A stretch of 64,000 nt of DNA from Sulfolobales archaeon. Lineage in GTDB: Archaea; Thermoproteota; Thermoprotei_A; Sulfolobales; AG1. The position numbers and the translations under genes are program-made. The stretch spans positions 1 through 64,000 of the forward strand of contig JAVZPJ010000006.1 in assembly GCA_038881635.1 (NCBI GenBank), in the 5' to 3' direction. The notes under the pieces were generated by a model, which searched no databases, had not been told where the DNA came from, and saw nothing but the letters and a program-made list of their open reading frames with translations. Below, in pieces: positions 1-64,000 of this stretch; positions within the stretch are counted from its first letter, which is position 1; every line of letters begins with the position of its first letter.

Positions 1-23
1 ATAAGCTTTGAGCAAGATATGAT

Positions 24-1850
24 CTATTCTACGGTAACTGTTTTAGCAAGATTTCTAGGTTTGTCAGGATCGAAACCTCTTCTAACTGCGAGATGATATG
101 CTGTAAGCTGGTACGGTATCACGTATGGTATTGATGCTGCAATTGTTCTCATTCTAGGCATTGGAAATGTGAAGTCTGAGAGTTTTGATAGCCTGTCATA
201 GTCTCTAGGCTGGATGCTTATGATCATGGCATTTCTAGCTTTCATTTCTTCAACATTACTTATTATAGGATCATGATCTCGGAAGCCGAATACTGTGAAG
301 AATACTGGAAAATCTTTCTCGACCAAGGCTATAGGACCATGCTTACTCTCTCCAGCAGGATAAGCCTCCGCATGAATATAGGCTATCTCTTTAAGCTTAA
401 GAGCACCCTCCATTGATACTGGCATAGAAGCATCTCTTCCAAGCACGTAGGAGCTGGTCTTACTCTCTAGAATCTCCGCAAGCTTCTCAGCCATTCTATC
501 GATCTCTCCAAGACTCTTCTCAATATACTCAGGCGATGAAAGAATCTCTCTGATTAAAAGCTCTCCAATACCTAGCCCCATTCCTCTCGCGATTTCTCCA
601 ACAAGATATAATAGTGATGCAACTTGTGTTGTGAAAGTCTTCGTAGCTCCTACACCGATCTCTGGTCCTGCTCTGGTGTATAGTACATAATCAGATTCTC
701 TAGGTATAGCACTCTCGATAACATTAGATATGGCGAGAACCTTTGCACCTCTTTCTTTTGCTATTCTCACAGCCGATAAAGTGTCTATAGTCTCGCCACT
801 CTGACTTATAGCTATTAACAGATCTTCTTCTTTGAAGACTTTCTCGTAGAGAGCTATCTCACTCGCTATGAAAGCTGTTGAGGAGATGCCGAGATAAAGT
901 TTCAGAGCATAGTCTAGCACAAGTCCTGCGTGGTACGAGGATCCAGCTCCTGTTATGAAGATCCTATTAGACTCTCTGAGGATTCTCATGATCTTTGGAA
1001 TCTGATCTTTTAAACCCGCCAGAGTCTGGAGAATAGCCGTGGGTTGCTCGAATATTTCTTTTAACATGAAATGTCTGAAACCTCCTCTACTAATCATCTC
1101 AGGCTGCCATTCCACATATCTGATTCTCTCTGAGATATTCTGAGACCTTCCATAGAAATCCTCGATGTAAACTTCTTCAGGAGATATATAGCCTAGCTCT
1201 CCATCTCTGAGAACAATAACTCTGCTAGTATACCCTAGAACCGCGGGTATATCGCTTGCGATCATATTAAACTCGCTGCCTAAGCCTATTATCAGAGGAG
1301 AGAGATTTTTCGCGAAATATATTCTCTTATCCCGGCAGTTTATAGATAAAAATGCGTAAGCACCTTTAAGATTTGATACAGTTCTTCTGAGAGCTTCTAA
1401 CATGTCTCCTGTTTCTTTATAGTGTTTCTCGATAAGATGTGCTATTAGCTCTGTATCTGTATCACTTCTAATCTCATGCCCTTCCTCAGATAGGATCTCT
1501 CTCAACTCCTGATAGTTCTGGATAACACCGTTATGCACGACAAGTATGCAACCATCGCAATCACTATGTGGATGTGCATTCTTATCAGAGGGAGGACCAT
1601 GGGTAGCCCATCTAGTATGACCGAATCCGCAGATACCATCATGCTTGCTGAACTCAAGTTTTTCGTAGAGCTCATCTATCTTCCCCTTAGCTTTTCTAAC
1701 AATAAGATCTCCTTTCGAGGTTATGAGAGCGTATCCTACAGAGTCATATCCTCTATACTCTAGTCTTTTAAGAATCTCTCCTATGATCTCGCCAAGTCCT
1801 CTACCTAGAACTCCTTGTCTAGCCAGAGTAACGCCTATGATCCCGCACAC
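24..1850 (-). CDS. glmS: Glutamine--fructose-6-phosphate aminotransferase (isomerizing)
   Basis: GlmS makes glucosamine-6-phosphate from fructose-6-phosphate and glutamine, the first step to UDP-GlcNAc. The 608-residue length is normal for the family. Cys2 of the MCGIIG start is the glutaminase nucleophile. The class II amidotransferase domain (about 1-215, with the HTRWATHG motif) is followed by two SIS sugar-isomerase domains, and the C-terminus LAKTVTVE carries the conserved lysine. The start is GTG, fixed by the need for Cys2, with a GAGGT ribosome site upstream. It is divergent from the DtxR-type regulator gene. GlmM is encoded on the same strand at 7350-8711, so two steps of the pathway lie close together. 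Confidence 0.97.
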   Translation of the reverse strand: MCGIIGVTLARQGVLGRGLGEIIGEILKRLEYRGYDSVGYALITSKGDLIVRKAKGKIDELYEKLEFSKHDGICGFGHTRWATHGPPSDKNAHPHSDCDGCILVVHNGVIQNYQELREILSEEGHEIRSDTDTELIAHLIEKHYKETGDMLEALRRTVSNLKGAYAFLSINCRDKRIYFAKNLSPLIIGLGSEFNMIASDIPAVLGYTSRVIVLRDGELGYISPEEVYIEDFYGRSQNISERIRYVEWQPEMISRGGFRHFMLKEIFEQPTAILQTLAGLKDQIPKIMRILRESNRIFITGAGSSYHAGLVLDYALKLYLGISSTAFIASEIALYEKVFKEEDLLIAISQSGETIDTLSAVRIAKERGAKVLAISNVIESAIPRESDYVLYTRAGPEIGVGATKTFTTQVASLLYLVGEIARGMGLGIGELLIREILSSPEYIEKSLGEIDRMAEKLAEILESKTSSYVLGRDASMPVSMEGALKLKEIAYIHAEAYPAGESKHGPIALVEKDFPVFFTVFGFRDHDPIISNVEEMKARNAMIISIQPRDYDRLSKLSDFTFPMPRMRTIAASIPYVIPYQLTAYHLAVRRGFDPDKPRNLAKTVTVE

Positions 1851-1925
1851 TCTAAGAACCTCTATAATTTAAATGAGGAGGGGGTAAATATATAGGGTTC
1901 CTCAGATTATGCTAAGGTGTTTTAT
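1851..1925. promoter_or_regulatory. Divergent promoter region between glmS and the DtxR-type gene
   Basis: This short AT-rich gap separates divergent genes. On the minus strand a TATA-like CTATATATTTA lies about 35 bases before the glmS GTG. On the plus strand the regulator has AAGGTG six bases before ATG 1926, which favours that start over an in-frame GTG at 1917. Assignment is from sequence motifs only. Confidence 0.4.
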
Positions 1926-2456
1926 ATGAGAAGAAACACAAGATACGGGAAAGGATTCGAGGATTATCTAGAGGCAATATACAGGCTTAAGCTGGCTGGT
2001 GCTAAGATTACTGTGACTAGTATAAGCAAGGATCTCAATGTCAAACCTTCTTCAGTAGTCGAGCAACTGGAAAAACTCTCCAGAATGAAGCTTATAATAT
2101 ATAGAAAGAGATCTGAGAGAAGACCTATTATAATGCTCACTAAAAGAGGAGAGAGAATTGCTAAGAAGATCTATGATAAGCATAGTGTTCTTAAGAAGTT
2201 TCTTATGAACATACTCAAGCTACCAGAAGAAATAGCTGAAATAGATGCATGTTCTATAGAGCACTATCTTCACAGAGAAACTGTAGAGAGACTCTCAAAA
2301 CTCTACGACTTCATGATTGAAGAGTTCTCAAGAAATCCTACTCTACTAGATAAATTTACCGAAATACTAAAATCCTCGAACAGCGGAAAAACTCTAAAAA
2401 CTAGTGGGATAAACCCTGAGGCATCTGGTGGAGGTTTGGATCAGTGGAAATACTAG
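1926..2456 (+). CDS. DtxR/MntR-family metal-dependent transcriptional regulator
   Basis: This is a predicted DNA-binding metalloregulator of 176 residues. The N-terminal winged helix-turn-helix (about 5-70) has the family's GFEDYLEAIYRL opening. The dimerisation and metal-binding part follows: the KHSVLKKFL segment supplies a histidine and the DACSIEHYLH segment a Cys-x2-Glu-His group, matching the primary metal site of DtxR-type proteins. No SH3-like third domain is present, so it is MntR-sized. Start ATG 1926 is preferred because AAGGTG sits six bases before it. The metal and targets (Fe, Mn or another) cannot be told from sequence. Confidence 0.88.
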   Translation: MRRNTRYGKGFEDYLEAIYRLKLAGAKITVTSISKDLNVKPSSVVEQLEKLSRMKLIIYRKRSERRPIIMLTKRGERIAKKIYDKHSVLKKFLMNILKLPEEIAEIDACSIEHYLHRETVERLSKLYDFMIEEFSRNPTLLDKFTEILKSSNSGKTLKTSGINPEASGGGLDQWKY

Positions 2457-2613
2457 AGATAAGAATACTTCCAAAGATATTTGATCTCATCTCCGCTCTT
2501 TAGAAGATCTAGGTTTTCAGATATGAAGATTATTTAAGGGATTATACTAGATAACTTCTTAGAAAGTCTCTCAGGCAGGTCAGAGGTGGTCTTGCTTAAG
2601 CTCTAAATCTAAG

Positions 2614-3096
2614 GTGGATCTTGTTAGAGCAGGTATTGTAACAGTGCTATATGCAGGACTTACTCTGGTTCTTCAGCCTATAAGCTATGGTCCTGTTCAG
2701 GTGAGGATCTCTGATGCTCTTAGTATTCTACCGTACATACCCTGGTACGGTTTCAACGCGGTTATAGGTCTTACTCTAGGTACTCTGATAGCTAACATGA
2801 TCTCTCCCTACGGCTTTTACGACATGATCTTAGGAACTCTAACAAACCTCATATACTCTCTAATAGCATGGGTTCTCGGAAGGATTTTATACCCATCTCT
2901 CTGGGGGATGGTGATAGTGGTTTTAGAAGAGATTATTATAACAGCTTTTATGATAGGATACGTGCTTCTCCACATAATATATCAAGTTCCTCTTGAGATA
3001 GCATTTCTCGGTGTTCTGATTGGAAGCTGTATTAGTCAAGGTGTTCTAGGTTTTTCGCTTGGATTATTAATTATTAGAAGGGGTAGACAGAGATAA
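2614..3096 (+). CDS. QueT-family ECF transporter substrate-binding (S) protein
   Basis: This 160-residue membrane protein has about five or six hydrophobic segments. The motif YGPVQVRISDALSILPYI near residues 25-42 is characteristic of the QueT family, the S component of energy-coupling-factor importers linked to queuosine/archaeosine precursors. An ATPase and an EcfT-like protein follow directly, completing an ECF importer. The likely cargo is a 7-deazaguanine base such as preQ0 for archaeosine, by family and context. The GTG start has only a weak ribosome site; GAGGTGGT lies about 25 bases upstream in a frame that closes at once. Confidence 0.82.
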   Translation: MDLVRAGIVTVLYAGLTLVLQPISYGPVQVRISDALSILPYIPWYGFNAVIGLTLGTLIANMISPYGFYDMILGTLTNLIYSLIAWVLGRILYPSLWGMVIVVLEEIIITAFMIGYVLLHIIYQVPLEIAFLGVLIGSCISQGVLGFSLGLLIIRRGRQR

Positions 3097-3119
3097 TAAT
3101 AGAATCAAGAGATCTATGG

Positions 3120-3800
3120 GTGACTCTCGGGGGTAGTGATATTCTCAGAGGTATCAGCTTTAGAACTGAAGAAGGTCTTATAATGCTAATAGGATCCAAT
3201 GGATCTGGTAAAACAACACTTCTGAAAACACTTGCAGGATTAATAGAGAGTTTCAGAGGATCTCTGAGAATCAATGAGAGAGATATAAGAAGTATGAAGA
3301 GAAAAGAGATAGCAAGACTCATAGGCTTCGTATGGCAGAATCCCTACTACGGCTTTATAGAGCCTAGAGTCTATGACGAGATAATCCTGATAACCAGGAT
3401 TCTAAATGAAAAGAACTATGATAAAGAGATCATAGAAAGACTTGTAGATCCACAGCTCTTCAACAGAGACCCTTTTACTTTGAGCGGTGGTGAAGCTAAG
3501 AGAGTTTCTATTGCAAGCATACTTATAATGGATCAGCCTATATGGCTTCTTGACGAGCCTTTCGACTATCTTGATATGAAGGGCGTGATAGATCTGATAG
3601 ATTTAATAAGAGAAAAAAGACGGAGAAAGATCATCATAATATCATCTGTTAACACAGGATACATAAGATTGATTGAGCCGGATAAGATAATGCTACTTGA
3701 GAGAGGAGAGCTAAAGTATTTTGGAGATGCAGAGCATATTGAAGATAAGATCTTAGAGAGTTCTGGTGTTATGTCTAGGAGGATGATATGCGGTGAGTAG
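3120..3800 (+). CDS. ECF transporter ATPase (A) subunit, single
   Basis: This ABC ATPase has Walker A GSNGSGKTT, a Q-loop VWQNPYY, the signature LSGGE and Walker B WLLDEP. It sits between the QueT-type S gene and an EcfT-like gene, overlapping the latter by 8 bases. Two oddities stand out. The switch-loop histidine normally after Walker B is absent (IIIISSVNTG). The GTG at 3120 also starts inside the first beta-strand; the upstream in-frame codons read on as IIIESRDLWV back to ATA triplets at 3093-3101, behind a GGGGT motif, so the true start may be a rare ATA. Only one A gene is present, so it may homodimerise or borrow a partner. Confidence 0.85.
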   Translation: MTLGGSDILRGISFRTEEGLIMLIGSNGSGKTTLLKTLAGLIESFRGSLRINERDIRSMKRKEIARLIGFVWQNPYYGFIEPRVYDEIILITRILNEKNYDKEIIERLVDPQLFNRDPFTLSGGEAKRVSIASILIMDQPIWLLDEPFDYLDMKGVIDLIDLIREKRRRKIIIISSVNTGYIRLIEPDKIMLLERGELKYFGDAEHIEDKILESSGVMSRRMICGE

Positions 3801-4377
3801 AGTTGCTGATGAGATTCTAGGGAGTCATCTGAGGAGAAGCCTTCTTCATAGTAGAAAACTTCTTTCTATTAAGATTCTGTATCTGATAATCTCTATATCA
3901 TTGTACATGCTTAGATTCATTCCTCTAGAAATTCTAGTTATAGTAGCTAATTCTCTTCTAATAATAATGATCAGAGCATATAGAACTCTTGCTACGGCAT
4001 CCTTCTCATGGGCTATGCTTTCACTTATAATAATATTAGTAGACATGATCTCAGGCACTATCTCATCTATGGTGTACTTTAACCTCCTCTACAGCTATGC
4101 TACTCTCACTACTATACTACTATTCTATCTCACCACACCACCATCTCATCTGAGAGATGTATTTGGTATGAATATCTTCACCCTCTCATACTCTCTTCTA
4201 AGAAGTTTTCTAAGAGATCTGATAGAGATAATAGATTCATATAGAGTGAGAGGCTTAGAACTAGGAATCTTCAGGATCCATAGATACACACCTCTCCTCT
4301 ACCAGTCTCTAGAGGTGGCTTTGATTAGAGAAGAGCTTCTAAGAGATTCTTTGAAAGCTCGAGGTTTTGAACACTAG
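3793..4377 (+). CDS. EcfT-like transmembrane coupling protein of the QueT ECF importer
   Basis: This 194-residue membrane protein has about four hydrophobic helices followed by an amphipathic C-terminal region. It ends with an SLKARGFE segment resembling the conserved coupling motif of EcfT/CbiQ proteins, which contacts the ATPase. The GTG start overlaps the end of the ATPase gene by 8 bases, so the two are translationally coupled. Together with the two genes upstream it forms a QueT-T-A type importer. It is shorter and more divergent than the second EcfT of this window (12082-12804). Confidence 0.72.
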   Translation: MSRVADEILGSHLRRSLLHSRKLLSIKILYLIISISLYMLRFIPLEILVIVANSLLIIMIRAYRTLATASFSWAMLSLIIILVDMISGTISSMVYFNLLYSYATLTTILLFYLTTPPSHLRDVFGMNIFTLSYSLLRSFLRDLIEIIDSYRVRGLELGIFRIHRYTPLLYQSLEVALIREELLRDSLKARGFEH

Positions 4378-5489
4378 ATCCTTCTCTTCACTATGCTAAT
4401 TAAATCTTTTTCAGGCTGGTTCTCTAAAAGCATTCTCTCGAAATAATCTTTATAGGTATAGAGATCCTCAAGAGGATGAACACCACTTCTAAACCTGCTC
4501 CTCTCTCTAGCTACTAGGAGAGTTGTCGACGCGAATACTATACTTGTAAATCTCGTTGTTGCAGGATCTTCAGGTTTTCCACGCATCATGATAAACTCTT
4601 CATATAATCCTCGAGAGCCTCTTGCTCTCACGAGAAGTATCGCTATATCTTCTGCATTGATTCTTAATCTTCTCTCTAGAATCTCTGCGGTGATCCTATA
4701 GATCTCTATCTCCTCACCTCCTATACTGATTCTCTCCCTATCTAGAAAGCCGAGATTCTTTAATATTCTGAAGGTCTCTATATGACCCGGCCATCTTAAT
4801 GTTGCTTCGAACATGTTTCTAGCTTTTATATTTCTGAGCATTGTATGAAGTCCATCACTATAGAACCACTCGAGACTTCCTAAACCCTCTATCTCTATGA
4901 ATCCTATCTGCTCTAGAGGATCTACCTCTATAATACTTCCATCTCTAACTATTTTTGCAGGTCTCATATACTCCTCCAAAAGATCCTCGGCACTCCAGGT
5001 TATAGTGTACCCTATAGGAGGTATATTTCTAGATGGTATTCCTCCAACATATATCTCCAGAGACTCTAGACTCTCCACAATATTCTGAGCATATCCTGCC
5101 AGCAGATTACTATAACCAGGAGCATATCCTGCATCAGGTATATAGATCCTGCCACAATCTAAGAATGTTCTCTCGAGATCATATGGATCTGATTGTTGAT
5201 ATGATACATCTATGATATCAACACATCTTGAGGCAGCAGATCTCAGCAGCTTATAAGCTTCTCTAGATGGAAGAGCTATCATTAAAAGATCTATTTCACT
5301 GAGGTGTCTTGCTATCTCGTTCACGTCTTTAACAGGTATAAATCTTGTATTCTCAAAATCTCTGAGAAGCTCTAATCTGCTGGGATCTCTATCGAATACT
5401 ATTAATTCTAATCCTCTCATGTATCTCGTTAGAATCTTCAAACTTCTTAGCCCAACTCTCCCAAGACCTGCCAATCCCAGGGCTTTCAT
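4374..5489 (-). CDS. Saccharopine dehydrogenase family NAD(P)-dependent oxidoreductase
   Basis: This 371-residue protein has an N-terminal Rossmann motif (GLAGLGRVGLRSL) and an acidic residue after the second strand (VFDRDPSRL), which favours NAD. The centre has the family's YTITWSAEDLLEEY and ATLRWPGHIETF stretches, typical of saccharopine-dehydrogenase-like and lysine-6-dehydrogenase-like enzymes. It is converged upon by the ECF operon, overlapping its last codon region by 4 bases, and divergent from nth. Substrate is unknown; lysine or saccharopine are only family-level guesses. Confidence 0.75.
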   Translation of the reverse strand: MKALGLAGLGRVGLRSLKILTRYMRGLELIVFDRDPSRLELLRDFENTRFIPVKDVNEIARHLSEIDLLMIALPSREAYKLLRSAASRCVDIIDVSYQQSDPYDLERTFLDCGRIYIPDAGYAPGYSNLLAGYAQNIVESLESLEIYVGGIPSRNIPPIGYTITWSAEDLLEEYMRPAKIVRDGSIIEVDPLEQIGFIEIEGLGSLEWFYSDGLHTMLRNIKARNMFEATLRWPGHIETFRILKNLGFLDRERISIGGEEIEIYRITAEILERRLRINAEDIAILLVRARGSRGLYEEFIMMRGKPEDPATTRFTSIVFASTTLLVARERSRFRSGVHPLEDLYTYKDYFERMLLENQPEKDLISIVKRRI

Positions 5490-5538
5490 AAGAAACCCTC
5501 TTATATAACTCCTTCTAAAACTTTAACAGATTAGAAGT

Positions 5539-6243
5539 ATGAAAACTCCTACGAGTTCAATAGCAGATCGTGTTAGTGGCTCTGAGATTCTGAGGATACT
5601 CTCTGAAAACCTTATGATAGACTGGAAGCAGTACACAGCACTAGTAGCTAAGAGATTTAGCGATGGCAGTCTATTCCCCATACTAGTAGGAGTTATACTC
5701 AGTCAGAACACTAATGATAGAAACTCTATCAAGGCGTACATGCTGTTGAGAGAGAGAATCGGAGTTAAGATCGAGGATATACTTAGAGCCAGCTTAGAAG
5801 AAATAGAAGAGCTTATAAAACCTGCAGGTCTTTGGAAGCAGAAGGCTGAAGCCATCAAAAGATCAGCGGAGGTAATAAGAGATCTAGGTGGTGAAGAATT
5901 TCTAGCAAGAGAAGATCCTGAGAAGATTCGAATGAAGCTTCTCGAGATCAAAGGAGTAGGAAAGAAAACAGTAGATGTATTTCTATCGGTAGCAAGAAGA
6001 GCACCATACTTCGCAGTAGATACCCATGCCATGAGAATAGCACTGAGATGGGGGCTTGTGAAGAGAAGAAACTATGATGAAGCTTCAAAAGCTCTCAGAG
6101 AATATTTCGGGTCAGATAACGCGGAGAAGGCACACCAACTACTCATAGCACTTGGTAGAAGATATTGTAGAGCGAGAAAGCCTTTATGTAGTGAGTGCTT
6201 TCTAAAGAGTATATGCCCTAGCTCACCGTATTCGTATAAATAG
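5539..6243 (+). CDS. nth: Endonuclease III-type DNA glycosylase/AP lyase
   Basis: This base-excision repair enzyme of 234 residues removes oxidised pyrimidines. The helix-hairpin-helix LEIKGVGKKTVD carries the catalytic lysine (K143) and the VDTH segment the catalytic aspartate (D161). The C-terminal iron-sulfur loop has the Cys-x6-Cys-x2-Cys-x5-Cys spacing (C210, C217, C220, C226) of the [4Fe-4S] family. Length and motifs are complete. A 17-base near-perfect palindrome lies immediately after the stop codon. Confidence 0.95.
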   Translation: MKTPTSSIADRVSGSEILRILSENLMIDWKQYTALVAKRFSDGSLFPILVGVILSQNTNDRNSIKAYMLLRERIGVKIEDILRASLEEIEELIKPAGLWKQKAEAIKRSAEVIRDLGGEEFLAREDPEKIRMKLLEIKGVGKKTVDVFLSVARRAPYFAVDTHAMRIALRWGLVKRRNYDEASKALREYFGSDNAEKAHQLLIALGRRYCRARKPLCSECFLKSICPSSPYSYK

Positions 6244-6260
6244 CTTTCTCGACGAGAAAG
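6244..6260. repeat. 17-base palindrome just after nth stop codon
   Basis: CTTTCTCG and CGAGAAAG flank one central base, directly abutting the nth stop. It could form a short hairpin at the mRNA 3' end. No T-run follows, so it is not a classical terminator. Function unknown. Confidence 0.5.
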
Positions 6261-6385
6261 GATCTCATGATGATTTCAACTTCTTATCTAAAGATCTGTT
6301 TTTCAAAAATAATAGAATTCAAGAACTCTAGAGACAGTCTTAACCGTATAGAAGTAAGGAATCGAGGTTTATCTGAGAAATAGTT

Positions 6386-6808
6386 TTACATGGTGACTAT
6401 AGGTGTTCTTCTCTCTTTCTCTCCTTCCTCGGAGGAGACAGAACCCAGTCTTAGAGACATCAGAGGTGTTATCTTACCCTCTTTAAGCATTCCAGCTGCC
6501 AGCTCTCTAAAGCTTGAGGTATGCGTTATGTCTAGTTCTATAAGCTTCACAGCTATATCATAGGTAGCCTTCCAAACCTGCTCCAGACTCGGCTTGTCAA
6601 GACTTGAGAGTATGACAGGATCCTGAAGCCATTGATCGAATGCTCTTAGAGTTCTTATCATGTGCTGGAATACAGCTCTTGTTGCGAGTACTATCTGAAG
6701 TCTGTCTCCTCCTGCTGCGATCTCCTCATTTAATTGTTTGAATGCATCTAGTGTTCTCTTCTGCATCTTAACCCATTCATCTAGGTTAGCTAGTAACATT
6801 TGAGCCAT
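6386..6808 (-). CDS. Conserved crenarchaeal protein, DUF2153-like
   Basis: This 140-residue soluble, mostly helical protein begins MAQMLLANLDEWVKMQKRTLDAFKQ and has no signal peptide or membrane segment. It resembles the crenarchaeal DUF2153 family, of unknown function. A TATA-like TTTATAAAAG lies about 65 bases upstream on the minus strand, so it is probably a single-gene transcript. Helical packing and charge suggest a small helical bundle; no catalytic motif is visible. Confidence 0.7.
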   Translation of the reverse strand: MAQMLLANLDEWVKMQKRTLDAFKQLNEEIAAGGDRLQIVLATRAVFQHMIRTLRAFDQWLQDPVILSSLDKPSLEQVWKATYDIAVKLIELDITHTSSFRELAAGMLKEGKITPLMSLRLGSVSSEEGEKERRTPIVTM

Positions 6809-6948
6809 ACGCAGTGCCTCAGTATTATACTGTGATTAGAACTCTTAAAAGCTCATATGAAATCTCTGTAAAAGACTTTTATAAATAGTTCTGAGAAAGG
6901 TAGAAGATTGAGATCAGGATCTCTTCTCCGATCCTATACGAGAACCAT

Positions 6949-7353
6949 CTAACTCTGCTCGCTTGAGAGATTATATGGAAGTCCTCTTAATACCACTTCC
7001 TCGGGGATCTGATCCTTATATTTCTTTAGAAACTCTATATCATCTTTCTTCTTCCTATACTCATCTGGAAGCATTCTAGGTATCTCACCTATGATAGGAT
7101 ACCATCTACCACATTTGCTACATATTAGAATTCCCTCGGCAACCTCATATCTGAAGCACTCTTCGCAGGGAGGTTCTACACCTTCTTTTTTGAATTCCTT
7201 AATCTCTCTAGAGGTAAACGAGCACCAGAGCTCGCAGAGAGGTTTTCTACCTTTGAAATCTCTCTTGTAAGTATTTCTGCTGAATACTATAAGCTTTAAG
7301 GGAAAGTTCTTACACATAGGACATGCTAGAAGGTCTAGAAGTCTGTACTTCAT
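6949..7353 (-). CDS. Trm112-like zinc-ribbon protein
   Basis: This 134-residue protein has the Trm112 pattern: MKYRLLDLLACPMC near the N-terminus and a later CSKCGRWYPIIGEIPRMLPDE. CPMC pairs with CSKC as the probable zinc site; a further CEEC and two cysteines in the insert may form a second cluster. Trm112 proteins activate class I methyltransferases that modify tRNA, rRNA and release factors. The start overlaps the stop of glmM by 4 bases (ATGA), so it is co-translated with it. The extra cysteine-rich insert between residues about 35 and 70 is longer than in minimal Trm112. Confidence 0.82.
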   Translation of the reverse strand: MKYRLLDLLACPMCKNFPLKLIVFSRNTYKRDFKGRKPLCELWCSFTSREIKEFKKEGVEPPCEECFRYEVAEGILICSKCGRWYPIIGEIPRMLPDEYRKKKDDIEFLKKYKDQIPEEVVLRGLPYNLSSEQS

Positions 7354-8711
7354 AATCTATCCACCACGGATTTTATCTCGCCTAGTATTCTCTCAGCAGT
7401 CTCTCTCGACAGAGCCTCGATCATTATCCTTAGCACGGGTTCTGTACCTGAAGCTCTCACTAGAAACCAGTAGTCTCTTCCTATAACCTTGACTCCGTCA
7501 ACCGTTATCTGTCTCTCCCCGGAGTACATTCTCTTAAGCTCTTCAACCACCTTCTCGGTCTTAGCAGGATTTGTCGGAGACTTGGTTTTTATAACATATG
7601 TCTTGGGAAGCTCTGACATAAGCTCGTCTAATCCTCTTTTCTCAAAAGCCATGTACTCTAGCATTAGAGCTGTTTTAGCTCCTCCATCTCTAACATACTG
7701 ATGCTCTGGATATATGAATCCTGTGTTCTCTTCAAATCCGCACAAGCCTCCTCCCAGTCTGAGAAGTTCTCTAGCAATAACTACAGATCCTACTCTTGTC
7801 CATACTACTTCAACTCCATATGGTTTGAGAAGATCTTCTACAAGCATAGATGAGGAAACAGCTGTCACAACCCTCTTAGGCATCTTACTCCTTCTATTAA
7901 GAAGTATATGCTTCGAGAGTAGGATAGCATCTCTATCGCCCCAGTAAGCCTCTCCAAATCTATCTACAAACATAGCTCTATCAGCATCACCATCGAAGGC
8001 TACACCTAGATCTGCTTTCAACTCTCTAGTGACACTCCTCAGATCCGTTATAGTGTCTGGGGTAGGCTCATAAAGTCTCCAAGGAATTGGAGAGGGGTCT
8101 GCATTAATTGTGAAAACCTTGACGCCGAGTCTTCTAAGTATTTCTGGAGTTGTAGCAAGCCCAGAACTATTGGCAGGATCCACTACAACCTTATAATTCA
8201 TAGAGCGGATCCTGTCTCTATCCACGAGTTCTACTACTTTCTCCACATAGTACTCGTTGACATAGTCATCTCTAGCCATGCTATACTGAACCTCGGTCCA
8301 GGGTATTTTTCTGAAGCTCATTTCATAGAATATCTTCTCAATCTCCTCTTCAACTTCTCTAGGAGCTTCGACACCATCGCTCATAACAAGTTTCATACCC
8401 ACATATTCTGGAGGATTATGACTTGCTGTAACCATCACACCAGCATCATAACCTCTATCTCTCACATTAATCTGTAGAGCTGGTGTAGGTGTTATACCTG
8501 TTCCATAAACCTTAACACCTGAGGCGATGAGACCTGCTGCAGCTGCTAGGTATATTGTTTCTGAACCCGCTCTACCATCTCTTCCTATTAGAACTCTGGA
8601 TCCTTTCTTCAGATAGCTTCCTATAGCCATTGCAAGTCTCATAGCCATGAAAGGATCCATTTCAGCGTTAAATACACCTCTCACTCCATCAGTTCCGAAC
8701 AATCTCTTCAT
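7350..8711 (-). CDS. glmM: Phosphoglucosamine mutase (alpha-D-phosphohexomutase family)
   Basis: This 453-residue enzyme starts MKRLFGTDGVRG, as GlmM does. The phosphorylated serine is Ser97 in TASHNP, the metal loop is DGDADR near residue 240, and the C-terminal phosphate-binding loop is RASGTEP. It interconverts glucosamine-6-P and glucosamine-1-P; archaeal members can also act on mannose or glucose phosphates. It is upstream of and overlaps the Trm112-like gene. With glmS at 24-1850 it supports UDP-GlcNAc synthesis for N-glycans. Confidence 0.92.
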   Translation of the reverse strand: MKRLFGTDGVRGVFNAEMDPFMAMRLAMAIGSYLKKGSRVLIGRDGRAGSETIYLAAAAGLIASGVKVYGTGITPTPALQINVRDRGYDAGVMVTASHNPPEYVGMKLVMSDGVEAPREVEEEIEKIFYEMSFRKIPWTEVQYSMARDDYVNEYYVEKVVELVDRDRIRSMNYKVVVDPANSSGLATTPEILRRLGVKVFTINADPSPIPWRLYEPTPDTITDLRSVTRELKADLGVAFDGDADRAMFVDRFGEAYWGDRDAILLSKHILLNRRSKMPKRVVTAVSSSMLVEDLLKPYGVEVVWTRVGSVVIARELLRLGGGLCGFEENTGFIYPEHQYVRDGGAKTALMLEYMAFEKRGLDELMSELPKTYVIKTKSPTNPAKTEKVVEELKRMYSGERQITVDGVKVIGRDYWFLVRASGTEPVLRIMIEALSRETAERILGEIKSVVDRL

Positions 8712-8764
8712 AGAGCATCCACAATATTTTATAGTTCTTCTTTTAAAAACAGGATTTGGTGTAG

Positions 8765-9868
8765 GTGTTTAACATATTGAAGCCTTTAGTATGGTTTGAC
8801 GCTCTCACACCTAAACAGCTTCTTATAGGAGAATCTCTTAGAAGATTTCTAGAGAGATACGGTATAGAACTTCTACTAACAGCGAGAGATTACGATGCTA
8901 TAAAAGGTCTTTCAGAGGCTCTGAGGATTAATGTAATTCTCTTCGGAGGCTATGGAGAGGATCTCTATGAAAAGCTTTTCTATGAAGGCGAGAGAATCTC
9001 CAGATCTGCTCAAATCCTCTCAGAATTCAGAGAGAGAGTTCTAGGAGGAGTTTCATATCCGAACCCTGTAGAAGCTAGAGTATTATACGGGATCGGCAGA
9101 GATCTTATAGTTCTCTCAGACAGTCCTCACGCGAGACATCCTCATAGGCTAAGTCTTCCCCTGGCATCTTATCTAGTCTTCTCAGAGTGCATTCCTATAG
9201 AATCTTGGAAAGAACACCTCCATCCAGGATTAAGTTTAGAACCTTACAAAGGTTTTGATGAGCTAAGCTGGTTTGAAGAACTTTCCGAAGCATTTTCAAA
9301 GAACTTCATAGAAAATCTAGATCTTGAGGAGAGGAATTATATTGTTCTAAGACCTGAGGAGTTTAAAGCCTCATACTATGAATGGGGTTCTAAGAAAGAT
9401 CTCTGGCTTAAAATATGTGAGAAGATCTTATCCAGAGGTTTTAAAGCTGTTATACTACCCAGATACAAGGATCAGAGAGAATTCTTCGAGAGAAATCTCA
9501 GAGATCAGATCTCTAGAGGTTTAATCGTGATACCAGAACCCAGACAAGCTATAGGACCAGCTCTGATCAGGTATTCTGCCGCTGTTTTAACAGGAGGAGG
9601 CACCATGGCTAGAGAAGCAGCTCTACAAGGGGTTCCCGGGATCACAACCTTCCCCCTACGCATGGATGTGGATAGATGTGTTGAGAAGCTTAATCTACCT
9701 CTCAGATATATCTCAGAACCTGAAGAGATCCTGAGATTCATAGATCTTATATCAAGAGATCCCGACGCGATGAGAGTAGATGTTAGAGAAGCTTTAAAAG
9801 ATATGAAATCTCCTCTCCCCAGGATCCATGATATCCTGAAGAGAATTAGAGAGAGAATGGGATTATAG
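8765..9868 (+). CDS. DUF354 family protein, GT-B-like fold
   Basis: This 367-residue soluble protein resembles archaeal DUF354, which shares a GT-B-like layout with UDP-GlcNAc 2-epimerase-like enzymes. The N-terminal half starts VWFDALTPKQLLIGESLRR and the C-terminal half has LTGGGTMAREAALQGVPGI, the typical nucleotide-sugar-side loop. Its activity is unknown. The start could be GTG 8765 (GGTG seven bases upstream) or TTG 8777 (TAGGTG upstream). It is divergent from glmM, so an amino-sugar or glycan role is plausible but inferred. Confidence 0.75.
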   Translation: MFNILKPLVWFDALTPKQLLIGESLRRFLERYGIELLLTARDYDAIKGLSEALRINVILFGGYGEDLYEKLFYEGERISRSAQILSEFRERVLGGVSYPNPVEARVLYGIGRDLIVLSDSPHARHPHRLSLPLASYLVFSECIPIESWKEHLHPGLSLEPYKGFDELSWFEELSEAFSKNFIENLDLEERNYIVLRPEEFKASYYEWGSKKDLWLKICEKILSRGFKAVILPRYKDQREFFERNLRDQISRGLIVIPEPRQAIGPALIRYSAAVLTGGGTMAREAALQGVPGITTFPLRMDVDRCVEKLNLPLRYISEPEEILRFIDLISRDPDAMRVDVREALKDMKSPLPRIHDILKRIRERMGL

Positions 9869-10068
9869 GAAGCTCACATATGCTAACTAATTCTAATGAG
9901 AAGGTTCTGCTCCGATAATATTTTATCTTGTTCTCCAACATTATAAGTCTTCAGAGGTATTCCGAAACCTATTGTTCTCGTGTTTCATATAACAAGATCT
10001 ATATATTGCTAGCAAACTCTATCTCTCGCAAGATCATGTGTATATAGATGTGTATAGGAATTAAACCT

Positions 10069-10965
10069 CTAGAATCCTAGAAGTCTGTCTAGGTATAATG
10101 CTATAAATAATATGGCTAGATAAGGACTTAGAAATTTAAATGTTTTTCTAATAGACTTCTTATCAGCTTCTCTCAGGTGTGAGCTCATGATTCTTAGGAG
10201 AAGTGATGTCATTATAATAGATGTTATAAGTGTGATCCAGAGTCTGAAGCCGTTTGCTACAAACATTACTATTACAACTCCGAGGATTAGAGAGATCATG
10301 AGCATAGAAGCTTTTACAGATGTTTTAAAACCTTTTACAACAGGTAGCGTAGGTATTCCCGCTCTTATGTAATCCTCTATATAGTAGGAGCTTATATACC
10401 ATATATGGGGAGAACTCCATAGAGCTACTATGAGGAGAAGCCCTATAGAGTTTATATCAGGATAATTAGCATATGCTAGATATCCTCCGAAAGCAGGCAT
10501 GCCACCTGCAAAACCTCCTAAAACAACACTAAGCCAGCTCTTTCTTTTCATGATAAGCGTGTACACTCCTATATCGATGAGGAAGCCTAGAACTCCTGCT
10601 ATGAAGAACCATGGTGATATTATCCAGGCGATTAAAAGACCTGCTACTAGAGCTACTCCTGATATAACCGAAGCTTCTCTCTTGCTAATCATATTAGAGG
10701 GTATAACCCTATTTCGAGTTCTCATCATTATAGCATCTATATCCGCGTCCAGAACCATGTTGAATCCTGTGGTGCCTCCTACTGTGAGAAAGAGAGATAG
10801 TATTATGAGAAGAAGAGTAGGTAGATTTAAATTGTATACCGCAGCTATGAGGTATCCTAATACTCCGACGAAAATTAGAAGAGATGATTGCTTGAGTTTG
10901 AAGAGATCATAGATTATGTATATGTAATTCTTTTCATGTCTCGCTATAGAGCTTGATTCCATCAT
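10069..10965 (-). CDS. ctaB: Heme O synthase (protoheme IX farnesyltransferase), UbiA family
   Basis: This 298-residue membrane prenyltransferase has about nine hydrophobic helices. The first polyprenyl-binding motif N-x3-D-x3-D is NMVLDADID (N69, D73, D77), followed by MMRTRNR as in CtaB. The second motif region LWSSPHIWYISSYYIEDYIRAGIPTLPVVKG matches CtaB in layout. The enzyme farnesylates heme B to heme O for heme-copper oxidases, which implies oxygen respiration. It stands alone here, without oxidase genes nearby. Confidence 0.9.
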   Translation of the reverse strand: MMESSSIARHEKNYIYIIYDLFKLKQSSLLIFVGVLGYLIAAVYNLNLPTLLLIILSLFLTVGGTTGFNMVLDADIDAIMMRTRNRVIPSNMISKREASVISGVALVAGLLIAWIISPWFFIAGVLGFLIDIGVYTLIMKRKSWLSVVLGGFAGGMPAFGGYLAYANYPDINSIGLLLIVALWSSPHIWYISSYYIEDYIRAGIPTLPVVKGFKTSVKASMLMISLILGVVIVMFVANGFRLWITLITSIIMTSLLLRIMSSHLREADKKSIRKTFKFLSPYLAILFIALYLDRLLGF

Positions 10966-11065
10966 ATGTGACTACCTCAGATTAAACTGCTAATGAAGCT
11001 ATTATAAGTTCTATGTCTTCAAATGAGAAGAGATATAAGTTCTATCTTCAATGCTATCTTCAAAT

Positions 11066-12019
11066 TCACTTATATCTTCTTATTATCTCGTCAGCCAGCT
11101 TGGCTGCTCCATCTGGAAACTCTCTAGGGATCTTTTTTCTGCATTCTTCAATTCTCTCAACAAGGATCTCTGATTCGATTCTATCCTCATAGCATACTCC
11201 AAGTTTCTCTGCGAGTATTCTAGCATCTTCAGCACCTGCGGTAAGTCTCCAGCCAGGGTTAGGGATTATTATAACAGGTTTTCTATAGGTTAGAGCTGCA
11301 TCGATCACTGTCTTCCCAAGATGAGATACTACTATTGAAGCTTTCGCTATCCACTTATTTATATCAGGATCGAAATCAAAGACTATCCAATCTCTTCTAC
11401 TTCTATATATGCTGGGATCTACTCTGCCTGTTTGCAGAACTACATTCTCTAATTTGGTTTTCATAATCGCATCGAAAAGATCTTTAAACCCATATGTTCC
11501 TGCAGTAACCACTATAAAACCCTCATCCCTGATCTCGTGCTCAGGCTTCTCATATAGAGGGCCGAAGAAGGTTCCTCTCGGGAGTATCCTCTTCTGCTCC
11601 TCCCATTGGAGGACTGTTATATCTGATATATAAGAGAGATACTTAGCTGAGGAGCTTGGCTTAGTGAATCTAACAGAGCTTTCTATGTTGATCACGGGAA
11701 TCCTATGAATCTTACTAGCTATAGCTATGGGAACGCTATGGTTAGAACCTGAACTTATAAAAACATCTATATCACCAAGTTTTCTAATACTCTCTATAAA
11801 AGCTCGAGGAATATTTACAGCAAGCTTTATAAAACTCTCGTTAGGACCTCTAGCTTTTCTGATCTCAACAACTTCTCCATATCTCTCAACCTTACTTCTA
11901 CTCCATCTATCTCCTGTAGGAATATAGAATATGAGCTCAGATCTTCCTGCAAGCCTCTGAGCTAAGGATACAGCATAACCCGTGTGACCTCCACCGCTCG
12001 CGGAAATACCGATCCTCAT
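11066..12019 (-). CDS. MurG/Alg13-Alg14-like glycosyltransferase
   Basis: This GT-B enzyme of 317 residues begins MRIGISASGGGHTGYA; the GGGH motif is shared with Alg14/MurG-like transferases. The C-terminal half (VVTAGTYGFKDLF to SHLGKTVIDAALTYRKPVIIIPNP) corresponds to the UDP-sugar-binding Alg13 part, so both parts are fused in one chain. It resembles the fused crenarchaeal N-glycosylation enzyme Agl24, which adds GlcNAc to a dolichol-linked sugar. ATG 12019, with GGGGTTG six bases upstream, is preferred to an in-frame GTG at 12043. The exact sugar is not determined from sequence. Confidence 0.8.
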   Translation of the reverse strand: MRIGISASGGGHTGYAVSLAQRLAGRSELIFYIPTGDRWSRSKVERYGEVVEIRKARGPNESFIKLAVNIPRAFIESIRKLGDIDVFISSGSNHSVPIAIASKIHRIPVINIESSVRFTKPSSSAKYLSYISDITVLQWEEQKRILPRGTFFGPLYEKPEHEIRDEGFIVVTAGTYGFKDLFDAIMKTKLENVVLQTGRVDPSIYRSRRDWIVFDFDPDINKWIAKASIVVSHLGKTVIDAALTYRKPVIIIPNPGWRLTAGAEDARILAEKLGVCYEDRIESEILVERIEECRKKIPREFPDGAAKLADEIIRRYK

Positions 12020-12081
12020 TTCAACCCCGTGGATATTCTCCACAGGAGGATAATAATTGAAGATTTAGAGGATTAGAATCT

Positions 12082-12804
12082 CTAGGTATGCGGGTAGGCT
12101 TGCATGATGATATAAGCTATTTGAAGTAGTAGAATCAAGTAGATCATATAATCTGTGTAGGTGAGCTTAGCAGATTTATACCTGGGTTTTCTCAGGGATA
12201 ATCCTCTAACTTCTGCAGATATGCCAGCCCATAAAGCTCTCTCTATGCCTACACTTAATAATGGTATGATCAATGAGAGAGTATCTCTGGGTAGTATAGG
12301 AGTTCTTCTAAAACCTCTCTCAACTCTTGAAAGCGAGATCTCATCTAGATCTTTTTTCATCAGCTGGTAGAGTCTGAGAGCATAGAATACTGAGAATACA
12401 ATCCCTTTAGGAAGTCTCAGATCTCTCTCGAGATCTTTTATAACACTCCTCGGATCTGCTAGCGAGAGGAAGAAGAGAGTTGCTCCAGAGATCATTCCCA
12501 ACCTCAGGCTTATAGATGCTATAGCATTCAAAGCATTTTCCCTGATCACAATTAGAGGACTTAGATCTATTATGATTCTTCCTGTATTAGCTACTAGAAG
12601 AGAGTTTAGAGAGAGCCCTATCATGCCTAAGAAGAAGAGAAGTATTATAAGCCTGAACTTTCTAAAACCAGGTATAAAACCTATGAGCATGTTAAGAAAA
12701 CCTGGTAGAAGCATTTCCCTTAGATCTCTTACTACAAATGCTAGAAGAGACACTGCGAGAGCGTATATAAAAAGTGTTGTCGAGAGAGGTCTTCTCAAAA
12801 TCAT
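12082..12804 (-). CDS. EcfT-type transmembrane protein (YkoC-like)
   Basis: This 240-residue protein has about five hydrophobic segments and a cytoplasmic helical region with charged ERGFRR and SAEVRGLSLRKP motifs, the coupling motifs of EcfT. The start overlaps the stop of the double ATPase gene by 4 bases (ATGA). Together with that ATPase and the divergent YkoE-like gene it forms a YkoE-D-C type importer, proposed for thiamine or hydroxymethylpyrimidine precursors. Confidence 0.83.
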   Translation of the reverse strand: MILRRPLSTTLFIYALAVSLLAFVVRDLREMLLPGFLNMLIGFIPGFRKFRLIILLFFLGMIGLSLNSLLVANTGRIIIDLSPLIVIRENALNAIASISLRLGMISGATLFFLSLADPRSVIKDLERDLRLPKGIVFSVFYALRLYQLMKKDLDEISLSRVERGFRRTPILPRDTLSLIIPLLSVGIERALWAGISAEVRGLSLRKPRYKSAKLTYTDYMIYLILLLQIAYIIMQAYPHT

Positions 12805-14252
12805 TTTCCAGCTCCTCTCAAAAGTTCTAAAGCTTTGAAGCAGTCTATCTCCTCTATCTTCCTTTGAAGAGGATTTATGAGTAAAACTCTATCCGCTAGA
12901 TCTCTTATAATCCTATAATCATGAGTTGATATGATTACCAACCTCCCTTCTCTTCTAAGATTCAAGAGAAGATCTCTAAGTCTCCTATAGAGATCCGGAT
13001 CAATGCCTGCAGTAGGCTCATCTAGAAGAAGGATCTCTCTATCATATAGGAAGCTTATAAGAAGTGAGAGAGCTTTTCTCTGCCCATGACTAAGCTTAAA
13101 AGGACTCTCTCTATAAAATTCCTCATACCAAGGAAATATTCTGAGATAATTTTCATCAGATCTCATAGGAGTTCTTCTGATAGCTGAAAGCTCTTTCTCA
13201 ACGCTATTAGAGATGAAAAGATAATCAGGCTGTTGCGGCGTGTAAAAAATACTTCTAAGAAGATCTTTTCTCTCAGCTATTCTACTTTCTAGATATATAG
13301 AGCCTTCCAAAGGCTTAAGCCATCCGATTATTGTTTTCATAAGTGTCGTCTTACCAGACCCGTTCGGACCTATCAAAGCTATGATCTCTCCCCTGTAGAA
13401 CTCTAGATCTATGTCTTCTAGAAGTACTTTATCTCTATAGCCTATAGAAAGATTTCTAACTTCGAGTATTTTCTCATTCTTTCTCGTAGCAGAATCTTTA
13501 TTACAGGATCTGAACTCCTCCATCTCCCTCTCGGGTTCTAGATATCTAGAGAGTTCTCTATCTAGCTCCTCCGATGATATTGAGCTGATGATTCTTCCTC
13601 TATCCATGATAAGGATTTTATCTGCTATATTCATGAAGTATTCGGGTTTGTGTTCTATAATTATCGTGGTTCTACCAGATCTTCTGAATTCTTCTGCAAA
13701 CAATCTAACCTCTTTCACTCCCCAAGGATCTACCGAGGCTGTTGGTTCATCTAATATCACGATCTCCGGGTCATGTATTAAAGCTGATGCAAATGTAATC
13801 CTTCTCTTCTCACCGCTCGATAGATTCTCGATCTCTTCAAAAGCTTTCTCATACAAGCTAAGCCTCCTAAGCATATTACCAACTCTGCTCTCAATCTCAT
13901 CAGAGCTGAATCCTAGATTTTCTAAGGTGAATGAAAGTTCATCCCATGCGGTGGGCATTGAAATCTGTTTATCAGGGTCTTGAAGCGCTAGTCCTATTCT
14001 TCTAGGAACTTCTCTATAATCCTCATAATTTAAAGGATCTAATCCTCCTAAATCTATCAAACCTTCTGTGAATCCTCCTAGAAGATTTTTGAGAACTCCT
14101 GTTAGTGAGAGCATCAGGGTTGTCTTGCCAGAACCAGATCTCCCTATAATCAGGATGGTCTCACCATCTCTAATCCAGCCTTCAACTTCTTTCAAAACCT
14201 CCTTAGACCTATATCCAGCTCTTAAGATATTGAATCTTATCATTGCCAACAC
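12801..14252 (-). CDS. Fused double ABC ATPase of ECF transporter (YkoD-like)
   Basis: This 483-residue protein contains two complete ABC ATPase domains. The first (about 1-225) has GRSGSGKTT, LSSGEKRR, DEPT and the switch histidine in IIIEHKPE. The second (about 260-480) has GPNGSGKTT, LSHGQRKA, LLDEPT and STHDYR. YkoD-type ECF ATPases have this layout. It is co-transcribed with the EcfT gene downstream and divergent from the YkoE-like S gene. ATG (at residue 4, MIRFNI) is an alternative start. Confidence 0.9.
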   Translation of the reverse strand: MLAMIRFNILRAGYRSKEVLKEVEGWIRDGETILIIGRSGSGKTTLMLSLTGVLKNLLGGFTEGLIDLGGLDPLNYEDYREVPRRIGLALQDPDKQISMPTAWDELSFTLENLGFSSDEIESRVGNMLRRLSLYEKAFEEIENLSSGEKRRITFASALIHDPEIVILDEPTASVDPWGVKEVRLFAEEFRRSGRTTIIIEHKPEYFMNIADKILIMDRGRIISSISSEELDRELSRYLEPEREMEEFRSCNKDSATRKNEKILEVRNLSIGYRDKVLLEDIDLEFYRGEIIALIGPNGSGKTTLMKTIIGWLKPLEGSIYLESRIAERKDLLRSIFYTPQQPDYLFISNSVEKELSAIRRTPMRSDENYLRIFPWYEEFYRESPFKLSHGQRKALSLLISFLYDREILLLDEPTAGIDPDLYRRLRDLLLNLRREGRLVIISTHDYRIIRDLADRVLLINPLQRKIEEIDCFKALELLRGAGK

Positions 14253-14306
14253 CTTTTAAGCATATTATGATAGATAGTCTATAAGCTTCCTATAGCTGGC
14301 TTATAA

Positions 14307-14882
14307 ATGTCTAAAGGTCTTAACAATGTGATGAACATGAAAAACAGGTCTAAACAGTTGAACATGAGATATACCTCGGTAGACTACTCTCTTCTAGGTC
14401 TTGTAGCCGTTGTTGCAGGGATTATATTCTATGCAACATGGTTTGTATACGAGTTTGGAAAAATCATTGGAGGACCTATAGTAGCCAGGATCATCTCCTA
14501 CGGACTCTGGTTTATAGGAGCTCCACTAGCTGCAACACTGATCAGAAAACCTTTCTCCGCATTCTTAGGAGAAACACTTGGAGCATTAGTAGAAACATTG
14601 ATACCAACAGTAGGAGGATTCACAAATCTAATATATGGAGTTGCTCAAGGTTTCTTCTCTGAAATAGCATACATGATATTCGGCTACAGAAGATGGGGGG
14701 CTGTGAATGCTGTTCTAGCTGGTGCTCTGGCAGGGATCCCAGCTGTGATGCTAGATGCGATTTTATTCGGCGAGATAGCTCCTCCGAGTGTGATGATCCT
14801 ATGGTTGCTGTCAGCCGTAACGAGCGGAGGATTATACGGCTTCATAGCCTATATAGCTGTGTCAAGCATCTACAAGAGATAA
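14307..14882 (+). CDS. YkoE-like S component of ECF transporter
   Basis: This 191-residue membrane protein has about five hydrophobic segments. The stretch from GAPLAATLIRKP through GETLGALVETL to YGVAQGFFSEIAYMIFGYRRW matches the YkoE family, the S component of importers linked to thiamine or hydroxymethylpyrimidine. The divergent neighbours supply its ATPase and EcfT, so the importer is complete. Several ATG codons occur in the first 20 residues; the start chosen is the first, and later ones (14328, 14337) are possible. Confidence 0.82.
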   Translation: MSKGLNNVMNMKNRSKQLNMRYTSVDYSLLGLVAVVAGIIFYATWFVYEFGKIIGGPIVARIISYGLWFIGAPLAATLIRKPFSAFLGETLGALVETLIPTVGGFTNLIYGVAQGFFSEIAYMIFGYRRWGAVNAVLAGALAGIPAVMLDAILFGEIAPPSVMILWLLSAVTSGGLYGFIAYIAVSSIYKR

Positions 14883-14972
14883 TATGGTTATTGAAGGTCT
14901 TCTCTCAATATGGCTAGCTATAGATCTTTTTCGACTTTTTTAGTTTTTTCCAGAGTATTTAATGGTGGTTTC

Positions 14973-15947
14973 ATGGTTCTTATCTTAGGTGAAGAAGATG
15001 TTGTCAAAGTTCTGAGCTTTAAAGATGCTATAGATAGTATAGAAAGAGCTCTTCTACTTCAATCAAGTGGTGAAGCTCAGATTATTCCAAGATCTAGGAT
15101 TTACATGAAGAGCTCAGTACTTCATGTGATGGCCTCATCATTAGAGCCTTTAGATGTGGCAGGTCTTAAAACCTATCTCTCAACACGTGAGAGAACAGTA
15201 TTCGTAGTACTTCTATTCTCCATAAGTAGAGGAGAGCTCCTAGCGGTAATAGAAGGAGATATACTAGGGAGAATTAGAACAGGTGCTGCGAGTGCCATAG
15301 CTACTAAATATCTTGCCAGAGCAGATTCATCGGTACTTGGTGTAATAGGCTCCGGCAGACAAGCATATACTCAAGCTCTCGCTATATCTCGGGTGAGAGA
15401 TTTTGATAGAATTCTAGTGGTATCTCAAGATGCTTCTAATGCTGAGAACATGGTTAGAGCACTTAGAGAGAAGGGTTTGAAAGCTTTCAGATCTGATTCT
15501 ATAGAGAGTGTTTCTCGAGAGAGTGATGTAATATCGACAGCTACTAACTCTAGAAATCCTTTTCTAAAAGCTGAGTGGGTTAAGAAGGGAGCTCATGTAA
15601 ATCTAGTAGGTTCTAATCATCCTTCAAGATCTGAGGCATACCCAGATCTATTCCTAAGATCCAGGCTTATTGTGACAGACTCTATAGAACAGGCTAAGAG
15701 AGAATCAGGAGATCTAATAGAAGCAGTTAAACAAGCCTACATAACCTGGGAGAATATTCACGAACTGTGGGAGGTAGTCTCAGGTAGAGTGAGAAGACAG
15801 AGCGATGAGGAGGTGACGATATTTAAATCTCATGGAGTAGCTCTGTGGGATATAGCTGTTGCGAGAATCGTTTACGAGAAAGCTTTGGAGAATGGTTTGG
15901 GAAGAGAGGTTGATTTTAAAGGTTTTTGGAGAGATAGATTCTTTTAA
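14973..15947 (+). CDS. Ornithine cyclodeaminase/mu-crystallin family protein
   Basis: This NAD(P)-dependent enzyme family includes ornithine cyclodeaminase, archaeal alanine dehydrogenase and ketimine reductase. The 324-residue protein has a substrate lysine in GLKTYLS, RTGAASAIATKYLAR before the Rossmann fold, the nucleotide loop GVIGSGRQAYTQ, and VNLVGSNHP as the catalytic aspartate region, where the usual Asp is replaced by Asn-His. ATG 14973 is chosen because GGTGGT lies four to nine bases upstream; the longer reading frame from 14910 lacks this. The substrate is open. Confidence 0.82.
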   Translation: MVLILGEEDVVKVLSFKDAIDSIERALLLQSSGEAQIIPRSRIYMKSSVLHVMASSLEPLDVAGLKTYLSTRERTVFVVLLFSISRGELLAVIEGDILGRIRTGAASAIATKYLARADSSVLGVIGSGRQAYTQALAISRVRDFDRILVVSQDASNAENMVRALREKGLKAFRSDSIESVSRESDVISTATNSRNPFLKAEWVKKGAHVNLVGSNHPSRSEAYPDLFLRSRLIVTDSIEQAKRESGDLIEAVKQAYITWENIHELWEVVSGRVRRQSDEEVTIFKSHGVALWDIAVARIVYEKALENGLGREVDFKGFWRDRFF

Positions 15948-16016
15948 ATTTTAAAGCCTGAAAAGACATATATATACTCATGTGATGTCAACATCTAGGA
16001 TTATGAGGTGGTCTCT

Positions 16017-16286
16017 ATGAGCTCGGGTATCACTCATGCAGATCCTAAGAAGAGATGGGTTGATAAGATGATGAAGAGTGCTAAGAGATATCATAAGATA
16101 TGTCCTTACTACGATAAGAAAACAAACGCTTGTTTCCTGAGACTGGGAGGTAAGTGTGATAGAGATGGAAGGTTTGATGCTTGTCCTGTCTTCATAGAGT
16201 TTCTAGAGAAGAAGTATGATTCCATAACAAAGGCTGGGAAACCTCTCCCAGTGGACTTCATGGATCCTCTCATAATATCTCCTTAA
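16017..16286 (+). CDS. Small conserved cysteine-containing protein
   Basis: This 89-residue protein is lysine-rich at the start (DPKKRWVDKMMKSAKRYHK). It has four cysteines in CPYYDKKTNACF and GGKCDRDGRFDACPV, spaced as a possible metal site, and ends in an acidic/proline tail. ATG 16017 is chosen because GAGGTG lies eight bases upstream. An HD hydrolase gene follows 22 bases later, so the two are probably one transcript. I do not recognise a named family; a zinc or iron-sulfur role is inferred only from the cysteine spacing. Confidence 0.72.
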   Translation: MSSGITHADPKKRWVDKMMKSAKRYHKICPYYDKKTNACFLRLGGKCDRDGRFDACPVFIEFLEKKYDSITKAGKPLPVDFMDPLIISP

Positions 16287-16308
16287 TCTTACTCAAGGGT
16301 GTTTTTAA

Positions 16309-16875
16309 TTGAATCTCTTCAGAATCATTGAATCTGTTAAGAACACACCTAGATTAGGATGGGTTCAGAGAGGTATTTCAGCATCTGATGCCGAGACTAT
16401 CGCGGCTCATACTCTTGAGAGTGCTATAGTATGCCTGGATCTCGGTGAGCATCTTTTAAAAGAAGATTTTCTCTCTCTTGAAGAGATTAAAAATGCAACT
16501 CTCATAGCATTGATCCATGACATACCTGAGGGAGTTATAGGAGATCTCAATAGATATGTCTCCAGGCATATAGGAGATATGAAGAAGAAACTTGAAGATC
16601 TTGTTATGGAAGAGATCCAGAATGATATATTGAAAGATCTCTGGAAGAGATATAGTGATATGAGAAGCAGAGAAGCTCTTCTATCTAAACTCTGTGATAA
16701 AATATCAACATATGTACAGGCTACGAGATATAGAAGGCTTGGGTATAGAACAGATGATATCATAGATAATGCGAGAATCGAAATCAGAGATCTGGGTATT
16801 AAGCTTTGTAAAGAGAACTCGAGATGTATTGATTCTATTGAGAGATACATTTCCACAATAGAAGCACAGATCTAA
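16309..16875 (+). CDS. HD-domain phosphohydrolase (YfbR-like)
   Basis: This 188-residue protein has the HD superfamily metal residues: histidine in AETIAAHT, the His-Asp pair in ALIHDIPEG and an aspartate in SKLCDKIS. It begins LFRIIESVKNTPRLGWVQRGI, as YfbR-like 5'-nucleotidases often do. Predicted role is hydrolysis of (deoxy)nucleotide monophosphates, by family. TTG start with GGTG upstream. It lies directly after the small Cys-protein gene. Confidence 0.83.
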   Translation: MNLFRIIESVKNTPRLGWVQRGISASDAETIAAHTLESAIVCLDLGEHLLKEDFLSLEEIKNATLIALIHDIPEGVIGDLNRYVSRHIGDMKKKLEDLVMEEIQNDILKDLWKRYSDMRSREALLSKLCDKISTYVQATRYRRLGYRTDDIIDNARIEIRDLGIKLCKENSRCIDSIERYISTIEAQI

Positions 16876-16925
16876 GGAAAAATAATTTAAGCACTATTCT
16901 TTAAAGCCTTCTCTAAAGGGTTTCA

Positions 16926-18095
16926 ATGACAGCGTTAACTGTTAGAAGCATCTATCTAGCTCTTCTATCGGTTCTAGACCTTGTATTTATTCTGATTCTA
17001 GTACTCGAGCTGGGAGCAGATCCTAGAATGCTTGGTTTGATAGGCATGCTATGGAGCCTGATCTACGTGATATTCTCTCTAATAGCAGATAAACTAGGAG
17101 TCAGAGGTTCTATAACACTGATCTCGGTGGTATCATCACTAGCATTTCTCATATCAGTAGTGATTCTATTTGAATACTCCCGCTACTTATATTATATTGT
17201 AGCAGGCTACATGATGCACTCGATAGCAACTGCTATGGGAAGAGTTTCGAATAATATCTCGATAAATGAATCTTACTACTATGAAGAGTGGTCTAGCAAG
17301 ATATTTGAATCTCAGATCTTCCAAAGATTCGCTTATGCAGGAGTATTATCCATCTTAATCCTAGCAGGTTTAAACATCATCTACTCTATATATCTACTAC
17401 CCTTCTACATTACACTAGCACTACTCTTCCCATTATCACACGAGTTCAGAGGTTTTGAGAGAAGATATAGCTCTATAGTGTCTACACTTGATACAATAAA
17501 TCATGCAACAAGATTCACAACAGTGACTCTAGGCAATAGCAGTATCTGGCTAGACTATAAGTCTTTCTCCGCAGTATTCGGAAGATATTCGACCGCTAGA
17601 TGTCTTCTGTCAGCACTACTCTCCAGCATAGCTATAGAGATTCTAATGCTTCCTATACCTGCTGTGATGAAGAGATTCATGGATCTCAGGGAATTGCTTC
17701 TCATATATGTTATAATAGGGTTGCTAGGAGGGATCTCATTAATTCTATTAAAGAATCATGATGCAAATCTTCTCTCCTCAGGTCTTATGAGAATAATAGC
17801 ATTAGGAATTGTATTCCTCTCCATAGGACTTACACCCAGTATAGCGGGTATAGTACTTCTAGGAGTGGGATTTGCGCTGATCAGTATCTCTAATAATCTC
17901 TACGTGACAACTGCTCTGAGCATATACAATACTCTATCCCATGGATTTGGATCGGGGATCTTCATAGCAGTCCTAGAAATAGGAGGGTTGGCAGGAGATC
18001 TGCTTTTATGGCTTTATGTAGGAGGGCTGAGCTACGAGGTCATAATGCTGATCTCAGGAGCTTTATTCCTTCTCACACTATTGATTCTCCGCTAG
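16926..18095 (+). CDS. Membrane protein, major-facilitator-like
   Basis: This 389-residue protein has about eleven or twelve hydrophobic helices in two halves, with a charged middle loop (about 175-230) rich in serine and arginine. The layout is that of a major facilitator superfamily transporter. No substrate motif is recognised. A distantly similar protein of the same type is encoded at 45140-46465. It ends before a 220-base gap. Confidence 0.65.
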   Translation: MTALTVRSIYLALLSVLDLVFILILVLELGADPRMLGLIGMLWSLIYVIFSLIADKLGVRGSITLISVVSSLAFLISVVILFEYSRYLYYIVAGYMMHSIATAMGRVSNNISINESYYYEEWSSKIFESQIFQRFAYAGVLSILILAGLNIIYSIYLLPFYITLALLFPLSHEFRGFERRYSSIVSTLDTINHATRFTTVTLGNSSIWLDYKSFSAVFGRYSTARCLLSALLSSIAIEILMLPIPAVMKRFMDLRELLLIYVIIGLLGGISLILLKNHDANLLSSGLMRIIALGIVFLSIGLTPSIAGIVLLGVGFALISISNNLYVTTALSIYNTLSHGFGSGIFIAVLEIGGLAGDLLLWLYVGGLSYEVIMLISGALFLLTLLILR

Positions 18096-18319
18096 ATCTC
18101 CAGAAGTTTTTCTACGCGATCTCAGATTAATCTCTCGCGAATCTTCTCCTCCTAAACTGATAAAATTATAGATTCACGCTGTTCTAAACCTACTTATAGC
18201 AAAGTTTTCCGCGTATACAAGAGTTCTACTATGATAGATCCTTTCTCCCGCTATAGAACATAGTTATCGGTTATAAGAGGGGGAGAGAATATGAAGGTCT
18301 AGTCTTTATCTAATAGTGA
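18096..18319. other. Intergenic gap with a three-codon open frame
   Basis: This 224-base gap holds no gene that I recognise. A purine-rich GAGGGGGAGAGA is followed at 18291 by ATG and a stop after three codons (MKV). The next gene's ATG is at 18320. The strong ribosome site before such a short frame is unusual; it could be a leader or an mRNA-start artefact. Confidence 0.3.
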
Positions 18320-19168
18320 ATGGTAGAAATGAGAATGCAAGAGATAGGATCTGACGGCTCTAAGCATGGCAAGACCTATAGAGATCTTTTGAGAGGTGTC
18401 TTACCTGATGATATTGTGAGCAGACTTCCCAGAAGTTTTGACTTGGTAGGTGATATAGCTCTCATAAAGCTTCCCGAGGATCTCATACCTTACGGACCTC
18501 AGGTGTCAGAGGCTATAATGAAGATCCATAGGAATGTTAGAAGTGTCTATGCCAGGAGAAGGGTTTCAGGTGTTTTCAGAATTCACGAGCTTATTCATAT
18601 AGGTGGTGTAGATATTTCTGAGACTGTGTATACTGAGAATGGTGTTAGATTCTATGTGGATGTTAAGAAGATGTTTGTTAATCCTAGAATGGCTACTGAG
18701 AGGCTTAGAATTGCCGGTATAATTGATGAGGGAAGCTCGGTTCTAGATCTATTCTCAGGATATGGAGGCTTCTCGCTGAACATAGCTAGATTGAAGAACG
18801 CATATGTGGTAGCTGTAGATCTGAATTCTCATGCTATGGAGGCTTTAAAGAGATCTATTGGAATGAACAAGCTTAAAGGTGTTGTAGATCCTATATGTGG
18901 AGAAGCTCTTACAATCATGAAAGGCTTGAGAGAAGATTTCTTCGATGTGATAATACTTGATAACCCTACAGAGGTTCTCAAATATGTGGATGCAGGCATG
19001 AGACTTCTTAAGAGAGGAGGGAGAGCCTTCATATACACTCTCTCCGAAGATGAGAGCATTCTCAGAAAAAGACTTTCAGAGCTAGAGATCGATGTTATCG
19101 AATGCTTCAGTGTCAGAGAGTACTCGCCGGATCTAAGTATATTCAGGTGTAATGCTATTAAGAGATAG
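18320..19168 (+). CDS. Trm5/Tyw2-family tRNA methyltransferase-like protein
   Basis: This 282-residue SAM-dependent methyltransferase has the Trm5-like order. The N-terminal part SFDLVGDIALIKLPEDL is followed by RVSGVFRIHELIHIGG and TENGVRFYVDVKKMFVNPRMATERLRIA, then a Rossmann methylase with DLFSGYGGFSLN and VVAVDLNSHAMEAL. Trm5 makes m1G37 in tRNA and Tyw2/Taw2 act on wyosine. The usual Trm5 catalytic Asn-Leu-Pro motif reads DNPTE here, so the exact reaction is uncertain. It is also short for Trm5. Confidence 0.75.
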   Translation: MVEMRMQEIGSDGSKHGKTYRDLLRGVLPDDIVSRLPRSFDLVGDIALIKLPEDLIPYGPQVSEAIMKIHRNVRSVYARRRVSGVFRIHELIHIGGVDISETVYTENGVRFYVDVKKMFVNPRMATERLRIAGIIDEGSSVLDLFSGYGGFSLNIARLKNAYVVAVDLNSHAMEALKRSIGMNKLKGVVDPICGEALTIMKGLREDFFDVIILDNPTEVLKYVDAGMRLLKRGGRAFIYTLSEDESILRKRLSELEIDVIECFSVREYSPDLSIFRCNAIKR

Positions 19169-19289
19169 CAGATCTGAGAGTGTTGATTTAAATTATAAAA
19201 CCCTAAAACCAGATCATTATTCTCAATAGTTTTTCGAGAAGTGATTTTAAATCCCTCTACAATGAAGTATAGAGAGGGGGATTTAATAG

Positions 19290-22208
19290 TTGAGCTTTAA
19301 GAAGTATGTGTATTCCTTTAACGAGGGTGATTGGAGAGATAAGAAGCTTTTAGGAGGCAAGGGATCTTCGCTGGCTCAGATGACTCAAATAGGACTTCCA
19401 GTACCTCCTGGATTCACTATAACTACCGAGGCATGTAGAGAGTTTTATGCGAGTAAGAGAGATGAGATAGATGCGTTAGTTAAAGAACTTGAGAAGAATC
19501 CGCCGCCAGCCGTAAGAGATGAGATTATAAGGAGAATATGGAGTATCATAGATTCTCTAGATCTGCCTAAAGGTCTTATGGATCAGGTTCTAGAATATAT
19601 GAGATATGTTGAGAGAGAATCTGGAAAGAAGTTTGGAGATGAAAATGGAATGCCTCTACTGGTATCAGTAAGATCAGGAGCAGCTCTTTCAATGCCAGGT
19701 ATGATGGATACAGTACTCAATCTAGGACTTAACGATAGAACTGTAGTAGCTCTAGCTAGAGCTACTAATAATGAGTGGTTTGCCTATGATTCTTACAGAA
19801 GATTTCTTCAGATGTTCGGGAGAATAGTTCTCGGGATTAATGAGAAGCTATTTGATGAAGCTTATAAAAGTGTTGAGGAGGAGTTCAAGAGAGATGCTGA
19901 GACGAGATTTAAAGAAGAGCTCGACGAGATCAAAATCCACTATCCGAAGTACAGTCTTAGACTAGATGCTCAGCCTCCTAGAGATGTGGCTCCAAATCTA
20001 TGGGCTAGATCTGTTGAATATCTCAAGAAACTTGTTGAAGAGTATAAGAAGATCATCAGAAATAACTGGGGAGATTTTCCAGAGGATCCGTATAAACAGC
20101 TGGAGCTAGCTATAAGAGCTGTATTCAGATCCTGGATGAATCCAAGAGCTATCTTCTATAGAATAGCTAACAAGATCACACCGGATATGGCTGATTGTAC
20201 GGCTGTTAATGTTGTGGCAATGGTATTCGGAAATACTGGGTGGAACTCGGGTACGGGAGTTTACTTCACAAGAGATGTTGCCACTGGAGAGAACAAGCCA
20301 TATGGAGAGTTTCTACCGAATGCTCAGGGAGAGGATGTTGTAGCAGGTATTAGAGTTCCATACGATCTTGAGGAGCTTAAGAGGTTGATGCCTGAGAACT
20401 ATGAGAAACTAATACAAGCTGGTAAGAAGCTTGAGGCTTTAAACAAAGATGTGATGGATATAGAGTTCACGATAGAGAATGGCAGATTATACTTTTTACA
20501 GAATAGAGCTGCTAAGATGACACCTCTAGCGAGAGTGAGAACAGCTGTTGAGATGGCTAGAGAGGGTATCATAAGTAAGGAGGAAGCTATACTGAAGGTA
20601 CCTCCTGAAACAGTTCAGAAACTACTCTATCCAACCATAGATCCTAAGGTTAAAGCTACTCCCATAGCAAAAGGACTTGCAGCATCTCCAGGAGCTGTGA
20701 GTGGTCAGGTTGTATTCGATCCTGATGATGCTGTTCAGCAGGCTAGAGAAGGTAAGAAGGTTATTCTTGTCAGGGTTGAGACTAAGCCAGATGATGTTCA
20801 TGGATTCTATGCTGCTGTAGGAATTCTAACCTCAAGAGGTGGAATGACATCTCATGCTGCTGTGGTTGCAAGAGGTATAGGGAAGCCTGCTGTCGTTGGT
20901 GCTGAGGCTATACTAATAGATTATGATAAGAAGATCTTCAGAATAGGAGATGTTATTGTTAGAGAAGGTGATTGGATTACCATCGATGGTAGTACGGGCT
21001 ATGTATATCTAGGTCAGGTTCCTACTATTCTTCCAGAGGTTAGAGGAGAACTTGAGACACTACTTAGATGGGCTGATGAGATTAGAAGGCTTGGTGTGAG
21101 AGCTAACGCTGATGTTCCTGAAGATGCTGAGATAGCTAGGAAGTTCGGTGCTGAGGGTATAGGTCTTCTCAGAATCGAGAGGATGTTCAGAAAACCTGAA
21201 AGACTTGAAGTTCTTAGAAAGGTGATACTCTCCGAGACTAGGGAGGAGAGGGAGAGGTATATGAGAGAACTGGCTGGGATGATTAAAGGTGATTTCAAGG
21301 AGATGCTGAGAATAATGGATGGACTGCCTGTAGTTATAAGACTCATTGATCCTCCGCTTCACGAATTTCTACCATCACCTGAAGAGATTTTAAAACAGAT
21401 CTACGAGACCAGAGAAGAGCTCAGAGAAGCTGGTAGCAGAGGTGGAGATGTTAAGAATCTAGAGAATAAGATAAGAGAGCTTGAGAATCTCTATAGAAGG
21501 GTTACAGTACTTAAAGAGCATAATCCAATGCTAGGGCATAGAGGTGTTAGAGTAGGAGTCACGTATCCAGAGATATACTACTACCTAGCAAGAGCCATGT
21601 TAGAGGCTACTGCGGAGCTTATTAAAGAAGGCTATAAACCTCATCTAGAGATAATGATACCTCAGGTTGCTCATGTTAACGAGATAAGATATGTGAAGCA
21701 GAAAGCCATAATACCAGCTCTAGAAGATGTTGAGAGAGAATATGGAGTTAAGATCCCTGTGAAGATAGGGACAATGATCGAGACTGTGAGAGCTGCTCTA
21801 ACAGCTGGAGAGATAGCGAGAGAGGTTGACTTCTTCAGTTTCGGAACAAATGATCTCACTCAAGCAACATTTAGCTTCAGTAGAGATGATGCCGAGAACA
21901 AGTTCCTGCCTCAATATCTGGATCTAGAGATCCTGAAGATAAATCCGTTTGAATCAATAGACGTAGATGGAGTAGGAAGACTTGTCGAGATAGGAACTAG
22001 AGAAGGTAAGAATGCTAATCCTAATCTTGAGGTAGGTGTGTGCGGAGAGCATGGAGGAGATCCGTCATCTATAGAATTCTTCTTCAGAGCAGGATTAGAT
22101 TATGTGAGTGCATCGCCTTATAGAGTAGCTGTGGCAAGACTAGCCGCTGCTCAGGCAACTCTCAAGTACTCTAAAGGAGCTGAGGTTAAAAAGCTGGTAG
22201 GAGAGTAA
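19290..22208 (+). CDS. ppdK: Pyruvate, phosphate dikinase
   Basis: This 972-residue enzyme interconverts pyruvate, ATP and phosphate with PEP, AMP and pyrophosphate. The order is the ATP-grasp N-terminal domain (KLLGGKGSSLAQM, LVSVRSGAALSMPGMMDTVLNLG), the phosphohistidine domain (GGMTSHAAVVARG, His about 521) and the C-terminal PEP/pyruvate barrel (VCGEHGGDP, Cys about 920). It is about 70-100 residues longer than typical, partly from a charged insert near 690-740. TTG start with AGGGGGAT upstream; a T-run follows the stop. In a crenarchaeote it probably serves glycolysis/gluconeogenesis at the PEP node. Confidence 0.96.
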   Translation: MSFKKYVYSFNEGDWRDKKLLGGKGSSLAQMTQIGLPVPPGFTITTEACREFYASKRDEIDALVKELEKNPPPAVRDEIIRRIWSIIDSLDLPKGLMDQVLEYMRYVERESGKKFGDENGMPLLVSVRSGAALSMPGMMDTVLNLGLNDRTVVALARATNNEWFAYDSYRRFLQMFGRIVLGINEKLFDEAYKSVEEEFKRDAETRFKEELDEIKIHYPKYSLRLDAQPPRDVAPNLWARSVEYLKKLVEEYKKIIRNNWGDFPEDPYKQLELAIRAVFRSWMNPRAIFYRIANKITPDMADCTAVNVVAMVFGNTGWNSGTGVYFTRDVATGENKPYGEFLPNAQGEDVVAGIRVPYDLEELKRLMPENYEKLIQAGKKLEALNKDVMDIEFTIENGRLYFLQNRAAKMTPLARVRTAVEMAREGIISKEEAILKVPPETVQKLLYPTIDPKVKATPIAKGLAASPGAVSGQVVFDPDDAVQQAREGKKVILVRVETKPDDVHGFYAAVGILTSRGGMTSHAAVVARGIGKPAVVGAEAILIDYDKKIFRIGDVIVREGDWITIDGSTGYVYLGQVPTILPEVRGELETLLRWADEIRRLGVRANADVPEDAEIARKFGAEGIGLLRIERMFRKPERLEVLRKVILSETREERERYMRELAGMIKGDFKEMLRIMDGLPVVIRLIDPPLHEFLPSPEEILKQIYETREELREAGSRGGDVKNLENKIRELENLYRRVTVLKEHNPMLGHRGVRVGVTYPEIYYYLARAMLEATAELIKEGYKPHLEIMIPQVAHVNEIRYVKQKAIIPALEDVEREYGVKIPVKIGTMIETVRAALTAGEIAREVDFFSFGTNDLTQATFSFSRDDAENKFLPQYLDLEILKINPFESIDVDGVGRLVEIGTREGKNANPNLEVGVCGEHGGDPSSIEFFFRAGLDYVSASPYRVAVARLAAAQATLKYSKGAEVKKLVGE

Positions 22209-22439
22209 CGGCTCTTCCTTTTTTCATTAATCAAAACCTGCTTCTCTCATGTTTTCAAGAATCAATTCTTGGATTTATCAGAATCCAGATCATAGTATAA
22301 TCTAATGGAGAAGGATTTCTTCTGATTTCAATTAGTGGATACTGTGAAAAGGATCTGAGCTGAGTATTCTCTTATTAAAGGTGTGTAAGGTGTGTCATAT
22401 TAATTTATGTGTAATACTATATATGGAGTGTTTATTGTT
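22209..22439. other. Gap with T-rich terminator and small palindromes after ppdK
   Basis: CCTTTTTTC directly after the ppdK stop looks like an archaeal oligo-T terminator. Two small inverted repeats follow: CAAGAAT/ATTCTTG near 22257 and GGATT/AATCC near 22273. No gene is seen. Confidence 0.4.
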
Positions 22440-23675
22440 ATGATCAGATATGCTATTATTCCTCTAGGAGGTCTTGGTACTAGACTTTATCCTCTGACTG
22501 TTGAAACTTCTAAAGCTATGATAAGGTTTTTGAATAGACCTCTTATAGAGTTTATAATATACAAGCTCGCCTCTCAGGGTGTTAGAGAGATTTATCTTGG
22601 TGTGAGTGGTTACGTGAATTACAGGACTGTATATGATTATCTAGGGGAGGGTTATAGAGTAGCTGGAAAGTATAACATGCCTCAGTCTTTTAGAGTGAGA
22701 TATCAGCCTCTTGAAGAGAGTGTTGGCAATGCTGATTCTGTTAGAATAGTTCTCGAGTACTATGACATAAGATCGCCTGTTCTAGTTGTTCAGGGTGATA
22801 CGGTTTTCGACTTAGAACTTGTGGATCTGTGGAGATATCATGTGGATAGAGAATCTTTTATGACAATAGCTTTGAAAGAGATCGAGAAAGTAGAGGATTT
22901 GAAAGAGTTTGGAGTTGCTATGATAGAGGATGATGGAAGGATCAGAGGCTTCGTGGAGAAGCCTCAGAAACCTGAAGAGATCCCTAGCAAGCTTGTTAAC
23001 ACAGGGATCTACCTGCTCTCGGAGGAGTTCAGATCATTCATATCATCTCCAAGGATTATGGATATGAGATCTAAGGGTTTAATGGATTTCGGCAGAGATA
23101 TAATACCTCTACTAATAGCAAGCGGAGCAAGAGTTTATGGCTATAGCAAAGTCTCATACTGGTTTGACATAGGTAATCCTAAGAGATATCTAGAAGCCGT
23201 GTACTTCCTTCTAAAAGTTCTCTCTCTAGAAGAACTCGAGGTCACAGAAGTATGGAATGGAGTTAGATTTCAGGGGAAGAGTAGCAGGTCTAAATCTCTA
23301 CATAGAGAGATTATAAGGAAAGCTGAGGAGAAGAGGATCAAATTAGAGGGAGACATACTTATAGGGAGACATGTCTCGATAGGAGACTGGGTTGCGGTCA
23401 GAGATGCTGTCATAGATAACTATACTATTATAAGTGATGGAGCTGTTATAGAAGGATCTGTTATCATGGATAGATCATATATTGGTAGAGGGAGTCATAT
23501 CATAAATAGCATTATAGGCAGGCATGTTAAGATAGGTAGTAACGTCTTCATAGAGGGTTCTGTCATAGGAGATGATGTTAAGATAGGAGATAACAGCAGA
23601 ATTATTAAAAGCAAGATATGGCCTCATAGAGAGTTAGATCCCATGATAAGTATGGAGAATATAAGCTTTAAATAA
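22440..23675 (+). CDS. NDP-sugar pyrophosphorylase (nucleotidyltransferase with beta-helix)
   Basis: This 411-residue enzyme has an N-terminal nucleotidyltransferase domain with the signature IIPLGGLGTRLYPLT and the acidic metal residue in LVVQGDTVFDLE. A C-terminal left-handed beta-helix follows (hexapeptide-like repeats from about 305, such as GRHVSIGDWVAVRDAVIDNYT). It would join glucose-1-phosphate or mannose-1-phosphate to a nucleotide. Its neighbours, a GH57 enzyme and a GT5 synthase, suggest ADP/UDP-glucose for glycogen. ATG 22440 is preferred, with GGAGTG nine bases upstream. Confidence 0.85.
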   Translation: MIRYAIIPLGGLGTRLYPLTVETSKAMIRFLNRPLIEFIIYKLASQGVREIYLGVSGYVNYRTVYDYLGEGYRVAGKYNMPQSFRVRYQPLEESVGNADSVRIVLEYYDIRSPVLVVQGDTVFDLELVDLWRYHVDRESFMTIALKEIEKVEDLKEFGVAMIEDDGRIRGFVEKPQKPEEIPSKLVNTGIYLLSEEFRSFISSPRIMDMRSKGLMDFGRDIIPLLIASGARVYGYSKVSYWFDIGNPKRYLEAVYFLLKVLSLEELEVTEVWNGVRFQGKSSRSKSLHREIIRKAEEKRIKLEGDILIGRHVSIGDWVAVRDAVIDNYTIISDGAVIEGSVIMDRSYIGRGSHIINSIIGRHVKIGSNVFIEGSVIGDDVKIGDNSRIIKSKIWPHRELDPMISMENISFK

Positions 23676-23717
23676 TCTGTAATCAAATACTCAGCTAAAG
23701 ACTTAAAGGTGGTAGAT

Positions 23718-24941
23718 TTGGTTTTAAATCTCGTGATGATGTTTGAAGCTCACCAGCCTTATAGAATTAAGAGTGAAATAGATCTATCTATAGAGGATCC
23801 CGATGAGCTAATTGATAGAGAGCTTGATAGACTGATAATAAATAGAGTTGTTGAGAAATGCTATAGTCCAGCACTAGATGTTATCAAGAAAAGTCTTTTA
23901 GAAGCCTCCGAAAGATATGGATGGAGATACTCTATAGGCATGAGCATATCAGGAACTCTCATAGAACAACTTGAGGAAACAAATCCTCAGGTTCTTGAGA
24001 AGATAAGAGAGCTTGTCTCATTAGATCTTTTAGAGATCGTTGCAGAACCTTACTATCATAGTCTGGCATCAGAACTTAGCAGAGAAGAGTTTGAACATCA
24101 GCTGGATTTCTCGAGAGAAGTTTTAAAGGAGAAGCTAGGAAGAGAACCTGTGGGAGCTGTTAATACAGAGCTTATATATAGGGATGAGATTGGATGTTGG
24201 ATAGCTGAGAAGGGTTTTAGATATACTATTATAGAAGGTTCTGAAAGGATCTTCAGAGAGGATCCTAATCATATTTATTCTGGGGAGTGTGGTCTGAAGA
24301 TTCTTGCTAGACATTATAGATTGAGTGATGATATAAGCTTTAGATTCAACTTAAGGTCATGGGATCAATATCCTCTCACAGCTGATAAATATGCTGAATG
24401 GATCTATAGATCTCCTGGAGATCTCGTGGTAGTATATCTAGACTTCGAAACATTCGGAGAACATCATCCGAAAGAGAGTGGGATATTAGAGTTTTTAGAG
24501 TATCTACCTTTAGAACTTGGTAGAAGAGGTGTGAGAATCATAAGCCCCTCCCAAGCTATAGAGCTTTTCCAGCCTGCTGGATATGTGAAGACTGGTGAGA
24601 CCTCTAGCTGGGCTGATACGTCTAAGGATCTTAGAGCTTGGCTGGGTAATAATCTTCAGCTGGCAGCTTTCAATCTATATAAAGATATAGGAGTTCGCGT
24701 TCTAAGATTAGGAGATGAAAAACTTGTTAGAATCTGGAGGATCCTGGGAGAAGCAGATCATTACCACTACATGTATTATGAACCTGGATCGGATTTTCCT
24801 GTTCATGATTATTTCTCGTATCATGAGTCTCCTAGAAAAGCTTTTGAAAGCTACTTGAGAGCTCTGCTAGTGCTTTCCATGGCTCTTGAAAGAAAGAGGT
24901 TTGAGAAGAGAACTCGTAGAAAGAGTAGGCGAGCTAGTTGA
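23718..24941 (+). CDS. GH57 family glycoside hydrolase
   Basis: This 407-residue cytoplasmic enzyme matches glycoside hydrolase family 57 (alpha-amylase or branching-enzyme type). The opening LVMMFEAHQPYRI is typical. The nucleophile region is AVNTELIYRDEIG (Glu near 151) and the acid/base region is VVYLDFETFGEHH (Asp near 241). It sits between an NDP-sugar pyrophosphorylase and a glycogen synthase, so it probably trims or branches glycogen. TTG 23718 is chosen for its AAAGGTGGT; GTG 23709 is the alternative. There is no signal peptide. Confidence 0.87.
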   Translation: MVLNLVMMFEAHQPYRIKSEIDLSIEDPDELIDRELDRLIINRVVEKCYSPALDVIKKSLLEASERYGWRYSIGMSISGTLIEQLEETNPQVLEKIRELVSLDLLEIVAEPYYHSLASELSREEFEHQLDFSREVLKEKLGREPVGAVNTELIYRDEIGCWIAEKGFRYTIIEGSERIFREDPNHIYSGECGLKILARHYRLSDDISFRFNLRSWDQYPLTADKYAEWIYRSPGDLVVVYLDFETFGEHHPKESGILEFLEYLPLELGRRGVRIISPSQAIELFQPAGYVKTGETSSWADTSKDLRAWLGNNLQLAAFNLYKDIGVRVLRLGDEKLVRIWRILGEADHYHYMYYEPGSDFPVHDYFSYHESPRKAFESYLRALLVLSMALERKRFEKRTRRKSRRAS

Positions 24942-24956
24942 TCTGGGGGTTTGATT

Positions 24957-26567
24957 ATGTGGACCCCTCTAAATGTTAAGAGGGTTTGGATCTTCACATT
25001 CGAGTTAGAAGATCTAGCGAGAGTAGGAGGTCTAGGATCAGCTGTGAGAAGACATGTCGAGATTCTTGAGAGAGAAGGTTTTGATATCACGATCTTCATG
25101 CCTTCACATGGAAGACACCTGTCTAATGATATTAGAGAGAGATATAGGCTAAGATTTGAGGAAAACTTCAGATGCTGCGGATCTAGACGTGGTATTGACG
25201 GTAGAGACTACGGGTATTGTCTAGGTGCTTATACTGGGAGAATAAGCTCTGCAAAGCTGGTGCTCTTCATAGGACTCGACCCCTGGACAGGATCTATCAT
25301 AGATAGATGGGAGATCTATGATAATTCTCCGGAGAAAGTCTCTCTATCAATCAGAGCTCTAAGATGCTGGCTTAACTACTCTAGAGAGAGACCAGACATA
25401 ATCATAGGAAATGACTGGCATGGCGGTCTCATAGCTTCTGCGGCGAGGATATATCTAGAGGAGGAGAATCTCTCAATACCATACATATACTTCATACATC
25501 TACTCTCATCTCAAGCCTTCCCCTATCACTATATATCTTCAGAATGGTCTGGTCTTCCAGATAGACCTATACCTCTCTGGAGGTTCTGGAGACATGAGAA
25601 AATCCATATTAGAGATCTGTGGGATAGTCACAGAGGCTCTGTAGAGCTGTTTAACATAGATGTTGCAGATGCTATAGGATCTGTTAGCTATGGTTATATG
25701 AATGAGATTCTATCTAGAACTGATTACAGATACTCTCCTAAAGCATGTGTGATCTACAACACGACAGATTGGAATAGCAGAGATGTTGAAAGATATCTAG
25801 ATACACTCTATGGAGGGCATGATAGATGTGCTCTTAGATGGAGATTCTATCGAGATATGATCAGTAGAGCAGGACCTTGTATAGGTCATATAGAGCCTGA
25901 CGGCTTTCTAATAGTATCCGGAGGAAGACTCACATGGCAGAAAGGTTTTGATATACTCCTGAAATCTCTAGAGTATCTAGATCCAAGATTTAAGATCTTG
26001 ATCCTTGGAGTCAGAGTAGGTGATACAAATTACGAGAATTATCTGAAGAGCATTGCAGACAGATTTTTTGGCAGAGCTCTTATAACATGTAACAACATAG
26101 AGAAGATAGTGTATGAGACTTTTAATTATCTCGCCAATGTTGTCGTTGTCCCATCAAGATACGAGCCTTTTGGTTTAACCTCTGTAGAAGCTCAAGCTGT
26201 TGGAACTCCAGTGGTTATTTCAAGGATCCCAGGTCTTTCAGAAACTATCAGAGATCTCAGATTAAACCCCTCTGGAACAGGTCTAGCCTCAGAACCCGAG
26301 GATCCTAGGGATCTAGCCATAGCTATAAAGACTCTGGCTATTATAACACAATCTCTTGACTGCGGATCTAGAGATGCTATAAATGAGATTCCTGAGGTTA
26401 GTGTCAGAGATCTTGTCAGAGCTAATCCTTCTATTATCGAGAAAATCAGAGAGAATTGCATAGATAATGTCAATAAAAACTTCCGAATAGAAGTGGTTGA
26501 AAACATGTTTAGAGAATGTATAGAAAAAGCAAGACTCTATGCCTACTACAGATCCTTCTCGTACTAG
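24957..26567 (+). CDS. glgA: Glycogen synthase (GT5 family)
   Basis: This 536-residue GT-B glycosyltransferase elongates alpha-1,4-glucan. The N-terminal domain has DLARVGGLGSAVRRHVEIL in place of bacterial KTGGL, and IIGNDWHGGL. The C-terminal domain has SGGRLTWQKGFDILL and PSRYEPFGLTSVEAQAVGTP, with the conserved E-x7-E-type motif. ATG 24957 is preferred behind GGGGGTTTG. It follows the GH57 gene by 15 bases and is part of the glycogen operon. An unusual insert near 190-235 is rich in aromatic residues. Confidence 0.9.
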   Translation: MWTPLNVKRVWIFTFELEDLARVGGLGSAVRRHVEILEREGFDITIFMPSHGRHLSNDIRERYRLRFEENFRCCGSRRGIDGRDYGYCLGAYTGRISSAKLVLFIGLDPWTGSIIDRWEIYDNSPEKVSLSIRALRCWLNYSRERPDIIIGNDWHGGLIASAARIYLEEENLSIPYIYFIHLLSSQAFPYHYISSEWSGLPDRPIPLWRFWRHEKIHIRDLWDSHRGSVELFNIDVADAIGSVSYGYMNEILSRTDYRYSPKACVIYNTTDWNSRDVERYLDTLYGGHDRCALRWRFYRDMISRAGPCIGHIEPDGFLIVSGGRLTWQKGFDILLKSLEYLDPRFKILILGVRVGDTNYENYLKSIADRFFGRALITCNNIEKIVYETFNYLANVVVVPSRYEPFGLTSVEAQAVGTPVVISRIPGLSETIRDLRLNPSGTGLASEPEDPRDLAIAIKTLAIITQSLDCGSRDAINEIPEVSVRDLVRANPSIIEKIRENCIDNVNKNFRIEVVENMFRECIEKARLYAYYRSFSY

Positions 26568-26569
26568 GA

Positions 26570-27922
26570 TTAGGATCTTCTTCTGATAAAATGTAGGACT
26601 ACACTTAGCACTAGTGCTATAGAGCCTATTAGGATGCCTGCTATGGTGTAGTTATAGTAGTCGCTCACAGCTCTCCTGAGATCACCTAGATCTAAAGATA
26701 TTTTTGCAACAGCTGCAGATAGATTCTCAGATCTACTTACAGCATCATTGATCTTCTGGGAGTACATATTAACATCAGAACTCAGACGCTCTATAGTATC
26801 ATTCATGAGAGACAGACTATTGGATAGAGTGCTTCCTATGCTATTTATAAGTGCTGTTATATTTGACACTGTGTTCTGAAGCATCTGATTGCTTCTGACA
26901 ACATATTTAAGCTCACCCATAGAGCCTGTGAGCCATAGGATCATATTTCTGATAAATCTCGGTCCATCAAATCTGCTTCCATAATATGATGAAGCTATAA
27001 TAGGAACACCTCCTCCCACAGGTGATGATCCTGATACTACTACTATTGAGTTGTTCAGATCACTCAGAATCTGTGCAGCGATCAAGGGATAGGATCCTTT
27101 CTCACCACTCTTATAAGCTCTCCCTCCAATCCCTTCCGGTGGTAGCTTGTACTCTGTTATAATACTATCAGGAGATGAGACAGCAATTATTTTTATATCG
27201 CTGTGATTAGCTAGGATCTGCTGATCTAGAGGATGCCATAGATCCTTTGAAACATCTCTGTATGCTATCACGCCAGGTCTGTACATCAGAATATCCTCCA
27301 CGCCGAATGTTAAGAAGAGAAGATCGGAGCTCGGAGAAACTGTAGCTATGAGTCTGTATGGTGCTCCAGCATTTCTAACAGGATCTTCAATGCTCACATA
27401 GTCTAGAGCAAGACTTGAATTTATATATCCTAGAACCTTGTTAACCTCATTAATAACACTCTCACCATCGCCATAATCTCCTGTTCCAGCTATCCAGAGA
27501 GCTTTAGAACCTTGAGAAAGATAGTTTCTCAAAGCTTCTAGCTCGCTGTCTGTGAAGACATATCCAGGACTGATCTGGGGTATTATAATCAGATCTACTC
27601 CTAAATCAGTTAGAGTCATAATCCTTCCATCAGAGGTTCTAAAACCACTGAGATCCCCGAATAGAAGTGTTGAGAGGATTTTAACAGATGCTGGTAGCAT
27701 ACTTGCTTGACTCTCATTACTCAGCAGAATATACACGCTACCATCATAGATCTCTTTAACCAGTATATCCAACCCGCTAATATTCTGACCATGACTTAGA
27801 TCTATTAGAACACTATAGCTATAACCCCTCTCATCTCCAGCTCTCACGATGGCGGATATCTCAGATACCGAGGCTATTGATATTAATAATAGTATTAACC
27901 CAGCGATCTTTCTATGATCCAT
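26570..27922 (-). CDS. Stalked membrane-anchored surface protein, GldG/DUF4350-like
   Basis: This 450-residue protein has an N-terminal signal or membrane helix (about 5-25), a large extracellular alpha/beta part, a coiled-coil segment (about 340-410) with many N-x-S/T sites, and a C-terminal transmembrane helix ending in HFIRRRS. The extracellular part resembles the DUF4350/GldG-like class I glutamine-amidotransferase fold found near transporters. N-glycosylation sites suggest it is exposed. Function is unknown. It is converged upon by the glycogen synthase gene, with 2 bases between them. Confidence 0.6.
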   Translation of the reverse strand: MDHRKIAGLILLLISIASVSEISAIVRAGDERGYSYSVLIDLSHGQNISGLDILVKEIYDGSVYILLSNESQASMLPASVKILSTLLFGDLSGFRTSDGRIMTLTDLGVDLIIIPQISPGYVFTDSELEALRNYLSQGSKALWIAGTGDYGDGESVINEVNKVLGYINSSLALDYVSIEDPVRNAGAPYRLIATVSPSSDLLFLTFGVEDILMYRPGVIAYRDVSKDLWHPLDQQILANHSDIKIIAVSSPDSIITEYKLPPEGIGGRAYKSGEKGSYPLIAAQILSDLNNSIVVVSGSSPVGGGVPIIASSYYGSRFDGPRFIRNMILWLTGSMGELKYVVRSNQMLQNTVSNITALINSIGSTLSNSLSLMNDTIERLSSDVNMYSQKINDAVSRSENLSAAVAKISLDLGDLRRAVSDYYNYTIAGILIGSIALVLSVVLHFIRRRS

Positions 27923-28136
27923 TTATCACTTCACCAAATACATTTTGTTGAGGAGTATTTTAAGTTCCTAGGCTTTGAGGAGGTTTTGAAAGTCTTCTGG
28001 ATGATATGTTCTCTGTCTAAGAGACTCGAGAATTGGAAGAAGAGATAATAAGATATCTTAAGATTAAATATAAACTTACATAAGAGCTGAACTTCTAATA
28101 AATTCTTAGGTATTGGGAGCAGTCCAGGGATCGAAT

Positions 28137-28859
28137 ATGGATGTGAGGAGGAAAAGGCTTAAAATACTTGTGGATATATGGAGTATGATTTTGGAGAGAA
28201 GAGATCTCTCTAGAGAAGAACTTATAGAGATTCTTAGAAGAGAATATGAGAGGAACAATGTAGAACCTTTTAGAGGAGTTTCTAAGTCTCAGGATCTCTA
28301 TGAGAAGGATCTTATATCGCTCTACCTCGTAGGATTATACGGGCTGGGTTTGGAAAGCGAGATCTCAGATATTATTAGTAGGGTTCTAGAGCCTGAGAAG
28401 AAGTACGAGCAAGCATCAGAGATCCTCTTAAAATCTCAGAATATTGAAGAAGCTAGGGAGAATATTATAAATCTCTTCGGAAGGATTCCAGACTCATCTA
28501 TTTTATCAAAGATCTTTCGTGTCGAGATTTTAAAACACTATCTAGGCTTTATAGAGGAGGATAGAATGGCTCGAATGCTCAGGATCATGTATAGAGCATT
28601 TCCGGAGGAGGAGGCTACTGTGAGAAGACTTAGCAAGTTCTATATAGCGTATAAAGTGGCGCAAGCTATTGCAAGAGGCGAGATCAGAGATTGGACTAGT
28701 AAGGAGATACTTAAACAAGCTATAGCAGTAGAGTTGGAAGGTATAAGAGGTATTCCAGATGATGATTATATTGCTAAGATAGCTTCAATACTCTTCGGTG
28801 TTAAGAAAGATATCTACACATCTATACTGAGAGTTAAGGGTGACAGGATCTCTAGGTAA
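28137..28859 (+). CDS. Crenarchaeal conserved protein, DUF2192-like
   Basis: This 240-residue helical, charged soluble protein begins MDVRRKRLKILVDIWSMILERRDLSREEL and resembles the crenarchaeal DUF2192 family. No catalytic motif is seen. The ATG at 28137 is preferred to an in-frame ATG/GTG upstream at 28113, as a purine run precedes it. It is followed by a small basic protein gene and a JAMM-domain gene, and could be co-transcribed with them. Confidence 0.55.
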   Translation: MDVRRKRLKILVDIWSMILERRDLSREELIEILRREYERNNVEPFRGVSKSQDLYEKDLISLYLVGLYGLGLESEISDIISRVLEPEKKYEQASEILLKSQNIEEARENIINLFGRIPDSSILSKIFRVEILKHYLGFIEEDRMARMLRIMYRAFPEEEATVRRLSKFYIAYKVAQAIARGEIRDWTSKEILKQAIAVELEGIRGIPDDDYIAKIASILFGVKKDIYTSILRVKGDRISR

Positions 28860-28902
28860 GTTTTTAATATCTTAGAAGAATAGATTATGAAGGTATGTTA
28901 GA

Positions 28903-29148
28903 TTGATAGATACAGAGCTTGAGAAGAAATATGTTGTAAGCAAGAGAGGAAGGAAAATCCTTGTCGAGATAAGAAAGAGGAGAGATGGTAAGAGCATAAT
29001 AGTTGTCGAGAAAACATTCAAGCATGTCTTCATGAAAGGAGATGAAGAGATGGAATGGAATCAAGAGTTTAAAGATGCTGAAGAGATAGAATACGAGAAG
29101 CTTCCAGCAGAGGTGCGAAGAGTATTATCTTCAGTAACAAGATACTGA
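28903..29148 (+). CDS. Small charged conserved archaeal protein
   Basis: This 81-residue protein starts at TTG with AAGGT about eight bases upstream. Lysine/arginine-rich strands (KKYVVSKRGRKILVEIRKRRDGKSIIVVEKTFKHVF) suggest a beta-rich nucleic-acid or protein-binding domain, followed by an acidic stretch. I do not recognise the family with confidence. Its 3' end overlaps the likely start of the JAMM-domain gene by about 25 bases. Confidence 0.6.
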   Translation: MIDTELEKKYVVSKRGRKILVEIRKRRDGKSIIVVEKTFKHVFMKGDEEMEWNQEFKDAEEIEYEKLPAEVRRVLSSVTRY

Positions 29149-29540
29149 GGATAAGCTGGAGTGTTCTTAACAAGATCTTTAAAGAAGCTTCGAGAGATAG
29201 AGAGTCTTGCGGTCTTTTAGGAGGTCGTATAAGGGATTCAATATATGAAGCTACCCACATGATGTTTATTAAGAATATATCGGAGGATCCTAATACCTTT
29301 ATAATGGATCCTTTGGAGACTGTCAGAGGATTGAAAGCTTTGGAGGAGCAGGGATTAGAACTTGTAGGGATCTTCCATACCCATCTAGGGTATCCTCCGA
29401 TCCCTAGTTTCAGAGATCTTGATGGTATGGATGGATGGCCTGTACCATGGCTTATAGTTGATCTTAGGAGTGGAGAGTATAGAGCATGGATTAAAAAAGA
29501 CGGAAGACTAGATATGATAGGTATAGAACTGATAGTCTGA
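29124..29540 (+). CDS. JAMM/MPN+ domain metalloprotease
   Basis: This small JAMM protease (about 138 residues) has HTHLGYPPIPSFRDLD as the zinc motif (His-x-His-x7-Ser-x2-Asp). RESCGLLGG carries the upstream catalytic glutamate. JAMM enzymes cleave isopeptide bonds or ubiquitin-like/SAMP conjugates. The in-frame ATG at 29259 would drop the catalytic Glu. The upstream frame is open from 29088 but has no ATG, GTG or TTG; ATT 29124, eight bases after GAGGTG, is the best candidate start, with ATA 29142 and CTG 29145 as others. Start therefore uncertain; the domain is clear. Confidence 0.75.
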   Translation: MIFSNKILRISWSVLNKIFKEASRDRESCGLLGGRIRDSIYEATHMMFIKNISEDPNTFIMDPLETVRGLKALEEQGLELVGIFHTHLGYPPIPSFRDLDGMDGWPVPWLIVDLRSGEYRAWIKKDGRLDMIGIELIV

Positions 29541-29552
29541 GATGAAAACAGC

Positions 29553-30317
29553 TTGAGATCTTCTGCTGAGAATTCTACCAGGATCAGAGCTGTGATAACC
29601 GATATAGACGGAACTCTTACACAGAGTTCAGAGAGCTACGTGCTTCACATAGGTGCTGTTGAGATTATAAGAAGAATTGTTAGAGAAGGATATATTGTTG
29701 TTCTAGCTAGTGGAAATAGTATTCCCATGGTTCTAGGACTTGCAAGATACATAGGATCTTCTGATATCGTGATAGCTGAGAACGGAGGTGCTATAGCATA
29801 TGAAAACGAGATCAAATGGCTTTGCAAAGATAGTGAGAGAGATAAACTAGTAGAATTTGAAGATCTTGTGTATAGAGAAGGTGTGTTGAGAGATCGCATT
29901 AGAAGAGGTTGGCAGAATGATTTCATGAGATGTAGTAAAGCATTTAAGATCCTGAGAAAGGATGAGAGAGCCGAAGAGATTAAAAGAATAATGATGAGAA
30001 TAGCTGAAGAGAGAGGGTTCAAGGATCTCTTGATATCATATAGTGGTTTTGCAATCCATGTAAATCCTGTAGGCTGTAGCAAGGCTGAAGCAGCAGAGAA
30101 GCTACTTAACCTCTATTCTATCTCATGGGATGAAACTCTAGCTATAGGTGATTCTGAGATAGATCTTGAGATGATCAGGAGAGCCGGCTACGGATGTCTC
30201 ATAGCTAGCAAATATGAAGAGAATCTCAAGTGGGTTGGATGTACCTCATCTAGGAGAGCTGGCGAGGGATTCATAGAGATCATAGAGAAGATCTTAGGTT
30301 TTAAACTGGAGAGCTAG
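29553..30317 (+). CDS. HAD-family phosphatase, archaeal phosphoglycolate phosphatase-like
   Basis: This HAD-superfamily hydrolase of 254 residues has VITDIDGTLT (nucleophile and acid Asp), LASGNS (motif II), AIGDSEIDLEMIRRAG (motifs III/IV) and a C2-type cap domain with ENGG and GFAIHV. It resembles archaeal phosphoglycolate phosphatases (TA0175-like), which remove phosphate from 2-phosphoglycolate. TTG start with weak ribosome site. It follows the JAMM gene by 12 bases. Confidence 0.85.
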   Translation: MRSSAENSTRIRAVITDIDGTLTQSSESYVLHIGAVEIIRRIVREGYIVVLASGNSIPMVLGLARYIGSSDIVIAENGGAIAYENEIKWLCKDSERDKLVEFEDLVYREGVLRDRIRRGWQNDFMRCSKAFKILRKDERAEEIKRIMMRIAEERGFKDLLISYSGFAIHVNPVGCSKAEAAEKLLNLYSISWDETLAIGDSEIDLEMIRRAGYGCLIASKYEENLKWVGCTSSRRAGEGFIEIIEKILGFKLES

Positions 30318-30400
30318 GACTCGAATTAATACAGGATCTTTGGACATAAGAAACTGCTGAAATGAATTGATCTTGTAAGATGATTGAGGATGGCCTCTAG

Positions 30401-31303
30401 CTATTTGAATAGATCTAGCTTCAGATTCTTCCACCTTCTCTCCTCAGATAAAGTCTTCCACATATCTTCTGCCGTGCTGCATCTAACATTTTGCTCTCTG
30501 CATATTCTCATGATCGCTTCCGAAAGATCTCTCCACCAGATATGAGTTTTGGTATTCATTATTCTTCTAATCTCCTCGCTTCCAAGGTTTTTTTCAAGTG
30601 CTTTCAATCCTCTTTCTCTCTCTCTGAAGAGATCTATTATAACCTCACTTTTTGTTTCTCTTGCGAGTTCTATTATTCTTCTGATATCCTCAAGTTTGTC
30701 ATTGATTCTAGGTATTATAGGTCCTATGAAGATCCATGTAGAAATCCCTGAACTAGAGATCTTTCTCAAGGCTCTCTCGATAGCCATAGGATGAGTGGTT
30801 TTAGGCTCTATTAATCTCTTCAGATCAGGATCTAGTGTTGTTATGGTGAAGCCTACATCAATTCTATCTCTATAAGTAGTGAGCAGATCTAGATCTCTTA
30901 AGATCAAAGGTGATTTGGTCTGTATAGATATTCTAAAGCTGTTGCTTGCTAGAATTTCTATAGATCTCCTGCTAAGCTTATAGAAAGCTTCTATAGGTAT
31001 GTAAGGGTCTGTTATAGTAGACATTCCCACAACACCTCTCTTCAGGATTCTAACCTCTCTTCTGAGAACATCTATTAGATTGATCTTAACATAAACCACT
31101 TCACCCCATCTCTCACCAGCTTCACCTCTAGTCATATCCTGAGCATAGCAGTAGAGACAACCATGCTGGCATCCTATATAGGGGTTGAGACTGTAATCAT
31201 ATTCTGGAAGACCTGATCTAGATAGAGCTTTTTTAACTCTTATCTCTCTAACCACTAGATCTCTCATTTTTACTTCATCTACATCTCTACTTTCTACCTG
31301 CAT
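30401..31303 (-). CDS. Radical SAM protein, SplB/COG1533-like
   Basis: This 300-residue radical SAM protein has the Cys-x3-Cys-x2-Cys cluster motif CQHGCLYC (C45, C49, C52) and the SplB-like opening YDYSLNPYIGCQHGCLYCYAQ. It belongs to the COG1533 group loosely named DNA repair photolyases after spore photoproduct lyase. Its real substrate is unknown. The start lies within the end of the NreA-like gene (17-base overlap), so the pair is co-translated. Confidence 0.83.
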   Translation of the reverse strand: MQVESRDVDEVKMRDLVVREIRVKKALSRSGLPEYDYSLNPYIGCQHGCLYCYAQDMTRGEAGERWGEVVYVKINLIDVLRREVRILKRGVVGMSTITDPYIPIEAFYKLSRRSIEILASNSFRISIQTKSPLILRDLDLLTTYRDRIDVGFTITTLDPDLKRLIEPKTTHPMAIERALRKISSSGISTWIFIGPIIPRINDKLEDIRRIIELARETKSEVIIDLFRERERGLKALEKNLGSEEIRRIMNTKTHIWWRDLSEAIMRICREQNVRCSTAEDMWKTLSEERRWKNLKLDLFK

Positions 31304-32522
31304 ACGAGTCCAGCTTCTTCTCGAGTAGAATCTTAGATATATAAGATCTCTCGATCCATTTTTCTAGAGGTATTCTAAGAACTCCTCGAATCATGTTAAG
31401 AGCTTCTCTAAAACTTCCAGCTCTCATAGGTTTTCCACGCATCATCTCTCTAATATTTTCTCTGACAAACCACACTCCTATAGGAAGATCGAATCCTGGA
31501 TAGATCTCTCTCCAGAGAATTGCAGAAGCCTGTCTACCCATAGAATGAAGAGCTTCTGCTACAGCAAGCCTCGAAGCATAATAGCATCCTCCTATAGAGG
31601 GGTAGCTACTTCTACCGCTATGAAGCTCGTAATCTACTTCAATCTCAGGATTCAAACCCCAGGCATTCCATGTTGTTCCGGGAAACCATGCTTCGCCCCA
31701 TTCAAACATCCATTGCGTAGGAGCTAGTATCCCTATGAATAGATTTCCATGTGTTTTTCTTATGAATATCATGTAGTCTTCTATCAGAGGCATCTCTCTA
31801 ATTCTCCTTACAAGTTCTTCAGAAATCATGCTGTCAACAGCTGTTATAGCCCATCTTGTTGGCACTATTCTTCTACTTCTTCTACTACCTAGAGCTCCTA
31901 TACTGAGAATTCTAGAGATCTTATTTACATCAACTCCTGATCTATAGAGGATCTTCACAGCTTCAGAAGCTTTGAGATCCGTATCATAGTAAACCTTACT
32001 CACAGATCTATCCATAGAGATGTTTGAATTTATCTCAAACCTTCTCAGATAAGACCAAGGACCTAGAGGAGGTGTGTGTTCTGAGAGAATACCTCCTCTA
32101 GGAGGTTTTTCAAAGCTCATGAAAATATCTACGGGTTTTGATGAGAGAGCTAGTTCTTGGATCTCTAGAAGTCTTCTATCAGGATCTCTAGCAGCATCAA
32201 CATTATAAGATACGCCTCCTCTCACAATTGAAAGTCTTAACGCTAGAAATCTCTCAAGATTCATTCTAAGCCATTTAGAAGGATCTTCCAAATGTGATGT
32301 GTCACCTCTGATAGGTGGCGCTGAGGGGTATATCATGATCTTTGGATATCCTACTCTACCCACAAAAACAGTAGGAGGAGAAGAACCTTCTAAAAATTCC
32401 GATTCAAGTTTTTGAGAAAGTATAAGATCTCTAGACTTCATAACTAGAATAGGACAGTACCCTCTACCACATAAATATTTTGACCCTCTACATCTGATGC
32501 AAAGCTCTGGTGATATTTTCAA
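31287..32522 (-). CDS. NreA-family DNA repair protein
   Basis: This 411-residue protein matches the archaeal Nre family, involved in DNA damage repair with PCNA. The N-terminal zinc motif uses C8, C11, C18 and C23 in CIRCRGSKYLCGRGYC. The body has WSYLRRFEINSNISMDRSVSKVYYDTD and PGTTWNAWGLNPEIEVDYEL. The C-terminus KKLDSYAGRK is a weak PCNA-binding-like tail. It is first in a two-gene unit with a radical SAM gene, which overlaps it by 17 bases. Confidence 0.82.
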   Translation of the reverse strand: MKISPELCIRCRGSKYLCGRGYCPILVMKSRDLILSQKLESEFLEGSSPPTVFVGRVGYPKIMIYPSAPPIRGDTSHLEDPSKWLRMNLERFLALRLSIVRGGVSYNVDAARDPDRRLLEIQELALSSKPVDIFMSFEKPPRGGILSEHTPPLGPWSYLRRFEINSNISMDRSVSKVYYDTDLKASEAVKILYRSGVDVNKISRILSIGALGSRRSRRIVPTRWAITAVDSMISEELVRRIREMPLIEDYMIFIRKTHGNLFIGILAPTQWMFEWGEAWFPGTTWNAWGLNPEIEVDYELHSGRSSYPSIGGCYYASRLAVAEALHSMGRQASAILWREIYPGFDLPIGVWFVRENIREMMRGKPMRAGSFREALNMIRGVLRIPLEKWIERSYISKILLEKKLDSYAGRK

Positions 32523-32610
32523 AACCTTCTACTCCTAATATATAGAAATCAAATACTCAGTTAAATAATATAGGTAGACCTCTACTCACTCTCATTAAAT
32601 CTCCTAGGCA

Positions 32611-32644
32611 TATTTTTAAAAGGCTTGAAGAGTATAGTAATAAT
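32611..32644 (+). promoter_or_regulatory. Promoter of initiator tRNA-Met
   Basis: A TATA-like TATTTTTAAAAGG at about 32611-32623 lies roughly 30 bases before the expected tRNA transcript start. Leader bases between the TATA box and the tRNA repeat part of the tRNA 5' end. Confidence 0.45.
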
Positions 32645-32670
32645 GGCGGGGCCGGGCAGCGGGGTAGGGC
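32645..32670 (+). repeat. 13-base tandem duplication overlapping tRNA-Met 5' end
   Basis: GCGGGGCCGGGCA (32645-32657) is followed by GCGGGGTAGGGCA (32658-32670), differing at two positions. The second unit is the acceptor/D-stem 5' part of the tRNA; the first lies in its leader. It looks like a partial tandem duplication. Confidence 0.7.
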
Positions 32671-32730
32671 AGCCTGGTAGCCCGCGGGGCTCATAACCCC
32701 GAGGTCCGAGGTTCAAATCCTCGCCCCGCT
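32657..32730 (+). tRNA. Initiator tRNA-Met (CAU)
   Basis: The cloverleaf is complete: acceptor AGCGGGG pairs with CCCCGCT, then D arm, anticodon loop CTCATAA (anticodon CAT) closed by a CGGGG/CCCCG stem, and TTCAAAT loop. The A1:U72 pair and the three consecutive G:C pairs in the anticodon stem are initiator features in archaea. The discriminator A is at 32730; CCA is not encoded. No intron. The 13 bases just before the tRNA copy its 5' region with two changes. Confidence 0.93.
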
Positions 32731-32809
32731 ATATTTAATCTGTTTAGATTTTGTTGCTACTTCTTATATTCTAGCTTCGATAATACTGATTTGAGAGAGG
32801 AAGCTTGCA

Positions 32810-33655
32810 ATGGATACACTGGTGATGATCATAGCATACTTCTTAACAGGTTTTCTAGGAGGCTTCATAGGATCTATGACAGGTCTTGGAGGAGCTTCTA
32901 TAGCAACTCCTATACTAAGTACTATTCTTGGTGTTCCTTTAAGACTTTCTATAGCAACTTCTTTCGCTACGATCACGGCTAATAGTATTGCTAGTAGTGC
33001 TAGATATATCTTGGAAGGACTTACCAGTATTAGATTAGGAATTCTAATAGCTCTACCAGCTCTTCTAGGAGTGGTAGTAGGAGTTTACACTAATATATCT
33101 CTAGATATTCGTATAATATACATCTTATATGGTTTGACTACGATATCTCTTATAATTCTAGGTCATCTTAAGACATGGTTTGGGAGAGTTTTCAGAATAG
33201 AAGGGATCTCTATAAAGAGATTAGATCTATTTATTGTAAGAGGTGATTATATTGATAGAAGTGAGAATAGAAATATACATTTCGAAGCTCATAACTATAT
33301 TCCAGCTATTCCTCTCATGATGTTAAGCGGCTTTATAGGAGGCTTGTTCGGAATCGGCGGAGGAGTTGTCAATGTTATCACAATGGAGATGGTTATGGGG
33401 GTGCCGATTAAGGTTGCTGTTGCTACCAGCACTTATGTTATAGGATATATATCTTCTGTGGGAAGTATACTCTACTGGAAGAAAGGTTTTCTAAGTATGG
33501 TGATAGCAAGTCTTATGATCCCTGGAATGATCCTAGGTTCAACTCTTGGATCCAGTCTCATGCCTAGGATGAGATCTCAATATGTTAGAATACTTTTCGA
33601 AGCAGTAGCATTATTCCTAGCCTTTAGAATGCTTCTGGAGGGGTTAAGCCATTGA
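32810..33655 (+). CDS. TauE/SafE (TSUP) family permease
   Basis: This 281-residue protein has about eight hydrophobic helices. The repeated glycine-rich motif at the start of each half, GFLGGFIGSMTGLGGASIATP and GFIGGLFGIGGGVVNV, is typical of the TauE/SafE family of anion permeases (sulfite, sulfonate or organic acid export/uptake). The next gene overlaps its stop by 4 bases and encodes DUF1634, the common partner. Substrate unknown. Confidence 0.88.
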   Translation: MDTLVMIIAYFLTGFLGGFIGSMTGLGGASIATPILSTILGVPLRLSIATSFATITANSIASSARYILEGLTSIRLGILIALPALLGVVVGVYTNISLDIRIIYILYGLTTISLIILGHLKTWFGRVFRIEGISIKRLDLFIVRGDYIDRSENRNIHFEAHNYIPAIPLMMLSGFIGGLFGIGGGVVNVITMEMVMGVPIKVAVATSTYVIGYISSVGSILYWKKGFLSMVIASLMIPGMILGSTLGSSLMPRMRSQYVRILFEAVALFLAFRMLLEGLSH

Positions 33656-33972
33656 TGAGAGATTATAGAAGTATCCAAATTAAACTCTATAGATTCGGTA
33701 TTCTGATATCGCTGGTAATGCTGGTGTCAGGGCTTTCTCTAGCACTATACTTGAATTCAGGAGAAGCTTCTAAGATATTCGATGTAAGTAGTGTAAGAGA
33801 TCTAGGTATCTCAGGATCTCTGATGATAGCAGGACTTATAGTTCTTCTTACACTGCCTCTTCTCTCTCTAATAGTTCTTGCTATTGAAAGCATTATATCG
33901 AGAGATCGAAATAGTTTCATACTCTACATAATCCTAGCAGTTCTAATGATCTTGGTTATAGCAGGGATCTAG
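33652..33972 (+). CDS. DUF1634 membrane protein
   Basis: This 106-residue protein has three hydrophobic helices and matches DUF1634, a small membrane protein often encoded after TauE permeases. The start overlaps the TauE-like gene's stop (ATGA). A role as an accessory subunit is inferred from pairing; no motif is visible. Confidence 0.78.
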   Translation: MMRDYRSIQIKLYRFGILISLVMLVSGLSLALYLNSGEASKIFDVSSVRDLGISGSLMIAGLIVLLTLPLLSLIVLAIESIISRDRNSFILYIILAVLMILVIAGI

Positions 33973-34070
33973 AGAATCTATTCAAATACTCTCGAAGCTT
34001 TTCCCCCGACATAAGATCTATAAGGAATATCTATAAAGATTAGAGCAGTAGAGATCTAGGTTTTCAGGAT

Positions 34071-34991
34071 CTAGATTTTGATTTCAAGCTCCTCTAGAAT
34101 TCTTCTTATCTTCTCCTCGTTTTCTAACGGCTCAGGCGTGAGAGGTGGTCTAACATATGGTTTAACAGGTGTACCCAGTATATTCAGTGCTGTCTTTACC
34201 GCTGTAGGATATGATGTAGCTATATCATATACACGTGCTAGTTTTAATAACTTCTTATACTCTCTATATGCTCTTTCGATCTCTCCTCGCAACCATGCAT
34301 CATATACTGCCCTATGTATCTGTGGAGCTAGGTTAGCTAGAGCCATTATACCTCCGTCACCTCCCATCATAAGTACTGGTAGCAGTAGATCGTCTAAGCC
34401 TGTTAGAATGGCGAAGTCTTTTCTCGCATTCTTTACTTCGAATATGAGCTCGCGAAGATATGTATAGCTATCATATGTTATCTTAGCTCCTACTATATTG
34501 CTATACTCCTTAGCCAGTTCTACGTATAGACTTACAGGTATGTTGATTCCTGTCATGGCAGGTATATTGTATATTATGATCGGTATATCGATCTTCTCTG
34601 CTACTCTAGAGAAATGAAGTTTAAGTCTACCACCTGAGATCTTGAAGAAGAATGGAGGTGTTATAATAACTCCATCTACTCCGAGATCCTTGAATAATAA
34701 TCCGAGTTCTATGGAATGATCAGTATAGTTGCTACTAATACCAGGTAGAACCCATGTTTTTCCTCCTACCTCTTCTATAACGGTTCTCGTTAGATCTATA
34801 GATTCTTCTTTTCTCAAATGAACAAACTCTCCAGTCGTAGAATTAGGAAAGATCCCGTGAACACCTTTAGAAACCTGATATCTCACAAGCCATCTCACAG
34901 CTTCAAGATCTATCGATAGATCTTCTTTAAAAGGTGTGATGAGAGGAGTTATAACTCCGTAGAATTTCGCTCCAGGCATTATATCACTCAT
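34071..34991 (-). CDS. DHDPS/KDG-aldolase superfamily enzyme
   Basis: This (beta/alpha)8 Schiff-base aldolase of 306 residues has Lys170 in GAKITYDS as the catalytic lysine, Tyr141 in IIIYNIP and STTGE (about 51-55) as the substrate-carboxylate loop. Families include dihydrodipicolinate synthase and 2-keto-3-deoxygluconate aldolase. No lysine genes are next to it, so a keto-acid aldolase for sugar metabolism is as likely. A TATA-like TTTATTATAA lies about 26 bases before the ATG, suggesting a leaderless mRNA. Confidence 0.8.
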   Translation of the reverse strand: MSDIMPGAKFYGVITPLITPFKEDLSIDLEAVRWLVRYQVSKGVHGIFPNSTTGEFVHLRKEESIDLTRTVIEEVGGKTWVLPGISSNYTDHSIELGLLFKDLGVDGVIITPPFFFKISGGRLKLHFSRVAEKIDIPIIIYNIPAMTGINIPVSLYVELAKEYSNIVGAKITYDSYTYLRELIFEVKNARKDFAILTGLDDLLLPVLMMGGDGGIMALANLAPQIHRAVYDAWLRGEIERAYREYKKLLKLARVYDIATSYPTAVKTALNILGTPVKPYVRPPLTPEPLENEEKIRRILEELEIKI

Positions 34992-35098
34992 ATAGTTATT
35001 TCATGTTTATAATAAAAACCATGGTATATCTATGGTACGAGATTCTATAGATCTCGGTTTTACAGGGTATTATGCAGAGCTTTTTATCGAGATATGTT

Positions 35099-35512
35099 CT
35101 AGGGATATGAGACCTCTACAAAGTATCTTCCTCCTTCTCTTAATCTTAGATAAAGTTTTAGATCTCTTCTGTTAAGTATTTCATAGATCCTCTTTATGAT
35201 ATCTATTGCTATGTTTTCTATAGTTGCATTCCCCAGAGGATTTATAATGATTCTTTTTCTCATGTCCTCTGGAAATATAGATATATCATAATCTCTGGGT
35301 ACTATGATCTTTCTATCATAACTCTCTAGAACTTTTCCAAGGATCTTCTCAAGCTCTCTCAGATCAATTATGTATCCTTTCTCGTTGATAAAACCTTCAA
35401 CACATAGATCTATATAGTATGTATGTCCATGAGGATGCTCTCTCTCATTAAGAAGGTCTACAACATGGATAAGACTGATCTCTACACTCTGAACACCTAC
35501 ACAGATTCTCAT
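35099..35512 (-). CDS. PTPS/QueD-like protein lacking the usual catalytic Cys
   Basis: This 137-residue protein matches the 6-pyruvoyl-tetrahydropterin synthase/QueD fold. Zinc histidines are H16 (SLIHVVD) and H28/H30 (HPHGHTY), and a C-terminal EGGRYF region resembles the substrate glutamate site. The usual Cys four residues before the HxH motif is Arg here, with Glu next to it, so the reaction may differ from QueD. With a QueT-type importer at 2.6 kb it suggests a 7-deazaguanine role, but pterin chemistry is also possible. It is divergent from a GINS-like gene. Confidence 0.68.
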   Translation of the reverse strand: MRICVGVQSVEISLIHVVDLLNEREHPHGHTYYIDLCVEGFINEKGYIIDLRELEKILGKVLESYDRKIIVPRDYDISIFPEDMRKRIIINPLGNATIENIAIDIIKRIYEILNRRDLKLYLRLREGGRYFVEVSYP

Positions 35513-35561
35513 AGAACCATCATTATTTTAGCATTATTAGAGAATAATAAGCGGGTTAGAA

Positions 35562-36023
35562 ATGTCTCTTAAGAAAATACTAGAAGATGAGATCCTTCAG
35601 GAGAAGACTGTAGAACTGAGTAAAAGCGATCTAATAGAACTGGTAAACCAGCATCACCTAGCACTATCATGGTGTTCTCGTAGAGATGATATGAGAGAGG
35701 TATGTAGAAGATATCTTGAGACTGTCAGAAGTAGTATTAGAGCTCTAGCCTCTCTGAGAATGACTAAAATGCTACAATCCGATAATCCTCCCGCCTCAGA
35801 TGAAATTCTTAACATAGTTGTTCTGATAAGAGATCTGTATCTTAGATATCTCTACGATCTTCCCATAGATCCTATGGAGAGGATTCCTGTGAGAATTAAA
35901 GCTGATATAAGATTAGGAGATAAGGTATTATTAAGAGGAAGAGGATATCTACTACCTCTGGTATTCGGTTTAAAACTTATAATCGCAGGACTTGCAGAGC
36001 CAATCATACTACCCCTAGCCTAG
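35562..36023 (+). CDS. GINS complex subunit-like protein (Gins51/Gins15 type)
   Basis: This 153-residue protein has a helical first part (about 1-100) and a small beta-rich C-terminal part, VRIKADIRLGDKVLLRGRGYLLPLVFGLKLIIAGLAEPI. The order and the C-terminal LPxxxAxxLIxxGLA pattern match the A then B domain arrangement of archaeal Gins51/15. GINS joins MCM in the replicative helicase. Identification rests on motif shape only; no partner gene is in the window. Confidence 0.5.
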   Translation: MSLKKILEDEILQEKTVELSKSDLIELVNQHHLALSWCSRRDDMREVCRRYLETVRSSIRALASLRMTKMLQSDNPPASDEILNIVVLIRDLYLRYLYDLPIDPMERIPVRIKADIRLGDKVLLRGRGYLLPLVFGLKLIIAGLAEPIILPLA

Positions 36024-36033
36024 GCCTCCACTT

Positions 36034-37308
36034 CTAACCTTCATAGATCCTGTCTATCAAAAGCACTTCCACGTATTCACCCTCGTCAAAACCCTCCAGA
36101 TCTTCTGGGATCACGAGAATCCCATTAGCTTTAGTAAGAGTAGAGAGGACACCGGAACCTGTTATAGCTAGAGGTTCTACTAAGATCTCTCCATTCTTCT
36201 TGAACACTCTGACTCTTACAAAACTTCTCGTAGAATGAGGATTTGCTATTCTCCTCACGATCCTCCCCCTCACCATAGGTTGAGGTTCTTCGTAGGCATT
36301 GTATGCCTTCAATATATATGGTTGTACAAAGAACTGAAAACCTACTAGGGAGGCTACTGGAAAGCCTGAGAACATGAATAGAGGCTTGCCTCTGACCATT
36401 GCAAGTCCTATGGTTCTTCCAGGTCTTATTCTAACTCCATGGAATACTATTCTACTATCTTCTATAGAGCTCACAACGTTGGGTACGAGATCTTCTTCTC
36501 CAATGCTTGAACCTCCTGTTGTGATCATTATATCAACTTTTTCTAATCCTTCTAAAATCTTCTCCATAATAATACTTCTGTCATCAGGGACAGTCCCAAG
36601 ATCTATCGGTTCACACCCTGAATCTCTAGCTAGAGCTAGTAGAAGAGGCTTAGAACTGTTAAGAACAAAACCACTCTCAGGATCATAAGAACCCCCAGGC
36701 TCTATAACCTCGGATCCCGTGGATAGAACTCCTATTCTAAGCCTCCTGAAAACAGGGACTCTAGTAATATTCTGTGCAGCTAGAGTAGCTATATGCCAAG
36801 GTTTGATCCTGGATCCTCTTCTCACAATTATATCTCCTCTTCTGAAATCCTCGCCAGCTCTAGACACATTCTGATAAGATGCTACAGGTTTTAGAACTAG
36901 GATACTATCCTCCCTCTCTATAACGTGCTCAGCCATTACAACAGCGTCAGCACCTCTTGGAAGAGGTGCTCCTGTGAAGATCTTCATAGCTTCTCCTGCA
37001 CCTATCTCGGGAATTTTACTAGGCTTTTCCCCTGCTGTGATTCTTCCTATCAATCTTAGCTCTACAGGATTTGTCTCGGAAGCTCCATAGGTTTCTGAAG
37101 ATCTCACAGCATACCCGTCAACAGCACTTCTATCAAAAGGAGGTATGTCGTATCGAGCTACTATATCTTTTGAAGCATATCTACCCAGAGAATCTAGTAA
37201 TTCTACCTCCTCGCTTTCGATCTCTCTGATCGATATATTTTCAAACATGATCTTCAGAGCTTCACCATATGTTATGAGCCTCCTGAACCCCTTCATAGTA
37301 TCTCTCAT
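36034..37308 (-). CDS. moeA: Molybdopterin molybdenumtransferase
   Basis: This 424-residue MoeA inserts molybdate (or tungstate) into molybdopterin. Key stretches are YDIPPFDRSAVDGYAVRS, GAPLPRGADAVVMAEHV, the MoCF-type LSTGSEVIEPGG and TTGGSSIGEEDL, and the C-terminal domain with VRRIANPHSTRSFVRV. Length is normal. Archaeal hyperthermophiles often use such enzymes with tungsten oxidoreductases, none of which is in this window. ATG start at MKG (residue 5) is an alternative. Confidence 0.94.
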   Translation of the reverse strand: MRDTMKGFRRLITYGEALKIMFENISIREIESEEVELLDSLGRYASKDIVARYDIPPFDRSAVDGYAVRSSETYGASETNPVELRLIGRITAGEKPSKIPEIGAGEAMKIFTGAPLPRGADAVVMAEHVIEREDSILVLKPVASYQNVSRAGEDFRRGDIIVRRGSRIKPWHIATLAAQNITRVPVFRRLRIGVLSTGSEVIEPGGSYDPESGFVLNSSKPLLLALARDSGCEPIDLGTVPDDRSIIMEKILEGLEKVDIMITTGGSSIGEEDLVPNVVSSIEDSRIVFHGVRIRPGRTIGLAMVRGKPLFMFSGFPVASLVGFQFFVQPYILKAYNAYEEPQPMVRGRIVRRIANPHSTRSFVRVRVFKKNGEILVEPLAITGSGVLSTLTKANGILVIPEDLEGFDEGEYVEVLLIDRIYEG

Positions 37309-37460
37309 AAAATCACCAGAATATGTTCTTATGCTAGAGTATTTATCTTAGATTTGTTTTAGAGAAGATTCTATTCTCTGCTAAATCTCTTCTACACTCA
37401 GAATGAGAGATGTATCAGAAACAGGATCTTATAAGATCTTGAGAAATGAGATCTTAATAG

Positions 37461-39206
37461 CTAGTCGTGAATGAATAGAAGCTGTGCTATTCTCTTGCTG
37501 GCTTTCATGATCTTAGCAAATCCAATTCTAATAAGCTGATATATTTGATCTCTTGTTTCTAGTATGCTCTTCTCAACATATCCTCTTCTTCTCTTCATTC
37601 TAAGTCCTTCTGGTACATATAGTTCTGAAGGAATCCTCTCTCTACCAATCCACTGAATGATCTGTAGCTTCAGTTTTCTAGCGGTATCAAGATCTCTAGA
37701 TATGATCTTAGCTCTATAAGTGTTTTCATCGATTCTATTCAGAATCTCTATATTAGCTAGCTCCATAAGTCTTACTCTCTTCAGATCCTCAAGATCTCTT
37801 CTCTGAACATATACAAAGAAACCTTTATCATCTCGATCCACGCATAATCTCCTGGATCCAAGACTGCTATTGCTCGGGTGATACGGTATGTCGTTGCAAA
37901 GATCTTCTGAAGCATCTTCTAGATATATTTTCACAGGATCTTCTACATAGAAGATCCTCCTACTTATGCTATCAATATTCTTCCTATTAACAGCCGCTAT
38001 AACATCCCATGAGATAGTTGCATCGCTAGGTTTCACACCTGTTTCAAGTATGATCTCTTTCACAGTCTCAGGAAGGATCCCTCTCTCTCTTAAACTTGCC
38101 AGAGTTCCAAACCTAGGATCTGAGAATCCTTTGAATTTACCTGGATATCTCTCGAGCAAGCTCTTAATTTTAGACTTGCTCAGTATAAATCCCTCAAGCT
38201 TGATCCTTCCATGAGATATAACTACAGGATATCTCCAGCCCATGTGATTATAGAGGAACATCTGCTTAATAGTATTCTGAGAATGCTCTCTACCTCTGAA
38301 TATATGAGTCACACCCATAAGATGATCATCTACAGCAGCAGCGAAATTATATGTAGGCCACGCCACATATCTAGATCCTGTTATAGGGTGAGGGTTCTTA
38401 TCAGTATCTATTATTCTGAAAGCTATCCAATCTATAACGCTAGGATCTGGATGACTTAGATCTGTTTTGATTCTGAGCACTGCTTCACCCTCTGAAAAAC
38501 CTCCTGATATCATTCTATCGAAGAGTTCTAGGTTCTTGTAAGGATCTGAATCTCTGTAGGGAGAAGGTTTTCTCTCTATCTTAAGTTTTCTAAACTCTTC
38601 TCCAGGGAGGAGATCCACGTAAGCTCCGCCTCTCTCAATGATCTTTCTAGCAGTCTCATAATAGATCTCCATTCTAAGACTTTGAATATACTCTTCATCC
38701 CACCAAATACCTAGCCATCTGAGATCTTCTTTTATGATCTTATACGCCTCAGGCATAGGTTTTTTAAGTCTTGGATCGGTGTCCTCGAATCTTAGAATCA
38801 TCTTACCACGATAGATCTCATGAGCATATACGTGAGACAATAGCGCAGGTCTTGCATTCCCTAGATGAAGTACGAAATCAGGGTTTGGAGCGAATCTTGT
38901 GACAACATAGTTATCATGTACCTCGGGTAGTTGCGGTAGTGTTTTCTTCTCTTCTCTTCTCATCTGAGGTTCTGCACCTATCTCTTCTAACAGCTTGATC
39001 TGCTCTTCAATACTCATAGAATTAACTCTTGAGATGATCTCATTAACCTTAGAAGCGATCTCTCTAGCTCTGGATCTAAGCTCCTGTCTTTCTCCTAGCA
39101 CCTTATTTATCACAGGACCTGGAGAAGCTTTACCACCATGTTTTACAGCATTTTCTAGAGCGTGTCTAAGTATTATCTTCTCGATCTCATCATATGATGT
39201 ACTCAT
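37461..39206 (-). CDS. gltX: Glutamyl-tRNA synthetase, archaeal type
   Basis: This 581-residue class I aminoacyl-tRNA synthetase has the archaeal/eukaryal GlxRS architecture: an N-terminal helical extension (about 1-95), then the HIGH-equivalent HLGNAR near 114, and the KMSKS-equivalent LSKSK near 343. The C-terminal beta-barrel anticodon domain is present. It overlaps the DUF2118 gene by 4 bases and is last in an operon with a GGPP synthase. Confidence 0.94.
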   Translation of the reverse strand: MSTSYDEIEKIILRHALENAVKHGGKASPGPVINKVLGERQELRSRAREIASKVNEIISRVNSMSIEEQIKLLEEIGAEPQMRREEKKTLPQLPEVHDNYVVTRFAPNPDFVLHLGNARPALLSHVYAHEIYRGKMILRFEDTDPRLKKPMPEAYKIIKEDLRWLGIWWDEEYIQSLRMEIYYETARKIIERGGAYVDLLPGEEFRKLKIERKPSPYRDSDPYKNLELFDRMISGGFSEGEAVLRIKTDLSHPDPSVIDWIAFRIIDTDKNPHPITGSRYVAWPTYNFAAAVDDHLMGVTHIFRGREHSQNTIKQMFLYNHMGWRYPVVISHGRIKLEGFILSKSKIKSLLERYPGKFKGFSDPRFGTLASLRERGILPETVKEIILETGVKPSDATISWDVIAAVNRKNIDSISRRIFYVEDPVKIYLEDASEDLCNDIPYHPSNSSLGSRRLCVDRDDKGFFVYVQRRDLEDLKRVRLMELANIEILNRIDENTYRAKIISRDLDTARKLKLQIIQWIGRERIPSELYVPEGLRMKRRRGYVEKSILETRDQIYQLIRIGFAKIMKASKRIAQLLFIHD

Positions 39207-39697
39207 CTAATCTCAACTCTATCTAATGATATTTTTTCGGCAAGTATTATAATAACACTGCTATAATCTTCTTCAAGCATGTTCGAGATGTAGATCACAA
39301 CACCTTCGAGAGGAGATCTATATGTTCTGAACTCGCCTTTTCTAGTTAATATTTGAGCTATCCTAGATCCTTCTTTGATCTCTTCCCCCTCAGAAACCAG
39401 GGTTGTTACATATGATCCTTTTAATATGAGAGCTTTAAGAGAAGCACCTGATGGAACTAACAAGCCGTAGCTTGATCTGGGAGGTACTACCACAAATGAT
39501 CTACTGCTCAGACTTCTCTCAGAATCATAGAAGTACTTGTAAGCTTCTTCATAAGGCTTTTCAACATAGCATTTCGAACATTCTCCACAGCCATGTCCCA
39601 AGATCTTAGCATCTTGGTCTAGACAGTAGCAATGCTCGGGATCTCTAACATCCTCGCAAAGGCTTTCGAGAAGTATGTAGGGATATTCAGATACCAA
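39203..39697 (-). CDS. DUF2118 protein with lipoyl/biotin-like domain
   Basis: This 164-residue crenarchaeal protein has an N-terminal cysteine-rich piece (CEDV, CYCLD, CGECSKC) and a C-terminal hammerhead-like stretch KGSYVTTLVSEGEEIKEGSRIAQILTRKGEFRTYRSPLEGVV. The latter has the biotinyl/lipoyl-attachment fold but not an obvious Met-Lys-Met lysine. It lies between a GGPP synthase and GluRS in an overlapping unit, as is common in crenarchaea. Function unknown. Confidence 0.75.
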   Translation of the reverse strand: MVSEYPYILLESLCEDVRDPEHCYCLDQDAKILGHGCGECSKCYVEKPYEEAYKYFYDSERSLSSRSFVVVPPRSSYGLLVPSGASLKALILKGSYVTTLVSEGEEIKEGSRIAQILTRKGEFRTYRSPLEGVVIYISNMLEEDYSSVIIILAEKISLDRVEIR

Positions 39698-39702
39698 TAA
39701 AA

Positions 39703-40701
39703 CTACCTCTCTCTATATACGAGTCTTGAAGTGAGATCTCTGATCATGTCAATATACTGAGGATTCTTAGAAGAAGATCCTAGAATATCTAGCATTTTGA
39801 AGGCTTTCTCAGCATATATCTTAATAAGCTCCTCAGCTCTTCTAACGCCTCCATATGATATTATAAGATCTCTAGCTCTTAGGAGATCCTCTTGAGAAGA
39901 ATTCTTATTTCCGATCACATTCAATAGAAATCTCCTATCATTCTCACTAGCTTCTCTAATCGCGTGGATCACCATTATAGTTCTCTTACCCTCCCTAAGA
40001 TCGTTGAGAACAGGTTTTCCAGTCACCTTAGGATCTCCTAGAAGCCCTATTATATCATCTCTAATCTGAAATGCTATGCCAGCATACTCGGCATAGCTAG
40101 TACTATTTTCAAGATCTCTTTCACTAGATTCTCCGAGTAGCACTCCTATGCCTGCTGATGCTATGAATAGAGATGCTGTCTTCCTATAAACCATGTTAAT
40201 ATACTGATCCTCTGAAACTTCTGAGAAGGTTGGTAGAGTAAGATCCAGTGCCTGACCTTCGGCAACTATCTCGGAAGCTCTGTTAAGAAGATCTATTATT
40301 CTGACAAGTTTATCAGGTGAGATTCTATCTCTCAATTTAAGAAGAGATCTATAGGCTTTAGCATATAGATAGTCTCCAGCTAGTATAGCCATAGGCTCTC
40401 CATAGACAACATGCGTTGTAGGAACACCTCTTCTCATCTCATCTCTATCCATGATATCATCATGAACTAGTGTGAAGTTATGAAGAATCTCTATAGCAGC
40501 TCCTGCCAGAGCTGCTGAATCAAGATCTCCTCCGAATGCTCCAGCGAATAGTCCTAGCATGAGAGGTCTGAGCCTCTTCCCCCCAGCTTTAATCAGATGT
40601 TTTGAAGCTAGCTCGAGTATTCTGATATCGCATGATATGATCTCCTCTATATGCTTTTCAACCATAGGTATGAATCTTCTGGCGAAGTCTTCATAGTTCA
40701 A
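39703..40701 (-). CDS. Geranylgeranyl/farnesylgeranyl diphosphate synthase
   Basis: This 332-residue trans-polyprenyl diphosphate synthase makes isoprenoid chains for archaeal ether lipids. GGKRLRPLML and the first aspartate-rich motif DDIMD (D81, D82, D85) bind substrate; the second region is FQIRDDIIGL. Product length cannot be told by eye (C20 or C25). It is the first gene of a three-gene minus-strand unit with DUF2118 and GluRS and is divergent from corA. Confidence 0.9.
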   Translation of the reverse strand: MNYEDFARRFIPMVEKHIEEIISCDIRILELASKHLIKAGGKRLRPLMLGLFAGAFGGDLDSAALAGAAIEILHNFTLVHDDIMDRDEMRRGVPTTHVVYGEPMAILAGDYLYAKAYRSLLKLRDRISPDKLVRIIDLLNRASEIVAEGQALDLTLPTFSEVSEDQYINMVYRKTASLFIASAGIGVLLGESSERDLENSTSYAEYAGIAFQIRDDIIGLLGDPKVTGKPVLNDLREGKRTIMVIHAIREASENDRRFLLNVIGNKNSSQEDLLRARDLIISYGGVRRAEELIKIYAEKAFKMLDILGSSSKNPQYIDMIRDLTSRLVYRER

Positions 40702-40793
40702 ACTATATCACAATAGATTGTTAGATAAGCTGTTCATAAATGAAGATCTGTTGTCTATATCTTTTTATCTTTATTAATTACATAGGTGGTATA

Positions 40794-41678
40794 GTGAGCT
40801 TCAAAGGATTCTTTAGAATGATCTTAGGAGAGGATTATAAGAATCTAAGTGAAAAAGATCTTTCAGAGATCATTGGAGATCACCTGAGATACCTAGGAGA
40901 CGGGTATTGCGAGCATGAGAAAAACATGATAATATGCTCTCTAACAGCTCCAGAACTTGATGAGAGTTCTATGATTAGAGATCTGCATAGATTACTCATG
41001 ATTTTAGAGCGATCAGAAGACAAGCTCTATCTCTATATAGATGCTGGCATCAACAGCATTACTCCACATGAGATCATCAAGAGGATAGAAGGCTTAAGCT
41101 CTACAGGAGAGGTTTTTCAGAAGATTCTCGAATATGTTGCTGAGGAATATCAAAGAGCTATTAATAAGATTGGTGAGAGAATTGATCTGGTTGAAGAGTT
41201 AATCGAGAGAGAAGAACTTGAAGAAGTGATTCGAGAAACTCATGATATTAGAAGAAATCTTATCATGATGAGAAGACATATGAGAAACTTTCTAGGAATG
41301 CTTAGAGAGATATACGGCGACCAGAGGATCTTATCATACCTGCCGAAGCCTCAGAGAGTATTTGAATTAGTAGATGAGATTTCTATAGCGATAGAGATGA
41401 GCGAGATATATAGAGAGACTATATCAAGTATTAGAGAGATCCATGCATCACTTCTAGGACTTAAACTTAATGAAGTGGTTAAGAGGCTTACAGCGATAAC
41501 AGTGGTTCTAATGCTACCAACACTAATAGCATCTATATACGGTATGAACTTTGATACCTCAAAACCTCTAAACATGCCTGAGCTGTCATGGGGTTTTGGA
41601 TATATCTATGCTCTGTCTCTAATGCTTGTATCATCTATAGTAGGTTATATGGTTCTCAGACTTAAGAAATGGATCTAG
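40794..41678 (+). CDS. corA: CorA-family divalent cation channel
   Basis: This 294-residue membrane protein has a large cytoplasmic helical domain, then IASIYGMNFDTSKPLNMPEL with the GMN selectivity motif and two C-terminal helices. It transports Mg2+ or Co2+. GTG 40794 is chosen because GGTGGT lies four bases upstream; an upstream ATG at 40740 would add a hydrophobic leader without a ribosome site. The motif and two-helix end are complete. Confidence 0.92.
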   Translation: MSFKGFFRMILGEDYKNLSEKDLSEIIGDHLRYLGDGYCEHEKNMIICSLTAPELDESSMIRDLHRLLMILERSEDKLYLYIDAGINSITPHEIIKRIEGLSSTGEVFQKILEYVAEEYQRAINKIGERIDLVEELIEREELEEVIRETHDIRRNLIMMRRHMRNFLGMLREIYGDQRILSYLPKPQRVFELVDEISIAIEMSEIYRETISSIREIHASLLGLKLNEVVKRLTAITVVLMLPTLIASIYGMNFDTSKPLNMPELSWGFGYIYALSLMLVSSIVGYMVLRLKKWI

Positions 41679-41682
41679 TTTT

Positions 41683-42261
41683 TCAGCTTACTCTCTTAAG
41701 ATATGAGATCTCATACTTCTCTCCTGCGATCAGTTCGAGCAGTTCTTCAGAGATGAGAGGTTTATCTCCTGCTAGAGGATAGGCGTAGGGTAGCATGATC
41801 TCGTGGATCATATTATCTATGGTTCTCTTTATAATTACTCCAAACACTACCGGTATGTCTCTTAATCTTCTTCCTCTCCATATCTCTCTAGCTATGTACA
41901 CGCTTCCATCTATAGAGAATTGATATACTCCTATATTCCTCTTCAAAGCCTGAGGAAATCTATCTGAGAGAAGCTTCTTAGTTCTTCCAAGAGGAGGATG
42001 GGTTCCTAGGATGCCTCCTATCACTACTCCTTCGCAAGATCTAAGATCTTCAGGTTTTAACTCTTCTTCAGCCTGGGGATCTAATATCACAACTTTTGAG
42101 ACATCCACCACCTCGTAAAATCTCTTCCTAGTACTAGGCAGGCCGGAAATTTCAACTCCTGTGATAAGAAGATCCTCGCCAGCTATAGCATAGCTATGTC
42201 TATACTCCGCTAGAATCCATCTACCTACATTTTCTTCTAAATGTTCTATGATGATCTTCAT
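41683..42261 (-). CDS. SPOUT methyltransferase, Sfm1-like (DUF431)
   Basis: This 192-residue protein matches the Sfm1 family: KIIIEHLEENVGRWILAEYRH at the start, then VVIGGILGTHPPLGRTKKLLSDRFP with the SPOUT knot loop. In yeast Sfm1 methylates an arginine of ribosomal protein uS3. Archaeal members are annotated as SAM-dependent methyltransferases; the substrate here is inferred by family. It is converged upon by corA and flanked by a dead tnpB. Confidence 0.8.
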   Translation of the reverse strand: MKIIIEHLEENVGRWILAEYRHSYAIAGEDLLITGVEISGLPSTRKRFYEVVDVSKVVILDPQAEEELKPEDLRSCEGVVIGGILGTHPPLGRTKKLLSDRFPQALKRNIGVYQFSIDGSVYIAREIWRGRRLRDIPVVFGVIIKRTIDNMIHEIMLPYAYPLAGDKPLISEELLELIAGEKYEISYLKRVS

Positions 42262-42306
42262 ATTATCTCAGCCCAGATATGATATCTAGAATATTAACTT
42301 AGGGGT

Positions 42307-42998
42307 TCAGCTCTTATATAAGTTTATATAAGTTGTTTTCATCGCCTCATATTTCTTCCCCTGCATCGGTCTTGGGATTGCACCACCCTTAGATGTGTTT
42401 AGGAGCATCCCTAAACCCCTACATCTTAAGTATCTATGAAATAGGTTTATACATGCGATCAAGTCTCTATCTCCTGTGAATCCGCATTTAGTGCATCTCA
42501 TTATTCTACCGCTATTATCTTTAACCTGCTTCCGCATCTCGAGCATTTTGATGATGTATTCATCGGGTTAACGTAGCTAACCAACAGTCTTCTCTCGAGA
42601 GCTTCATAGCTTATAGTGAATTGTATTTTTCTATAGAACCATAGTGATAGTTTTTTATTGAAATTACTACTTCTGTTGGCTCTATCTAATCTAGCTGTTA
42701 GTTTTCTGAGAACAGGTTTCTTACCATTATTCCTCTTACTAGATCTAACAACTGCTTTAGCGTATAAGTAGATCTGCTTAACATGATGTGCTCTAAAACC
42801 AAGCTCTCTAAGTTCTGAGTAGAATATCTTGTGTAGGGTTTTTATCGATGGTATCTCATCTAGATTCCAAACTCTGTCTACTACTAGTTGAACTGCATCA
42901 CGATAGAGGTTAAGGAACTCGGTTAATGCTTTATAGTCATCGCTACTCTCGGGGAGAGCCTTCATCTTAAGAGTCTCAATAAGCTCTCCAACCCTCAT
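42307..42998 (-). pseudogene. tnpB: Degenerate tnpB (IS605-type), internally deleted and frameshifted
   Basis: Two overlapping frames (42998-42501 and 42546-42307) together make a shrunken TnpB of about 225 residues against about 400 normally. The first carries N-terminal helices and VSYVNPMNTSSKCSRCGS; the second MRCTKCGFTGDRDLIACINL, so the zinc finger and last RuvC aspartate survive, read in different frames. The central RuvC part with the first Asp and Glu is missing. A one-base shift near 42530 separates the frames. No TnpA neighbour is seen. It is probably a dead insertion remnant. Confidence 0.85.
42392..42425 (-). ncRNA. Possible guide-RNA scaffold hairpin at the 3' end of tnpB
   Basis: Inside the tnpB 3' part, TTTAGG (42398-42403) pairs with CCTAAA (42410-42415), flanked by GATGT (42392-42396) and ACATC (42421-42425). 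TnpB guide RNAs come from the 3' end of tnpB, so a remnant scaffold is plausible. RNA status is inferred from folding only. Confidence 0.35.
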
Positions 42999-43024
42999 CG
43001 AGTAGCTCCCGTACTCAGTTACAG

Positions 43025-43224
43025 ATAACAGAATTTGTCAGAATTTATAAAGATTCCTTTTTTTTTCTATACCTGGCGAGAGATAAGATAAAAGAATTCT
43101 ACTTCGTAAAGTATAGCGTTATAAAGTATAGGAGAAGAGACTACATCCTCTACCTACTAGGAAGAGATAAGAAGATAAAATATCCCCACAGAAAAGAAAT
43201 ATACGTAATAATCACAGAAGAATA
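43025..43224 (+). pseudogene. Possible small ORF or remnant beside dead tnpB
   Basis: An open frame from about 43022 reads through a T-run into LYLARDKIKEFYFVKYSVIKY and on to KYPHRKEIYVIITEE, ending at the stop at 43223. It is rich in lysine and tyrosine and has no clear ATG, GTG or TTG start. It lies next to the dead tnpB. I cannot name it; it may be an insertion fragment. The rest of 42999-43364 shows nothing recognisable. Confidence 0.3.
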
Positions 43225-43364
43225 AATAAAATAATATAAATCTATGTGAAAACCGAAACAGTTGCGTTAGGCATTTAGGAGAGAAGTTGATCGAAGATCT
43301 GTTGCTGGGATGGTAGTACTTGGGATATCTAAGAGATCTTCTCATTACGTAGAGTATCTAAGCC

Positions 43365-44801
43365 CTAGAGATCTTGTTTGGAAGCGGAATCTCCGAATAA
43401 TATTTTAAAACCTCCTCTCAGACTATAGATCCTGTAACCTTCTCTCCTGAATTCCTGTGCTAGTACATGGCTTAACTCTCCCCTCTCACATAGAAGTATT
43501 ATTGGTTTGTCTCTGAATTTTTCTATCATGCTCAGGTCATATATTCTGAAACCTTTGATCTCTTTTCCAACATATTTTCTGGTTATATCTATTAGAACAG
43601 CATCTTCTGGGATTCTATCTATCTCGATATCTCCTTGATAGAGTTTTTCAATCTCTTCTCTCCAGTCTCCATATATGTTCACCTCTACTATTTTTTCAGT
43701 AGTTCTTCTGAAAATCTCCTGATCTAGCTTGTTAAATTCTTCTAGAAAGGACTTCTCATCTACTTTCACAGGCACATAGGATCCTAGCCAGCATGTTTCT
43801 GGAACTCTCTCACATTTTTCATATAATCCGATTTCTCTAGAGATCCTTATTATATCATCTTTGCTTAATCCGATCACGGGTCTTAGAATCATTATATCAA
43901 GGTTTTTTGAAGAAGCTATCAGATTAGATATGGTCTGGCTATTAGCTTCCCAAATACTCTCTCCAGTTGCTATAGATTTATACCCGAACTTTTTCGCGAT
44001 CTCTGAAGCTATTAGATACATAGATCTTTTTAGAGAGATCTGCCAGTAAGCAGGTTTGATTTTTCTTCTTATCTCTCTAATAGTCTCAGCTATATCAGCT
44101 ATAAATACTCTAGCATTATAACCTATAGACCATCTTCTGAGAAGTTCCTCGGCAACCTCCAGAGATCTCTTCATGGTTTCTAGAGTTCCCATTTTAAAAT
44201 AAAGCAGATCTACAGGAGATCCTCTTCTCATTAGAAGCCATGCTGAAACCGTTGAATCAAAACCTCCCGAGAATAGAAGAAGAATATTCTCAGAAGATCT
44301 CAGTGGAAGACCTCCAAATCCTCTAACTCTCCTACCCGAGGAAGATATGAAAGCTTTCTCACCACGTATCTCCACATAGACCTCTATCTCGGGCTTCTCC
44401 AGATCTACTAAACCTCCATATCTTCTGAGAGCCTCTCCAACGATCCTAGCAACATCTATAGAGGTGAAGCTGTGGCTTCCGATTCTTCTAACTCTCACAG
44501 CAAATCTCTTTCCAGGTATAATACCACTGAATCTCTCACTGATAAACGAGGAGAGTTCTTCGAGATTCTTGAAATCTATTACATCAACTTCTAAAACCTC
44601 GTGGACTCCAAATACTCTGGCAATAGATTCAGAGATATCTGAGCATCCCTCTACAAGGATTCTACCGCTATCAATTTTTCTAACATTTCCGCATTCTCTT
44701 ACAAGACTCTCTAGATTCTCTATTAGAATCTTCTCAAGAAGTTTTCTTCGAGAACCTTTTAAAGCTATCTCTCCAGAAACTCTTACGAGATACCTGCTCA
44801 A
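43365..44801 (-). CDS. thiI: tRNA 4-thiouridine synthase with rhodanese domain
   Basis: This 478-residue ThiI has THUMP (about 60-165), a PP-loop ATPase with LLFSGGFDSTVS (about 178-189), CERVPETCWLG further on, and a C-terminal rhodanese-like domain with LLCERGELSHVL, whose Cys438 would carry persulfide sulfur. It makes s4U in tRNA and may supply sulfur to thiamine. The full arrangement with rhodanese domain resembles the bacterial long form. The minus-strand gene is followed by the tnpB debris. Confidence 0.9.
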   Translation of the reverse strand: MSRYLVRVSGEIALKGSRRKLLEKILIENLESLVRECGNVRKIDSGRILVEGCSDISESIARVFGVHEVLEVDVIDFKNLEELSSFISERFSGIIPGKRFAVRVRRIGSHSFTSIDVARIVGEALRRYGGLVDLEKPEIEVYVEIRGEKAFISSSGRRVRGFGGLPLRSSENILLLFSGGFDSTVSAWLLMRRGSPVDLLYFKMGTLETMKRSLEVAEELLRRWSIGYNARVFIADIAETIREIRRKIKPAYWQISLKRSMYLIASEIAKKFGYKSIATGESIWEANSQTISNLIASSKNLDIMILRPVIGLSKDDIIRISREIGLYEKCERVPETCWLGSYVPVKVDEKSFLEEFNKLDQEIFRRTTEKIVEVNIYGDWREEIEKLYQGDIEIDRIPEDAVLIDITRKYVGKEIKGFRIYDLSMIEKFRDKPIILLCERGELSHVLAQEFRREGYRIYSLRGGFKILFGDSASKQDL

Positions 44802-45139
44802 TATCTACCCAGAAATAATACATCTGCTGAGAAGGTAATAACCTGCAAGCTTCAACATATTTACACAAGATCTATGAAGATCTGTAGGAATCTAGAATGG
44901 TAAGAGGTAGAACCAGATTGAAAAACCATGGAGATCTTAAGCTCTCCTCCCGATATATCCTGGCACCTCTAATTAGGTGAGGATGCCTAAAATAACCTCA
45001 TTGAAGCACTTATGAACATGAATCAAGAGAGATCTACTGTTTAAGAAATGTAGAAATATTCTTTATCTAACTAAGAAGATAGGAAAACATAAGCATTGGA
45101 ATAATCGTTGGAAGCTGCGGTTGTGGGAGTGGATCTAGT
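44802..45139. other. Gap before an MFS gene, with one hairpin
   Basis: No gene is seen here. An eight-pair hairpin with one bulge lies at 44962-44987 (GGCACCTC opposite GAGG-A-TGCC, nine-base loop). GGGAGTGG precedes the ATG at 45140. Confidence 0.35.
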
Positions 45140-46465
45140 ATGAAGATTGAGAAGGCTTTCTTCTTTATAGAAGCACTTACCGGAGGTTTCTACGTCTCTA
45201 TAACTAGGACAATGTTTATACCGATGCTAGCCTACTACGGCTACCCTCTTGATCAAATATCTTATATTGTGATGGCCTCGGGAGTTCTAGGCATAGCTTT
45301 ATCCATGCTCATGTATAGATATCCTGAGATTATTTCGAAAAGTCCTAAGCTTCTTCTAGTTCTAACTCATTTTCTAGAGAGAGTTCTATGGTTTTCACTA
45401 CCATTCCTCCTAGACCAGCCTCTAATCCTCTCCATAGTCTATGGCATGGCTCAGAGTATAACAATTCCCGTAGGTGTTCTTCTAAACTACTCTATGCTAG
45501 TTTTATTCCCTGAAGAGAAGGATTTCACAGATCTCACTATTCTCAGAACTGCCGGAGGATCTGCATCTTCGGTTCTAGGTCTTATCATAGGAGTTTATGC
45601 GACAGCTTTCATAGAACCTCCCTCGGTATATGAATTCCTCTATTTCATAAGCTTTATGATAGGTATTCTAGGAACTCTCTCTATATCACCACTCAGAGTA
45701 GATTCGATCGTTAGTCTTTCTAGAACTTCTGCTAGTGAGATATCGAGAGAAGAAATAGAAATCAGCAAGATCAATACTTTCACAATGCTCTCTCTAATGA
45801 ATATAGGCGCCAACATACTAGGTATTGCATGGACTCCTCTTCTGAAGAATCTAGGAGCTCCACTCAGCATTCCAGTAGCCTTAGGTCTTGTAGGAAGTAT
45901 CGGAGGAGTTATAGGACCCTACCTATGGAAGGGTTTTAGAATGTATCTAGTAGCTATGATGATCAACGCTCTAACAGTTCTTCTCATACCTCTGACCACA
46001 CCTGTATATATTCATCTACTATACTCTTTCATCCTCTCCGCAACATTTGTAGGCGCGAACTTGATCGGTGTCAGCATATACTCTAGATACGTCAGATCTA
46101 TAGGTATCGTAAGAGCATCAACCTTTCTCACAGCTTCTACAGCTGTTGGAATGCTTATATCATCATTCGTAGGAGTACTAGTGAGAGGAGATATAACTCT
46201 AGCTCTTATAATAAGCTCTATAGCTAGATTCCTTGCAGTCTTAGTAGCAGTTCTAGCCATACCAGAGACAGCTCTGATACCTAGAGAGATTGCGGTGGGT
46301 TATGCTAGACTTGTCTACTCTACCACACTTCTAGGATACACATTCGCTGTAGAAACTTCGATAAGAACTCTGAAGATCACGCTACAGATAATAGGTATCG
46401 TAATCCTCATAGTACTTGTATTCCTTATATACAGGATTGGATTTATTCTCTATAAGGGTGTATAG
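45140..46465 (+). CDS. Major facilitator superfamily-like transporter
   Basis: This 441-residue membrane protein has about twelve hydrophobic helices with a short central charged loop (about 185-200). Its N-terminal segment (FFIEALTGGFYVSITRTMFIPML) is amphipathic, as in MFS proteins. It overlaps the following gene by 8 bases. Substrate not known. Some resemblance in layout to the gene at 16926-18095. Confidence 0.7.
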   Translation: MKIEKAFFFIEALTGGFYVSITRTMFIPMLAYYGYPLDQISYIVMASGVLGIALSMLMYRYPEIISKSPKLLLVLTHFLERVLWFSLPFLLDQPLILSIVYGMAQSITIPVGVLLNYSMLVLFPEEKDFTDLTILRTAGGSASSVLGLIIGVYATAFIEPPSVYEFLYFISFMIGILGTLSISPLRVDSIVSLSRTSASEISREEIEISKINTFTMLSLMNIGANILGIAWTPLLKNLGAPLSIPVALGLVGSIGGVIGPYLWKGFRMYLVAMMINALTVLLIPLTTPVYIHLLYSFILSATFVGANLIGVSIYSRYVRSIGIVRASTFLTASTAVGMLISSFVGVLVRGDITLALIISSIARFLAVLVAVLAIPETALIPREIAVGYARLVYSTTLLGYTFAVETSIRTLKITLQIIGIVILIVLVFLIYRIGFILYKGV

Positions 46466-47183
46466 TATTACAAGCCTCTCTATAATTGGTATAGATCTTG
46501 AGGCGATATCTAATACCAGCTCTGTCAGAGGTTTTCTTGAGAATCTCTCGATAGAAATACTCAGAGACCTTCTCATAATTCTACCTCAGATCATTGTATC
46601 AGTGATCATAGCTTTCATATTTATAGTTCTCACAAGACCTATTAATAGATTCGTAAGAGGAATACTTAAATGGAGTGGTGTAGAAGAAGCTTATAAGAAG
46701 ATCTCTCCAGAAACTCCAAGAATACCTCTCTCAGATCTCGCAATAGTAGTGGTAGACATAGGCTTATTCCTATTAGCTTCAACACTGATCCTTAGAATAT
46801 TCACTCAATATGATCCGACGCTTGTAAGCAGTATCATAGAAACTCTATGGAGATTCGGTAGCTTCATAATAGTAATGCTACTATTTCTAACAGGCTTAGA
46901 TCTTATCATAAGAATAACTAATTTCGAGAGAAAGACAGAGACTTTATTCTATCTACTAGCATTATTCCTAGGCATAGCTCTTATAATAGATCTAACAAAT
47001 CTATCTCCATCAATTAAAACAGCTGTATCTCAGGGTATTTCGGTGGGCATTGGAATCTCTATAAGCATTTTCATCATCTGGATCTTCTTTGGAGAATATA
47101 TTGAAAGATATCTATCTCTAAAAGAGAATAAGAGAAACTCCGAGGATAACTCACACTCGGAATCTCGTAGAGATCTGAGGTAG
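46458..47183 (+). CDS. Mechanosensitive-channel-like membrane protein without beta domain
   Basis: This protein of about 241 residues has roughly five hydrophobic helices (from about 38) and a charged C-terminal tail. Segments such as LPQIIVSVIIAFIFIVLTRPI and GVEEAYKKISPETPRIPLSDLAIVVVDI resemble the TM-helix repeats of MscS-like proteins. It lacks the beta domain seen in the next gene. GTG 46458 is chosen, overlapping the MFS stop by 8 bases; an earlier TTG at 46416 gives a longer overlap. It may form a pair with the next gene. Confidence 0.55.
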   Translation: MYSITSLSIIGIDLEAISNTSSVRGFLENLSIEILRDLLIILPQIIVSVIIAFIFIVLTRPINRFVRGILKWSGVEEAYKKISPETPRIPLSDLAIVVVDIGLFLLASTLILRIFTQYDPTLVSSIIETLWRFGSFIIVMLLFLTGLDLIIRITNFERKTETLFYLLALFLGIALIIDLTNLSPSIKTAVSQGISVGIGISISIFIIWIFFGEYIERYLSLKENKRNSEDNSHSESRRDLR

Positions 47184-47284
47184 TGAGTTATATCATTCTG
47201 AGATCTGGTTGAAGATCAAGATCTGCGAAGAGGTTTTCAAGTTAATAATATTCCATAAATTATATAGCTTGTGGAGAAAAAGAT

Positions 47285-48034
47285 ATGGATTTTAATGCCG
47301 GGTTTGTTCTGAACCTGATCTACGGGATCATAATAATAGTTGTGGTAGCAGTATTACTTATCATAGCAAACAGATACCTATTCAAGTTTCTGAGAATAAG
47401 ATTTAGAAAAAGCATTGTGTTATTCTTCGAGATGGTGATTGCTCTTCTTATAATATCATTTGCCGTGGGAAGTATAGCATCTTTATACGGCTTTCGAGAG
47501 GTTTTTATAGTTGTCTTCGGTCTCTTCATATTAGGAGTTCTAGCAATAATAATAGGATCTAGACATGTGCTAGAAGAATACATGAGCGGGGTTCTAGCAA
47601 TAGAGATCCATGATCTAAGGGTTGGAGACTATATAGAGGTGGATCATGTGAGAGGCTATATAGTAGCTCTTAATGAAACCTCGATAGTGGTAAGAGACAT
47701 GCATAGAGATCTTGTATACATACCATATACAAAGCTGCTTCACTCACCATTCAAAAGATTCAGAGTAGAGGAAGGACATGAGATCGTGATCCCGATCGTG
47801 ATACCCTACGTATCAGATCTTGCAGAGCTGAGAAACAGGATCATGGAGAGAGCACGAGAGCTAGGTATTGAGAATGTAAGGATCTCTATTGAGAGTCTGA
47901 GTGAGAAGAGTATAAGACTTATAATAAGAGGGATCATAAGAGACCTCAGGAGAGAAGAAGAGATAAGATACTCGATGCTAGATGAGATCTATAGCAGAGC
48001 ATTCCAGAAGATCAGAGAAAACAGATCTGTGTAG
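47285..48034 (+). CDS. MscS-family mechanosensitive channel
   Basis: This 249-residue protein has three hydrophobic helices, then GSRHVLEEYMSGVLAIEIHDLRVGDYIEVDHVRGYI, the pore-helix-to-beta-domain transition of MscS. The beta domain (VVRDMHRDLVYIPYTKLLHSPF) and C-terminal alpha/beta part follow. It would release solutes at hypo-osmotic shock. It starts 101 bases after the TM-only relative. Short (MscS is about 286 residues). Confidence 0.85.
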   Translation: MDFNAGFVLNLIYGIIIIVVVAVLLIIANRYLFKFLRIRFRKSIVLFFEMVIALLIISFAVGSIASLYGFREVFIVVFGLFILGVLAIIIGSRHVLEEYMSGVLAIEIHDLRVGDYIEVDHVRGYIVALNETSIVVRDMHRDLVYIPYTKLLHSPFKRFRVEEGHEIVIPIVIPYVSDLAELRNRIMERARELGIENVRISIESLSEKSIRLIIRGIIRDLRREEEIRYSMLDEIYSRAFQKIRENRSV

Positions 48035-48135
48035 AATCTCTAGATAATACACGAATCGATCTCGCATCATCTCAGATGAAAGAATAAAGCTTCTAATCCT
48101 ATAGCAAGGTTAAGCTCCTTCAACAGAAAGCTATC

Positions 48136-48266
48136 ACTATTTCTCGGTAGATGGCTGGGAGGCTGGATATAAAAAGCATGAAAAACTATGAACAGCCATC
48201 TACCTCTCAACGGCTTTCTTCCTCCCCTGCCCCGCCTGCGGGAGCTCGTCTCCAGCAGTAGTTGGC
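48136..48266 (+). repeat. Repeat R1 copy A with invertible-looking 12-bp arms
   Basis: This unit has left arm GGTAGATGGCTG (48146-48157), a 35-base loop (48158-48192) and right arm CAGCCATCTACC (48193-48204), perfect inverted repeats. A GC-rich flank with CTGCGGGAG/CTCCAGCAG (one mismatch) follows. The loop contains TATA-like GATATAAAAAG on the plus strand. Copy B is at 56050-56180, reversed in its flanks but with the loop in the same plus-strand direction. It lies 107 bases before a glycosyltransferase gene. Confidence 0.75.
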
Positions 48267-48372
48267 GATATCTAAACAAGGATGTGGTCTATGTTGAAAT
48301 CACGAGAAAACATAATAATGCTATAAATTAAAATCCCATGAAATATAACACTTATTACTTGGGTATGTTGTC

Positions 48373-49179
48373 TTGATCAAAGTACTCACATTGTACTTTA
48401 CTAGGGATAAACTAACATTTAACCCAAGAAGTCTTGAAAGCGTAGTAAATCAAATTAATGTATCACAAGACATCTACGTAATTTCAGCTGAGCCTATTGA
48501 TCTTTGGAATTATGGTTTCCACATATCAAACGTTGTCATTCCAACGAAATCAACATGGCCTGTCCCCATTAAAGTAGGATATTCATTTAACGCAGCTTTA
48601 GTTAAGATTAACAAGGAAATAGATCGTTATGATTATGTATTCAAAGTTGATGGTGATGTTATCTTACCCAAGGATTATCTAATTAACCTCGCATCTCGTA
48701 AGCCTCATGTTGCTGGTATAGGACCTGCTTTGTTAATCTCTACTGCTTTCTTCAAGAAATTATTGAAAAACAAGTATCCTGTAACGTACTGTGATGACGG
48801 CTTCATATTTGCACTAGCGATCTCAAAAGGTATGTGGCCGTTACATTATACTGGTAGAGGTGATGTCATAATACCTCCAATTATAACACTCAAGGATAGA
48901 GAGTATATTTACGGAGTAGAGTACTATAGATGGGGTTTACCTCTTATATTATTAGTAATACTTCCCATTACGAGAATATACCTTAAAATAACTAAGAAAA
49001 TGAAGGAGTATCAACGTAAAGACTTAAGAGCATACTTATACAATATAGTAGGCTACGTTCACGCACTTATTCACAATGTAAAGAAGTATGAATTTAGCCG
49101 GGAGTATGGGAGAATGAGAATTATACACTTGTACCATAAATTCCGGGCAACTAAGACTGTTGATTTCCATGGGGATTAA
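48373..49179 (+). CDS. GT2-like glycosyltransferase
   Basis: This 268-residue GT-A type protein has VDGDVILPKDYL as the DxD metal motif and an acceptor-side YCDDGFIFALAISKG. No membrane anchor is obvious except a hydrophobic stretch near 195-215. Codon use (CGT, TTA, AAC) is unlike neighbours, which use AGA and TCT heavily. It overlaps the convergent gene by 4 bases. TTG start. Probably acquired; likely makes cell-surface glycan. Confidence 0.75.
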   Translation: MIKVLTLYFTRDKLTFNPRSLESVVNQINVSQDIYVISAEPIDLWNYGFHISNVVIPTKSTWPVPIKVGYSFNAALVKINKEIDRYDYVFKVDGDVILPKDYLINLASRKPHVAGIGPALLISTAFFKKLLKNKYPVTYCDDGFIFALAISKGMWPLHYTGRGDVIIPPIITLKDREYIYGVEYYRWGLPLILLVILPITRIYLKITKKMKEYQRKDLRAYLYNIVGYVHALIHNVKKYEFSREYGRMRIIHLYHKFRATKTVDFHGD

Positions 49180-50486
49180 TTTTTAAGCCTGCGAAGTAAG
49201 ATATCTATTCCAACGTTCTTTCTCATGGCTTTATCTGGTATTACTAGATACAACAACAAGTCCTTGAGCGTAAAAGAGCCTCCGCTCCAAGTGGAGTAAT
49301 CAAGCCGCAGATAGTCTAAATAATTAATATCGGCTCTTGGAATAAACTTATCAAACCATTCTTCGATTTTCTTTCTAAAATAATGATCCTTCATGATACC
49401 ATGTAAAGTTCCAAGCACTGCATATATAGCTACGCGCGGATTTGGTTTTACACTTGTAGAAAGGTTGATCAAGAGTTCGTTCTTCACGAGTCTTCTTTTT
49501 ATCAATTGTTTAAAGTTCAAAGCATTTACTATTGAGTAAGGGATGCTGTAAATAAACGATAGAAATTCGTGTAAAGCTTTACGGCTACCCGTGAGGGGAT
49601 TGAGCAGGATGTTATTTCTGAACACGTAATATAGTCTAACACTATTCACTTTCTGCTGAGTTGCAACGTAATGTATTCCCCCGGTCTTTGTTAAAACTAC
49701 GCTGAAATATCCTCTCTTCGCGTTTTCTAGCCCACATGAGATATCATCCCCACCGATGTAGAAGTAAGGATAGATGGGAGCTGAGTTTGGATTATATAAA
49801 GTAAAAGAAGCTGGAACATGCGATGATAGTAAGAACTCGGGTAAATTTTCTTTTTTAAGAATTATACTATTGAACTCCTCTCGTGACATTACAGGTAATA
49901 TCATGAATGATTGATTAAGAACGTTCACGTAGTTTATGTTGGGTGCTAATAGTTTAGAACGTTCAGCCTCTTCACGTACGAAGTTCATGATTTCATCTAG
50001 ATCTTGCGCGTGCTTAAGGCTCGGATTTTCCAAGAGGACATCCCTGTCTCCTACTATATGCATTGTTGTTATTGCATGGTACTTGATTTTTAGTGAGTTA
50101 AATTTCTCAGCTGTATCTATCATCTCCTTGACTATGTTTGGATAGAGAATAATGAAATCATTATCAATATTTAATATGTATTTAGCACCTCTTTTCTTTT
50201 CTAAGAGAAAACCATAAGTTATCGCAAAGCTATTTCCCAGGTCCTTATCAAATCTTTTGCTCTCGAAATTTACAGACATTTCCTTCGATAATCTTGACCC
50301 GAGGTTGACCAGTTTCTCGTATGATCCATCAAAAGACGCATTATCTATAAGTAATACCCGGCCATCTATGAAATCACCGAGTCTAGCCAATGTCTTAAAA
50401 GCACTATATAAGCTGAGCATTGATATAGGTAAATAGTTATTTGAATTAAAGTTCTGAGTAACAATACTTACTTTTATCTTACTCAT
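49176..50486 (-). CDS. GT2-family glycosyltransferase, long form
   Basis: This 436-residue protein starts MSKIKVSIVTQNFNSNNYLPISM, the GT2 N-terminus. LLIDNASFDGSYEKL and NIDNDFIILYP supply nucleotide and metal binding. A GGDDISCGLENAKRGYF segment resembles rhamnosyl-transferase-like acceptor sites, and a helical C-terminal extension follows. Codons again differ from the host bias. Together with the convergent gene it forms a two-gene glycan cassette, flanked by R1 on the left and transposon debris on the right. Confidence 0.82.
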   Translation of the reverse strand: MSKIKVSIVTQNFNSNNYLPISMLSLYSAFKTLARLGDFIDGRVLLIDNASFDGSYEKLVNLGSRLSKEMSVNFESKRFDKDLGNSFAITYGFLLEKKRGAKYILNIDNDFIILYPNIVKEMIDTAEKFNSLKIKYHAITTMHIVGDRDVLLENPSLKHAQDLDEIMNFVREEAERSKLLAPNINYVNVLNQSFMILPVMSREEFNSIILKKENLPEFLLSSHVPASFTLYNPNSAPIYPYFYIGGDDISCGLENAKRGYFSVVLTKTGGIHYVATQQKVNSVRLYYVFRNNILLNPLTGSRKALHEFLSFIYSIPYSIVNALNFKQLIKRRLVKNELLINLSTSVKPNPRVAIYAVLGTLHGIMKDHYFRKKIEEWFDKFIPRADINYLDYLRLDYSTWSGGSFTLKDLLLYLVIPDKAMRKNVGIDILLRRLKN

Positions 50487-50620
50487 CTCAGACCTCCTCC
50501 CGCCCTAGAGTGCGAGGTTCTGAGACGGTTTAGAGCTACATTCCCGGCTCTCACCGGATTTAGCTCTGCGCCCGGTCTCAGGCACATTAACCCTACCCCG
50601 TGTAGAGCGGGGCTCGGGGG
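50487..50620 (-). ncRNA. GC-rich nested hairpin and possible TnpB 3' end
   Basis: CTGAGAC (50520-50526) pairs with GTCTCAG (50575-50581), inside which AGAGCTA (50532-50538) pairs with TAGCTCT (50561-50567) and CCGG pairs with CCGG (50544-50547 and 50554-50557). A second hairpin CCCCG/CGGGG is at 50596-50612. The block is far richer in GC than the surroundings, as for structured RNA in hyperthermophiles. The minus-strand frame reads like a TnpB tail (GAELNPVRAGNVALN), so a guide-RNA remnant is possible; orientation is inferred. Confidence 0.45.
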
Positions 50621-50824
50621 TATGATTCTTATCTTGAGCAGTATGACCATCTCCAGAATAATGCTAAAGATTACAGAGCTTATAAAACCTCACCACACCA
50701 TCCCAAGGTTGAGTACTACGAGCCTGTTGAATATCTTATCATAATGTTCTGCAAGAAGGGTGGCACAGCACTTAGATATGATAGAATACACGAAGTTTAC
50801 AATTCTGAAAGCCTCGCCCTTTAG
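50621..50824 (+). pseudogene. Unnamed coding remnant next to hairpin
   Basis: An open frame with no usual start begins YDSYLEQYDHLQNNAKDYRA and includes HHPKVEYYEPVEYLIIMFC; it ends at a stop at 50822. It reads like a broken protein gene. No homologue is recognised. It lies in the debris between the glycosyltransferase genes and repeat R2. Confidence 0.3.
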
Positions 50825-50920
50825 AGTTGTATTCTCTTTTCTCGATTCTCACCTTCGCAACTATTGCCGCATGAAGCTCTTTGACAACCACTGTATCCCC
50901 TGGCCTGTGAAGACCTGCGT

Positions 50921-51143
50921 AGACTGTGTCTTCTGTAGAAGTTTTTAAGCTGTTTTAGCTGCTATAGGTTCCTGAAGATATGTATCTCGAGGTAGGCTCC
51001 GTGATGCCTGCTGATATAGCTCTCGATGATCCTGCGAATGGTGAGCAGGTGCTGAGGGAGAAGCCCGTGCTGATAATACCCAAGATAATCTAAAACACTT
51101 GAACGAATTCAAGTATGCTACGCGGGTAGCCACCTTTTCATCA
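50921..51143 (+). repeat. Repeat R2 copy A
   Basis: Bases 50921-51098 are identical, on the opposite strand, to 56410-56233 (178 bases by eye). The next 44 bases are about 70 percent identical to copy B, differing mostly by transitions, and similarity fades by about 51143. A 37-codon plus-strand frame (50980-51093, starting MYLEVGSVMPADIALDD) and an opposite frame both stay open in it. Which, if any, is real is unknown. Confidence 0.85.
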
Positions 51144-51253
51144 GACACGTAAGATATGGTGAGAGAAGTAGTATCAGGGTCTTCGGAGTTATGAGATCCG
51201 TTGCAAGCCTCTGTCTAAGCTAGGTTCCTAGTAATGGTTGAAGAGATCTTTGT

Positions 51254-52603
51254 CTAGGCAGTGTTCTCTCTTCTCTTCATATAAAGATATAGAATGATTC
51301 CAATAAAAGCCCATATTCCTATGACTCCTACTGCACTGTATTTTTCTATGAGGTTGAATGCTAATGCCATGATCATTATAGGTGTTCCTATGAGTACTGT
51401 TACTGGTACATCTCTGATTCGTGGTGTTGAGAAGCCTCCGTAAAGTACTCCTCTTCTGGAGAGCACTCCCAGTGATATTGCTACTATGAGATAGTTGATT
51501 AGAGACCCTATCGCGTATATCTCTAGTATTAGAGAGATCTCTCCAGGTATTATTAGAACTAATGAGATTAGGTATGCTATTACCAGGGATATGTATGGGG
51601 TTCTAAATTTAGGATGTACTCTACCAAAGATCTGGTGGGTCATTCTATCTTGAGATAGAATATAGAGGAGTCTTGAGAATGCTACATAACCTGTCAGAGC
51701 AGCCATGAGCATTATAAGGATTATATTAACCGCTATTAGAGGAGCTATTAAGAGCGATATATAAGGTGTTCTCTCCGCGATCATGAAGATTGCTAGTGCA
51801 GGATTCTCTTGAAGAGATCTATGTGGTATCATGTTCATGAGAAGTATTGAAAGCGATAGACTGTAAAAGGCTCCGATCATTATCACCAGTATTGTGGCTC
51901 TAGGTATCTGGATCAAAGGTTTTCGAGCTTCACCAGCTAGCTGACCTATAGAATCTAATCCTGTGAATCCTCTCGATGCCAGAGCTAGAGATAAGAGTAG
52001 ATCTGGTGGTTGAATTCCCTTCCACATGAATTGAGGAGCCTCGTAAAAGCTCTGATGGAGGAGCATATAGAATATGTTATAGAGAGATAGAAATCCTACG
52101 AGGATAATATCTAGGATAGCTATCGACATAGCCACTCTAGCAGATTCTCTGATCCCTATTAGAGTTAAGATGAATAGCACTGTTGAGAGGATTAATGCAA
52201 CAATGTTCTCGGGTATCTGAGTCATCGCACCATGTATATGATAAAGTTCTAACATGCTTCTCAGATATGTAGCCGCATCAAGAGTTCCATAGCTTATCAT
52301 TATAATCTGGTCTAGTGAGAGCAGCCATACTGATATGAGAGCTATTAGAGATCCTAGAGAGTATCTCACATATATATAGGATCCTCCTACCTCGGGAAAA
52401 TGAGATCCCATCTCACCATATATGAGTGCTATGAGAATCATGAGAATCACAGCGTACAAGGCTATAAAGAGAAAACTTCCTCCAGCATATAATGCTATGA
52501 ATCCTATCATGAGATAGTATGTAGACTGAGAATCGCTGTGCACTAGGGAGTATATATCGAATGTATTAAGATCTCTTTTAAGCCAGTCTCTTCTAAGCTT
52601 CAT
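51254..52603 (-). CDS. APC-family amino acid permease
   Basis: This 449-residue membrane protein has about twelve hydrophobic helices. The first helix breaks (ALYAGGSFLFIALYAVILM) and YGEMGSHFPEVGGSYIYVRYSLG match APC amino acid/polyamine permeases. It lies after a TrkA-like gene, whose stop overlaps an alternative earlier TTG start at 52621; ATG 52603 just after that stop is preferred. The TrkA-like protein may gate or regulate it. Substrate is unknown. Confidence 0.85.
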   Translation of the reverse strand: MKLRRDWLKRDLNTFDIYSLVHSDSQSTYYLMIGFIALYAGGSFLFIALYAVILMILIALIYGEMGSHFPEVGGSYIYVRYSLGSLIALISVWLLSLDQIIMISYGTLDAATYLRSMLELYHIHGAMTQIPENIVALILSTVLFILTLIGIRESARVAMSIAILDIILVGFLSLYNIFYMLLHQSFYEAPQFMWKGIQPPDLLLSLALASRGFTGLDSIGQLAGEARKPLIQIPRATILVIMIGAFYSLSLSILLMNMIPHRSLQENPALAIFMIAERTPYISLLIAPLIAVNIILIMLMAALTGYVAFSRLLYILSQDRMTHQIFGRVHPKFRTPYISLVIAYLISLVLIIPGEISLILEIYAIGSLINYLIVAISLGVLSRRGVLYGGFSTPRIRDVPVTVLIGTPIMIMALAFNLIEKYSAVGVIGIWAFIGIILYLYMKRRENTA

Positions 52604-52604
52604 T

Positions 52605-53294
52605 TCACTTAACCAGTTCAAAAAGATTATCTAGAGGACCTATAACAACTATGTAATCTCCTTCCTGAATAACCTCATCAGGAGCGTTATGAAGATCCTC
52701 AGAACCTCTTATGATCATAACACTAACATTATACTTCTCCTCGATCTCTCTAATAGTGCTTCCAAGAATCTTCATATCTCCTGTTACAAAGCTTTCCAGC
52801 ATTGAGACTCTTCCTCTGATCGGTGTGATCCTATAGAATTTAAGAGAAAGAGTTCTCTGAATCCTTCCAAGAATGCAGCCTGGAACGTTAATCACGCTAA
52901 AACCCTCAGCCTCAGCCTCGGAAATCTTCTCACTACTCTTGAGAGCTACAATGATCACGGGAATACCCTGTTCCTTCATATACCTCGCAACCTTGATATT
53001 AAGATCCTCGTTAGGAGAAATGAGTATAGATGCTTCTACATAGTTGAACTCTACATCTCTTAAAACCTCTGATAAGATGCTCTCATCAATACTATTCATA
53101 TCTGGCACAAGCCTGATGTAAACAGGTTTTCTCACGAAGAGCTCTCCCCGCTCCTCAACTGTTATCACGTGAACACTATAACCATTCTCCACAAGCACGT
53201 CTACAAGCATTAGAGAGGTGTCATCCATGCTGTCGAGAACTATAGCTTCTCTTCTCAAATCTATCAGCCTACCACTCAGTCTCGATTCTACCAA
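52605..53294 (-). CDS. TrkA/RCK-like nucleotide-binding protein
   Basis: This 229-residue protein has a degenerate N-terminal RCK_N-type domain and a C-terminal RCK_C-type domain (about 155-229: SMLESFVTGDMKILGSTIREIEEKYNVSVMIIRG, IQEGDYIVVIGP). It is encoded just before an APC permease. The TrkA_C domain is known to regulate permeases; a permease-specific regulator is inferred. The classic glycine-rich NAD motif is not seen, so ligand binding is uncertain. Confidence 0.78.
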   Translation of the reverse strand: MVESRLSGRLIDLRREAIVLDSMDDTSLMLVDVLVENGYSVHVITVEERGELFVRKPVYIRLVPDMNSIDESILSEVLRDVEFNYVEASILISPNEDLNIKVARYMKEQGIPVIIVALKSSEKISEAEAEGFSVINVPGCILGRIQRTLSLKFYRITPIRGRVSMLESFVTGDMKILGSTIREIEEKYNVSVMIIRGSEDLHNAPDEVIQEGDYIVVIGPLDNLFELVK

Positions 53295-53370
53295 TAAAAT
53301 GAATTTAAGAGTTCAGATATTTATTTATCTACCTCGCATCATAGAACAAACATTGTTTCAAACACATTAG

Positions 53371-53447
53371 TGGTGGGGCCGCGGGGATTTGAACCCCGGA
53401 CCACGAGGGCCCAAGCCTCGCATCCTACCAAGCTAGACTACGGCCCC
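53371..53447 (-). tRNA. tRNA-Pro (UGG)
   Basis: Acceptor GGGGCCG pairs with CGGCCCC. The D arm, anticodon loop CTTGGGC (anticodon TGG) and GTTCAAATC T-loop are all present. The 3' CCA is encoded. No intron. Confidence 0.95.
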
Positions 53448-53549
53448 ACCGCATGATATTTTAATGGTAGGGGAGTCTTAAATATTTCGAGAGAAGATCT
53501 TGATTATAGGATAGATAGAATCTCGCCAGAGGATCTTGAGATCCTCATT

Positions 53550-54161
53550 CTAAGATGAAGAAGATCTCTTCTTCATATACTCATCGATTACTTCTTTCAA
53601 AGCTCTTCCTCTATGGCTGATCCATATCTTAATATCTTCACCTAGTTCTGCGAATGTTTTATCATAATTCTCTGGAATGAATATAGGGTCGAAGCCAAAG
53701 CCTTTAAATCCTCTGATCTCTCTACTGATTCTTCCACGTACTATGCCTGTTGCCAGTCTCAGATTCTTTTCTCCTTTGAATCTATATGCTATCACAGCTT
53801 TGAAATAGGCTTCTCTATTGTTCTTCTCCTCTAATAGTTTCAGCACTCCTTCTAATCCTATGGTTTTGTATACGTAGCTTGAGAAAGGTCCTGGAAAGCC
53901 TTTGAGAGACTCTATGAAAAGCCCTGAATCTTCTCTCATAATAATATCCCACTTCTCAGCTTCTCTTATCTGATCTAATGCGTTTTCAAGTGTGTAGAGT
54001 GCTATCTTCTCTAACTCTTCTTCTTGTATCTCTATCTTTCTAATGCTATCCGGCATTCCATCTACTATGAATTCTACTCCTGGGTATAGTCTTTCTAGGA
54101 GGAGTCTTGTCTCAAGAATCTTGTTAGTGTTATTGGTCAGATTAAGTATTCTAATGATCAA
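53550..54161 (-). CDS. XTP/dITP diphosphatase (Ham1/RdgB family)
   Basis: This 203-residue housecleaning enzyme hydrolyses ITP, XTP and related noncanonical nucleotides. Motifs are REDSGLFIESLKGFPGPFSSYV, GFKGFGFDPIF and SHRGRA. The N-terminal motif is atypical (LNLTNNTNK rather than FxTxNxxK) but still has the conserved TNK. It overlaps the PLD-like gene by 4 bases (ATGA). Confidence 0.88.
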   Translation of the reverse strand: MIIRILNLTNNTNKILETRLLLERLYPGVEFIVDGMPDSIRKIEIQEEELEKIALYTLENALDQIREAEKWDIIMREDSGLFIESLKGFPGPFSSYVYKTIGLEGVLKLLEEKNNREAYFKAVIAYRFKGEKNLRLATGIVRGRISREIRGFKGFGFDPIFIPENYDKTFAELGEDIKIWISHRGRALKEVIDEYMKKRSSSS

Positions 54162-54757
54162 ATGCTTCTCCCCTTACTCCATATATCCTCAAAATATCTG
54201 ATCATGCTCTCTCCAACACTCTGATCATATATCACTACAGAGACTTCATGATTTCTTGTGAGAGCTGACTCAGTCCAGTTATGAGATCCTATGAATACAA
54301 TGTATCCATCGATTATAACGATCTTGGCATGAGTAGTTTTAGAAGCACTTTCATCAAGCTTTATAGAGATGCTCATGTTCTTAAGAAACGATATAGTCTC
54401 GGGATAGCTCTGCATGGTAGTGTCATCGACGATGATCTTCACATCAACACCTCTCCTCTTTAGATCTGCTAGAGTATATAGAAGGATATTCACAGGATCA
54501 TTATACTGCTTAGGATCGTATTTTATAACGTACATTATAACGTGCACACTCTTATTAGCTCTATCAAGCCACCAACGCAGAGTATCATAGTAGTCTTTAT
54601 CAGTTAAAACTCTATAGACTCCCGCACCGGAAGATGAAACGTTAACGCTCTGAGAAACATTAGATCTATAATATTCGAACCCTACCTCAAAGCCTGCAAG
54701 AAATCCTAAGATGAAAACAACTAAAATAATCACTCCAAAGGATCTTTTCAAAACCAT
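54158..54757 (-). CDS. Exported PLD-like phosphodiesterase/nuclease, single HKD motif
   Basis: This 199-residue protein has an N-terminal membrane/signal helix (GVIILVVFILGFLAGFEVG) and a single HKD motif HAKIVIIDGYIVFIGSHNWTESAL. Single-motif proteins dimerise to make the active site. A serine/valine linker (about 35-50) separates helix and domain. Probably external; substrate (DNA or phospholipid) unclear. It precedes Ham1 in a coupled unit. Confidence 0.8.
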   Translation of the reverse strand: MVLKRSFGVIILVVFILGFLAGFEVGFEYYRSNVSQSVNVSSSGAGVYRVLTDKDYYDTLRWWLDRANKSVHVIMYVIKYDPKQYNDPVNILLYTLADLKRRGVDVKIIVDDTTMQSYPETISFLKNMSISIKLDESASKTTHAKIVIIDGYIVFIGSHNWTESALTRNHEVSVVIYDQSVGESMIRYFEDIWSKGRSI

Positions 54758-54779
54758 TAAGCTCGCTCCTCATGAATAG

Positions 54780-55062
54780 AAGAGATTACAGAACCTATAT
54801 AAATGCTTTAAGAACTATATATTCCTGAATCTATGCATCCTAAACGAAGCTCTAGCCGAAGTCTACAAGGTTGTGAATGCTATCAGATACCAGATGTCAT
54901 ACAGAACACTCGTAGCTGTAGGTGGAAGCTTAGACAGAATATAGAATCTGCTAAACCTTTCAGAGAACAAGCTAGAACTATGGTTAGAGGATCTAAGCAG
55001 GAGGTCTCTGACTCCCACCTCTTCTTTCATCTTAAACCACCCGCCTGTGATCACATATGATC
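54780..55062 (+). pseudogene. Broken reading frame, possibly a gene remnant
   Basis: A frame beginning near 54780 reads LNEALAEVYKVVNAIRYQMS and on to VGGSLDRI, then a stop at about 54943, then NLLNLSENKLELWLEDLSRR and on to NHPPVITYD to a stop at about 55070. It reads like a split protein. No family is recognised. The gap 54758-55069 is otherwise empty. Confidence 0.3.
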
Positions 55063-55069
55063 ACGTGAT

Positions 55070-55756
55070 CTAGAGTATGCCCAGTTTTCCTAGAACGCTG
55101 GGGACAGGCATGTATACTATCACAAACTCCAGCCATAATACATGAACTATGATAGAGTTTAAAACTCCGTATCTTAATGCTATGATACCCGTGATCACGC
55201 CCACGAAGAAAGCTCCTACTATTAAGACCAGGTTAAGGGTAGGCATGTGAACCAGTGTGTAGTAGAGGGTTGAGATAAGTACTGCTGTAAGATCTCTAAT
55301 ACCGAGCCTATTCTCTATAAAGTATCCCTGTACATAGCCTCTCCAGAAGATCTCTTCCATGAAACCTATGAAGGCTAGAATGATCGGTAGCAGGTTCTTG
55401 TAAGCTTTTGCCGAGATCTCTATAGATAGATAAATCGAATCAACATAAGACCATAATCCTAGTAAAATCGATAGATACCCACCTATCAGGAATACAATGT
55501 ATAGAATAGCAGTTGCGAGTACTGAGGAGATCATAGCTGAAGACAATCTACCTCTCAGCATGATCTTATAGAAAACTCCTCTTACAAGCATTATAACGAG
55601 AGATAGAGAACCCATGAAAGCTACAGAGATCGCCATTGATAAAATAAAGATCTCTCTTAACACTATAAATGATACTGGAAAGAGAAATAAAGGTAATATG
55701 ATTATCATCAGATCTATGACATCATCTCTAGACATTTTAGAAAACCATCTCCTCAT
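55070..55756 (-). CDS. CPBP-family intramembrane metalloprotease
   Basis: This 228-residue membrane protein has about seven hydrophobic helices. EEIFWRGY (E134, E135, R139) and histidines H170 (LVHMPTL) and H205 (IVHVLWLEF) fit the CPBP/Abi active-site pattern. The family includes CAAX-type proteases and bacteriocin immunity proteins. Substrate is unknown here. Confidence 0.82.
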   Translation of the reverse strand: MRRWFSKMSRDDVIDLMIIILPLFLFPVSFIVLREIFILSMAISVAFMGSLSLVIMLVRGVFYKIMLRGRLSSAMISSVLATAILYIVFLIGGYLSILLGLWSYVDSIYLSIEISAKAYKNLLPIILAFIGFMEEIFWRGYVQGYFIENRLGIRDLTAVLISTLYYTLVHMPTLNLVLIVGAFFVGVITGIIALRYGVLNSIIVHVLWLEFVIVYMPVPSVLGKLGIL

Positions 55757-55849
55757 CTCCTAAAACAATCTTATAAACTCTCAGTCAAAAACCTTTTGCA
55801 AAGGAAACCGAGTTCCACCGAGAAGATCATGAAAGCCTATGAGAAGTAG

Positions 55850-55933
55850 CGCCGGGGGCGGGATTCGAACCCGCGCGGGGTTTCCCCCACTGGCTCTCCA
55901 GGCCAGCCCCTTAGACCGCTCGGGCACCCCGGC
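55850..55933 (-). tRNA. tRNA-Ser (GGA)
   Basis: Acceptor GCCGGGG pairs with CCCCGGC. The anticodon loop CTGGAGA gives GGA. The long variable arm (GGGGGAAACCCCG region) is typical of class II tRNA-Ser. Discriminator G; CCA not encoded. Confidence 0.94.
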
Positions 55934-56049
55934 CCAATTGAGAGATAGTGTCACAGGATATATATTTTTCCTAGAGAAGAGGGTGAGAAGCTCACCACCT
56001 AGGAGACATCTCATCACTCTACTTTGCTACAAAGAGCTAGATGAACTGC

Positions 56050-56180
56050 GGGCAACTGCTGGGAACGAGCTCTCGTAGGCAGGGCTGGGAAGAAAAAGCC
56101 TTTGAGAGGTAGATAGCTGGAAGGTTGAACACAAAAAGCATTAAAAACCTATGATCAGCCATCTATCGAGAAACTGTGTC
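56050..56180 (-). repeat. Repeat R1 copy B
   Basis: Arms are GGTAGATAGCTG (56108-56119) and CAGCCATCTATC (56156-56167), around a 36-base loop. Flanks match copy A (48136-48266) in inverted orientation, but the loop matches it in direct orientation: AAAAAGCAT then AAAAAC is on the plus strand in both. Differences from copy A are mostly transitions. It is about 10 bases from R2 copy B. Confidence 0.75.
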
Positions 56181-56185
56181 AATGT

Positions 56186-56410
56186 CGTGTTCTGAGAGTG
56201 GTTGCCCGTGTTATTTGTTTGGGTTTGTTCAGGTGTTTTAGATTATCTTGGGTATTATCAGCACGGGCTTCTCCCTCAGCACCTGCTCACCATTCGCAGG
56301 ATCATCGAGAGCTATATCAGCAGGCATCACGGAGCCTACCTCGAGATACATATCTTCAGGAACCTATAGCAGCTAAAACAGCTTAAAAACTTCTACAGAA
56401 GACACAGTCT
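56186..56410 (-). repeat. Repeat R2 copy B
   Basis: Bases 56233-56410 are identical to 51098-50921 on the opposite strand, by eye; 56186-56232 resemble 51143-51099 at about 70 percent or less. The copy lies just before the promoter region of the phosphodiesterase gene. The minus-strand 37-codon frame is at 56238-56351. Confidence 0.85.
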
Positions 56411-56521
56411 TTATTCAGACGATGAATGCGGTATAGTAAGGTTTATAATTTATATATTGATTTAATAGATCGGGTGGTTTAGTCGAGAATCTTCTATATT
56501 TATATTTTAGCTGTTATCTTT
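56411..56521 (+). promoter_or_regulatory. Promoter and odd leader of the phosphodiesterase operon
   Basis: A TATA-like TTTATAATTTATATATTG is at 56442-56459 and GGGTGGT at 56472-56478. In frame with the gene, GTG 56474 is followed after one codon by a TAG stop at 56480; the frame then stays open as SRIFYIYILAVIF into the annotated GTG 56522. The start is therefore uncertain. Confidence 0.45.
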
Positions 56522-58186
56522 GTGGTTCTGTTTTTTTCTCTAGCTACTCTCAACACTGTTTCGAGGACTTATGATAGTTGGGCTAGTTATAGGAATCCCT
56601 ATATCGATGTGCTACAGAGGGTTGAGCCTGTTAATATTTCTGGAGAGCCTGTGGCCAGGCATATAGTATTTATCTTATTTGACGGTTTAAGTGTTGATAA
56701 TCTTGAGAGTTTAATTAGAGAGTACGATAGCTTAAGAGAGCTCATATCTATGGGAGCCTTCTATCCTCATGGTCTAGCTAATACACCCACATACTCTACC
56801 CCTGGGAGAGCATCTATACTTACAGGCTCTCCTCCAGAGGTTAATGGTGTAATCTCTAACTTCTATAACGGGTCTCTGCAGGTTGACAGTATCGCTAGAG
56901 TAGCTAAGGATGCTGGGTTTAAGATCTTATGTTCCGGTGATGAATCTATAGAGATGCTATTATCAGGCATCATTGACGAATGCTCAAGAGTTAATATAGG
57001 AGGAGGTCATGGAGCTATAGCTTTATCTGAGGGCTTAAGGCTTTTTAATAAATACTCAGATGCAGGATATAGGGTTTTCCTCTGGATCGGCATTAGCGAC
57101 ATCGATGAGATAGGTCATCTTAGTACTGGTAGTAGGAGCTCAGAATATAATGCCACCATAGTTAATATTGCTAGACTCACCCTCAACTTCATAGAATCTA
57201 TAGCCGGTAAGAATGTCTTAATAGTCATATTAAACGATCATGGCTTTAAAAAAGTAGGACATCACGGAGGTTCAGAGCCTGAGGTTAGGAGGGTTTTCAC
57301 ATTATTTATAGGACCTAAGGTTAAGCCGGGAGTATATAATATCAGCTTTACCCATAACGATATAGCTCCTACAATAGCTATGCTCATGGGCTTGAGAATA
57401 CCTACGCTATCTATGGGTAGAGTCTTATCCGAAGGCTTCGATATTTCTACCGATAGAGTTGAGGCGTATGCTAAAGCCTCTAGAGAGCAAGCTTTTAGAG
57501 TTGTAGCCGCTATGGGAGGAGCTATGGGTGTGGAAATCAGCTCTGCAGCTGATCCTCTAGACTCGTATCTGCTAATCACTAGCAAGCTATACAGTGAGGG
57601 TATGATCATGAGACTGGTCCTAGTCTTGTTCCTAGCAGCTATAGCATTAGCAGGCTTATACATGTCTCTAAGAGCACGCATCTTCAGCCCTAGAAGGCTT
57701 CTAATACTCACAGTCTCTGGACTCACAGTCTATGAGGCTGTATATTGGCTGGTATACTTGATAGTTGGAGGACCTACAAGCCTCTCCGATACACTTTCGC
57801 TAAGAGATCTCCTAGATAAGATTATGGTTTCGGTGATGCTGAGCAGCGCTTTTCTAGGAGTTGTCCTAGGTTTTGTAGAGCTAACCCCATTTAGAGTTGG
57901 AATCATAAAGATTCTAATACCTACACTCACAGTACCAGCTCTAGCACTGTTTTTAAGTCTCATATATGCTTCTCCCTTCTATATAAGCTACGGTTCTACT
58001 GTAAGGTTTCCTCCACCAGATTGGAGTAGTGGGTTTATGTTCTTTGTATATCTAATGAAGGCTTCATCTACGGGGCTGGTAGGATTGCCTCTAGCACTGG
58101 TAATTGTGATAATATTCTCTATTATAGGCTTTTACATACACAGGTCACTTGAGAGACTTGAGAGAGCTGGGAAGAGTGGAGCCTAA
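56522..58186 (+). CDS. Membrane-bound type I phosphodiesterase/alkaline-phosphatase superfamily protein
   Basis: This 554-residue protein has an N-terminal membrane helix, an extracellular alkaline-phosphatase-like domain (about 40-330) and four or five C-terminal helices. Metal residues are D54 (LFDGL), D195/H199 (SDIDEIGHL), D239/H240 (NDHGF) and H247/H248, and the nucleophile is probably T93 in PTYSTPGRAS. It should cleave phosphodiesters or phosphates outside the cell. It is the first gene of an operon for glycerol-phosphate use, suggesting glycerophosphodiester or phospholipid head groups as substrate (inference). The upstream in-frame hydrophobic codons suggest the chain starts earlier. 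Confidence 0.82.
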   Translation: MVLFFSLATLNTVSRTYDSWASYRNPYIDVLQRVEPVNISGEPVARHIVFILFDGLSVDNLESLIREYDSLRELISMGAFYPHGLANTPTYSTPGRASILTGSPPEVNGVISNFYNGSLQVDSIARVAKDAGFKILCSGDESIEMLLSGIIDECSRVNIGGGHGAIALSEGLRLFNKYSDAGYRVFLWIGISDIDEIGHLSTGSRSSEYNATIVNIARLTLNFIESIAGKNVLIVILNDHGFKKVGHHGGSEPEVRRVFTLFIGPKVKPGVYNISFTHNDIAPTIAMLMGLRIPTLSMGRVLSEGFDISTDRVEAYAKASREQAFRVVAAMGGAMGVEISSAADPLDSYLLITSKLYSEGMIMRLVLVLFLAAIALAGLYMSLRARIFSPRRLLILTVSGLTVYEAVYWLVYLIVGGPTSLSDTLSLRDLLDKIMVSVMLSSAFLGVVLGFVELTPFRVGIIKILIPTLTVPALALFLSLIYASPFYISYGSTVRFPPPDWSSGFMFFVYLMKASSTGLVGLPLALVIVIIFSIIGFYIHRSLERLERAGKSGA

Positions 58187-59612
58187 GATCTATGATGTCG
58201 CGATTATAGGAGCTGGGGTTATAGGCTTACTAGTAGCTTACGAGCTATCAAAATTCGATCTATCAATAGTCTTAGTCGAGAAAGAAGCCGAGGCTGGGTT
58301 TGGAGTCTCTAAGGGTCATGCAGGAGTTATACATGTGATTCAGCCTCCATTCAACTCTCTTAAGAGTGTCTTAGCCCTCTATGGTAATAGACTCTATGAT
58401 AAGATCTCGAGAGAGCTTAAGGTAGGCATGATCAGACTTCCAGCGCTTCTAGTGGCTAGGTCTAGGGCTCAGCTAGCACTCATACCCGTAATATACTCTA
58501 TTCTAAAGCTTGTGTATGGGGTTAGAGGCTTTAAAGTCTCTATAGTTGCAGGGAAGAAGCTGAGGCTGATAGAGCCTAATGTTGTGGGCTATGCTGCGAT
58601 CATGGTTGAAGGCTATGGTGTTATAGACTCTTTCGAGCTTGTATACAGGCTTCTCGATGAGTGCAGAGCTAGAGGCGTAGATCTCCTGTTCAATACCGAA
58701 GCTAGAGGGTTTAGATTTGAAGGCGACGATATCATAGTTATTGAGACCTCAAGAGGCTCTATTAAGGCTAGGTATGTTGTGAACTCTACAGGCTTAAACT
58801 CTGATATCCTAGCATCTAAGACCGGAGAGTCTGAGAGGATCGAGCCATTTCTCGGTGTTATGCTTGTATTTGATAAGCTACAGGTTAGAAGCATAGTAAC
58901 CCCCCTGCCATCGCTAAAACCTACTAGGACTAAGGGTGGAGGCGTGATACCTACAGTATGGGGTAACACTATCTGGGGTCCGAGCTTCACTCCAATAATT
59001 TCACGTGAGAATAGAGAAGTTAGAGCTGAGGATGTTCTATATGTAATTAGAAAGTTTAAGAGGCTGGTAAGGGTTAAGGGAAGGCTTATTAAAGTATACT
59101 CTGGCATTAGACCCTCAGCGGTAAGTGGAGACTTTTCCATAAGCTATTCTCCACTAACAAAAAGAATCATTAATCTAGTAGGCATAGAATCTCCAGGACT
59201 TACAGCAGCCCCCGCTATAGCTCTCATAGTGTCTAAGATGCTTCGAGATGCTGGACTGAAGCTTATGGCTACTAAGAAAGTGCTTCATAGAACTGAGCCG
59301 ACTCTAAGTACCAGAGTTAAGCTAGCTCTAGATCCCTCAAACATATCAGGCTATGATGGAGTCATTATATGCCCTTGTATGAAGGTTAGCCTAGCAGATG
59401 TTACTGAGGCTATAAGAAGAGGAGCATCAACATTGGATGGGATCATGTTCAGGACGAAGCTGGGAATGGGATCATGTCAAGGATTACACTGCGTAGGTAG
59501 AGCTATAACTATACTCCAGAAGCTGACCGGAGCGAGCCCGAGAAGTCTTACCAAGAACACCAGCGGATCATGGTTGGTCGAGGAGCTCAGGGTAGATGAA
59601 ATTGAAAAGTAG
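58176..59612 (+). CDS. GlpA-like glycerol-3-phosphate dehydrogenase with BFD [2Fe-2S] domain
   Basis: This 478-residue flavoprotein has DVAIIGAGVIGLLVAYELS as the FAD-binding motif, GVSKGHAGVIH in the DAO fold, and ISTSYSG-like late motifs. A C-terminal BFD-like [2Fe-2S] domain has CPC (about C399, C401) and CQGLHC (about C434, C439). It would oxidise glycerol-3-phosphate to dihydroxyacetone phosphate, as GlpA does. GTG 58176 is chosen behind GAGAGCTGGGA; it overlaps the upstream gene by 11 bases. Reaction by family; substrate not proven. Confidence 0.85.
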   Translation: MEPKIYDVAIIGAGVIGLLVAYELSKFDLSIVLVEKEAEAGFGVSKGHAGVIHVIQPPFNSLKSVLALYGNRLYDKISRELKVGMIRLPALLVARSRAQLALIPVIYSILKLVYGVRGFKVSIVAGKKLRLIEPNVVGYAAIMVEGYGVIDSFELVYRLLDECRARGVDLLFNTEARGFRFEGDDIIVIETSRGSIKARYVVNSTGLNSDILASKTGESERIEPFLGVMLVFDKLQVRSIVTPLPSLKPTRTKGGGVIPTVWGNTIWGPSFTPIISRENREVRAEDVLYVIRKFKRLVRVKGRLIKVYSGIRPSAVSGDFSISYSPLTKRIINLVGIESPGLTAAPAIALIVSKMLRDAGLKLMATKKVLHRTEPTLSTRVKLALDPSNISGYDGVIICPCMKVSLADVTEAIRRGASTLDGIMFRTKLGMGSCQGLHCVGRAITILQKLTGASPRSLTKNTSGSWLVEELRVDEIEK

Positions 59613-60549
59613 AGAGCCAGAGTTTCACATAATAGGAGCCGGGCTTTCAGGACTTTCTCTAGCTAGACATCTTATGGATAGAGGGTTTAATGTTAGGGTT
59701 TCAGAGACGAGAGATAGAATTGGAGGTATATCGGTCTTAGACTCCGAGGTTATAGGCCTCATCGAGAAGATAGGCTCGGAGGTTGATGTAAGTCTCCAAG
59801 CTACAGCTATTAGGCTGGGGGGTTCAACTGCTATAGTATCTAGCAGAGGTGTTGAGACTGTATCTAGAGGGGTGGTAGCTACAGGGTTTAGAACTGCTAC
59901 CCCCATAGAGCTGGGTATTGTCGGGGAGAGACCTTCAGGCATATACCCGTTCCATGTAGCATTAGACCTCATAATTTCAGGTCTTTCCCCGGGGAGGATC
60001 ATAGCAGTCTATGGAGTTAATAGGTATAGCATGCTAATGGCTGAGAAGCTTTCAGAATATGGTAGAAAAGTCTATATTATAGACCCAAGCTCTACTGAAA
60101 AGATAATAACAAGAAATCTAGAGGTTGTGAGGGGTAAGGTCAGAGTATTAAAAGGGCCTCATAGACTATCAGAGATTAAACTTGATAGAGGCGTGCTAAA
60201 AGCTGACACCCTGATAATATCTATATTTAAGCCTTGGAATCCGTTTACAGAACTCCTTCCAGTAGGGCATGCAGTGCTTGAGGTCTATAACCCTAAAGCC
60301 TTATTAGAGGCTAGTAGGCTTCTAGCGGTAAATCTAGGCTGCGAGGATCACACATATAGAAGAGTTAAGGCTGAAGGAGGCGTCCAAGTATTCCCAGAAA
60401 CTCTTACACCATGTCTTAGAGAGCTGCTGGTGATCAAGTCAGGAGGCGGGAGAATCGAGGTTAACGGTAAAATCTATAGCATAAGTGGAGAGTATTCGAT
60501 AGTTAGAATATCTGAAGACTCTGGAGATCTAAGGGTGAGAGTGCTGTGA
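59596..60549 (+). CDS. GlpB-like FAD/NAD oxidoreductase, partner of GlpA-like protein
   Basis: This 317-residue protein starts with the FAD-binding GAGLSGLSLARHLMDRGF and GGI loop, and has a second nucleotide-binding motif IIAVYGVNRYSMLMAEKLSEYG (about 133-155). It is shorter than usual pyridine nucleotide-disulfide oxidoreductases and lacks a redox CxxC pair. It overlaps GlpA by 17 bases, so likely pairs with it, as GlpB or HcnA-type subunits do. Electron acceptor unknown. Confidence 0.75.
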   Translation: MKLKSREPEFHIIGAGLSGLSLARHLMDRGFNVRVSETRDRIGGISVLDSEVIGLIEKIGSEVDVSLQATAIRLGGSTAIVSSRGVETVSRGVVATGFRTATPIELGIVGERPSGIYPFHVALDLIISGLSPGRIIAVYGVNRYSMLMAEKLSEYGRKVYIIDPSSTEKIITRNLEVVRGKVRVLKGPHRLSEIKLDRGVLKADTLIISIFKPWNPFTELLPVGHAVLEVYNPKALLEASRLLAVNLGCEDHTYRRVKAEGGVQVFPETLTPCLRELLVIKSGGGRIEVNGKIYSISGEYSIVRISEDSGDLRVRVL

Positions 60550-61952
60550 AGTATGGGGTAGTTGATATCGGAGGTACAGGGGTTAAGATCAGTGTCTATA
60601 ATGATGAATTTAGGAGAGTAGATCATACAAAGATAAGAATCCCAATAAAAACAGCTTCAGGAGATTCTATAGAGCATGATGCTATGAGAATTAGAGAGGC
60701 TTTATTCCACGGCTTTAGGTGGCTTAGAGAGCGTGAGGTCAGACTTGCTGGCATAGCCACCTACAGGGCTTCAATACTGGCATGGGATCGAGAGGGAAAT
60801 CCTCTAACTAATATTATCACATGGATGGACAGGAGAAGTAAGAGTATAATATTAAAACCATTATATAGGATGCTCAGGCATGTACCTCTCCTAAATAGGA
60901 TACTCAGAGCTGACAGCCCAGCGGTTAGGATAAGATGGCTCCTAGACTCAAATCCTGATATTAGAATGAGAGTTGAGAGGGGAGAGGCTTATGTGGGGAC
61001 TTTAAGCTCATACATAGCATACTTATTGTCATCAAGGTATATTAATGACGCTTCAAACGAGGCTCTCACGGGCCTAATAAACCCTAGGAGGTTTAAGAGG
61101 TTATGGCTAGTCTATGATGTGTTAGGAATACCTAGGTCTATTGATCCTGAGATTATAGATAATATTAGCTATATAGGCTCGGCTGAGGATGTAGATGTGG
61201 GTGTTCTCATAGCAGATCAGCAGGCTTCTATAATAGGATCCTCATGTCTTACCACGGAATGCCTTAAAATTACAGGGGGTACAGGGATCTTTGTTGACGC
61301 CGTTACCAGAGATCTCATCATGCCGGGAAAGGCTCTCATACCCCTGGTTGTCTATAGGTTTAGAGGGGAGACTCTCTATGCTATAGAGGGCTTCACTCCC
61401 TCAGGAGGATCTATTATAGAGTGGCTTGTAGGAGTAGGAATTCTAGGTAGTGTCGAGGATCTAGATAGGGTTATAGATGAGGCTAGAAACAGTGTTGTTT
61501 TCATACCATCACTCTCAGCACTAGACTACCCTAGTAGGAGAGGTGAAGCTACAGGCCTCATCTACAAACTCTCACACGATACCTCACGAAGTGATATTGT
61601 TAGAGGAGCTCTCGAAGGTATTATCCTAGTAGTGGCAAGCATCATTGATTCTGTGGAGAGAGCTGCTGGGAGGAGAGAGATAATAAGAGCTGATGGAGGG
61701 TTAAGTAACAGTATCTCGTATTTAAAGCTTCTAGCATCAGTATGCAACCGTAGAATAGAGAGGATTAGAGGAGTTGACGGGACTGGGAGAGGAGTAGCAC
61801 TTCTCCTAGCGGTATATGACGGGAGGCTTAAAATAAGAGATTTAGAGAAGTTAAGTGATATAGACTATGTAGCTGAGCCTGGATATCTAGATTTAAAGAT
61901 TGATACTAGTATGTGGAGGGAGGCTCTGGGTTGGGGTTCGAGGACTTCCTAA
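60546..61952 (+). CDS. FGGY-family carbohydrate kinase, glycerol kinase-like
   Basis: This 468-residue kinase has VDIGGTGVKISVYN at the ATP phosphate-1 loop, WMDRRS near the substrate, DQQAS, ITGGTGIF and RADGGLSNS later in the fold. These are glycerol-kinase-like in the FGGY family. GTG start overlaps the GlpB-like stop by 4 bases. With GlpA and GlpB it would channel glycerol into glycerol-3-phosphate, then DHAP. The sugar acid or polyol specificity is not proven. Confidence 0.83.
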   Translation: MKYGVVDIGGTGVKISVYNDEFRRVDHTKIRIPIKTASGDSIEHDAMRIREALFHGFRWLREREVRLAGIATYRASILAWDREGNPLTNIITWMDRRSKSIILKPLYRMLRHVPLLNRILRADSPAVRIRWLLDSNPDIRMRVERGEAYVGTLSSYIAYLLSSRYINDASNEALTGLINPRRFKRLWLVYDVLGIPRSIDPEIIDNISYIGSAEDVDVGVLIADQQASIIGSSCLTTECLKITGGTGIFVDAVTRDLIMPGKALIPLVVYRFRGETLYAIEGFTPSGGSIIEWLVGVGILGSVEDLDRVIDEARNSVVFIPSLSALDYPSRRGEATGLIYKLSHDTSRSDIVRGALEGIILVVASIIDSVERAAGRREIIRADGGLSNSISYLKLLASVCNRRIERIRGVDGTGRGVALLLAVYDGRLKIRDLEKLSDIDYVAEPGYLDLKIDTSMWREALGWGSRTS

Positions 61953-63310
61953 GAGACGTCACAGGCTCTCTGGGAGATGATATCATCTTAGCCGATATTG
62001 ATAGGTACTCGAGAGACTGGTGGCCTCTAGCCATGCTCCTAGATAAGCTTAAAGCTTGGAGTGCTAGACCACTAGCAGTCTTAGCTCCGAGGAGTGTTTA
62101 TGAGGTCTCGTATATTGTTAAGAAGGCTGGAGAACATGGTATATGTATCATACCACATGGTGGTGGTTCCAGTGTTACTGGAGCCTCAGCTCCTAGAAGT
62201 GAATGTATCATCCTAACCTTATCTAGGATGAGTAGGATTCTAGAATTTAACATAGATGATTCAACTGTAACTGTAGAGGCCGGTATCACTCTATCAGAGC
62301 TCGAGAACTGGCTGAACTCTAGAGGTTATACTATTAGACATGTGCCGCAATCATTTCACCTAGCCACTGTTGGAGGCTGCATAGCTACTCTATGCTCTGG
62401 CCAGTACAGCACAGGCTATGGAAGTATAGAGGATATTACCGTGAACCTAGAAGTTGTACTCCCATCAGGTGATATTATATGGACTAGAAGTATTACAACT
62501 CCTAGATCATCTATGGGTCCTGACTTAAAACACCTATTCATAGGCTCTGAGGGAGCCTATGGTATAGTGACTAAGGCTGTACTCAGAGTCCTTCCAATAC
62601 CTAGACACAGGGTTGAGGCATCATTTGAGATCTCAAGCTTTGAGAAGGGGCTTAGCATTGTTAGAGAGTTGATTATTAGAGGTTTAACACCCGCACTAGC
62701 AAGATTATCAGATGATGTTGAGTCTACCATTAGGTTTGGGAGAGGGAAGCCTGTGCTACTGATAGTATACGAGTCTAGCTATGAAGATATACTAGACGTG
62801 CTATGGGGTAGAGCTAGAGAGATTATAGAATCTACTGGTGGAGAATACGTCGGAGACGAGCCCTATAAGAAGTGGCTCTCCTCAAGGTTCAACTACGAGG
62901 ATGATATAAAGCTAATAGATTCTATGGGACTATGGTTTGAGACTCTAGACATTGCAGCCACATGGTCTAAACTTCCACAGGTATATAGGAATATCAAGAA
63001 AACCCTAGAAAAAGTTAGTGAGGGTCTTATAGTGATGACTCACGCATCACATTTCTACACTACTGGAGCAGCACTGTACTATACAATACTTTACAAGAGA
63101 GATCCAGATCTCTACTGGAGCATAGTAGAAGCATTTATGAAAGCTACACTAGAATCTGGAGCAACACTAAGCCATCACCATGGGGTTGGGTTGCTTAAGA
63201 GAAGATGGCTAAAAGTAGATCCCGGTCAATCAATGGTGATACTAAGCAGCATAAAGAAAGCCTTAGATCCTAAGAATATATTAAACTCTAACATAACGGC
63301 AGTACAATAG
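61931..63310 (+). CDS. Alkyl-DHAP synthase (AGPS)-like FAD-linked enzyme
   Basis: This 459-residue protein belongs to the vanillyl-alcohol-oxidase FAD superfamily: IPHGGGSSVTGASAP and GSEGAYGIVTKAVLRV bind FAD. Later blocks resemble AGPS: LDIAATWSKLPQVYRNIKK, THASHFYTTGAALYYTI and LSHHHGVGLLKRRWL, with the histidine triplet near 414-416. AGPS makes ether bonds from acyl-DHAP and alcohol; D-lactate-type oxidases are a looser relative. TTG 61931 is chosen, with GGAGG about seven bases upstream; GTG 61913 is an alternative. It is last in the glycerol operon. Confidence 0.82.
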   Translation: MGFEDFLRDVTGSLGDDIILADIDRYSRDWWPLAMLLDKLKAWSARPLAVLAPRSVYEVSYIVKKAGEHGICIIPHGGGSSVTGASAPRSECIILTLSRMSRILEFNIDDSTVTVEAGITLSELENWLNSRGYTIRHVPQSFHLATVGGCIATLCSGQYSTGYGSIEDITVNLEVVLPSGDIIWTRSITTPRSSMGPDLKHLFIGSEGAYGIVTKAVLRVLPIPRHRVEASFEISSFEKGLSIVRELIIRGLTPALARLSDDVESTIRFGRGKPVLLIVYESSYEDILDVLWGRAREIIESTGGEYVGDEPYKKWLSSRFNYEDDIKLIDSMGLWFETLDIAATWSKLPQVYRNIKKTLEKVSEGLIVMTHASHFYTTGAALYYTILYKRDPDLYWSIVEAFMKATLESGATLSHHHGVGLLKRRWLKVDPGQSMVILSSIKKALDPKNILNSNITAVQ

Positions 63311-63700
63311 CCTAGTAGAGAGAAGCCTCACACTACCCCAGATACATACACATCCCATCTCACAGGGTTCAACCTTTATATGGTTTAACACATATCACCT
63401 TCTCCGGATCCTAGATGCCATCTATAGAAGATAGATGGGAGATCTAATGATAATACTGTTTGAGTAAATGTGTGTTAGAGTTGAACCTCTTCACAAGAGT
63501 AGTGAGGATAGAAGATTTGGCGAATACCTCTTCTAATCTTAGCGTGAGGATATATGTGTAGATAATAGATTCTATAAGCATGTGGGAAGAGATCGAGTTC
63601 TTTTTTCAACAGATCTTTAAACTGTTGCTACCAAGGTTACGTAACCCACTCTTTATTATCTTATAGCTGCTATAGTATCCTGGTGATATACCTGATAAGA
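63311..63700. other. Gap with one hairpin before the SBP gene
   Basis: No gene is seen. CCATCTAT (63418-63425) and ATAGATGG (63431-63438) form a perfect eight-base stem with a five-base loop, resembling the R1 arms. A TATA-like CCTTTATATGG is at 63373 and CTTTATTATCTTATAG at about 63650, probably promoting the next gene. Confidence 0.4.
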
Positions 63701-64000
63701 GTGTCTACCAGTCAAATTAAGATTCTCCCTATATTAATTTTAACGCTATTAATAGTTGCAATACCAAGTGCTATGATAAATGCGAAGGCTGAGGATAAAA
63801 CCTATGTGTGGGGCTTTCCAGGTACTGCGAGAGGGAATCTCAATCCTTTCACCGCAGCTGGCATTGATGCCACTATAACAGGTCTTCTATTTTCAACAAT
63901 GCTTTTCTTCCTAGCTCCCAACGGATCTCTAATACCATGGGCTGCAAGTTCATGGGAGTTTAAATCTTCTGGAAATTATACTGAAGTGTACTTCCGTATA
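63701..64000 (+). CDS. ABC transporter substrate-binding protein, family 5 (partial)
   Basis: The 5' part of a gene runs off the window. After a signal peptide (ILPILILTLLIVAIPSAMINAKA), the mature start KTYVWGFPGTARGNLNPFT and IPWAASSWEFKSSGNYTEVYFRI match oligopeptide/dipeptide-type (family 5) solute-binding proteins. GTG 63701 is used; GTG 63683 is also in frame. It probably heads a peptide or sugar ABC importer beyond this window. Confidence 0.75.
   Translation, partial: MSTSQIKILPILILTLLIVAIPSAMINAKAEDKTYVWGFPGTARGNLNPFTAAGIDATITGLLFSTMLFFLAPNGSLIPWAASSWEFKSSGNYTEVYFRI

Follow-up and report, generated by a model that had tools for sequence, protein, structure and literature searches.

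In-place loop inversion, probably by template switching, in the terminal hairpin of a dispersed archaeal RNA element with a predicted TnpB-like long form

Two copies of a short hairpin sequence, R1 A and R1 B, lie in the window analysed here, i.e., the whole 64,000-nucleotide (64-kb) stretch of a Sulfolobales contig, and raise the question of how a loop can come to point the wrong way between arms and flanks that have kept their places. A preliminary description, made from the sequence alone, had noted that the flanks of the two copies are inverted, yet their loops run in the same direction on the plus strand, and had offered two readings: an invertible promoter for a surface-glycan gene or simple hairpin-mediated loop inversion. 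Its geometry is borne out by alignment. On the plus strand, the A and B loops align with a score of 38 (the best of 5000 shuffles reached 26), as opposed to -20 when one of them is reverse-complemented, and the right flank of A aligns with the reverse complement of the left flank of B over ~70 bp (score 68). The 12-bp arms and the loops of 35 and 36 nt also lie where they had been placed (Table 1). The arms of A are exact inverted 12-mers and those of B each differ from the 12-mer by one mismatch; the 12-mer has four matches against 0.23 expected, a number reached in none of 100 shuffles. The long common flank of ~70 bp is present on one side only, the other side being the short element end YTTTCTCG.

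Table 1. Positions, in the 64-kb window, of the two R1 copies and of the features downstream of copy A
Feature	Position	Strand	Remarks
Copy A 3′-end remnant	48133..48157	-	Profile 351-375; weak nhmmer match (E 0.059), plus alignment
R1 A left arm (12 bp)	48146..48157	+	Outer, short element end
R1 A loop (35 nt)	48158..48192	+	Opposite to the orientation normal for the family
R1 A right arm (12 bp)	48193..48204	+	RNA-body side
Copy A RNA-body remnant	48193..48259	-	Profile 256-315 including the arm; nhmmer E 2.8e-9
TATA-like box (CTATAAATTAAAAT)	48321..48334	+	Placed as the glycosyltransferase ORF's own promoter; ~40 bp before the TTG start at 48373
ORF downstream of copy A (268 aa)	48373..49179	+	Called glycosyltransferase in the preliminary description
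Decayed copy B: 3′ part of RNA body and terminal hairpin	56012..56183	+	Profile 218-378
R1 B left arm	56108..56119	+	RNA-body side
R1 B loop (36 nt)	56120..56155	+	Canonical orientation
R1 B right arm	56156..56167	+	Adjoins the element end

Both sequences are decayed copies of a small dispersed mobile element of 250-330 bp, as measured on copies aligned with their flanks. Copy B is the better supported (nhmmer E 1.1e-30; cmsearch 88.4 bits), and copy A, which reads on the minus strand, terminates in GAGAAATAG in place of GAGAAACGG. Searches of the genus and family by blastn revealed no copies beyond the genome of origin, which made a covariance model necessary. Built from A, B and a further copy of the same genome, L003 (perfect 21-bp arms), this model found matches in 15 of 117 genomes of the archaeal order and in 18 once 214 were searched, with E-values as low as 2e-16 beyond the genome of origin and with 5-15 element copies in each of several genomes. 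The element begins with (G)GGCTGTTTCGGTCTTCATAATCATTTG and continues with a TATA box resembling TTTATAAGCTTC, a structured stretch of ~110 nt and the R1 hairpin, which ends at the right edge of the element, GAGAAACGGY. Its edges are sharp (G/GG at the left, where these letters precede the end in most copies, and AAACGGY at the right), with unrelated flanks beyond, and some copies lie inside genes, e.g., L137 in the 3′ end of a zinc-ribbon tnpB and L041 in a gene read as cstA-like; the unit is therefore a mobile, RNA-like element. The two ends share only a weak CYGTTTC match, no target duplication was apparent in the aligned flanks and no clean empty site was found. Rfam searches with the window and with intact copies returned no matching family, and a scan of viral contigs for the loop motif found nothing. 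Interruption of genes by some copies also suggested a spliced intron, a reading that was rejected: most copies are intergenic, and joined frames are not restored as a rule.

A consensus over 30 copies comprises 38 base pairs in five helices, with 98.0% of cells paired. Both sides of a pair have changed in 51 cells, whereas the shuffled controls gave 18.5 and the slid ones far fewer. The R1 stem corresponds to helix 5 (11 pairs, five of which carry changes on both sides), and helix 4 (CCGUU/AACGG) closes R1 exactly at the 3′ end of the element. To judge from this covariation, R1 is the predicted 3′-terminal hairpin of a structured RNA.

The family provides a reference against which loop direction can be read. 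Among ~93 copies inspected in this way, the loop is reversed relative to the RNA body in six, from three genomes of two families: A and L005, whose loop is oriented as in A, in the own genome, L066, L090 and L106 in a second genome (G001) and L075 in a third (G090). Apart from these six and two palindromic copies, the family members are normal (~85, B and the long-form copies described below among them) or too decayed to call. The earlier observation that the loop has turned over in one copy thereby stands and gains a direction, A being the flipped copy and B retaining the orientation normal for the family. All but one of the six flipped copies are truncated or diverged; in L090 and L106 most of the RNA body is lost and the call rests on the outer sequences GTTTCTC...CTTCTCAAC. 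Two further copies, L003 and L045, are bounded by the short end at left and right alike and form more nearly perfect palindromes (U-loop-U). The decisive case is L066, which can be compared with a normally oriented sibling in the same genome, L072: the bodies are 93% identical and the loops, once that of L066 is re-inverted, agree at 32 of 35 positions (91%). Since body and re-inverted loop both match L072, the loop of L066 was turned over in place, with stem and flanks unmoved. The simplest account of flips in genomes that belong to different families is that they arose independently.

At a probability of roughly 0.75, we favour the reading that R1 is the terminal hairpin of the RNA of a mobile element with a TnpB-like long form and that the loop of copy A was flipped in place, most likely by template switching, as a rare mutation without a programmed switch. 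A polymerase arriving at the hairpin during DNA synthesis would copy the opposite strand across the loop and then return; in copy A, this would have turned over the 35-nt loop and left stem and flanks in position. The inversion itself is probably without function. Template switching at hairpins has been described as having three outcomes: the loop is inverted while the stem stays intact, the stem is extended, or compensatory changes arise in it at one stroke (Monttinen and Loytynoja 2022, PMC8794818). All three are seen in the present family, and it is this match that makes the route the most likely one. The inverted loops in that data set come from rRNA genes and measure 4-8 nt, whereas those described here are ~35 nt long and belong to copies of a mobile element; set against the published maximum of 7-8 nt, a 35-nt loop would extend the size range. 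What looked like a phase switch becomes a readable record of hairpin mutations, in which dozens of copies with known normal orientation render the inversion of loops far longer than those of earlier work countable (~6/93).

The second reading of the preliminary description, hairpin-mediated loop inversion, has thus fared well: a dispersed RNA element has this hairpin as its terminal stem, and copies in other genomes carry the same flip. Chloroplast hairpins, at which a small loop between short inverted arms is found in both orientations, offer the closest comparison for a version of this reading in which inversion, as has been proposed for them, proceeds via cruciform extrusion or arm-to-arm recombination, without any replication template switch; they differ in that the arms studied here are part of a dispersed RNA element and that orientation can be called against ~85 normal copies. 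Such a route would give the same product, and stem lengths of 12-21 bp suffice for extrusion or pairing, yet on its own it leaves both the palindromised copies L003 and L045 and the concurrent homogenisation of stems unexplained. Template switching explains both, and we consider the cruciform or arm-recombination route rather improbable. Ectopic gene conversion, by which the loop of another copy would be brought in the wrong way round through the palindromic arms, profits from the many similar copies per genome and from arms that are interchangeable in either direction. It is less probable again because the body of L066 and its re-inverted loop are both nearest to the same sibling, as predicted by in-place inversion. 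An assembly artefact at the hairpin might be suspected, given that all flip-bearing genomes are fragmented drafts and that one contig of the own genome (C4) begins, at its position 1, within the R1 hairpin (inside the arm or 2 nt into the loop); however, the whole hairpin (59-80 bp) would fit into one short read and flips recur in three genomes beside ~85 normal copies from the same kind of data, which renders this explanation very improbable.

Least credible is the invertible promoter, in which a site-specific recombinase would toggle the glycosyltransferase by flipping the 35-bp loop enclosed by the 12-bp arms. The locus does resemble fim- and hin-type switches in having a segment between inverted repeats in two orientations, and the A loop contains the TATA-like GATATAAAAAG, but this motif is missing from B and most family members, the arms make up the stem of an RNA hairpin that is itself conserved, the ORF has a closer and better-placed TATA-like box of its own at 48321, and the tyrosine or serine recombinase for which a search had been suggested did not turn up when most of the ORFs of 100 aa or more lying between 28 and 63 kb in the window were scanned against Pfam. 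To our knowledge, 12-bp arms are also too short to hold two recombination sites, and the centre spacing of ~47 bp lies below the known geometry of recombinase-mediated inversion. Taken together, the missing recombinase, the short arms, the unconserved loop TATA and the ORF's own box make a programmed switch unlikely. The ORF itself, whose start lies ~200 bp downstream of the R1 A loop, produced only a sub-threshold Pfam match to Galactosyl_T (E 0.05).

The nature of the element becomes clearer from its long form. In L042, the left end is followed by a 355-aa ORF on the opposite strand and then by the RNA and its hairpin. A search with this ORF identified homologs in 28 of 115 genomes, and five loci (L142, L160, L161, L164 and L166) show the same order of left end, reversed ORF (~363 aa), RNA and hairpin, with the RNA upstream of and divergent from the ORF; additional loci have weaker, partial matches to the element profile. 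Profile segments 66-167 and 152-376, which lie on either side of the ORF in long copies, are contiguous in the short copies. Since the short copies share both ends with the coding form, the 250-330 bp copies are ORF-less derivatives of a TnpB-like element and in this respect resemble a non-autonomous, MITE-like element.

Against Pfam, the long-form ORF matched no family, including the TNB domain (PF07282), and its resemblance to the NCBIfam model guided_TnpB is weak (E 1.4e-6). Three RuvC residues, D208, E272 and D339, are invariant across 16 homologs, an alignment that has no zinc-ribbon cysteines and shows no CxxC pair ahead of the third RuvC motif. The top Foldseek matches of an AlphaFold model (pLDDT 86) are Cas12f and Cas12k, followed by Fanzor2 and ISDra2 TnpB (E 1.8e-5). 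The product is thus predicted to be a compact TnpB/Cas12f-like RuvC nuclease. No transposase ORF was seen in the long elements; a Y1 transposase is present in four of ten copy-bearing genomes and absent from the six others, including the own genome. Ordinary zinc-ribbon TnpBs were considered as carriers of this RNA and rejected after examination of 30 PF07282 loci, where the hairpin model and the element profile placed the hairpin next to none; the single profile match at these loci is at the tnpB mentioned above (L137), into which the left part of the element has inserted. In the own genome, all element copies are truncated and no match to the long-form ORF was obtained at E 1e-15, and on both grounds the family looks dead in this organism.

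The system most closely related is TnpB with its omega RNA (OMEGA; IS200/IS605, IS607, IS1341), with which the element shares a compact RuvC nuclease with D-E-D residues and the TnpB/Cas12f fold, as well as a structured RNA with its 3′ end at the right end of the transposon. In contrast to TnpB, the ORF lacks zinc-ribbon cysteines and the C-terminal TNB domain, and no transposase gene was seen in this element. Moreover, omega RNA is encoded on the same strand as tnpB and overlaps its 3′ end, whereas the RNA described here is divergent, has its own TATA box and is not represented in Rfam. Transcription would start from this box and the RNA would end at the right end of the element; as TnpB-type guide RNAs end in the same manner, the RNA may, by analogy, guide the divergently encoded nuclease. 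The literature searched contained no divergent TnpB guide RNA, and the present arrangement, in which a TnpB-like element has its RNA encoded divergently under a promoter of its own and is accompanied by RNA-only miniatures, was found neither there nor in Rfam. We would give even odds to a broader proposal, namely that the RNA is a guide RNA with its own promoter, divergent from a zinc-ribbon-free TnpB/Cas12f-like nuclease, in a hitherto unrecorded lineage of RNA-guided mobile elements. Guide-only miniatures would then have dispersed across archaeal genomes, where they may supply the nuclease in trans with guides derived from the sequences now flanking them, and the turned-over loops would constitute natural scaffold variants. 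If a compact Cas12f-like nuclease is indeed served by a guide gene separate from its own, this would be directly testable.

Finally, as to the surroundings of the two copies, in three relatives a mechanosensitive-channel gene (47285-48034 in the window) is followed directly by an amino-acid permease gene (51254-52621), so that the interval 48035-51250, in which R1 A lies together with two probable glycosyltransferases, represents an insertion. On the other side, synteny with a Thermoproteota MAG (JAUQQR010000016.1, 84%) begins at 56466, just to the right of R1 B and R2, so that repeats are present at both rearrangement joints.

Some copies of the 250–330 bp RNA-like element whose 3′ end forms the R1 hairpin bear on its mobility. 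In one genome (locus L137, G016:C54), an ordinary tnpB gene holds the element within its 3′ end, and the C-terminus of the encoded protein is replaced. In another (G181), the copies L187 (contig C15) and L188 (contig C27) are identical over the stretch read, comprising ~50 bp of RNA body plus the hairpin, yet their 3′ flanks differ, which suggests that the element moved recently.

R1 hairpins also coincide with contig ends: at L068 (end of G098 C44), L069 (start of G098 C47) and L006 (start of C4 in the genome under study, G000) the contigs stop at or inside the hairpin, and assembly graphs therefore branch there.

Window positions 48035–51250 are absent in three relatives, where the MscS-like and permease genes that flank the segment adjoin each other. 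The segment carries R1 A (the copy with the flipped loop), one copy of R2 and two convergent probable glycosyltransferase genes. The open fragment at 50618–50821 (YDSYLEQYDHLQNNAKDYRAYKTSPHHPKVEYYEPVEYLIIMFCKKGGTALRYDRIHEVYNSESLAL) appears to be the terminal part of a gene that has decayed.

TnpB gene remnant, open fragment and R2 copies in the window
Feature	Position	Strand	Remark
Zinc-ribbon TnpB gene remnant	42501–42998	−	PF07282, E 2.8e-6
Open fragment	50618–50821	+	without Pfam match
R2 copy	50921–51133	−	half of inverted pair
R2 copy	56198–56410	+	half of inverted pair

R2 is a second dispersed repeat besides R1, ~215–240 bp in length, with a 37-aa ORF on one strand (MYLEVGSVMPADIALDDPANGEQVLREKPVLIIPKII; no Pfam match). 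Its two inverted window copies share 94% identity, the plus-strand copy starting ~15 bp beyond the right edge of the R1 B element, and further copies lie elsewhere in G000 at C2:141040, C10:30311, C1:65012 and C4:88418.

Follow-up and report, generated by a model that had tools for sequence, protein, structure and literature searches.

An AGPS-like flavoprotein encoded in a glp-like operon of Thermoproteota, a candidate component of glycerol ether catabolism

The closest described relative of the protein considered here is AGPS (ADPS, alkyl-DHAP synthase; EC 2.5.1.26; PDB 4bby, 2uuu), an ether-lipid enzyme that humans also have and whose flavin mechanism removes the C1 substituent from a DHAP derivative. 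The same two Pfam domains and the same overall fold are found in D-lactate dehydrogenase, GlcD and D-2-hydroxyglutarate dehydrogenase. At the level of gene organization the nearest systems are the archaeal GlpTk-NOX-MOX/GlpK operons (PMC11962113), which also have a GlpA-type dehydrogenase, an FAD/NAD partner, a GlpK-like gene and, in some families, DUF1667, but differ in that an AGPS-like member is not mentioned in that report and in that the kinase of our locus is non-canonical. If the function proposed below holds, cleavage of ether bonds would be shared with AGMO, but that enzyme is a tetrahydrobiopterin-dependent monooxygenase and is unrelated as a protein; it has been described as the sole known enzyme that breaks 1-O-alkyl ether bonds (PMC9192799, PMC7911779). 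We found no description of an archaeal AGPS-like enzyme in such an operon in the open-access literature, and an oxygen-independent breakdown route for ether-type lipids would be new.

The window, which is the whole 64,000-nucleotide stretch of DNA analyzed, from a thermophilic member of the Sulfolobales, contains five genes that overlap end to end, the last of them coding for the AGPS-like protein:

56522–58186, + strand: membrane-anchored type I phosphodiesterase of the NPP/alkaline phosphatase superfamily (PF01663, 48.5 bits)
58149–59612, + strand: GlpA-like FAD dehydrogenase with DAO and BFD [2Fe-2S] domains (PF01266, 174 bits; PF04324, 40.7 bits)
59596–60549, + strand: GlpB-like protein, an NAD(P)-binding Rossmann flavoprotein (PF13450 and related)
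60546–61952, + strand: FGGY kinase, GlpK-like, lacking E84 and Y135 among the glycerol contacts (FGGY_N/C)
61931–63310, + strand: AGPS-like FAD enzyme, 459 aa, TTG start (PF01565, 126.8 bits; PF02913, 93.9 bits; phmmer, Foldseek, tree)

The AGPS-like protein

A preliminary description of this DNA placed the gene at 61931–63310, and the reading frame is indeed open there, from 61913 to 63310 on the + strand. The TTG at 61931 lies about 8 nt downstream of GGAGGGAGG, a good spacing that makes this start, and a protein of 459 residues, plausible. A Pfam search recognizes FAD_binding_4 and FAD-oxidase_C domains. The top PDB sequences in phmmer are AGPS of guinea pig (E = 7e-54) and Dictyostelium (5e-48), with lactate, glycolate and 2-hydroxyglutarate dehydrogenases trailing at 1.8e-32 and worse; NCBIfam returns GlcD-type matches only, all of them sub-threshold. 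All the motif blocks quoted in the preliminary description can be found in the protein and have aligned counterparts in guinea-pig AGPS: SHHHGVG is the same in both proteins (H615-617), HASHFYTTGAALYY is aligned with TQTYDAGACIYF (Y578), and AATWSKLPQVYRN with SAPWDRVVDLCRN. To judge from its sequence, the protein is an FAD oxidase-family relative of AGPS, with a similarity far above chance. A second FAD-oxidase_C protein of the same genome (L001, G000:C4:82929-84242) groups with the hydroxyacid dehydrogenases, and the AGPS-like protein is therefore not the sole member of the superfamily in its genome.

We built a tree of 82 rows with IQ-TREE, in which the eukaryotic sequences are partial, being transcribed from HMMER alignments, and have long branches. 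Sixty AGPS-like rows, including the window protein (100/100), are split from 20 hydroxyacid-dehydrogenase rows (100/99), and two archaeal rows (L185, L186) fall between the two clades. Eukaryotic AGPS and the GlpD-linked bacterial proteins together form a clade of 22 rows (100/99), and the archaeal AGPS-like proteins, the window one included, lie outside it in several groups. Set against AGPS and the oxidases in this way, the kinship with AGPS that had been claimed holds (E = 7e-54, AGPS-side placement at 100/100, and R419, Y578 and the three histidines kept), and neither sequence nor tree gives a strong placement with D-lactate dehydrogenases. The reading as a plain D-lactate/glycolate dehydrogenase is rejected on the strength of the residues (Tyr, SHHHG) together with the tree. 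An AlphaFold2 model made from 11 sequences (pLDDT 83.6, pTM 0.84) has weak parts at residues 24–30, 79–85 and 416–421, the last overlapping the His motif. Its top Foldseek match is AGPS (1e-36), and the VIA-align Z scores of 37.5 for LDHD and 36.5 for AGPS are tied, so that the fold alone does not decide function.

AGPS numbering was carried onto the protein through alignments with guinea-pig AGPS as the reference. Dictyostelium AGPS R352, Y508 and R447, which are reported to be important on the basis of mutagenesis (PMC3509576), were equated with guinea-pig R419, Y578 and R515 from residue counts. The corresponding codons, placed by the alignments, are as follows:

62702–62704, + strand: R258, equivalent to AGPS R419 (Dictyostelium R352)
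62906–62908, + strand: I326, at the position of the catalytic AGPS R515 (Dictyostelium R447)
63077–63079, + strand: Y383, equivalent to the AGPS catalytic base Y578 (Dictyostelium Y508)
63173–63181, + strand: H415-H416-H417, equivalent to AGPS H615-H617

The window protein keeps H300, T309, R419, Y578 and H615-H617, and has substitutions at D303 (Gln) and R515 (Ile). The hydroxyacid dehydrogenases, in contrast, have Glu opposite R419, His opposite Y578 and (G/A/S)EHG in place of SHHHG. Although the window protein has the full SHHHG, two archaeal groups have HQH. None of the archaeal proteins aligned has an arginine at the R515 position, and it is also absent from three deep-branching bacterial proteins (L054, L055, L073), but the bacterial proteins associated with GlpD/DAGK do have it. 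With R515 lost, the nucleophile side of the reaction or its redox outcome may differ from that of AGPS. A further departure is the stretch after R419, which is 16 residues long rather than the 44–45 of AGPS, so that an insert of about 29 residues is missing; this segment (within guinea-pig 421–466) would correspond to the helical gating element of AGPS. The long N-terminal region of AGPS is also lacking. On sequence grounds (R515 lost, insert missing, position outside the eukaryotic AGPS clade), and although it shares the fold and FAD domain, the protein is not a standard AGPS.

A subfamily of AGPS-like proteins with Val for R419 (L037, L041, L043, L157, L158, L160:9501-10877, L182 and L183) is a different case from the R419-type operon proteins. 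These occur in Sulfolobaceae-like genomes and as extra copies in Vulcanisaeta-type genomes, and their genes are outside glp operons, except that in G185 one copy follows the operon, two genes further downstream. Several of the Vulcanisaeta-type copies adjoin genes for an enoyl-CoA hydratase, an alpha/beta hydrolase or an AMP-dependent synthetase.

Operon partners and distribution

The neighbors had been named as GlpK, GlpA and GlpB, which is right in broad terms, but the kinase is not a canonical GlpK, scoring 191.7 bits where the glycerol-kinase model (NCBIfam TIGR01311) requires 590.35, and the operon begins one gene earlier than supposed, with the membrane phosphodiesterase. The same gene order is present in Desulfurococcaceae archaeon AG1 (L045; 73% identity), the closest of the named relatives. 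We counted 35 R419-type Thermoproteota loci by hand, one of which (L167) was entered from its neighbors, its AGPS-like ORF having been missed by the gene caller. A GlpA-like gene lies within a few genes in 34 of the 35 (in L170 as a fragment), and a GlpK-like kinase gene is nearby in 30; two of the loci without a kinase end at a contig edge.

A homologue of the phosphodiesterase heads the operon in G002, G003 and G005 and lies close to the module in both G162 and G195, and in Vulcanisaeta-type operons a PF04185 (phospholipase-C-type) protein takes its place; PDB matches to the NPP protein are weak only (E about 3e-4). The GlpA-like proteins keep the M. pneumoniae GlpO residues H51, K258, R320 and S348, which we take to be glycerol-phosphate oxidase sites, in all rows that extend to them, and the GlpA-like protein of the window scores below the NCBIfam equivalog cut-offs for type 2 GlpO (146.6 of 460 bits) and GlpA (72.7 of 552.8 bits). 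The GlpB-like gene is conserved between the GlpA and GlpK genes, and its product is probably the electron-transfer partner of the GlpA-like protein.

In the operon kinases, E84 is replaced by Ala, Gly or Ser, and Y135 is likewise replaced, in 36 of 36 rows (about 33 distinct loci), all of which keep R83, W103, D245, Q246 and F270. In the canonical glycerol kinases of archaea none of these seven residues, which are presumably the glycerol contacts, is lost, and in 15 operon genomes a canonical glycerol kinase scoring above the cut-off coexists with the operon kinase. With E84 and Y135 lost and true glycerol kinases elsewhere in these 15 genomes, the operon kinases probably do not serve glycerol. 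The kinase of the window is the only FGGY protein in its genome and so could still act on glycerol. Any FGGY kinase that acts on something other than glycerol would be expected to have lost E84 and Y135.

Iron-sulfur proteins (Fer4/CCG) adjoin the AGPS-like gene in several archaeal lineages, but in the window operon the BFD domain within the GlpA-like protein is the only candidate for such a partner. In two archaeal families (L171, L173-L177) the locus comprises genes for an AGPS-like protein, an Fe-S (CCG) protein, a long GlpA (~600 aa), a Pyr_redox-type GlpB, DUF1667 and a kinase, an order that resembles the GlpTk-NOX-MOX set of Thermococcales.

Bacterial relatives were examined at 70 loci picked by similarity to the archaeal proteins, using GC3-based gene choice and tblastn; most are from Actinomycetota and are thus not independent events. 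A GlpD-like gene was found by tblastn within 4 kb in 64 of these, a DAGK/YegS lipid kinase gene in 46 and both in 44, and a TetR regulator gene is present in 56. The GlpD-like neighbor is common to the Chloroflexota, Bacteroidota, Acidobacteriota and Myxococcota members as well. As in the window, a protein of the AGPS-like family is thus partnered by a glycerol-phosphate dehydrogenase and a kinase, the same three activities as in the archaeal operon, but the kinase is unrelated, being of DAGK/YegS rather than FGGY type; the dehydrogenase is GlpD-like, and the bacterial AGPS-like proteins keep R515-D516 (and mostly Y513). This AGPS-like/GlpD-like/TetR/DAGK arrangement is presumably of the type of M. 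tuberculosis Rv2249c-Rv2252, and we found no functional work on the Rv2251/Rv2249c cluster in titles and abstracts. One locus of a Bacillota metagenome (L055:1-8395) has an AGPS-like gene without R515 beside genes for a CCG protein and a GlpA-GlpB-GlpC-like set, and may link the arrangement seen in archaea with that seen in bacteria.

Proposed function and alternatives

We propose, with a probability of about 0.45, that the operon is a catabolic module for glycerol ethers, whose products would phosphorylate the substrate, oxidize C2, and cleave the resulting alkyl-DHAP by AGPS-type flavin chemistry. From the observed kinship, the residues kept and lost, and the structure and conservation of the operon we infer the substrate, direction, step order and chemistry as follows. 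The substrates would be glycerols substituted at position 1, for instance alkylglycerols or what is left of monoether lipids, from which the phosphodiesterase at the cell surface would strip a phospho-headgroup. The GlpK-like kinase, with its pocket lacking two glycerol contacts, would phosphorylate the free end of the alkylglycerol, and the GlpA/GlpB-like flavoproteins would oxidize C2 to give alkyl-DHAP, whose C2 ketone would make the C1 proton acidic. In the AGPS-like enzyme, with Y383 as the putative base, FAD N5 as the electrophile, and R258 and H415-417 in the site, an AGPS-type flavin adduct would form with expulsion of the alcohol, and water or another nucleophile would then free DHAP. 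This would be AGPS chemistry in the cleaving direction and without oxygen.

Among the functions offered in the preliminary description, the breaking of alkyl-DHAP is the best fit to kinship, residues and synteny. It is favored by the AGPS-side position in the tree and by the retention of R419, Y578 and the three histidines at positions that E, H and (G/A)EH occupy in hydroxyacid dehydrogenases, by the loss of E84 and Y135 from operon kinases that probably do not serve glycerol, by the recurrent partners (GlpA-like 34/35 and kinase 30/35 in archaea; GlpD-like 64/70 and lipid kinase 46/70 in bacteria), and by the glycerol-phosphate residues kept in the GlpA-like proteins. The NPP or PF04185 phosphoesterases and the SCP2-like and alcohol dehydrogenase neighbors (see below) would also suit lipid breakdown. 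The stereochemistry is a difficulty for it, since archaeal lipids are based on sn-glycerol-1-phosphate and glycerol kinases phosphorylate the sn-3 position. Archaeal lipid turnover is described as poorly studied, and ether hydrolysis products have been observed in sediments (PMC12718374). The absence of R515, which is reported to be important in AGPS (PMC3509576), also argues against ether cleavage, in that the flavin chemistry may differ. So do the Fe-S proteins that several lineages encode next to the AGPS-like gene, since partners of this type would be in keeping with a redox dehydrogenase.

A role of the latter kind is a serious, if somewhat unlikely, rival. The protein would be an FAD dehydrogenase that oxidizes a small compound, either derived from glycerol or carrying a 2-hydroxy group (for instance G1P, glycerate or a glycerol phosphate with a substituent), and passes electrons to an Fe-S partner as in GlcD-GlcF, with no ether cleavage. 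The fold is that of the D-lactate dehydrogenases, with the tied Z scores noted above; Fer4/CCG proteins are neighbors in several archaeal families and at one Bacillota locus; and the AGPS-specific R515 is lost. Yet the hydroxyacid signature is missing, with Tyr for His at the Y578 position and SHHHG for GEHG, the tree places the protein on the AGPS side, and the window operon has the BFD domain as its only Fe-S candidate.

It is less plausible that this is an ordinary glycerol catabolic operon (GlpK, GlpA, GlpB) to which the AGPS-like protein is accessory. The gene content does resemble glpK-glpA-glpB, the GlpTk-NOX-MOX arrangement is known from archaea (PMC11962113), and the sole FGGY kinase of the window genome sits in the operon; but the kinase is without E84 and Y135 in every operon aligned, canonical glycerol kinases are found alongside it in the 15 genomes, and the AGPS-like gene recurs too regularly for an accessory role.

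The weakest reading, a true biosynthetic AGPS making alkyl-DHAP for non-isoprenoid ether lipids of the bacterial/eukaryotic kind, draws on the sequence kinship and on Y578, R419 and HHH but is a poor fit and very improbable, because R515 and the AGPS insert are missing, a PF01553 profile search found no (PlsC-type) acyltransferase that could supply acyl-DHAP in the 97%-complete genome, an ordinary archaeal GGGP synthase is present, and the kinase and FAD dehydrogenase encoded in the same operon suggest a breakdown pathway.

If the ether-catabolism proposal is true, the operon is a testable, oxygen-independent candidate for ether-lipid recycling in hot, anoxic settings. An extension of it, in which oxygen-independent degradation of glycerol ether lipids by reversed AGPS chemistry would be common in outline to Thermoproteota and many bacteria, is possible but more tentative. 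Alkyl-DHAP synthase is among the enzymes inferred for LUCA (PMC11383801), and we caution that archaeal AGPS homologues should not be taken as evidence of ether-lipid synthesis, for example where they may stand behind such an inference, because the AGPS-like proteins of the Thermoproteota examined are without the catalytic Arg and are mostly encoded in glycerol-phosphate operons.

Other neighboring genes

Genes for an SCP2-like small protein and a Zn- or Fe-alcohol dehydrogenase are divergent from, or beside, the operon in six genomes of four families, where the SCP2-like call reflects a marginal Pfam match in one member only; the pair is absent from the window itself. Downstream of the operon, and 373 nt after its end, is the start of a transporter gene:

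63683–64000, + strand: start of an SBP_bac_5 solute-binding protein (PF00496, 217 bits), with permease genes (PF00528, 139 bits) beyond the window

The association is weak, and we dropped this ABC transporter as a member of the system since it is not conserved beside the operon in the nearest relative (G002). Several genomes, all from the same family, encode a PEPCK_ATP-like protein (59.6 bits; L163:3484-5277) downstream of the module. A small PLD-domain protein (PF13091) with a signal-anchor-like N terminus is encoded near the window operon on the opposite strand, at 54158–54757.
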